NCBI GenBank assembly: GCA_043817485.1
Contig: JBDRGX010000041.1
Location: forward strand, 1-7,732
Length of the DNA stretch: 7,732 nucleotides
Source: JBDRGX01 sp043817485 [NCBI: bacterium]
GTDB lineage: Bacteria; JBDRGX01
Reading direction: 5' to 3'
In this document: positions 1 to 7,732 of the stretch, piece by piece
Position numbering within the stretch: position 1 is the stretch's first letter
Layout of the letters: each line of letters starts with the position of its first letter
Made by a program: the position numbers and the translations under genes
The notes under the pieces: model-generated
What the model was told of the DNA's origin: nothing
The model's database searches: none
Seen by the model: only the letters and a program-made list of their open reading frames with translations

Positions 1-23
1 TATTTTTAAAATGATCATCTATG

Positions 24-140
24 AGACTGTGTCATAACTCTAAATCTAGACATCCATACCACAACATATTGTGGTTTTGTGGAAACCTACCACTTTATGT
101 TGTAAAACAATTGCCGTGAAATTGAATTATGACACAGTCT
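24..140. mobile_element. MITE-like inverted-repeat element, no coding capacity
   Basis: A perfect 14-bp inverted repeat bounds this 117-bp segment: AGACTGTGTCATAA at 24-37 and its exact reverse complement at 127-140. Allowing one mismatch extends it inward to 17 bp (24-40 with 124-140). Inside are a second perfect 8-bp inverted repeat (ACAACATA 61-68 with TATGTTGT 96-103) and a competing hairpin (ACCACAA 58-64, loop CATA, TTGTGGT 69-75). GC is about 35%, above the roughly 25% of the adjacent gene. Ends of the GACTGTGTCA type resemble terminal repeats of several DDE-transposase insertion sequences, and a short element with such ends and no ORF fits a MITE or the collapsed remnant of an IS. I see no clear target-site duplication, so an extended regulatory stem-loop remains possible. 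Confidence 0.5.
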
Positions 141-184
141 GCATGAATTGCCCCTATAACCAATTTTCCCTACAACAAATAAAC

Positions 185-212
185 TTGACTTTTTTTTGTT
201 TAAGAGTAAAAT
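185..212 (+). promoter_or_regulatory. Putative sigma-70-type promoter of the bioDA fusion gene
   Basis: A -35-like TTGACT (185-190) and a -10-like TAAAAT (207-212) are separated by 16 bp and lie about 70 bp before the GTG start of the biotin gene. The -35 sits within ACTTGAC (183-189), which is repeated in inverted form as GTCAAGT at 235-241; this could be an operator arm or chance in AT-rich DNA. I found no convincing BirA-type operator here. Confidence 0.4.
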
Positions 213-276
213 TTTATGTTAAAATTAAAAAATGGTCAAGTAAAATTAATTTTATTTATAAGCAAAAATGGGGTAA

Positions 277-2307
<2,031 letters not shown>

Positions 2308-2469
2308 ATAGGAGTGAAAAAAAAGGTTCTAACATGTCAATTTGTAATCACATTTTGAAGTCATTACAATTAAATAAAAATAATAGTTGCAATTTTTAAG
2401 TTTGTGATTATTTAAATTACATTTACACTTTTATCTAAATATGTAACCATCTTTTGAAGATAATACAGA
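2308..2469. other. Convergent intergenic spacer with an orphan SD and two diverged repeat copies
   Basis: This spacer separates the forward biotin gene from the convergent toxin-antitoxin pair. Three bases after the bioDA stop is a Shine-Dalgarno-like AGGAG (2310-2314) with no gene to serve. Two related motifs follow, starting at 2342 and 2441. They share TGTAA, an identical TTTTGAAG core (2353-2360 and 2452-2459) and TACA at equal spacing, 20 of 27 positions in all. The first copy is bounded by TTGTAAT/ATTACAA arms (2342-2348, 2363-2369), and the second contains the small palindrome ATCTT-TTG-AAGAT (2449-2461). No standard GC-rich terminator is visible, so any termination here would rely on weak AT-rich structures. 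Confidence 0.45.
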
Positions 2470-2667
2470 TTATTTAGCAAATGAATAGCTTCCATCTGCA
2501 TTTTTTATTAAATGAGCATTTAGTCTTTTTACAGCTTCATTCATTCCTTCCTGATAATATTTCTGCTTTTCCTCAAAGGTCTTATTTCTAATATCCCTAT
2601 ATACTTCATTCTTCCATTTCCATACTTCAAGTAATGCCACTGGCATATTTTTTTCAGATGATTTCAT
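2470..2667 (-). CDS. Small antitoxin-like partner of PIN toxin
   Basis: This 65-residue charged protein is most likely the antitoxin for the PIN-domain protein directly upstream. Its start overlaps the toxin stop by 4 bp (ATGA), so the two are translationally coupled. The segment ALLEVWKWKNEVYRDIRN (about residues 11-28), followed by the FEEKQKYYQEG helix and the ending NADGSYSFAK, recalls the short 'LKEVWEWKE-VYED' proteins that I know accompany PIN-domain toxins of the SWNFKHL type. This is recall of a family pattern, not a search result. There is no membrane segment or signal peptide and no obvious DNA-binding fold. The start is well fixed by a near-ideal GGAGGTGAT (minus-strand reading of 2674-2682) 6 nt before the ATG. 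It ends 162 bp from the convergent bioDA gene. Confidence 0.75.
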   Translation of the reverse strand: MKSSEKNMPVALLEVWKWKNEVYRDIRNKTFEEKQKYYQEGMNEAVKRLNAHLIKNADGSYSFAK

Positions 2668-3143
2668 TTATATATCACCTCCATTGGGTTGGTTAAAATT
2701 AGTGGATAAAAGTATCCCCTTTTCTCATTGATTATTTTAATGCTGAATTGTTTTTGAATGTTGGCTAAATGCTTAAAATTCCATGACAAAAGAATATCCA
2801 TCTGATAGCAGGTTGAGATAGCAACATGTTGAGCATCTTCTATTTTCTTATGAGGAATAACCTTTTCCTTGAGATAAATATTAGCAAGATCATCTGATTC
2901 CTTATCCAATCTCAAAATTCTTAAATGATACTTTTCAATTACTTCTAAAAGCTTTTTCTTTTTTAATTCATCCTTTGTTTTTCCAATTTCTCTGATTAAA
3001 ACATCGGAAATATAAACAAGGTATTTCTCTTTTTCAACATAGTCCTCAAAAAACTCCTTGGTAATCTTCTTGAATTCTGGAGCATCATCAGCAAAGAGAA
3101 AATTTATTACAGAAGTATCAAGGTATATTTTAAGTTTTTTCAT
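2664..3143 (-). CDS. PIN-domain protein, probable VapC-like toxin nuclease
   Basis: This 159-residue protein is a PIN-domain Mg-dependent ribonuclease candidate, typically the toxin of a type II toxin-antitoxin pair. The N-terminal YLDTSVINFLF puts the first catalytic Asp at 9. Glu52 lies in DVLIREI, Asp103 in EDAQHVAIS, and the fourth acidic site is followed by LLSWNFKHL (about 118-126), a signature I associate with one common PIN subgroup whose members also end in 'iN...GY...i.TP.EVi', as here (INEKRGY, LTNPMEVIY). All expected acidic residues are present, so it looks active. Spot counts give roughly 28-33% GC, slightly above the core genes, consistent with acquisition. The toxin precedes its antitoxin, the reverse of most type II pairs. 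I see no good SD before its ATG, whereas the antitoxin has a strong one. RNA target unknown. Confidence 0.87.
   Translation of the reverse strand: MKKLKIYLDTSVINFLFADDAPEFKKITKEFFEDYVEKEKYLVYISDVLIREIGKTKDELKKKKLLEVIEKYHLRILRLDKESDDLANIYLKEKVIPHKKIEDAQHVAISTCYQMDILLSWNFKHLANIQKQFSIKIINEKRGYFYPLILTNPMEVIYK
2674..2682 (-). promoter_or_regulatory. Strong Shine-Dalgarno of the antitoxin, inside the toxin 3' end
   Basis: On the minus strand this reads GGAGGTGAT, a 9-base match to the 16S anti-SD core, 6 nt before the antitoxin ATG (2667-2665). It lies within the last codons of the PIN gene. With the 4-bp ATGA overlap, it should give much stronger translation of the antitoxin than of the toxin from one mRNA. 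Confidence 0.8.
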
Positions 3144-3442
3144 TATTTTATTTTTTATAGCAATCTCTTGTTATTTGAATTTTTGAATTAACTATAAGTT
3201 GGGAATCAATTGAAAATAAAGAAAAAAAAACTTCATGTTTTTTTTCTTTATTAAAAACATTGTTATAATATATGCAGAAATTTAGATTGTTATCAAAAGT
3301 TTTACAGATAAAAAAATTACCAAAAGCATTTTTTTTATCTGTTATTATGTGATACAAAAGAATAAATTCGAAACAATTGAAAAATTTAATTTTTTACATG
3401 TTTATAATTTTAATTAGAATAGATATTTTTAAAATTTTAAAA
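3144..3442. other. Very AT-rich spacer between rplT and the PIN gene
   Basis: About 300 bp without a gene I can support. A 69-codon minus-strand reading frame (3148-3357) exists, but it has no SD, no recognisable motif and a composition typical of random AT-rich DNA. The spacer must hold the end of the infC-rpmI-rplT transcript and any promoter of the PIN gene. Its only strong structure is the hairpin at 3215-3252, described separately. No canonical -35/-10 pair for the PIN gene stands out. Confidence 0.5.
3215..3252 (-). terminator. Perfect 15-bp AT hairpin, possible terminator of the ribosomal operon
   Basis: AATAAAGAAAAAAAA (3215-3229) and its exact reverse complement (3238-3252) are separated by an 8-nt loop. 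The stem has one G-C pair. Read on the minus strand, a short T-run follows the stem, and it lies about 190 nt after the rplT stop and about 70 nt before the PIN start. It may end rplT read-through, but its lack of a GC-rich stem makes it a poor standard intrinsic terminator. Confidence 0.35.
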
Positions 3443-3796
3443 TTATTTTTCTGCTTTTGCCATATTTACTATTTCTGTAAATGTTTTTGGATTATTTATT
3501 GCTAAATCTGATAATACTTTTCTATCAAGCAATATATTTAAGTCTTTTAATCTTTTTATAAATCTACTATAAAGTATTTCTTCTTTTCTACAAGCAATAC
3601 TTAATCTACTTATCCAAAGAGCTCTAAAAGTTCGTTTATTTGTTTTTCTATCTCGTGTTTGATAAGATAAAGCTTTTAATAAAGATTCTTTCGCTCTTCT
3701 ATATCGAGTTTTTCTATTTCCACGGAATCCTTTTGCTAATTTTAGAACTTTTTTTTTCCGTTTTCTTGAAGCAACACTAGTGTTTACTTTGGACAT
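3443..3796 (-). CDS. rplT: 50S ribosomal protein L20
   Basis: L20 binds 23S rRNA early in large-subunit assembly and in well-studied bacteria represses its own operon. The 117-residue length is normal. Family hallmarks are present: a basic N-terminus (SVASRKRKKKVLKLAKGFRG), the helix with YRRAKESLLKAL, the RDRKTNKRTFRALWISR segment, then YSRFIKRLK and LDRKVLSDLAINNPKTF. The start is supported by GGAG five bases before the ATG. It is the last gene of the infC-(zinc ribbon)-rpmI-rplT unit, 54 bp after rpmI. It is AT-rich, like the core genes. Confidence 0.97.
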   Translation of the reverse strand: MSKVNTSVASRKRKKKVLKLAKGFRGNRKTRYRRAKESLLKALSYQTRDRKTNKRTFRALWISRLSIACRKEEILYSRFIKRLKDLNILLDRKVLSDLAINNPKTFTEIVNMAKAEK

Positions 3797-3850
3797 CTTT
3801 ACTCCTATAATAATTAAATAAAATTTAGAAAATTTTTTAAATTAATATTT

Positions 3851-4051
3851 TTAAAGATAAGGAATTAATATTTTAATTCTTTTTGTTTCTGCTGCACTAA
3901 CTAATCCAGATTTTCTTAAATTTCTTTTTTGTTGAGCACTTTTTGAAGAAAGTTTATGTCTTGAAAAAGCTTTTTTTCTTTTGATTTTACCTTTACCAGT
4001 AACTTTAAATCTTTTAGCTGCTCCTTTTTTAGTTTTCAATTTATAACCCAA
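3851..4051 (-). CDS. rpmI: 50S ribosomal protein L35, TTG start
   Basis: This 66-residue basic protein is L35 of the large ribosomal subunit: [26 protein letters not shown] at the N-terminal half and [22 protein letters not shown] at the end are typical. The family normally begins M-P-K-(M/L)-K-T; here it begins M-G-Y-K-L-K-T from a TTG codon (4051-4049). No ATG or GTG is available in frame between the preceding stop (4072-4070) and that point, and AGGAG lies 9 nt upstream. That SD is inside the last codons of the zinc-ribbon gene, whose stop is separated from this TTG by a single base. GC is about 25%. The altered N-terminus coincides with the upstream direct repeat, which suggests that the junction was rebuilt. 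Confidence 0.95.
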
Positions 4052-4068
4052 GTTATAGTTCTCCTTTC
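4047..4068 (-). repeat. rpmI-side copy of 22-bp direct repeat (functional SD and TTG start)
   Basis: On the minus strand this reads GAAAGGAGAA-C-TATAA-C-TTGGG. It matches 20 of 22 bases of the segment at 4420-4441, on the infC side of the zinc-ribbon gene and 373 bp away. In this copy the SD and TTG start are used by rpmI, and the same bases encode the KKGEL end and stop of the zinc-ribbon protein. Confidence 0.75.
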
Positions 4069-4328
4069 TTTACAATTGATATGTCTGTACCACAGTTTTT
4101 GCATTTCTTTGCACCTAAAACCACTTCTCCCCCACAATCTGGACACTTTTTCATTTTCATATTTGGACCGATCGCAATAATCAGCCATCCAATTGCCCCA
4201 AGCAAAAATCCAAATACTATGCCGGCTCCAGTTCGACCTTTTGACTTCCCAATAGTTGCTCCAATAAGTGATCCTATTATTACATAAAGTAAAATAATGA
4301 GAAGCGTATTATCCAATATATTATCCAT
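4053..4328 (-). CDS. Small two-TM membrane protein with C-terminal zinc ribbon
   Basis: This 91-residue protein has two predicted hydrophobic segments (about 9-27 and 36-54) joined by a basic Gly-rich loop (GKSKGRTG). A likely cytosolic zinc ribbon follows: C62-P-D-C65-G-G and C76-K-N-C79-G. This resembles a widespread family of small 'TM plus zinc-ribbon' proteins of unknown function; the Cys pairs suggest metal binding, and I assign no activity. It sits between infC and rpmI, an unusual place, at about 36% GC against about 25% for rpmI. It has its own good SD (AAGGAG, 8 nt before the ATG) and a possible promoter just upstream. Its last codons (KKGEL, TAA) are part of the direct repeat carrying the rpmI SD, so the natural C-terminus may have been altered on insertion. 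Probably horizontally acquired. Confidence 0.85.
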
Positions 4329-4395
4329 TCGAATTCTCCTTGATTAATTTTTGCATAACATCAAAAATAATTTTTCAAAAATTACAATAAAATTA

Positions 4396-4424
4396 ATTAT
4401 AATACATTTTAAAATCTAGCCCAA
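4396..4424 (-). promoter_or_regulatory. Possible promoter before the zinc-ribbon gene
   Basis: On the minus strand a perfect TATAAT (4401-4396) lies 17 bp after TTGGGC (4424-4419), a poor -35 matching 3 of 6 bases. It is about 70 bp before the zinc-ribbon ATG and would also serve rpmI and rplT. The -35 falls inside the inactive copy of the direct repeat. Perfect -10 matches are common in DNA this AT-rich. Confidence 0.25.
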
Positions 4425-4441
4425 ATTATAATTCTCCTTTC
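4420..4441 (-). repeat. infC-side copy of 22-bp direct repeat (dead rpmI-like start)
   Basis: This begins 6 nt after the infC stop and reads, on the minus strand, GAAAGGAGAATTATAATTTGGG, shown here split as GAAAGGAGAA plus TTATAATTTGGG. It differs from the rpmI-side copy at 2 of 22 bases. It has the same SD and TTG-GG, but the next codon is TAG, so it cannot start a protein. It looks like the former infC-rpmI junction, or a duplicate made when the zinc-ribbon segment entered. Confidence 0.7.
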
Positions 4442-4447
4442 ATATTA

Positions 4448-4987
4448 TTAAATTTTTTTCTTTTTTGATATTGGAGCAAAAAATATTATTATACTTTTAC
4501 CTTCCATTTTAGGAGGCTTTGCTATTTCTGATATATCTTTTAAATCTTCTATTAAACGATTTGTTAAATTATTTCCATATTCTACATGAACAATTTCTCT
4601 TCCTCTAAATGTAATAACTACTTTTATTCTATGACCTTTTCCTAAAAAATTTTTGATATGATTCATTTTAAATAAATAATCATGTTCATCTATTAATGGT
4701 CTCATTTGAATTTCTTTTACAAGAATTACTTGTTGTTTTTTCTTTGCTTCACTTTCTTTTTTTTCTAAATCATATTTATATTTTCCATATTCCATAATTT
4801 TACAAACTGGAGGATTGGCTGTTGGTGCAGTTTCTATTAAATCAAGATGTCTTTCTCTTGCCATTCTTAATGCTTCATAAGTTCGCATAATTCCAAGTGG
4901 ATTATTGTTTTCATCAACTACCCGCACTTCTGGAATTCTAATTCTTTCATTTACTCTAATTGGTTTTATAATGTTATGAACCTCCAT
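4448..4987 (-). CDS. infC: Translation initiation factor IF3
   Basis: IF3 binds the 30S subunit, prevents early joining with 50S and checks start-codon and initiator-tRNA pairing. The 179 residues (from ATG) give the normal two-domain layout. The N-domain covers about 8-75, with VNERIRIPEVRVVD, LGIMRTYEAL and NPPVCKIMEYGKYKY. A Lys-rich helical linker follows (75-86). The C-domain has VKEIQMRP, the DYLFKMNHIKNFLGKGHRIKV helix-strand and TFRGREIVH (126-134). The ATG at 4987 lacks a well-spaced SD, whereas GGAGG overlapping it is 8 nt before an in-frame ATT at 4972-4970, so the true start may be that ATT (174 residues), as in IF3 genes that sense their own level. It heads the rpmI-rplT operon, and a TTGACA promoter and a leader hairpin lie upstream. 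Confidence 0.96.
   Translation of the reverse strand: MEVHNIIKPIRVNERIRIPEVRVVDENNNPLGIMRTYEALRMARERHLDLIETAPTANPPVCKIMEYGKYKYDLEKKESEAKKKQQVILVKEIQMRPLIDEHDYLFKMNHIKNFLGKGHRIKVVITFRGREIVHVEYGNNLTNRLIEDLKDISEIAKPPKMEGKSIIIFFAPISKKKKI
4981..4985 (-). promoter_or_regulatory. Shine-Dalgarno that points to an ATT start for infC
   Basis: On the minus strand GGAGG occupies 4985-4981. Its first G is the last base of the apparent ATG start codon. It is followed by 8 nt and then an in-frame ATT (4972-4970). The only other AGGAGG in the leader is 19 nt before the ATG, too far for normal use. Rare AUU starts are well known for infC in enterobacteria. Confidence 0.6.
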
Positions 4988-5000
4988 TAAAAAATTTTAA

Positions 5001-5030
5001 ACCTGTCCTCCTATTTTCTCAAGAACAGAC
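5001..5030 (-). promoter_or_regulatory. Leader hairpin upstream of infC
   Basis: In the mRNA, CUGUUCU (5028-5022) can pair with AGGACAG (5009-5003) across a 12-nt loop, with one G-U pair; two further G-U pairs can extend the stem to 5030/5001. The 3' arm covers part of an upstream AGGAGG, and a broken U-rich run follows before the ATG. It may be an attenuator or a protein-binding leader like those controlling IF3-L35-L20 operons elsewhere; sequence similarity to a known leader family was not established. Confidence 0.4.
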
Positions 5031-5056
5031 TCTGCAAAAATTTATTAAAAAATCTT

Positions 5057-5083
5057 TTAATATCATTTTTATTTTTTTGTCAA
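5057..5083 (-). promoter_or_regulatory. Promoter of the infC operon
   Basis: On the minus strand a perfect TTGACA -35 (5083-5078) and TATTAA -10 (5062-5057) are 15 bp apart, and the -10 carries an upstream TG (TGA-TATTAA), as in extended -10 promoters. It lies in the 134-bp gap between gcvPB and infC and would give a leader of about 60 nt including the hairpin. The short spacer is the weak point. Confidence 0.5.
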
Positions 5084-5121
5084 GAAATTTGTATAATTCT
5101 AATTTTTCAATTTTTAAAAAA

Positions 5122-6573
5122 TTATTTTTGGAAGTCATATCTTAAATTAAGTTCTCTTGCAGCTTTTGTTTCATCTAATCTTTTAACTGACATATTTATT
5201 GGTGCTTGCTTTAATTTTTCTGGATTAGATTTTGCTAAATTAGCAATTTCTTTCATTATATTTATAAATTCATCTAATGTTTGCTTTGATTCTGTTTCTG
5301 TTGGTTCAATCATTATTGCTTCTTTTACAATCAATGGAAAATATATTGTAGGTGGATGAATTCCTTTATCTATTAAATATTTAACAATATCTAATGCTGT
5401 AATATGATTTTCTTCTTTTTGTTTTAATGCAGAAAAAACACATTCATGCATACAAGTTTTATCATAAGGAAAATCAAAATATTCTTTAAGCAATTCTTTA
5501 CAATAATTAGCATTAAGAACTGCTATCTCTGATGCTTCTATCAATCCTTCTTTCCCTAATAATAAAATATATGCATAAGCTTTCAAAATAACTAAAAAAT
5601 TACCATAAAAAGATGCAATATTTCCTATTGAATTTAGTTCATCATAATTTAAAGAAAAATTCTCATTTTTAATTATTCTGGGAATTGGTAAAAATGATAT
5701 TAGATTTTTTTTTACTCCAACTGGTCCAGAACCTGGACCACCACCACCATGTGGTGTAGAAAATGTTTTATGCAAATTCAAATGAACAATATCAAATCCA
5801 ATATCTCCAGGTCTGCATTTACCTAAAATAGCATTAAGATTTGCTCCATCATAATACATCAAAGCATCTACTTTATGTGCTAAATCACAAATTTCTTTTA
5901 TATTTGGATTAAAAATTCCCAAAGTATCTGGACAAGTAAGCATAACACCCGCAACATCTTCATTTAATTTATTTTCAAATTCTTCCAAATTCATATAACC
6001 ATTTTTATCTGTTGATACCGTAATTATTTCAAATCCTCCAATTGCTGCACTTGCTGGATTTGTTCCATGAGAACTATCTGGGACAATAATATATTTTTTG
6101 TGATTACCTTTAAATTTATGATAATGTGAAATAAGAATAACACCTGTAAGCTCTCCATGTGCTCCAGCAAATGGTTGCATTGTAAATGCATCCATTCCAG
6201 TAATTTCACATAATAATTTTTCTGTTTCATAAAGAACTTCTAAAGATCCTTGTGTAAATAAATTACCTTTTTGTATTTGTGAAAGTAAAGGATGTATTTC
6301 TGTAAAACCAGAAAAATTTGCTATTTTTTCAGTGAATTTAGGATTGTATTTCATAGTACAAGAACCTAATGGGTAAAAATTAGTATCTACTGAAAAATTT
6401 TTACGAGAAAGATTAGTAAAATGTCTTACTACATCTAATTCAGATACTTCTGGTAATTCTGGTTCTTTTTCTCTAAGATAACAAGATGGCAAGTTATTTT
6501 TTGAAAAAACATCAGATTTTGGTAATTTTAATCCCGTTCTATTTTTTACACTTTTTTCAAAAATTAATTGCAT
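5122..6573 (-). CDS. gcvPB: Glycine dehydrogenase (decarboxylating) subunit 2, PLP-binding P-protein half
   Basis: This is the catalytic half of the split P-protein of the glycine cleavage system, which decarboxylates glycine and passes the aminomethyl group to lipoyl-GcvH. The 483-residue length fits the family. Visible hallmarks are LIFEKS at the N-terminus, [19 protein letters not shown] (38-56), [13 protein letters not shown] (67-79), [17 protein letters not shown] with probable PLP-ring Asp242, and [20 protein letters not shown] with Schiff-base Lys269. The C-terminal part contains [24 protein letters not shown], also typical. Start is ATG at 6573, preceded by GGAG about 8 nt upstream. 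It overlaps the end of gcvPA by 10 bp, so the subunits are translationally coupled for heterotetramer assembly. The pair probably belongs to a gcv operon continuing beyond the right edge. Confidence 0.97.
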
Positions 6574-7732
6574 AATATTATCTCCAAATTTTCTTTTAAT
6601 TTAATTATTTCTTCTTTTGTATTTTTTTCTGTTACATTAATTAATAACAAATTTTCCATATTTTTATAAAAATTACTTAATGGTAAGCCACAAATAAAGC
6701 CCTTATCAAACATTTTATTAACTACAAAAGATGCATTTATTGGTAAAGAAACAACAAATTCATTAAAAGTAAATAATTCTTTATTTATTTTTACATTGGG
6801 AATTTCACTAATTATACTTTTTGCAAATTCACTTTTTTCATAATTAAGTTTTGCTAATTCTTTTATTCCTTTTTTCCCTAATAATGAAAAATAAATAGTT
6901 GCTCTTAAAGAACATAATGCTTCATTAGAACATATATTTGAGGTTGCTTTTTCTCTTCTTATATGTTGTTCTCTTGCTTGTAAAGTTAAAGTAAATCCTG
7001 TTTTTCCATCAATATCAATTGTTTTACCTACAATTCTTCCTGGTAATTTTCTAACATATATTTTTTTTGTAGCAATAAATCCTAAATAAGGACCACCAAA
7101 TGAAAGAGGAATACCTAAACTTTGTCCTTCGCCTATTACTATATCTACTCCTATTTCTCCTGGTGTTTTTAAGATTCCAAGAGAGATAGGATAAACATAT
7201 TGTATAACTAATGCTTGATATTTATGTGCTTCTTCTACAATATTTTGATAATTATCGATAATACCAAAAAAATTAGGATTTTGTAAAACAATAGCAGCAG
7301 TTTTATCATCTAAATATTTATAAATTTCTTCTTTATTAGTTTGTTCAGAAACAACTGGAATTTCAATGATATTAATATTAGAAGCGTAAGTTTGTATCAT
7401 TTTTTTATAAATTGGATTTATTCCAGAATCTAATATAATTTTGTTTTTGCCAGTAACTTGTATTGCTAAATTAATTGCTTCATATAAAGCAGTGCCTCCA
7501 TCATATAAAGATGCATTAGATACTTCCATATCAACAAGCTCACAAATACTTGTTTGAAATTCATAAATTGCTTGTAGCCAACCTTGTGAACATTCGGGCT
7601 GATAAGGTGTATAAGAAGTATAAAATTCAGACCTATTTGCTAAAGCATCTACTGCAGATGGAATATAGTGATCATAAAATCCAGCACCTAAAAAAGATAT
7701 AAAATCTATTTTGTTTTTATAAGAAAGTTTTT
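6564..7732 (-). CDS. gcvPA: Glycine dehydrogenase (decarboxylating) subunit 1, partial at N-terminus
   Basis: This is the non-catalytic alpha half of the split P-protein, the partner of GcvPB; it lacks the PLP lysine but shares the aspartate-aminotransferase fold and forms part of the active site. The reading frame stays open to the window edge, giving 388 codons. The first visible residues read [20 protein letters not shown], then [18 protein letters not shown] and [20 protein letters not shown], all typical of this subunit. [11 protein letters not shown] follows. About 60 residues and the start codon are missing to the right, judging from usual lengths near 440-450. The Met at 7529 is internal, not the start. 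Later hallmarks are [19 protein letters not shown] and [25 protein letters not shown]. It ends 10 bp inside gcvPB. Confidence 0.96.

What the first reader, a model, noticed from the sequence alone, without database searches (positions are those of the whole stretch)
4047..4441. Zinc-ribbon gene inserted inside the infC-rpmI-rplT operon, bracketed by 22-bp copies of a ribosomal start region
The infC-rpmI junction is normally tight. Here a 373-bp unit separates them: a two-TM zinc-ribbon gene of about 36% GC beside rpmI at about 25%. The unit is bounded by 4420-4441 and 4047-4068, which match at 20 of 22 bases and both carry GAAAGGAGAA, TATAA and TTGGG. The infC-side copy dies at TTG-GGC-TAG; the rpmI-side copy drives rpmI. 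This could be insertion with target duplication, recombination between SD regions, or a cassette that carries its own start for the gene it displaces. The last would be a neat way to enter an essential operon without killing the host.
Basis: partly seen in the sequence, partly recalled or inferred. Interest (0 to 1): 0.7.

Follow-up and report, generated by a model that had tools for sequence, protein, structure and literature searches.

The report
Gene wedged before ribosomal gene rpmI
A small foreign-looking zinc-ribbon membrane gene sits between two normally adjacent essential translation genes, with a spare copy of the downstream gene's start signal left at the old position, which looks like a trace of how the gene got in, although no close relative was available to prove it.

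Summary
On the minus strand, infC (4448-4987) and rpmI (3851-4051, TTG start) are separated by 396 nt holding a 91-codon gene: a two-TM hairpin plus a zinc ribbon. Two 22-bp copies of one start region (4420-4441, 4047-4068; 20/22) bracket it. The match exceeds shared Shine-Dalgarno signals: rpmI-versus-rplT start regions in 68 loci reach at most 16/22, and 12 other genomes with long infC-rpmI gaps reach 9-13/22. The dead infC-side copy puts its TTG 23 nt after the infC stop, ordinary spacing (median 26.5 nt in 54 loci), so it is best read as the old rpmI start. The live copy supplies the inserted gene's last codons and stop; rpmI begins 1 nt later. The gene's GC3 (26%) exceeds the 1397 host windows tested (maximum 14%).

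Best reading: a horizontally acquired gene entered the rpmI start region with duplication of that region, and the inner copy now drives rpmI. The enzymology is unresolved: no recombinase gene in the window, no terminal inverted repeat, and no IF3 relative above about 54% identity, so no empty site was seen. SXT at prfC and islands at dusA are mechanistic precedents.

The parts
4448..4987 (-). infC (translation initiation factor IF-3), host gene upstream of the insertion
   Evidence: NCBIfam TIGR00168 E 1.1e-62; GC3 9.4%
4420..4441 (-). infC-side copy of the 22-bp start region; dead start TTG-GGC-TAG; its TTG is 23 nt after the infC stop, probable vestige of the original rpmI start
   Evidence: 20/22 match to 4047-4068; spacing; normal spacing in 54 loci
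4329..4419 (-). A+T-rich leader between dead copy and inserted gene, ending in the gene's own SD (AAGGAG); no RNA structure beyond chance
   Evidence: 4329-4447 is 18.5% G+C; SD read directly; RNA fold z = +1.2
4053..4328 (-). inserted gene ZR, 91 aa: two-TM hairpin around a SKGR loop, then CPDCG-x10-CKNCG zinc ribbon; last codons KKGEL-stop lie in the rpmI-side repeat
   Evidence: ORF; PHROG 8436 E 4.6e-8 over residues 12-86; Pfam zinc-ribbon models below cut-off; family alignment; GC3 26%
4047..4068 (-). rpmI-side copy of the 22-bp start region: SD AAAGGAG, ZR stop TAA, and the TTG start of rpmI
   Evidence: 20/22 match; reading frames
3851..4051 (-). rpmI (ribosomal protein L35), TTG start 1 nt after the ZR stop codon
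   Evidence: TIGR00001 E 1.5e-25; spacing
3443..3796 (-). rplT (ribosomal protein L20), host gene
   Evidence: TIGR01032 E 1.3e-41; GC3 8.5%

Best explanation
A horizontally acquired gene for a small membrane zinc-ribbon protein was inserted at the start of rpmI in the infC-rpmI-rplT operon, in an event that duplicated about 22 bp (SD, spacer and the first codons TTG GGY). The outer copy stayed at the old rpmI start behind infC and decayed into a dead start (TTG GGC TAG). The inner copy keeps the SD and start of rpmI and also supplies the stop codon and last codons of the inserted gene, so rpmI is now probably translationally coupled to the newcomer (1 nt between stop and start). Shown: the repeat, its excess over SD similarity, the spacing, the composition. 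Inferred: that the gene entered here, the duplication during entry, the coupling. The enzyme or repair route is not identified; staggered-break or illegitimate recombination with fill-in is my favourite for lack of any recombinase signature.
For: 20/22 match against at most 16/22 in 68 real start-region pairs and 9-13/22 in 12 other long infC-rpmI gaps. Outer copy TTG 23 nt behind infC stop, against a median infC-rpmI distance of 26.5 nt with 43 of 54 under 120 nt. Homology does not extend into the flanks by local alignment (p 0.82 on the 3' side, 0.37 on the 5' side). Both differences within the 22 bp are T in the outer copy and C in the inner, the direction expected if the unconstrained outer copy decays in an A+T-biased genome (inference, n = 2). 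ZR GC3 26% against at most 14% in 1397 overlapping host windows. The gene is absent from the 60 junctions fetched.
Against: No relative with an empty site was found: best IF3 identity 54%. A 22-bp duplication is long for ordinary transposases (recalled). Whole-window scanning finds a comparable pair in 6 of 300 shuffles. The first base after GGG differs the other way (outer C, inner T). The leader 4329-4419 is A+T-rich like host spacers, not like the ZR gene, so the unit is not compositionally uniform. The first 20 ZR codons have GC3 20%, nearer to host than the rest.
Confidence: 0.55

Rival explanations
1. [quoted passage not shown]
For: Same anatomy: direct repeat at the 5' end of a conserved translation gene with a replaced start. 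Passages in PMC8409611 and PMC2791158 describe this for dusA and prfC.
Against: No integrase in the window; the unit is 351 bp with one gene; the 22-mer pattern has 0 matches in viral contigs; the PHROG family hit is of unknown function.
Confidence: 0.15
2. ZR is an older neighbour of rpmI and the infC-side copy is a later local event, for example the relic of a second ZR-like gene that was deleted by recombination between repeats. The outer copy also reads ATG AAA GGA GAA TTA TAA (MKGEL-stop), the same peptide end as ZR (KKGEL-stop), with a synonymous Leu codon difference.
For: Shared KGEL-stop reading and the synonymous difference.
Against: No further similarity on the 5' side of the outer copy to the ZR 3' end (p 0.37). 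Other members of the family mostly end a few residues after the second CxxC without KGEL. One synonymous difference is weak.
Confidence: 0.15
3. Coincidence plus SD convergence in an A+T-rich genome.
For: AAGGAG is a strong constraint, and the ZR start and the outer copy reach 16/22; 6 of 300 shuffled windows hold some pair this good.
Against: No real pair of start regions tested exceeds 16/22; TATAA and TTGGG outside the SD match in register; the outer copy stands where rpmI should start.
Confidence: 0.1
4. The outer copy is a kept regulatory mimic of the rpmI start, for instance a decoy for translational control by L20 or L35.
For: It keeps an intact SD and TTG start two codons long.
Against: No Rfam match at gathering threshold; the leader folds no better than shuffles (z = +1.2); no conservation can be tested without relatives.
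Confidence: 0.05

Closest known systems
SXT/R391 integrative conjugative elements at the 5' end of prfC
   Same: Insertion at the start of a conserved translation gene; the incoming DNA supplies a new start (passages seen in PMC2791158, and PMC8409611).
   Different: Those are large elements with a tyrosine integrase; here a 351-bp unit with one gene and no recombinase.
IMEVchUSA3 and related islands at the 5' end of dusA
   Different: Island with its own integrase and RDF; a shared att core was demonstrated by experiment there, not here.
PHROG 8436-type small membrane zinc-ribbon proteins
   Same: Two-TM hairpin with SKGR-like loop followed by CxxC-x10-CxxC ribbon.
   Different: The full-length relatives examined (21 loci: 20, L040) are not beside infC, rpmI or rplT; identity to ZR 25-44% over the matched stretches.
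Extra gene in the infC-rpmI gap of a few Desulfobacterota (L046, L047, L091)
   Same: A single small gene of about 400 bp in the same junction.
   Different: Unrelated exported-looking proteins; no duplicated start region (9-13/22).
Casposon insertion with 14-15 bp target duplication
   Same: A long target duplication at a gene end (PMC6977970 passages).
   Different: Terminal inverted repeats and a Cas1-type casposase there; neither seen here.

Membership tests
PHROG 8436-type two-TM zinc-ribbon proteins | Profile match spanning hairpin and ribbon | tested here: met
   E 4.6e-8, residues 12-86, profile 3-90 of 110
PHROG 8436-type two-TM zinc-ribbon proteins | Two CxxC pairs about 13 residues apart after the hairpin | tested here: met
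   CPDC and CKNC aligned with 14 homologues
Tyrosine-recombinase integrative element at a gene 5' end | Flanking direct repeats (attL/attR) with replaced start | tested here: met
   22-bp repeats, 20/22, inner copy holds the rpmI start
Tyrosine-recombinase integrative element at a gene 5' end | Integrase gene in the element | tested here: not met
   One ORF in the unit on the coding strand, zinc ribbon only
Tyrosine-recombinase integrative element at a gene 5' end | Empty attB in relatives | tested here: inconclusive
   No relative above about 54% IF3 identity found
Insertion sequence or MITE | Terminal inverted repeats inside short target duplications | tested here: not met
   Best end-to-end inverted match 9 of 12 nt, offset by 6 nt

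The most novel reading that the evidence does not exclude
The 373-bp unit (gene plus one 22-bp start module) is a minimal gene cassette that enters operons at Shine-Dalgarno/start sites and rebuilds the start of the gene it displaces, so that essential operons survive the entry; copies would then sit before other genes of this lineage.
Probability: 0.08. Interest if true: 0.8.

Novelty: new variant of a known kind. Interest (0 to 1): 0.38.

Why it matters
How foreign genes get into tightly spaced essential operons without killing the host is rarely caught in sequence. Here the old start site seems to be preserved as a fossil beside the new one, so one sequenced relative could show the empty site and settle the route. 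If the same module recurs in the genome, it would be a very small operon-entering cassette.

Tried and rejected
Close relatives: IF3 against GTDB contigs gave 14 loci, best 51%; IF3 in samples of Desulfobacterota (145 of 148; 96 of 99, a largely overlapping set; 9 of 395 at E<=1e-56), of the phylum of G006 (97 of 98), and of two classes (6 of 6; 21 of 46 at E<=1e-57). No hit exceeded 54%. A quick three-gene tree leaves the window on a long branch without printed support, so I do not name the lineage.

ZR relatives: own-sequence search 0 of 395 at E<=1e-8 (no positive control, so weak), 1 of 249 at 1e-5. Plasmids and phages: none at 1e-5; at E<=1 only partial matches, none covering 80% of the query, in 6 and 28 records. 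Viral contigs: 3 loci, 20-24 residues of ribbon only. PHROG 8436 matches 186 of 395 genomes at 1e-5, but many listed matches cover only the ribbon half, so the family count is an overestimate.

Decayed rpmI in the leader 4329-4419: not seen in the direct flank test (p 0.82) or against all of rpmI (0.69 and 0.24). In the same call, 2 of 8 comparisons were nominally low (rplT plus strand 0.007, infC minus strand 0.003); I read these as A+T-rich low-complexity matches but did not explain them. Riboswitch or leader: no Rfam match, no fold. Promoters: 9 found, 11.4 expected. Other long gaps as repeat-bracketed insertions: not so. Viral DNA with the 22-mer: none. L20 in viral contigs: none. PADLOC: nothing beyond E 0.016. 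PIN in PDB: none at E<=1. Literature: infC-rpmI-rplT plus insertion, 7 papers, seen as a listing only; operon-insertion phrases, none; illegitimate recombination and Shine-Dalgarno, 5, listing only.

Full report
What is there. The minus strand reads gcvPA-gcvPB-infC-ZR-rpmI-rplT, then a PIN-domain pair; a BioD-BioA fusion lies on the plus strand. The ZR gene (4053-4328) encodes 91 aa, with a two-helix hydrophobic hairpin around SKGR and a CPDC/CKNC zinc ribbon. Pfam zinc-ribbon models match below their cut-offs; PHROG 8436, a family of unknown function, matches residues 12-86 at E 4.6e-8.

The repeat. 4420-4441 and 4047-4068 match at 20 of 22 bases on the minus strand; the similarity fades to 28 of 35 when extended and is absent in the flanks. 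Shuffled windows hold a comparable pair in 6 of 300 cases, so a scan alone is not decisive. Real start regions are the better control: rpmI against rplT in 68 loci gives a mean of 12.4 and a maximum of 16 of 22, and 12 other genomes with infC-rpmI gaps of at least 110 nt give 9-13 of 22 between the region behind infC and the rpmI start. In the window the next best pair of start regions is 16 of 22.

The junction. In 54 of 60 fetched Desulfobacterota loci with an rpmI hit, the distance from infC stop to rpmI start has a median of 26.5 nt, and 43 are under 120 nt. The loci are the top IF3 hits less one (40), plus 20 taken, so they are not a random sample. Eleven are 120 nt or longer; in three of the six genomes of one class a small gene for an exported-looking cysteine-containing protein fills about 400 nt (L046, L047, L091). 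None of the 60 encodes ZR there (best tblastn row E 0.93).

Which copy is old. The TTG of the infC-side copy lies 23 nt behind the infC stop, within the ordinary spacing, and it carries the same unusual TTG GGY codons as rpmI, where the relatives mostly show ATG CCN. That is what an abandoned rpmI start would look like. Within the 22 bp both differences are T in this copy and C in the live one, as expected of decay in an A+T-rich genome; the next differing base goes the other way.

How it would work now. The ZR stop TAA lies inside the live copy and 1 nt before the rpmI TTG. Ribosomes ending ZR would be on top of the rpmI start, so coupling is likely; this is inferred. ZR has its own AAGGAG. 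No promoter excess, no RNA family and no fold suggest separate regulation.

Is ZR foreign? Its GC3 is 26%; 1397 overlapping host windows average 8% with a maximum of 14%. The PIN pair downstream is similar (23-29%). The first 20 codons of ZR are lower (20%). Relatives of ZR are scattered: PHROG 8436 matches occur in 186 of 395 genomes, many in the ribbon only. Of 21 loci examined none lies beside infC, rpmI or rplT, and tblastn of ZR found 13 of them at E<=1e-3 with 25-44% identity over the matched stretches. A donor is not identified.

Mechanism. The anatomy equals that of elements that enter the 5' end of a gene and rebuild its start: SXT at prfC and IMEVchUSA3 at dusA (passages). But there is no integrase and the unit is 351 bp. 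Ordinary transposition is disfavoured by the lack of terminal inverted repeats (best 9 of 12) and by the length of the duplication. I therefore favour a repair-type capture event with fill-in of staggered ends, with site-specific recombination as a rival; a further rival, that the outer copy is the relic of a second ZR-like gene, rests on the shared KGEL-stop reading.

Limits. No whole genome is held for the window, relatives are distant (IF3 at most 54%), and metagenome collections were not open. The empty site, the key test, was not seen.

Noticed in passing
window 24-140: A 117-bp element with perfect 14-bp terminal inverted repeats (AGACTGTGTCATAA / TTATGACACAGTCT), folding far better than shuffles as DNA (z = -5.1): MITE-like, upstream of the BioD-BioA fusion.
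   Followed up: partly
window 2470-3143: PIN-domain protein with a 65-aa partner gene upstream-overlapping downstream end, GC3 23-29%, just behind rplT (VapC-like; 5 plasmid records at 27-32% identity). A second foreign-looking unit in the same neighbourhood; no bracketing repeat stood out.
   Followed up: partly
L046, L047, L091 (infC-rpmI gap): In 3 of 6 genomes of one class a gene of about 100-125 codons for an exported-looking cysteine-containing protein fills the infC-rpmI gap. The junction may be a repeated entry point.
   Followed up: partly
window 283-2307: Fused BioD-BioA (674 aa); near full-length fused relatives in 2 of 16 genomes searched (G142, G080; 52-53%).
   Followed up: no
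window 4049-4051: rpmI starts with TTG GGT TAT; the relatives listed mostly start ATG CCN.
   Followed up: no
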